A DNA stretch of 10,790 nucleotides from Chloroflexota bacterium (lineage in GTDB: Bacteria > Chloroflexota > UBA6077 > CF-72), in assembly GCA_019242065.1 (NCBI GenBank), contig JAFAWJ010000124.1, positions 1 through 10,790 on the forward strand. Direction: 5' to 3'. Shown piece by piece: positions 1-10,790 of this stretch; the stretch's first letter is position 1; every line of letters begins with the position of its first letter. The notes beneath the pieces were generated by a model. It ran no database searches and was not told the DNA's origin. It was given only the letters and a program-made list of their open reading frames with translations. A program made the translations under genes and the position numbers.

Positions 1-249
1 GAGTCGGTCTTTACGGAGCCAACGCAGATCACCACGACCAGCGGCAAGGTGGACCTCAAGTTGCTGCCGGGCAGCGCGGAGCAGCTGGATATCCATTCAG
101 GTAGCGGCAGCGTTTCGCCCGAGGGTGGCTTGCAGCTGAGCAACGGCGTGACGCGCCGCGACACCCTGAGCGGCGCGCTGGGCGACCCCGCCGCGGGCGC
201 GACGCTGAGCGTGCAGACGCAGAGTGGACAGGTGACCGTCAGCCAGTAG
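1..249 (+). CDS. C-terminal end of a DUF4097-type beta-strand repeat protein (5' truncated)
   Basis: An open frame enters at base 1 and ends at TAG 247-249, leaving 82 residues of a gene that starts outside the window. The visible part repeats short strands built on a Ser-Gly-x-Val pattern: TTSGKVDL near the start, then HSGSGSVSPEGG, and QTQSGQVTVSQ at the very end. This rhythm is typical of the C-terminus of DUF4097 (putative adhesin-like, right-handed beta-helix) proteins, which are usually cell-envelope or membrane-associated and of unknown biochemical role. A GTG at 49 is in frame but lies inside the repeat and is not a sensible start. The family call rests only on the repeat pattern, so another beta-solenoid family is possible. 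Confidence 0.7.
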   Translation, partial: ESVFTEPTQITTTSGKVDLKLLPGSAEQLDIHSGSGSVSPEGGLQLSNGVTRRDTLSGALGDPAAGATLSVQTQSGQVTVSQ

Positions 250-299
250 GTCTGAACGCGCGATCGCTGCGCTCCGCTGAGTTTCTTTCTCTCCGAGGG

Positions 300-325
300 T
301 TCAAGGGGCCTGGCGGCCCCTTGAA
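300..325. terminator. 11-bp perfect hairpin between convergent genes
   Basis: Bases 300-310 (TTCAAGGGGCC) pair perfectly with 315-325 (GGCCCCTTGAA) around the four-base loop TGGC. It lies 51 bases after the stop of the DUF4097-like gene and 165 bases before the end of the convergent BNR gene, so it could end transcription from both sides. Neither strand has a clear run of T after the stem, so it is not a textbook intrinsic terminator. I see no other gene in 250-489; the short plus-strand frame at 321-536 starts inside the hairpin and overlaps the end of the BNR gene. Confidence 0.6.
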
Positions 326-489
326 AATCCCCGTCGGGTTGGGCCACGGCACTACCGTGTTGGCTCTCCCCGGGTCGAGTGGCGAAATTCTCCGAGGGAA
401 ACTCTCCAAGGTGGATAGCCGCCATCGCGACGCGACCCAGGCGCTGGGCGACGTACCTCGACCACTGACCTTCGACCTGGCGTTACCGT

Positions 490-3400
490 TTACGCGCCGA
501 CGGGCGGGAGCCTGGCATTATCGATTGACTGATTGAGGAAGGCCACTTCCGTGGCCAGGACCTCGCCTAGCTGATCCAGCTGCGTCTGGACTCGCGCCGA
601 TAGGTCCGAAAACACGCCGCGGGCGGCGGCCGTCGGGGCGCCGTCGCCGCTGGCAATCAGGGCTGCCAGCGACGCCAGCTTGCCGTTCAGCTTCACCGGC
701 ATACCCAGCGTGTCGCCGCGCGAGACGGCACGTGTCTGAATCAGCTCGGCCTCGATCGGCTCCAGGCGCTCCAGGACGGCCGAGGCAGCTCGACGCACCG
801 CTTCGAGCTCAGATCGATCCTTGGCCCGCGCCAGCCAGTCATTCGCCTGCCGCCGCACGGTGCGCAGCCGATTGACCGCCGCATGCGTTTCGGACAGCCG
901 AGTCTGGACCTGCAACAAGAGTTCAAATTCCGCCCGCAAGTCCGCATCACTCGCCTCGAGCCGCGGGTCACGCCGAACCTCAAACTCCTGCTCAAACATG
1001 TCAGGCCCCACTGTGAGCCGCACACGGTACACACCAGGCGGCACCTGCGGCCCGGCAATGCCGCCCTCGACCAGCTCGTTGGCCACCTCGTCGTCGTCGA
1101 TCTTCGTCGCGTCCGGATAGCGCAGGTTCCAGGTCCAGCGATTCAGACCCGCTTCCCGAGGAATGCGCGGCTGCTTGTTCTTGCGCGCCTGCGCCTTTTC
1201 CGCGTCGGTCCTGGCCGCCGCCTCCAGGTCGCGACTTGAAAAGCTACGAATCTCGCGACCATCAGCCTCCAGGAACGTCAAGGAAATATCGCCCTCCGGG
1301 ACATCACGAAGGAAGTAGTCGACAATCGCGCCGTCAGGCGGATTGCTGCCGGCGTCGAGGTACCGGGTGATCTTGTCGCCCGTCCGCGGGTCGTCCCTCT
1401 GGGTGTAGGTCACCATCACCGCGCCAGGCATGCGGTAGTTCTTGCCGCGAATCGCCTTGTGGCCGAAGCCGCCGTTGCTGGTGTATCTGATCACCGGCCG
1501 AGGCTTGACCAGGACCGTCGCCGCGTCGTCGTAGACCGCCCGCACCGGCCCCAGGTGGTCGAGGATCCAGAACGAGCGCCCGTGCGTCGCCACCACCAGG
1601 TCGCCCTCGGGCTCTTTGACGACCAGGTCGTGGATCGGCACGATCGGCAGATTGCCGCGCAGCATCTGCCAGCTGGCGCCATCGTCCAGGGATACGTACA
1701 GCCCGGTCTCTGTGCCCGCGTAGAGCAGCCCGCGACGCGTCGGGTCCTCGCGAATCGTGCGACAGAAGACGTCCTCGGGCAGCCCCGCGGTGATCCGCGT
1801 CCACGTTGCGCCATAGTCGGCGGTCTTGAACAGATACGGGGCGAAGTCGTCGAGCTTGTAGCGGTTGGCGGCCACGTACGCACAGGCCGCATCGTGCGGC
1901 GAGGCTTCGAGGATGCTGATCAGACTCCACTCGGGCAGCTCCGGCGGCGTCACGTTGTGCCAGGAGGCGCCGTTGTCGCGCGAGACGTGGATCAGGCCGT
2001 CGTCGGAGCCGGCCCAGAACACGCCCTGTTGTCGCGGCGACTCCGCAAACGCGAAGATCGTGCCGTAGTACTCGGCGCCGGTGTTGTCGCCGGTGATGGG
2101 ACCGCCGGAAGCCTCGAACGTACTCGGGTCGTTGCGGGTCAGGTCCGGGCTGATCGGCTGCCAGTTGGCGCCCTCGTCAGTCGAGCGAAAGACCACGTTG
2201 CCCGTGACGTACAGCACGTTGGGATCATGCGGCGACAGCAGCGTCGGAAACGTCCACTGGAACCGATAGCGGGCGTCTTTGGCGCCCGAGCCGAGCATCT
2301 CTTCGGGCCAGACGTCGATACCCCGCGCCTGACCCGTCGCATGGTCGTAGCGCGTCAGGAAGCCAAGATAACTGCCGGCGAAAATGATGTCGGGGCGGTC
2401 GGGCCGGACGGCAATGTACCCGCTTTCGCCGCCGCCAATCTCCCAGTACTCGGCATGGGTGATGGCCACCAGCGGCGAGCGACTGGGCACCGAGATCGTG
2501 GTGTTGTCCTGTTGCGCGCCGTGCAGCCGATACGGCGTCCGCGTGTCGGCGGTCACGTGGTACATCTCTGCCGTCGGCTGGTTGTAGATGGAGGACCAGC
2601 TCGCGCCGCCGTTGAAGGTGACCAGCGCACCGCCGTCGTTGCCTTCGATCATCCGCCGCGTGTCGGCCGGATCGATCCACAGGTCGTGGTTGTCGCCGTG
2701 CGGAATCGCGAACTGAGTGAACGTCTGGCCGCCGTCGATGGACCTCCACGTCTCGACGTTGAGCACCCACACCGTGTCGGCATCCCGCGGGTCGGCAATG
2801 ACGTGGTGGTAGTACCAGGCGCGTTGACGGAGCTCGCGCTTGTCGCTGAGTCTGTCCCACGTCTCGCCGCCGTCGTCTGAGCGGAAGACCGCGCCATCCT
2901 CCGCCTCGACGATCGCATACACGCGGTCGCGCTGCGCGGCTGAGACGCACACGCCGATCTTGCCGAGCACGCCGCGGGGTAAACCCTTGTTGCGCGAGAT
3001 CTCGGTCCAGGTGTCGCCGCCGTCACTCGACTTGAACAGTCCGCTGCCGGGTCCGCCACTGGTCAGGCTGGACGGTCCACGCCGCGTCTCCCAGAACGAC
3101 GCGTACAAGACGCGTGGGTTGAGCGGATCCATGCTCAGATCGTTGGCGCCCGCATCCGGGCTTCGGAACAGGACGTGCTCCCAGTTCGCGCCGCCGTCAC
3201 GCGAGCGGTAAATGCCGCGCTGCTGGTTCGGACCGTGCGCGTGGCCCAGCGCGGCGACGTAGATCAGGTTCGGGTCGCTCGGGTGGACGCGCACTTTCGA
3301 GATGTGGCGCGTCTCGACGAGGCCCAGGTGCGTCCAGGTTTTGCCGGCGTCGGTCGAACGGTAGACGCCGTCGCCGTGCGAGACGTTGCCGCGGAGACAA

Positions 3401-3669
3401 CTTTCCCCCATGCCGACGTACAGCACGTTCGGATCGGCCCGCGCCACGGCGATCGCCCCTACCGACGCCCGCTTGAAGAAGCCGTCGGAGACGTTCTGCC
3501 AGAAGATGCCCCCGTCATACGTCTTCCAGACGCCGCCTCCAGTGGAACCGAAGTAGAAGACCTGCGACTCGAACGGGTCACCGGCCACCGCGCCGACGCG
3601 CCCACCCCGGTACGGTCCAACCATGCGGTATTCGAGGCTGTGGAGCATGTCCGCGGGAGTCATTGCCAT
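490..3669 (-). CDS. Sortilin/VPS10-type BNR-repeat beta-propeller protein, 1059 aa
   Basis: The protein opens with the signature of the large bacterial 'glycosyl hydrolase, BNR repeat'/sortilin-like family: MVGPYRGGRVGAVAGDP at about residues 16-32, then GSTGGGVWKT. Asp-box (S-x-D-x-G-x-x-W) motifs recur through the first 670 residues, near positions 105, 156, 214, 263, 310, 495, 563, 615 and 660, indicating one or two large propellers. VATHGRSFWILD (693-704) is the usual end of the propeller part. An Ig/FlgD-like strand region follows (about 838-900), then a helical, probably coiled-coil tail (905-1050). Length fits the family. Most relatives I know of begin with a signal peptide; this one has none, so it appears cytoplasmic or leaves by another route. 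No catalytic activity can be read from the sequence despite the family name. ATGs at 3669, 3663, 3648 and 3624 are all possible starts; none has a clear ribosome site, and the conserved block begins at 3624. The stop is TAA at 490-492. Confidence 0.88.
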   Translation of the reverse strand: MAMTPADMLHSLEYRMVGPYRGGRVGAVAGDPFESQVFYFGSTGGGVWKTYDGGIFWQNVSDGFFKRASVGAIAVARADPNVLYVGMGESCLRGNVSHGDGVYRSTDAGKTWTHLGLVETRHISKVRVHPSDPNLIYVAALGHAHGPNQQRGIYRSRDGGANWEHVLFRSPDAGANDLSMDPLNPRVLYASFWETRRGPSSLTSGGPGSGLFKSSDGGDTWTEISRNKGLPRGVLGKIGVCVSAAQRDRVYAIVEAEDGAVFRSDDGGETWDRLSDKRELRQRAWYYHHVIADPRDADTVWVLNVETWRSIDGGQTFTQFAIPHGDNHDLWIDPADTRRMIEGNDGGALVTFNGGASWSSIYNQPTAEMYHVTADTRTPYRLHGAQQDNTTISVPSRSPLVAITHAEYWEIGGGESGYIAVRPDRPDIIFAGSYLGFLTRYDHATGQARGIDVWPEEMLGSGAKDARYRFQWTFPTLLSPHDPNVLYVTGNVVFRSTDEGANWQPISPDLTRNDPSTFEASGGPITGDNTGAEYYGTIFAFAESPRQQGVFWAGSDDGLIHVSRDNGASWHNVTPPELPEWSLISILEASPHDAACAYVAANRYKLDDFAPYLFKTADYGATWTRITAGLPEDVFCRTIREDPTRRGLLYAGTETGLYVSLDDGASWQMLRGNLPIVPIHDLVVKEPEGDLVVATHGRSFWILDHLGPVRAVYDDAATVLVKPRPVIRYTSNGGFGHKAIRGKNYRMPGAVMVTYTQRDDPRTGDKITRYLDAGSNPPDGAIVDYFLRDVPEGDISLTFLEADGREIRSFSSRDLEAAARTDAEKAQARKNKQPRIPREAGLNRWTWNLRYPDATKIDDDEVANELVEGGIAGPQVPPGVYRVRLTVGPDMFEQEFEVRRDPRLEASDADLRAEFELLLQVQTRLSETHAAVNRLRTVRRQANDWLARAKDRSELEAVRRAASAVLERLEPIEAELIQTRAVSRGDTLGMPVKLNGKLASLAALIASGDGAPTAAARGVFSDLSARVQTQLDQLGEVLATEVAFLNQSIDNARLPPVGA

Positions 3670-3687
3670 TCAGGGTAATGCCGCACA
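3670..3687. promoter_or_regulatory. Very short divergent start region between BNR gene and dinB
   Basis: Only 18 bases separate the outermost ATGs of the two divergent genes, about 48 if the inner ATGs at 3648 and 3697 are used. Both promoters must therefore overlap coding sequence or each other, and leaderless transcripts are likely. A CACAAT at 3682-3687 could serve as a weak -10 on the plus strand, but I cannot define either promoter. I see no GAAC-N4-GTTC type LexA box here. Confidence 0.3.
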
Positions 3688-4797
3688 ATGCGTGCAATGG
3701 CCGCGGACAGCGTCTTTTTGCACTGTGACGTGGACAAGATGTACTTCTCGGTCGAAGCGCTCGAGTCGCCAGAGCTGGCGCTGGATGCGCGCGCGGTCAT
3801 CGTCTCGGTCGATCCGCGCGACTATCCGCGCGCGGTGGTCACCACGGCCAACGCGGTCGCCCGCGAGATCGGCATCAACAGTGGCATGAGCTCGGCGCTG
3901 GCCGCCCGCACCGCGCGCGAGCACGGCATCGAGGTCGCGTTCGTCCGACCGCGTCATGAGCTGTACGGCCAGTATTCGCGGCGGCTGATGGACCTGCTGC
4001 GCACCGAGACTGACCTGCTCGAACAGCGCTCGATCGACGAGGCGGCGCTCGACTGGCGGCAGCACGGCTTTCTCCCTCAGCCGGTAGTTCGGTTGCGGGC
4101 GCGGATTCTGGACGAAATCGGACTGTCGGTGTCGTTCGGGGTCGCGTCGAATCTGCTGGTGGCCAAGATGGCTTCAGAGCGTGCCAAATCTTGCGCGGAC
4201 CACGTGTGCGTCGTGCAACCTGGCCAGGCGGCGGAGTTTCTGGCGCCACTGTCGGTGCGCGCGTTGATTGGCGTTGGCCCCAAGTCCGAGGCGCGGCTGA
4301 TCGGCTTCGGCGTGCAGACGATTGGCGACCTGGCGACGCGGCCGCTGGAGTGGCTGGTCGAGCAATTCGGGTCTGCCTATGGTCGGTACTTGTTTGCGGC
4401 GTCGCGTGGTGAGGATGACTCGGTGCTGATCGGCGAGCGTGCCTACAAGAGCATCTCGGCGGAGCACACCTTTGCGCGCGACACGGCCGACCGTGGCGAA
4501 ATCTGGCGCCGCATGCAATCGCAAGCGGTGGACGTGGCCGCGCGGCTACGGTCGGAAAGCCTGCTGGCGGGCGAGGTGGCCATCAAGCTGCGCTACGGCG
4601 TGACGTGGGTGACCATCACCCGCCAGCTGCGCCTGGGTGCAGCCACCGACGACGCCGAAGTGCTAGCCGCCAGCGCCGCCGCCCTGATGCGCAAAGCCTG
4701 GACCCGCCGCCCCATCCGCCTCATCGGTCTGCGCGCAGGCAAGCTGGAAGTTGCTCGCGACGCAGACGCGATTCAACTCAGCCTTCCACGCTCATAG
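3688..4797 (+). CDS. dinB: Y-family translesion DNA polymerase (DNA polymerase IV type), 369 aa
   Basis: This error-prone polymerase would bypass damaged template bases. The N-terminal catalytic motif HCDVDKMYFSVE (12-23) supplies metal-binding Asp14 and Asp16, with Tyr19 at the steric-gate position. RSIDEA at 114-119 gives catalytic Asp117 and Glu118. YPRAVVTTANAVAREIG (47-62) matches the fingers strand holding the triphosphate, with Arg49 as the likely contact. SFGVASNLLVAKMAS (about 149-163) is the conserved palm helix. LIGVGPKSEARL (about 192-203) is the thumb helix-hairpin-helix. The rest is a little-finger domain. The protein ends in QLSLPRS, which fits the beta-clamp binding peptide (QLSLF-like), as also found at the C-terminus of E. 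coli Pol IV. All catalytic acids are present, so it should be active and is not an ImuB-type inactive paralogue. ATG 3688 is chosen, with ATG 3697 as a close alternative; no strong ribosome site precedes either. It looks monocistronic. Confidence 0.9.
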   Translation: MRAMAADSVFLHCDVDKMYFSVEALESPELALDARAVIVSVDPRDYPRAVVTTANAVAREIGINSGMSSALAARTAREHGIEVAFVRPRHELYGQYSRRLMDLLRTETDLLEQRSIDEAALDWRQHGFLPQPVVRLRARILDEIGLSVSFGVASNLLVAKMASERAKSCADHVCVVQPGQAAEFLAPLSVRALIGVGPKSEARLIGFGVQTIGDLATRPLEWLVEQFGSAYGRYLFAASRGEDDSVLIGERAYKSISAEHTFARDTADRGEIWRRMQSQAVDVAARLRSESLLAGEVAIKLRYGVTWVTITRQLRLGAATDDAEVLAASAAALMRKAWTRRPIRLIGLRAGKLEVARDADAIQLSLPRS

Positions 4798-4863
4798 ACC
4801 GCGGAGTGGCGGCTGGTGTTCGCTGAGTTCTGATCCCGGGTCTCGTGAGATCCGCGCTGTCGA

Positions 4864-4883
4864 CCACAAGGGAACCCTGGTGG
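4864..4883. terminator. 9-bp hairpin (one mismatch) after dinB
   Basis: CCACAAGGG (4864-4872) faces CCCTGGTGG (4875-4883), pairing at eight of nine positions around a very short centre. It lies 66 bases past the dinB stop and just before the 16-bp hairpin repeats, between convergent genes. There is no T-run, so a terminator role is inferred from position and structure only. Confidence 0.4.
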
Positions 4884-4884
4884 G

Positions 4885-4948
4885 GTCACCCGACGCGGGT
4901 GTCACCCGACGCGGGGTCCTCCCGACGCGGGTGCCACCTGACGCGGGG
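4885..4948. repeat. Four tandem copies of a 16-bp GC-rich hairpin-forming repeat
   Basis: The units are 4885-4900 (GTCACCCGACGCGGGT), 4901-4916 (GTCACCCGACGCGGGG), 4917-4932 (TCCTCCCGACGCGGGT) and 4933-4948 (GCCACCTGACGCGGGG), an exact 16-bp period. Each carries a small inverted repeat around ACG; the best is CACCCG-ACG-CGGGTG at 4887-4901, a six-base-pair stem. A second overlapping dyad is CGGGTG-T-CACCCG across units one and two. The array starts 87 bases after the dinB stop and ends 7 bases from the stop of the LVIVD gene, so it fills the gap between two convergent genes. Confidence 0.85.
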
Positions 4949-4955
4949 TCTCAGA

Positions 4956-6134
4956 TTATGAAGTGCGTTCGATGATGTAGAGGCCGCCGGTGAAGCGATC
5001 GGTCGCATAGACGAGCCCATCGCTGCCGACGAGCACGTCGTTGAACTGGATACTGGAGCGGCCGGGAGGGGGTTCGGGCACGTAGTAGGCGATCTCGCGC
5101 GGCTGGGCGGCATCCGTGATATCGATCACCCGCAGGCCGGCGTTGAACCACGTCACGTAGATCGTGTTCGGATCGCTCAAAGTCCCCGGGCGCATCTCGT
5201 GCACGTTGTGTGGCCCGAAGCGGCCGCCGCGCAGGCAGTAGTCGCCCTCGGGCACGGGGAACTCGGAGACGACCCGCGGGTGCCGCTCGTCGGCGATGTC
5301 CACCACGCGCACGCGGGTTTGCATACCTTTACAGTCCTGGGCGAGCTGCTCGTCGGTCACCACCAGGATGTCGCGGCCGGGCACCGGCAGCGCCGTATGC
5401 GTCGCGGTACTTTCGGCGGCCCCGAAATCGAGCTGGCTGACGAACACGGGCGCGGATTTCTGAGAAATGTCCAGGATGACGAGGCCGGCATCCCACCAGC
5501 CACAGTAGGCGCGGTTGCCGCGGATCAGCGGGTGGTGCAGCGCCACGCGCTTGGCTCCGGCCGCGCCACCGTGCGACTGCGTCGGCGTCCACGAGGGCGT
5601 CTCCCCCGCGCCCGTGTTCTGGCCCGGGAACCACCAGCGCCCCACCTCGCGCGGACGTGACGGCTCCGACAGGTCGACGATCACCAGGAACTGGTCGATC
5701 AGGCCGTCGTCGCTGCCGCTCATATACGCGTAGGGCGGCTCCCAGTAGGTCATGCGGTGCACGCCCTTGCCAGGCATGGCCAGGAAGGCCATCTCACGCG
5801 GCTGCGCGGGTGAGGAGACGTCGAAGACTTTGAGGCCGCCCTGCCAGCTGGTGGCATCTGGCTCGAACATGCTGCGCTCGTAGTTGACCAGCAGCACGTC
5901 GCCGACCACCTGCACCTTGTGGGAGTGGGTGCCGACGGGCGTCTCGATCTGGGTCACGACGCGCGGCCGACTCGGATCGGACACGTCCACGACCGACGTG
6001 CCGACGCGGCTTTCGCCCATGTGTGCGACAAAGGCGAAACCGTCCTTCAGATTGACGTGCATGCAATCGCCATGGCCGTTCAGGTTGGTCTGGCCGACCA
6101 GGCGCATGTTGAGAGCTTCGGCTTGCGCGAGCAT
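4956..6134 (-). CDS. LVIVD-repeat beta-propeller protein, 392 aa
   Basis: Seven copies of an LVIVD-type strand motif run the length of the protein: SVVDVSDPSRPRVV (about 47), LKVFDVSSPAQPRE (101), FLVIVDLSEPSRPRE (149), LVILDISQKSAPVF (218), VRVVDIADERHPRV (275), LRVIDITDAAQPRE (334) and a closing LYIIERTS (385). Seven blades suggest a closed beta-propeller. The family is usually a binding or scaffold module and no enzyme activity can be claimed. His-rich spots such as GTHSHK (68-73), ALHHP (198-202) and FGPHNVHE (306-313) could bind metal, but this is speculative. No signal peptide is visible, so a cytoplasmic protein is expected. ATG 6134 is preferred; a GTG at 6164 adds ten residues (MCRSECYRGA) that look unlike a conserved N-terminus and crowd the divergent promoter. 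A GGAG lies about 15 bases upstream of the ATG. The gene faces away from the five-gene run to its right. Confidence 0.85.
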   Translation of the reverse strand: MLAQAEALNMRLVGQTNLNGHGDCMHVNLKDGFAFVAHMGESRVGTSVVDVSDPSRPRVVTQIETPVGTHSHKVQVVGDVLLVNYERSMFEPDATSWQGGLKVFDVSSPAQPREMAFLAMPGKGVHRMTYWEPPYAYMSGSDDGLIDQFLVIVDLSEPSRPREVGRWWFPGQNTGAGETPSWTPTQSHGGAAGAKRVALHHPLIRGNRAYCGWWDAGLVILDISQKSAPVFVSQLDFGAAESTATHTALPVPGRDILVVTDEQLAQDCKGMQTRVRVVDIADERHPRVVSEFPVPEGDYCLRGGRFGPHNVHEMRPGTLSDPNTIYVTWFNAGLRVIDITDAAQPREIAYYVPEPPPGRSSIQFNDVLVGSDGLVYATDRFTGGLYIIERTS

Positions 6135-6170
6135 AGCGCCACGGTAGCACTCCGACCGACACACAAATCA

Positions 6171-6186
6171 CTTGCCGCACGGCAAG
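6171..6186. promoter_or_regulatory. 16-bp inverted repeat in the divergent promoter region
   Basis: CTTGCCG (6171-6177) and CGGCAAG (6180-6186) form a perfect dyad with a two-base centre. A weaker outer pair, ACACA (6161-6165) and TGTGT (6190-6194), flanks it. The element sits in the 75-bp gap between the LVIVD gene (start 6134) and the lipoprotein-like gene (start 6210). The placement and size suit an operator for a dimeric regulator controlling one or both genes; the regulator is unknown. Confidence 0.45.
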
Positions 6187-6209
6187 GCATGTGTCACGCT
6201 TAGTGCCCC

Positions 6210-8003
6210 GTGGCATTCGAGGGCAGCGACGTTCTGGCCATCGCCGAACGTGTCAACGCGCGCCTGGCCCACGGCCCCTGGGATACGGCCGCCCTTCAGT
6301 CCAGCGACCCCAACCCGGATGCAGATCTCGACACCGCCGCCGAGGTCGCCGTGTTTGCGCTCGAGCTGGCGGGCAAGCGTCGTCAGGCGCGCCGCGGCGG
6401 GCGCTTCGGCCGGTTGATCGTCAACTTCGCGTTCGCGGCGTGCGTCGCGCTGTCGACCTTCGCTGCCGCGTGCGACAAGCCGGACGCCACGCCCGAAGAG
6501 ACGCAGACCGCCATCGACGAGCTGCCCGCATACAGCGGCAGTGTGGCGGCCATCGGGCAGCCGGCGCGCGCCAGCCCGGCCAACTTCACCGGCATGGTGC
6601 TGATGGACGCCGGCAGTGACAGCCAGCCGTGGGCCGTGTTGCAGGCAAGTGACAGCTCGAACCCGATCCTGGTCGATCGGGTGGGCTCGGGCCTGGACAC
6701 GGTGGGCGACACGTACAGCCTGGCCGCGCAACCGATCATGGTCGGCACGCGCGACGGTGCATCGCAGTTCCTGGACCCGCTCCAGCCGGCGGTCAACAGC
6801 GGTGGGACGCCAGCCTCCGTGGCGAACACCGCCGAGCAGCTCGAGCAGCGCTGGTCGCAGGACGAGCGCTATCTGGCTCCGACGCGCGCCATTTCGGGTC
6901 AGACGACGGTGCTGGACGCCGCCTACAACGCCGCGGCGGCCGCGGCGGCCGGCGGGACGCATACCTATCTCAACGGCGTCGTGCTGCGCGTGGAGCCTGA
7001 CAAGCCGGTGCTGTCCGTCATCGACAAGGCCCTGCTGGAGTCGGGCGCGCCAACCCGTGAAGAGGACGTGGTATACGTCGCGATTCCACCCAGCGCGCAG
7101 TCGTCCTACAACCCCGGCCAGGTCGTGAACCTGCGCAACGTGGTGATGAATCAGCAGCAGACCGACGTCAACGGGCAGTCGACCACGCTGTACACGGTGG
7201 ATGCCGCGGTGAACGGGGCGCAGGTCGAGCCGACCGGCACGGTCGATCTGCAGTCGCTGCTCCAACCTCGGCTGCAACGCGTGGACCAGGACATCGCGGC
7301 GAATGACCAGGCGGCCGGTACGGGCACGCCGGGCGCGCCGGCCACGCCTGGATTGACGCCCACACCTGGACCGGGGCCGACGCAGCCACCGCAGCAGGTC
7401 ATCGTTCGCGATCGCGGGCCGTCGTTCGTCGACGATTTCCTGATCTGGATGTGGATCAGCAACTCCGGCTACTACCGCGGGCCGTCGGTCATCATCAACA
7501 ACCCGCCGACGTCGATCAGCCGGCCGAGTGATTCGACGTATTACTCGCCGCCACCGGTTCCCAGCTCGTCCAGTCCGAGCACGGTCGCGGCGTCGCAGGC
7601 CGCCTCACGCAGCACCGCGCTCGAAGCCTCGCGGTCGGCGGTGTCGGGTCAGGCATCAGGGACGGGGGGTGGCGTGGCGGCTACCAACAAGTCGGCGGCG
7701 GCCTCGTCGGTTGCAGTCGGCGCGGCGACGGCTAAAGCGGCGTCGGTGGCTGGTGATGTCAGCACGTCATCGGCGGGCAAGAGCGCAGCGTCAGTGGCTG
7801 GCGGCTCGGCGGGGTCGTCGATTGCGAGTCGCAGCGCGGGGACGACGTCGGCGGGGACGCGCGGCAGTGCGGGGGTTTCGTCGTCGTCGGGCGGCTCGAG
7901 CTCGGGCGGCCTGTCGTCGTCGAGCTCCAGCGGGCGCAGCTCCTCGGGTGGGTTCGGGAGCAGCAGCGGTGGCAAAGGCATCAGCGGCGCGAGCAGCAGC
8001 TAG
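6210..8003 (+). CDS. Membrane-anchored or lipoprotein-like protein with Ser/Gly/Ala-rich tail, 597 aa, possible YgiB/YjfM analogue
   Basis: Not firmly recognised. Residues 1-55 are soluble and acidic, followed by a basic stretch (KRRQARRGGRFGR, 56-68) and a hydrophobic segment (69-87) ending FAAAC at Cys88, which resembles a lipobox. The mature part (90-360) looks beta-rich; two segments (about 127-180 and 253-330) have similar strand patterns and may be repeated small barrels. A Pro/Gly/Thr linker (370-395) leads to an aromatic patch, DDFLIWMWISNSGYYRG (408-424). The last 147 residues are low-complexity Ser/Gly/Ala with GGFGSSSGG near the end. E. coli YgiB has the same order (lipobox, FWM-type patch, GGFG and Ser/Gly tail) but is much shorter; the likeness is architectural and I cannot show homology. 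GTG 6210 is the first possible start because an in-frame TAG sits at 6201. A GTG at 6348 would give a more ordinary signal peptide. It is the first gene of the run that ends in a YgiC-like ligase. Confidence 0.72.
   Translation: MAFEGSDVLAIAERVNARLAHGPWDTAALQSSDPNPDADLDTAAEVAVFALELAGKRRQARRGGRFGRLIVNFAFAACVALSTFAAACDKPDATPEETQTAIDELPAYSGSVAAIGQPARASPANFTGMVLMDAGSDSQPWAVLQASDSSNPILVDRVGSGLDTVGDTYSLAAQPIMVGTRDGASQFLDPLQPAVNSGGTPASVANTAEQLEQRWSQDERYLAPTRAISGQTTVLDAAYNAAAAAAAGGTHTYLNGVVLRVEPDKPVLSVIDKALLESGAPTREEDVVYVAIPPSAQSSYNPGQVVNLRNVVMNQQQTDVNGQSTTLYTVDAAVNGAQVEPTGTVDLQSLLQPRLQRVDQDIAANDQAAGTGTPGAPATPGLTPTPGPGPTQPPQQVIVRDRGPSFVDDFLIWMWISNSGYYRGPSVIINNPPTSISRPSDSTYYSPPPVPSSSSPSTVAASQAASRSTALEASRSAVSGQASGTGGGVAATNKSAAASSVAVGAATAKAASVAGDVSTSSAGKSAASVAGGSAGSSIASRSAGTTSAGTRGSAGVSSSSGGSSSGGLSSSSSSGRSSSGGFGSSSGGKGISGASSS
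7560..8000 (+). repeat. Low-complexity Ser/Gly/Ala coding stretch
   Basis: This covers residues 451-597 of the 597-aa protein. Ser, Gly and Ala make up most positions, in runs such as SSSSGGSSSGG and ASVAG repeated twice (about 511 and 527). The DNA is rich in TCG, AGC and GGC triplets without a fixed period, so it is compositional and not a strict tandem repeat. Such tails are usually flexible, surface-exposed and often modified. Confidence 0.75.
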
Positions 8004-8007
8004 GCGC

Positions 8008-8247
8008 GTGTGGTCGGCCACGGCCGATCCCGAGGGGCGGGGCTGGCTGGAGCGCGGCCGCGAGTACGCGCCGACATCAGTGGATAGCATGGATCCGCGG
8101 GTGGTGGACGGTATTCGGCGGCTGGCGCGACTGGCGGATTCGGTCTCGGAGGTGCTGCGCGAGCATCCTGACGTCGAGGTGCGGCGCTCGGTGGCTGTCC
8201 TGGCGGCGCGCGCGCATCCCGTCCTGGCGGCGCTGGATGCCGGCTGA
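8008..8247 (+). CDS. Small uncharacterised protein, about 79 aa (start uncertain)
   Basis: No family recognised. The frame opens with GTG 8008, four bases after the stop of the lipoprotein-like gene, and ends at TGA 8245-8247. The C-terminal half, from MDPRVVDG on, is a convincing helix-turn-helix-length segment: GIRRLARLADSVSEVLREH, then DVEVRRSVAVLAARAHPVL, suggesting two amphipathic helices. The first 27 residues (VWSATADPEGRG...) are less protein-like, and ATG 8089 would give a 52-residue product. The frame is open far upstream on the plus strand, but there it is an Arg-rich shadow of the Ser/Gly tail. It overlaps the next gene by 11 bases, which points to translational coupling and a shared role with the neighbours. 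Confidence 0.5.
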   Translation: MWSATADPEGRGWLERGREYAPTSVDSMDPRVVDGIRRLARLADSVSEVLREHPDVEVRRSVAVLAARAHPVLAALDAG

Positions 8248-8473
8248 CGCGCAGGTTGCATGGGACGAGTCGCAGGCCGCGGGGGACGAGTGGCCCGCCG
8301 CGCAGGTCGCGCGGGACGAGTGGCTTGACGCGCTGATCGCGCGCTCGCCGCTCATGGCCGACATGGCCATGCGCCGCCACTGGCGACGGCTGGTCCCCAG
8401 GTTGCCGACCGCCGCGCGCTTCGAGCTGGCAAGCGTCCTGCTCGACGCCGAGCGGGCGTGGCAGACCGACTAG
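8237..8473 (+). CDS. Small uncharacterised acidic/aromatic-repeat protein, 78 aa
   Basis: No family recognised. ATG 8237 lies inside the end of the preceding gene and TAG is at 8471-8473. The N-terminal third is a degenerate repeat, QVAWDES, QAAGDEW, QVARDEW, each ending in Asp-Glu. The remainder (LDALIARSPLMADMAMRRH and onward to FELASVLLDAERAWQTD) reads as two or three helices with Arg-rich and hydrophobic faces. It has no signal peptide or cysteine. The 11-base overlap upstream and 16-base overlap downstream support real, coupled translation and a small helper role in this operon. The function cannot be read from the sequence. Confidence 0.55.
   Translation: MPADAQVAWDESQAAGDEWPAAQVARDEWLDALIARSPLMADMAMRRHWRRLVPRLPTAARFELASVLLDAERAWQTD
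8251..8323 (+). repeat. Three degenerate in-frame copies of a GCAGG...GGGACGAG unit
   Basis: Copies begin at 8251, 8272 and 8302, spaced 21 and 30 bases, so all stay in the reading frame of the 78-aa gene. The shared core is GCAGG, a variable GC-rich centre and GGGACGAGT. They encode QVAWDE, QAAGDEW and QVARDEW. This looks like local duplication inside a coding sequence. Confidence 0.65.
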
Positions 8474-9057
8474 CCAGACTGCGAGCCTGGCGGCGGTGGC
8501 AGGCGGCGGCTGGCCCCTGGCAGGGCTGGGTGATGTGTCCGTCGCTGACGATGCCGACGACGACGACGCCCTCACAGGCCACTGCTGCCCGCGTCGTCGA
8601 CCAACGAGACCTCTCCCTGGCCAGTTCCCCTGTCGTCGACCAACGAGATTTCTCACTAGCGAGTGCCGCCGCCCAGCTGAACCTGATCTCTGGCAGTCCG
8701 ACCGCCGTCATCTTCGATCTTGATCCGACGTTCGGGATTCGGATTGCGGCATCGCTGAGCAACCAGCGGCTGGCGCACGTGGTGCTGATCCTGCCGCGCT
8801 GGCCGCACACGGAAGCCATCCTGCCCACCGACACGCTGGTCACCACCCTCGTCGAATTTTCAAAACAGCTGCGCGGATCTCCAGACGCCAGACACGTCGT
8901 CTTCGTCCTCGACGGTCCCCGCACCAGGTCCATCCGCCGACCAGCCACAGACCCGCGCGTCGACAACCGCTACGACCTCGCCGTCGCCGATCTCCCGACC
9001 CTTCAGCACTTGCGCGCCGCCGGCATCCAGCGCATCGTCAAGCTCGGCTCCGCATGA
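8458..9057 (+). CDS. Uncharacterised protein with Rossmann-like alternating core, up to 199 aa
   Basis: No family recognised. The conserved-looking part begins near residue 80 and alternates hydrophobic strands with helices: TAVIFDLDP, GIRIAASLSNQ, LAHVVLILPR, LVTTLVEFSKQLR, RHVVFVLDGPR, YDLAVADLP, LQHLRAAGIQRIVKL. That order suits a small alpha/beta (Rossmann-like) domain. DLDP and VLDGPR have acidic residues at strand ends, where such folds often place active sites. Residues 46-71 are a 13-residue tandem repeat. GTG 8458 gives 199 aa; ATG 8533, with AGGG seven bases upstream, gives 174 aa and is equally plausible. No signal peptide is seen, so it is cytoplasmic. Its stop overlaps the start of the ligase gene by four bases (ATGA), so the two products are probably made together and may act together, for example as partner or regulator of the ligase. 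Confidence 0.65.
   Translation: MADRLARLRAWRRWQAAAGPWQGWVMCPSLTMPTTTTPSQATAARVVDQRDLSLASSPVVDQRDFSLASAAAQLNLISGSPTAVIFDLDPTFGIRIAASLSNQRLAHVVLILPRWPHTEAILPTDTLVTTLVEFSKQLRGSPDARHVVFVLDGPRTRSIRRPATDPRVDNRYDLAVADLPTLQHLRAAGIQRIVKLGSA
8593..8670 (+). repeat. 39-bp tandem duplication inside the 199-aa gene
   Basis: Bases 8593-8631 and 8632-8670 are adjacent copies beginning GTCGTCGACCAACGAGA. They encode VVDQRDLSLASSP and VVDQRDFSLASAA, a 13-residue repeat lying in the linker just before the predicted alpha/beta core. The second half of the unit has drifted at the DNA level but kept S-L-A-S, so the duplication is not very recent. Confidence 0.8.
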
Positions 9058-10313
9058 GATCGGTGCTGTCGTCCACCGACTACGCCACCTACATCCGCGC
9101 GTGGGAGCGCGTCGCGCACGCCGGCTACGCACACTACAACGTCGACACGTGGGCCGCCGGGCGGCGCTACCTGTCGCTGACAGCCACCGTCCTGTCAGAA
9201 CCAGAAGTGATCCAGCTCCAGGCCCTCACAGAAAAGTTCGCCAAGCTGCTGAGTCGCGCCGTAGACGGCATCCTCACCGATCCCGACTGGTGGTCGGCCC
9301 TCGCCTGGCCCTGGGCCGCCATCGAGCTGGCGCGCCAGGAGCCACCCCACCCGAGCGGACTGGCGAGCCTGTTCGGTCGCTTTGACTTCCTGCTCGACGC
9401 CAGCGGCCAGTGGCAGGTCATCGAATACAACGCCGACACCCCGTCGGGCGGTCGTGAAGCTAGCGGTCTCGAGCCAGCCATCGCGCGTCTGTTTCCCGCG
9501 CTGCGGCGCATCGAAACGCGACTGGGCGACCGATTCGCACGGACGCTGGTGGCTCGCGTCCGGCAACACCCGCGCCCGGTGCGACTGGTCGGCGTGGTCT
9601 CGACCCACCGCTGGCTCGAAGACGTGTCCCAGGCGGTGTGGCTCACGGCGCTGCTCGAGCACGCCGGCCAGCCGGCCCTGGTCGGCGACATCAACGACCT
9701 GGAGGTCCGGCGCGGCCGAGCGACCCTGCGCGGACAGCCGATCGACGCGCTCTATCGCTTTTATCCGATCGAGCGTCTGTATCAGCATGCCGTCTTTGGC
9801 AGTCTGTGGGACGCCGCCATCGACGGTCGGCTGTTGCTGCTCAATGGCCTGCGCGGGTTCGTGGCCCAATCCAAGGCGTGCCTGGCGTGGCTGTGGGCCA
9901 ATCGGGCGCTTTTGCCGGCCGACGATTGCCTGGCGATCGAGCAGCACGTGCCGCGCACGGTGCTGGCGCGCAATCCTGAGGCACCGGGGCTTGTCGCCGA
10001 GGGCGTGATCAAACATGTCAACGGCCGCGAGGGGGACTCGGTCGTCTTCGGCGCAAGCCTTGATCCCGCTGGCTGGCAGACACGCCTCCTCGAAGACGGG
10101 TACGTCGTGCAGCGGGCAGTGACGTCGCGCGAAGTGGTCGACGTGGAGGTTGACGATCGACGGCGCGAGATCAGGCGCGTTGGCAACCGCGTCGCCTGTG
10201 TTGGCGGCTTCGCGATCGGTGGACGCTTCGGCGGGTGCTACACGCGCCTGGACGGGCGCGTCACATCGGCGCGGGCAACGTACTCGGCGACGCTGTGTGA
10301 CCAGGCACCTTGA
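9054..10313 (+). CDS. Glutathionylspermidine-synthase-family ATP-grasp ligase (YgiC/YjfC-like), 419 aa
   Basis: The family joins a carboxylate of a peptide to an amine using ATP. RFDFLLDASGQW (109-120) and VIEYNADTPSG (122-132) match the family's metal and phosphate-binding core: Asp111, Glu124 and Asn126 sit like the Mg ligands of E. coli GspS (Asp318, Glu330, Asn332, from memory). SKACLAWLW (273-281) matches the NKALLALLW-type motif, VIKHVNGREGDSV (318-330) the K-P-x-x-G-R-E-G ATP loop with Lys320, YVVQRAV (350-356) the YIxQ strand, and GGRFGGCYTR the closing segment. Length is close to the stand-alone YgiC/YjfC ligases. There is no amidase half as in true GspS, so glutathionylspermidine itself is an unlikely product. 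Proline is missing after Lys320 (KH for KP). The true substrate is unknown. The start is fixed by the ATGA overlap with the gene before it. The last 20 codons are the first copy of a tandem repeat. Confidence 0.85.
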   Translation: MRSVLSSTDYATYIRAWERVAHAGYAHYNVDTWAAGRRYLSLTATVLSEPEVIQLQALTEKFAKLLSRAVDGILTDPDWWSALAWPWAAIELARQEPPHPSGLASLFGRFDFLLDASGQWQVIEYNADTPSGGREASGLEPAIARLFPALRRIETRLGDRFARTLVARVRQHPRPVRLVGVVSTHRWLEDVSQAVWLTALLEHAGQPALVGDINDLEVRRGRATLRGQPIDALYRFYPIERLYQHAVFGSLWDAAIDGRLLLLNGLRGFVAQSKACLAWLWANRALLPADDCLAIEQHVPRTVLARNPEAPGLVAEGVIKHVNGREGDSVVFGASLDPAGWQTRLLEDGYVVQRAVTSREVVDVEVDDRRREIRRVGNRVACVGGFAIGGRFGGCYTRLDGRVTSARATYSATLCDQAP

Positions 10314-10430
10314 CAGCGTGTCGCGTCCGCGCGGGCGATGTACTCGGCGACGCTGTGCGACGAGGCGTCTTGACGGCGCGTCACCGCGGTGCGGGCGACG
10401 TCGTCGGCGACGCCGCGTGAGGCGTCCTGA
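10254..10430 (+). repeat. Tandem 60-bp (20-codon) repeat, three copies, each ending in TGA
   Basis: Copy one (10254-10313) is the last 19 codons and stop of the ligase gene. Copy two (10314-10373) is about 82% identical over 60 bases by my count. Copy three (10374-10430) has lost three bases and drifted more. Read in the ligase frame they give GRVTSARATYSATLCDQAP, QRVASARAMYSATLCDEAS and RRVTAVRATSSATPREAS, with stops at 10311, 10371 and 10428. The core TCGGCGACG is identical in all three. Copy three also encodes the C-terminus of the convergent gene. Confidence 0.88.
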
Positions 10431-10790
10431 TAGCGACCTCGGCGGTCAGGCGCAGCAATGGGGCGCGGCGGCCGCGCTGGATGAGCGCGTAGGTCTCTTC
10501 ACCGCCCACGTAGCGGCGCTCGGCAAACCGCAGCCGCAGCGTCATTTCCACGCGGCGGGCGCCGCCCAGCCGCCGCACCAGCCCGGCGTGCTCGGCGCTC
10601 AGCGCCGCGACGACGCGGCCTGGGGCCTGGACCAGCACGTCGTCGCCGACCCACTGCACCTGCGCGTGCAGCTCGACGAGACGGCGCAGGAGATGCGGGC
10701 GCAGCAGGCAGTCGCCGGCCTGCGCATCTGGCTCCCAGTCGACGAGGACCTGGCCACGCCACAGTCGGGCGACGGCGACTTCTCGACGGT
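10381..10790 (-). CDS. Unrecognised protein, C-terminal 135 residues (5' end beyond window)
   Basis: The minus-strand frame is open from the window edge to TGA at 10381-10383, so the start lies to the right. The visible part reads RREVAVARLWRGQVLVDW at the left end, then helices (CLLRPHLLRRLVELHAQ), a strand pair (VQWVGDDVLVQAPGRVVAAL) and RLRFAERRYVGGEETYALI near 80-100. The mix of charged strands and helices suggests a compact cytoplasmic domain, but I do not recognise a family. The GTG at 10659 is an internal codon and not needed as a start. The last 16 or so residues (RTPHAASPTTSPAPR) come from the third copy of the 60-bp repeat and look like a low-complexity extension. It is convergent with the ligase gene and probably belongs to a separate operon. 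Confidence 0.55.
   Translation of the reverse strand, partial: RREVAVARLWRGQVLVDWEPDAQAGDCLLRPHLLRRLVELHAQVQWVGDDVLVQAPGRVVAALSAEHAGLVRRLGGARRVEMTLRLRFAERRYVGGEETYALIQRGRRAPLLRLTAEVAIRTPHAASPTTSPAPR

Follow-up and report, generated by a model that had tools for sequence, protein, structure and literature searches.

A Chloroflexota operon pairing a YgiC/YjfC-type ligase with a predicted exported protein whose Ser/Gly tail class recurs beside such ligases

What does an ATP-grasp ligase act on when its gene closes an operon that opens with a predicted exported protein ending in a Ser/Gly tail? We address this question for a window of 10,790 nucleotides, the whole stretch of DNA analyzed here (contig JAFAWJ010000124.1 of a Chloroflexota bacterium). 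The E. coli proteins YgiC and YjfC bear the RefSeq name peptide--spermidine ligases; we found no report in the literature of the natural substrate of YgiC/YjfC ligases, and no statement making YgiB the substrate.

Five genes ending in a ligase

The plus strand of the window, on which all features described below lie, contains five consecutive genes: ORF1 (6210-8003; 597 aa), a predicted exported tail carrier; ORF2 (8008-8247; 79 aa) and ORF3 (8237-8473; 78 aa), encoding small proteins, the former clade-specific; ORF4 (8458-9057; 199 aa), encoding an alpha/beta protein; and ORF5 (9054-10313; 419 aa), encoding the ligase, with the window extending 477 bases past it. A gap of 4 bases is followed by overlaps of 11, 16 and 4 bases, as described in the first-pass annotation. 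That annotation had named close homologs of the ligase without these neighbors as evidence against its reading; all five ORFs have counterparts in two Chloroflexota contigs (L001 and L003), and a third (L002) keeps ORF2 to ORF5, its ORF1 being fragmented around a stretch of N. Chloroflexota ligases more distant than these three are found without ORF2, and in some cases without ORF3. Differences at codon position 3 exceed those at position 1 and those at position 2, each singly, in all 14 comparisons. Because of the counterparts in L001-L003 and this excess of third-position differences, the five ORFs are, judged by comparison with relatives, real genes beyond chance frames. The start of ORF2 is uncertain, the same frame running back into the end of ORF1 in relatives.

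ORF5 scores well above the gathering threshold of the Pfam GSP_synth family (PF03738; 90.4 bits versus 29.3, E 1.7e-25), and its best profile match to YgiC stands at E 6.5e-10, a distant relation. Alignment was checked at 18 positions of glutathionylspermidine synthetase (Gss) that we take to form the active site. Ten of these are identical in all 14 aligned ligases, including those of the window, Gss, YgiC and YjfC, and correspond in the window to R109, D111, E124, N126, E189, K274, K320, R325, Q353 and R398; the remaining positions vary, even among YgiC, YjfC and Gss. The first four lie in one segment (9378-9431) aligned with Gss R316, D318, E330 and N332, the K320-HVNG-R325 segment (10011-10028) aligns with Gss K533 and R538, and R398 (10245-10247) aligns with Gss R598. 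By family score and conserved active-site positions, ORF5 is a predicted YgiC/YjfC-type ATP-grasp ligase, the relationship first proposed for it. These ten positions are shared with YgiC and YjfC, and with Gss the protein has both the positions and the Pfam family in common. Unlike Gss, however, the 419-aa window protein has no amidase part, and the gss locus of E. coli yielded no tail partner.

A Ser/Gly tail class beside the ligase

ORF1 consists of an N-terminal part of about 65 residues, a hydrophobic segment with Cys88, a confidently predicted core (residues ~105-355), a linker, an aromatic patch and the Ser/Gly tail. The hydrophobic segment ends in a lipobox-like ..FAAAC88 (6405-6473), and Cys88 is at least 90% conserved across a 40-row alignment that contains the window's own protein. 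The lipobox is weak, with about 65 residues upstream of the hydrophobic segment; more distant Chloroflexota carriers have, for example, ..LAAC or ..LSAC. The aromatic patch (residues 406-424; 7425-7481) is conserved in the ORF1 family alignment, and a conserved SGQASGTGGGVAA stretch (residues 479-491; 7644-7682) has SGRAGGTGxGxAA-like stretches as its equivalents in relatives. The tail itself (7842-8000) is predicted to be disordered, with pLDDT <50 over residues 419-597, and contains a GGFG motif (residues 580-583; 7947-7958) whose GFG starts 17 residues from the C-terminus. Weak lipobox aside, the features originally read from this protein are thus all present. Its proposed identity as a version of DUF1190 did not hold: ORF1 has no Pfam or NCBIfam match at E<=0.1, and part of its core is OB-like by an OB-fold test, while the DUF1190 model (PF06693) recovers the controls YgiB (2.9e-55) and YjfM (2.9e-17). 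A homolog search returned 154 matches. Among the best 120 listed, which include the window's own protein, 118 have G[FYW]G within the last 45 residues, at a median of 14 residues from the end, and the last residue is S in 101, A in 16 and G in 1.

Tails of this kind are not confined to the ORF1 family. G[FW]G Ser/Gly tails recur next to GSP_synth ligases in at least seven phyla, and the tailed exported partner expected beside such ligases is indeed a recurrent one. A strict tail rule was satisfied at 80 of 124 ligase loci, compared with 48 of 9000 other reading frames, the latter being stop-to-stop readings in six frames that are mostly not genes; removal of the second copies of three places entered twice (L013/L094, L045/L106 and L023/L125) leaves 77 of 121. 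A tail was counted as near when its C-terminus fell on the same strand, no more than 3 kb upstream of the ligase or 1.5 kb downstream of it. Omitted before counting were L059 (no ligase), L118 (ligase frame too short), five loci below the Pfam cut-off (L099, L100, L119, L146 and L147) and those in genomes shared with other rows (L061-L063 and L065-L071). In three phylum sets, whose seed genomes were picked for having the ligase, the rule held at 38 of 57 loci (35 of 54 without second copies) and in 9 of 1184 frames. Loci from the same genus cannot be treated as independent, and about 20 of the first 56 come from acetic acid bacteria. Differently filtered counts placed the tail at 37 of 59 loci and in 1 of 2781 ORFs, and at 10/14, 7/17 and 14/26 loci of the three sets versus 1/156, 4/233 and 0/272 ORFs.

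The position of the motif is constrained as well. Among the 38 phylum-set tails, 33 have it within the last 30 residues, in every case starting 10-17 residues from the end (median 12); for L087 the second of three frames was chosen by eye, the first not being the carrier, and the p-value of this comparison, which sets loci against frames, is indicative only. The last residue is G in 25 and S in 10 of the 38, and the last two are GG in 24. By sequence, the end of ORF1 is one of the G[FW]G Ser/Gly tails, a class that adjoins the ligase in many phyla and keeps its motif at a nearly constant distance from the last residue. Ser/Gly tails evolve easily, their codons are favored by GC-rich DNA, and within the Streptomyces-phylum set 8 of 394 other frames pass the rule too, as would be expected of a low-complexity surface linker whose pairing with the ligase is incidental. 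The rarity of the tail among the 9000 frames overall, the constrained motif position and the repetition of the pairing in distant phyla make this explanation very improbable.

Recurrence is not universal. The strict motif is absent at 16 of the 56 loci of the first set and at all seven further Chloroflexota loci, where six carriers have F-before-Ser variants and the contig of L064 ends short of the carrier; L004-L006 miss the strict rule, yet satisfy the looser one behind the count of 37 in 59 loci. At some ligase loci, for example L008, L038, L040 and L128, no tail neighbor was seen. The end residues also vary, from GG in many tails to SS in the window's family and GGGE in acetic acid bacteria. 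Upstream of the tail the carriers have little in common: of ten scanned, one (L033) matched DUF1190 above the cut-off, a second (L013) had a sub-cut-off match confined to the tail part of that model, and nothing in Pfam matched the other eight at E<=0.05. A profile of ORF1 residues 396-500 recovers the carriers at L067, L068/L081, L069/L082 and L071 (four genomes, E 0.005-0.02) and leaves the longer carrier copies at L080 and L084 unscored; the homology linking this C-terminal module with other Chloroflexota carriers is weak, and composition may account for part of it. Other tail carriers also show aromatic patches, and at least six F/W/Y in 30 residues occur in 40 of 83 tail proteins versus 800 of 4665 other frames, an enrichment that is only supportive.

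The three genes between carrier and ligase

The small genes had been regarded together as accessory parts, a view that fits ORF4 and ORF3, which accompany the ligase, but not ORF2, which among the ligase loci examined was found only in the window, its three close relatives and their second copies. ORF4 is present at 15 and ORF3 at 11 of the 16 Chloroflexota ligase loci seen. In related genomes ORF4 occurs in 10 of 101, always directly adjoining the ligase; it has a conserved DNRY motif (residues 169-172; 8962-8973), and structure comparison gave no match to a solved structure. At five loci in the phylum of L023 (some Bacteroidota) a single protein combines the tail with an ORF4-like domain. 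The ORF3 profile matches the window, L001-L003 and seven further Chloroflexota genomes, three of which are rows of the profile; the N-terminal part of ORF3 contains a tandem repeat of 30 bases.

A candidate substrate and competing explanations

The pairing of a ligase with a tailed exported protein is already known, and the recurrence of the tail across phyla is the main new result. In E. coli, the pairs YgiB-YgiC and YjfM-YjfC likewise consist of a GSP_synth ligase and, encoded immediately upstream of it, a protein that looks exported and has a G[FY]G tail, and the window carrier resembles these DUF1190 proteins in having such a C-terminal tail at a GSP_synth locus. It differs from them in not being DUF1190, in its large, partly OB-like core and in ending in SS where the tails of YgiB and YjfM end in GG, and the window adds ORF2-ORF4 between carrier and ligase.

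A tail common to neighbors in many phyla that have no other recognized domain in common offers a direct candidate substrate for YgiC/YjfC ligases; it is the best candidate, as was originally suggested, and its modification is something we infer. The operon would then be a peptide-amine ligase cassette supplying its own substrate, a reading to which we give just short of an even chance. In the cytoplasm, ORF5 would bind the last 10-20 residues of ORF1, phosphorylate the C-terminal carboxylate with ATP and join an amine to it, the first candidate being a polyamine such as spermidine, in a ligation resembling that of glutathionylspermidine synthetase at the glycine end of glutathione. ORF4 and ORF3 could serve to present the tail or to link the ligase with the carrier. 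Modified ORF1 would next be exported and anchored, leaving the tail facing outward; given the predicted export of the tail and a ligase lacking any evident signal, the reaction would need to take place before export. The variable terminal residue and the loci without a tail neighbor or strict motif count against this cassette reading.

More tentatively, and somewhat further below an even chance, the tail may mark a widespread bacterial system of C-terminal tagging. Diverse exported proteins with a [R]GG[FW]G-(~12)-GG/SS tail would be the physiological substrate of YgiC-type ligases and would, ahead of export, be amidated with a polyamine or another amine, the carrier and the ORF4 adaptor being separate in Chloroflexota and fused in some Bacteroidota. 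If true, bacteria would possess a protein modification dedicated to the C-terminus, possibly linking polyamines to the cell envelope; the Chloroflexota version adds the partners ORF3 and ORF4, of which one forms a single protein with the tail in other bacteria.

Instead of modifying the carrier, the ligase might make a small peptide-polyamine metabolite, which (or metals) the unmodified exported tail protein would bind, sense or chelate. Its best-known relative, Gss, is annotated as a maker of a small molecule, many carriers are small exported-looking proteins, and a passage of a survey of PSP systems describes DUF1190 as a metal-chelating lipoprotein (PMC11237479). We nevertheless consider this unlikely, as it leaves unexplained both why the tail is the common part of carriers without a common Pfam family and why the motif keeps its near-fixed distance from the C-terminus.

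The same survey supports an envelope-stress module, in PSP-linked DUF350/DUF1190/ATP-grasp operons that resemble the window in combining a ligase with a tailed exported protein (PMC11237479). The tail could accordingly be a docking or membrane-scaffold element of such a module, with DUF350 and PspA-like proteins, and the ligase would have another target. The E. coli layout yjfIJKLMC fits this arrangement, several of the window's Chloroflexota relatives have DUF350 close to the ligase, and DUF350-like genes occur at 35 of the examined locus ids, a figure including at least five duplicates and three query sources. In contrast, the nine window proteins scanned gave no match to PspA, DUF2170, DUF2491 or DUF350, and DUF350 was likewise without a match in L001-L003, the window stopping shortly beyond the ligase; the tail of the mature carrier is moreover predicted to lie outside, remote from the ligase. 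A scaffold role appears improbable on this evidence.

With regard to the amine proposed for the cassette, the SpeD and SpeE families are each present in 10 of the 11 ligase-bearing Chloroflexota genomes searched. The presence of SpeD is confounded by kinship, because 74 of 190 other relatives have it too. The search for the ligase in related genomes matched 18, seven of them by weak matches only (L072-L078, none included in the tail counts). Six of the seven fall below the PF03738 cut-off and were taken as another ATP-grasp type. The remaining one, L073 in genome G102, exceeds it; ORF3 and ORF4 were not found there, and its neighbor ends in a Gly/Ser-rich stretch lacking G[FYW]G. Genome G144 also has a match above the cut-off, left out of the locus set. 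Both genomes stood outside the SpeE search, and SpeD is present in both.

A Ser/Gly tail beside the ligase

When loci were recovered by profile search for the ligase, the adjacent gene recurrently encoded a protein that looks exported and has a Ser/Gly tail containing GFG, as does ORF1 of the window (6210-8003). The first-pass annotation had such ligases recurring beside small lipoproteins, and the recurrence of a tailed, exported-looking partner was borne out: under a strict rule (a same-strand frame near the ligase whose last 45 residues contain G[FYW]G and are at least 28% Ser+Gly) a tail was found at 80 of 124 ligase loci vs 48 of 9000 other stop-to-stop frames of the same loci (77/121 after removal of duplicates, three loci having been entered twice). 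Such tails were present at the window locus itself, at 40 of 56 loci of the profile-scan set, and in genomes from the phyla of loci L013 (Deltaproteobacteria, 10/14), L045 (Streptomyces, 13/17) and L023 (Chitinophagales, 15/26), with one among the three loci of E. coli and none among seven further Chloroflexota loci. Of the E. coli carriers, YjfM passes the rule, and YgiB has TRGGFG near its end and lies below the composition cut-off. Judged by record titles, tail-bearing loci include Chloroflexota, Pseudomonadota, Deltaproteobacteria, Bacteroidota, Campylobacterota, Actinomycetota and Verrucomicrobiota.

The position of the motif was analyzed in 38 tails of three phylum sets, 3 of them from seed genomes. 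The motif falls within the last 30 residues in 33 tails, where the distance from its start to the C-terminus is 10-17 residues, with a median of 12; it is preceded by Arg-Gly in 22 of these 33. The last residue is Gly in 25/38 and Ser in 10/38, and the final two are GG in 24/38; the strict rule selects Ser/Gly content and thus favors a terminal Gly or Ser, with no selection for motif position or GG. Tails end in GGGE in acetic acid bacteria and mostly in SS in the ORF1 family of the window, and the tail end is therefore small but not fixed. Among ten carriers scanned with Pfam, one (at L033) matched DUF1190 over the cut-off (5.7e-33), that of L013 had a below-cut-off DUF1190 match (0.0039) covering just the tail part of the 159-position model (109-157), and eight had no match at E ≤ 0.05. 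As far as Pfam models show, the tail is the common part of these carriers.

The ligase, its partner genes and ORF4-tail fusions

The assignment of ORF5 (9054-10313) as a YgiC/YjfC-type ligase is upheld by a Pfam GSP_synth match (E 1.7e-25; 90.4 bits vs a cut-off of 29.3). When 18 positions of E. coli glutathionylspermidine synthetase/amidase (Gss) were checked in an alignment of 14 ligases, 10 were identical in all 14 and the other 8 varied. The invariant window residues are R109, D111, E124, N126, E189, K274, K320, R325, Q353 and R398, corresponding in order to Gss R316, D318, E330, N332, E392, K498, K533, R538, Q568 and R598. By sequence, the nearest solved structures are YgiC (7uk8, 7uka) and YjfC (7uk6, 7uk7), both named peptide--spermidine ligases in RefSeq. 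A passage of PMC12568646 terms these two recently characterized peptidylpolyamine synthetases, citing Pederick et al. 2023, and one in PMC12506659 describes YgiC as without Gsp activity, citing Sui et al. 2012. A 60-base tandem repeat (10256-10420, 2.8 copies) spans the last ligase codons and repeats them 3' of the stop.

The three small genes had been proposed as accessory parts, a view that gains support for ORF4 (8458-9057) and ORF3 (8237-8473), which accompany the ligase, but not for ORF2 (8008-8247), found only in the window and its close relatives L001-L003. Among 16 distinct Chloroflexota loci with this ligase type (the window, L001-L008 and those of seven further genomes, G011, G014, G019, G021, G023, G030 and G034), an ORF4-like gene is present at 15 (missing at L008) and an ORF3-like gene at 11 (missing at L004-L008), the ORF4 matches of L005-L007 and the ORF3 matches of L079, L083 and L084 being so by construction because those sequences were among the profile rows. 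With window ORF4 as sole query, matches were obtained in 10 of 101 related genomes, all directly adjoining the ligase. Neither gene was found at L073 (G102), which has a different ligase of the same Pfam family. ORF4 is predicted to have an alpha/beta fold, at a mean pLDDT of 85, and matched none of the solved structures. Several Chloroflexota encode, 3' of the ligase, a ~200-residue protein with VYFG..GLGLWT (L080, 5494-6165; L084, 1547-2149, minus strand) and no Pfam match at E ≤ 0.05.

At five loci of the L023 phylum, a single protein of ~460-470 residues beside the ligase carries both an ORF4-like domain and the tail: L135 (87-1475, minus strand), L138 (11-1411, minus strand), L136, L141 and L142, the last with a tail that passes a looser rule only, not the strict one. 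In a search of all ORFs, the ORF4-like domain was detected with E values between 5e-12 and 5e-10; at L139 the two pieces lie in separate ORFs. Fusion in one protein ties ORF4 to the tail. The DNRY motif is retained in L135, L136, L138 and L142, and L141 has DNR then Cys. Read from sequence, the L135, L136 and L138 fusions have an aromatic patch and a signal with a lipobox-like Cys at its end. The signal looks twin-arginine-like. Such a signal would allow folded export of the finished, modified protein. The fused ORF4-like domain would then lie outside the cell, unlike window ORF4, which has no evident signal.

The candidate substrate and amine

The C-terminus of the tail is a candidate ligase substrate; with ORF4 and ORF3 as helpers, this is the simplest reading to account together for the tail that carriers share, the near-fixed position of that tail, the conservation of the ligase and the fusion. 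In the full mechanism, ORF5 would activate the tail carboxylate and join an amine to it before export, with ORF4 and ORF3 helping; we consider this a tentative proposal, with slightly less than an even chance of being correct. A polyamine would be the first-candidate amine because of YgiC/YjfC and Gss. Part of the main weakness of the tail as substrate is its predicted final location, outside the cell. We found no statement that a neighbor's C-terminal tail is a ligase substrate in the literature searched, which covered few subscription papers. Amidoligases were reportedly treated by Iyer et al. in 2009.

Of 11 ligase-bearing Chloroflexota genomes searched, 10 have a SpeD-family and 10 a SpeE-family member; SpeD is found in 84 of 201 relatives overall, which leaves 74 among the 190 outside this group, and its association with the ligase is confounded by kinship. 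PMC11237479 links GSP-synthetase-like ligases with DUF350 and DUF1190 and terms DUF1190 metal-chelating, citing Li et al. 2019. DUF350-like genes were detected in 35 locus ids (at least 5 duplicates, 3 query sources), several Chloroflexota among them, and none in the window or L001-L003.

The operon and its surroundings

The spacing claimed for the five plus-strand genes was confirmed, with a 4-base gap followed by 11-, 16- and 4-base overlaps. ORF1-ORF4 have no Pfam or NCBIfam family match at E ≤ 0.1. Those few homologues with a named organism come from Chloroflexota/Chloroflexi assemblies, which makes this phylum the most likely source of the window. The order of all five genes is the same in contigs L001 and L003, and L002 has ORF2-ORF5, with ORF1 fragmented where the contig has a run of N. 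When the window was compared with these relatives, the third codon position differed more often than the first and than the second, each taken singly, in 14 of 14 comparisons, and the small frames therefore behave as genes; the start position of ORF2 is uncertain. A repeat-rich stretch of ~290 bases (L001 7910-8198) separates ORF2 from ORF3 where the window has the 11-base overlap. The N-terminal part of ORF3, which contains a 30-base tandem repeat (8250-8343), is longer in the window than in L001-L003.

Upstream, an LVIVD beta-propeller gene (4956-6164, minus strand) is divergent from ORF1 and starts 46 bases before it, and on its far side lies a DNA polymerase IV gene (3688-4797, plus strand); by eye, both are also in L002, and an LVIVD-type gene is in L003. 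Further out lies a large BNR/sortilin-type repeat protein (490-3669, minus strand), with a similar protein, by eye, in L002 (12977 onward). On the 3' side of the ligase, an opposite-strand frame (10381-10788, minus strand; no Pfam match at E ≤ 0.1) has, by eye, counterparts that likewise follow the ligase, at 10208-10699 of L001 and 6204-6674 of L003.
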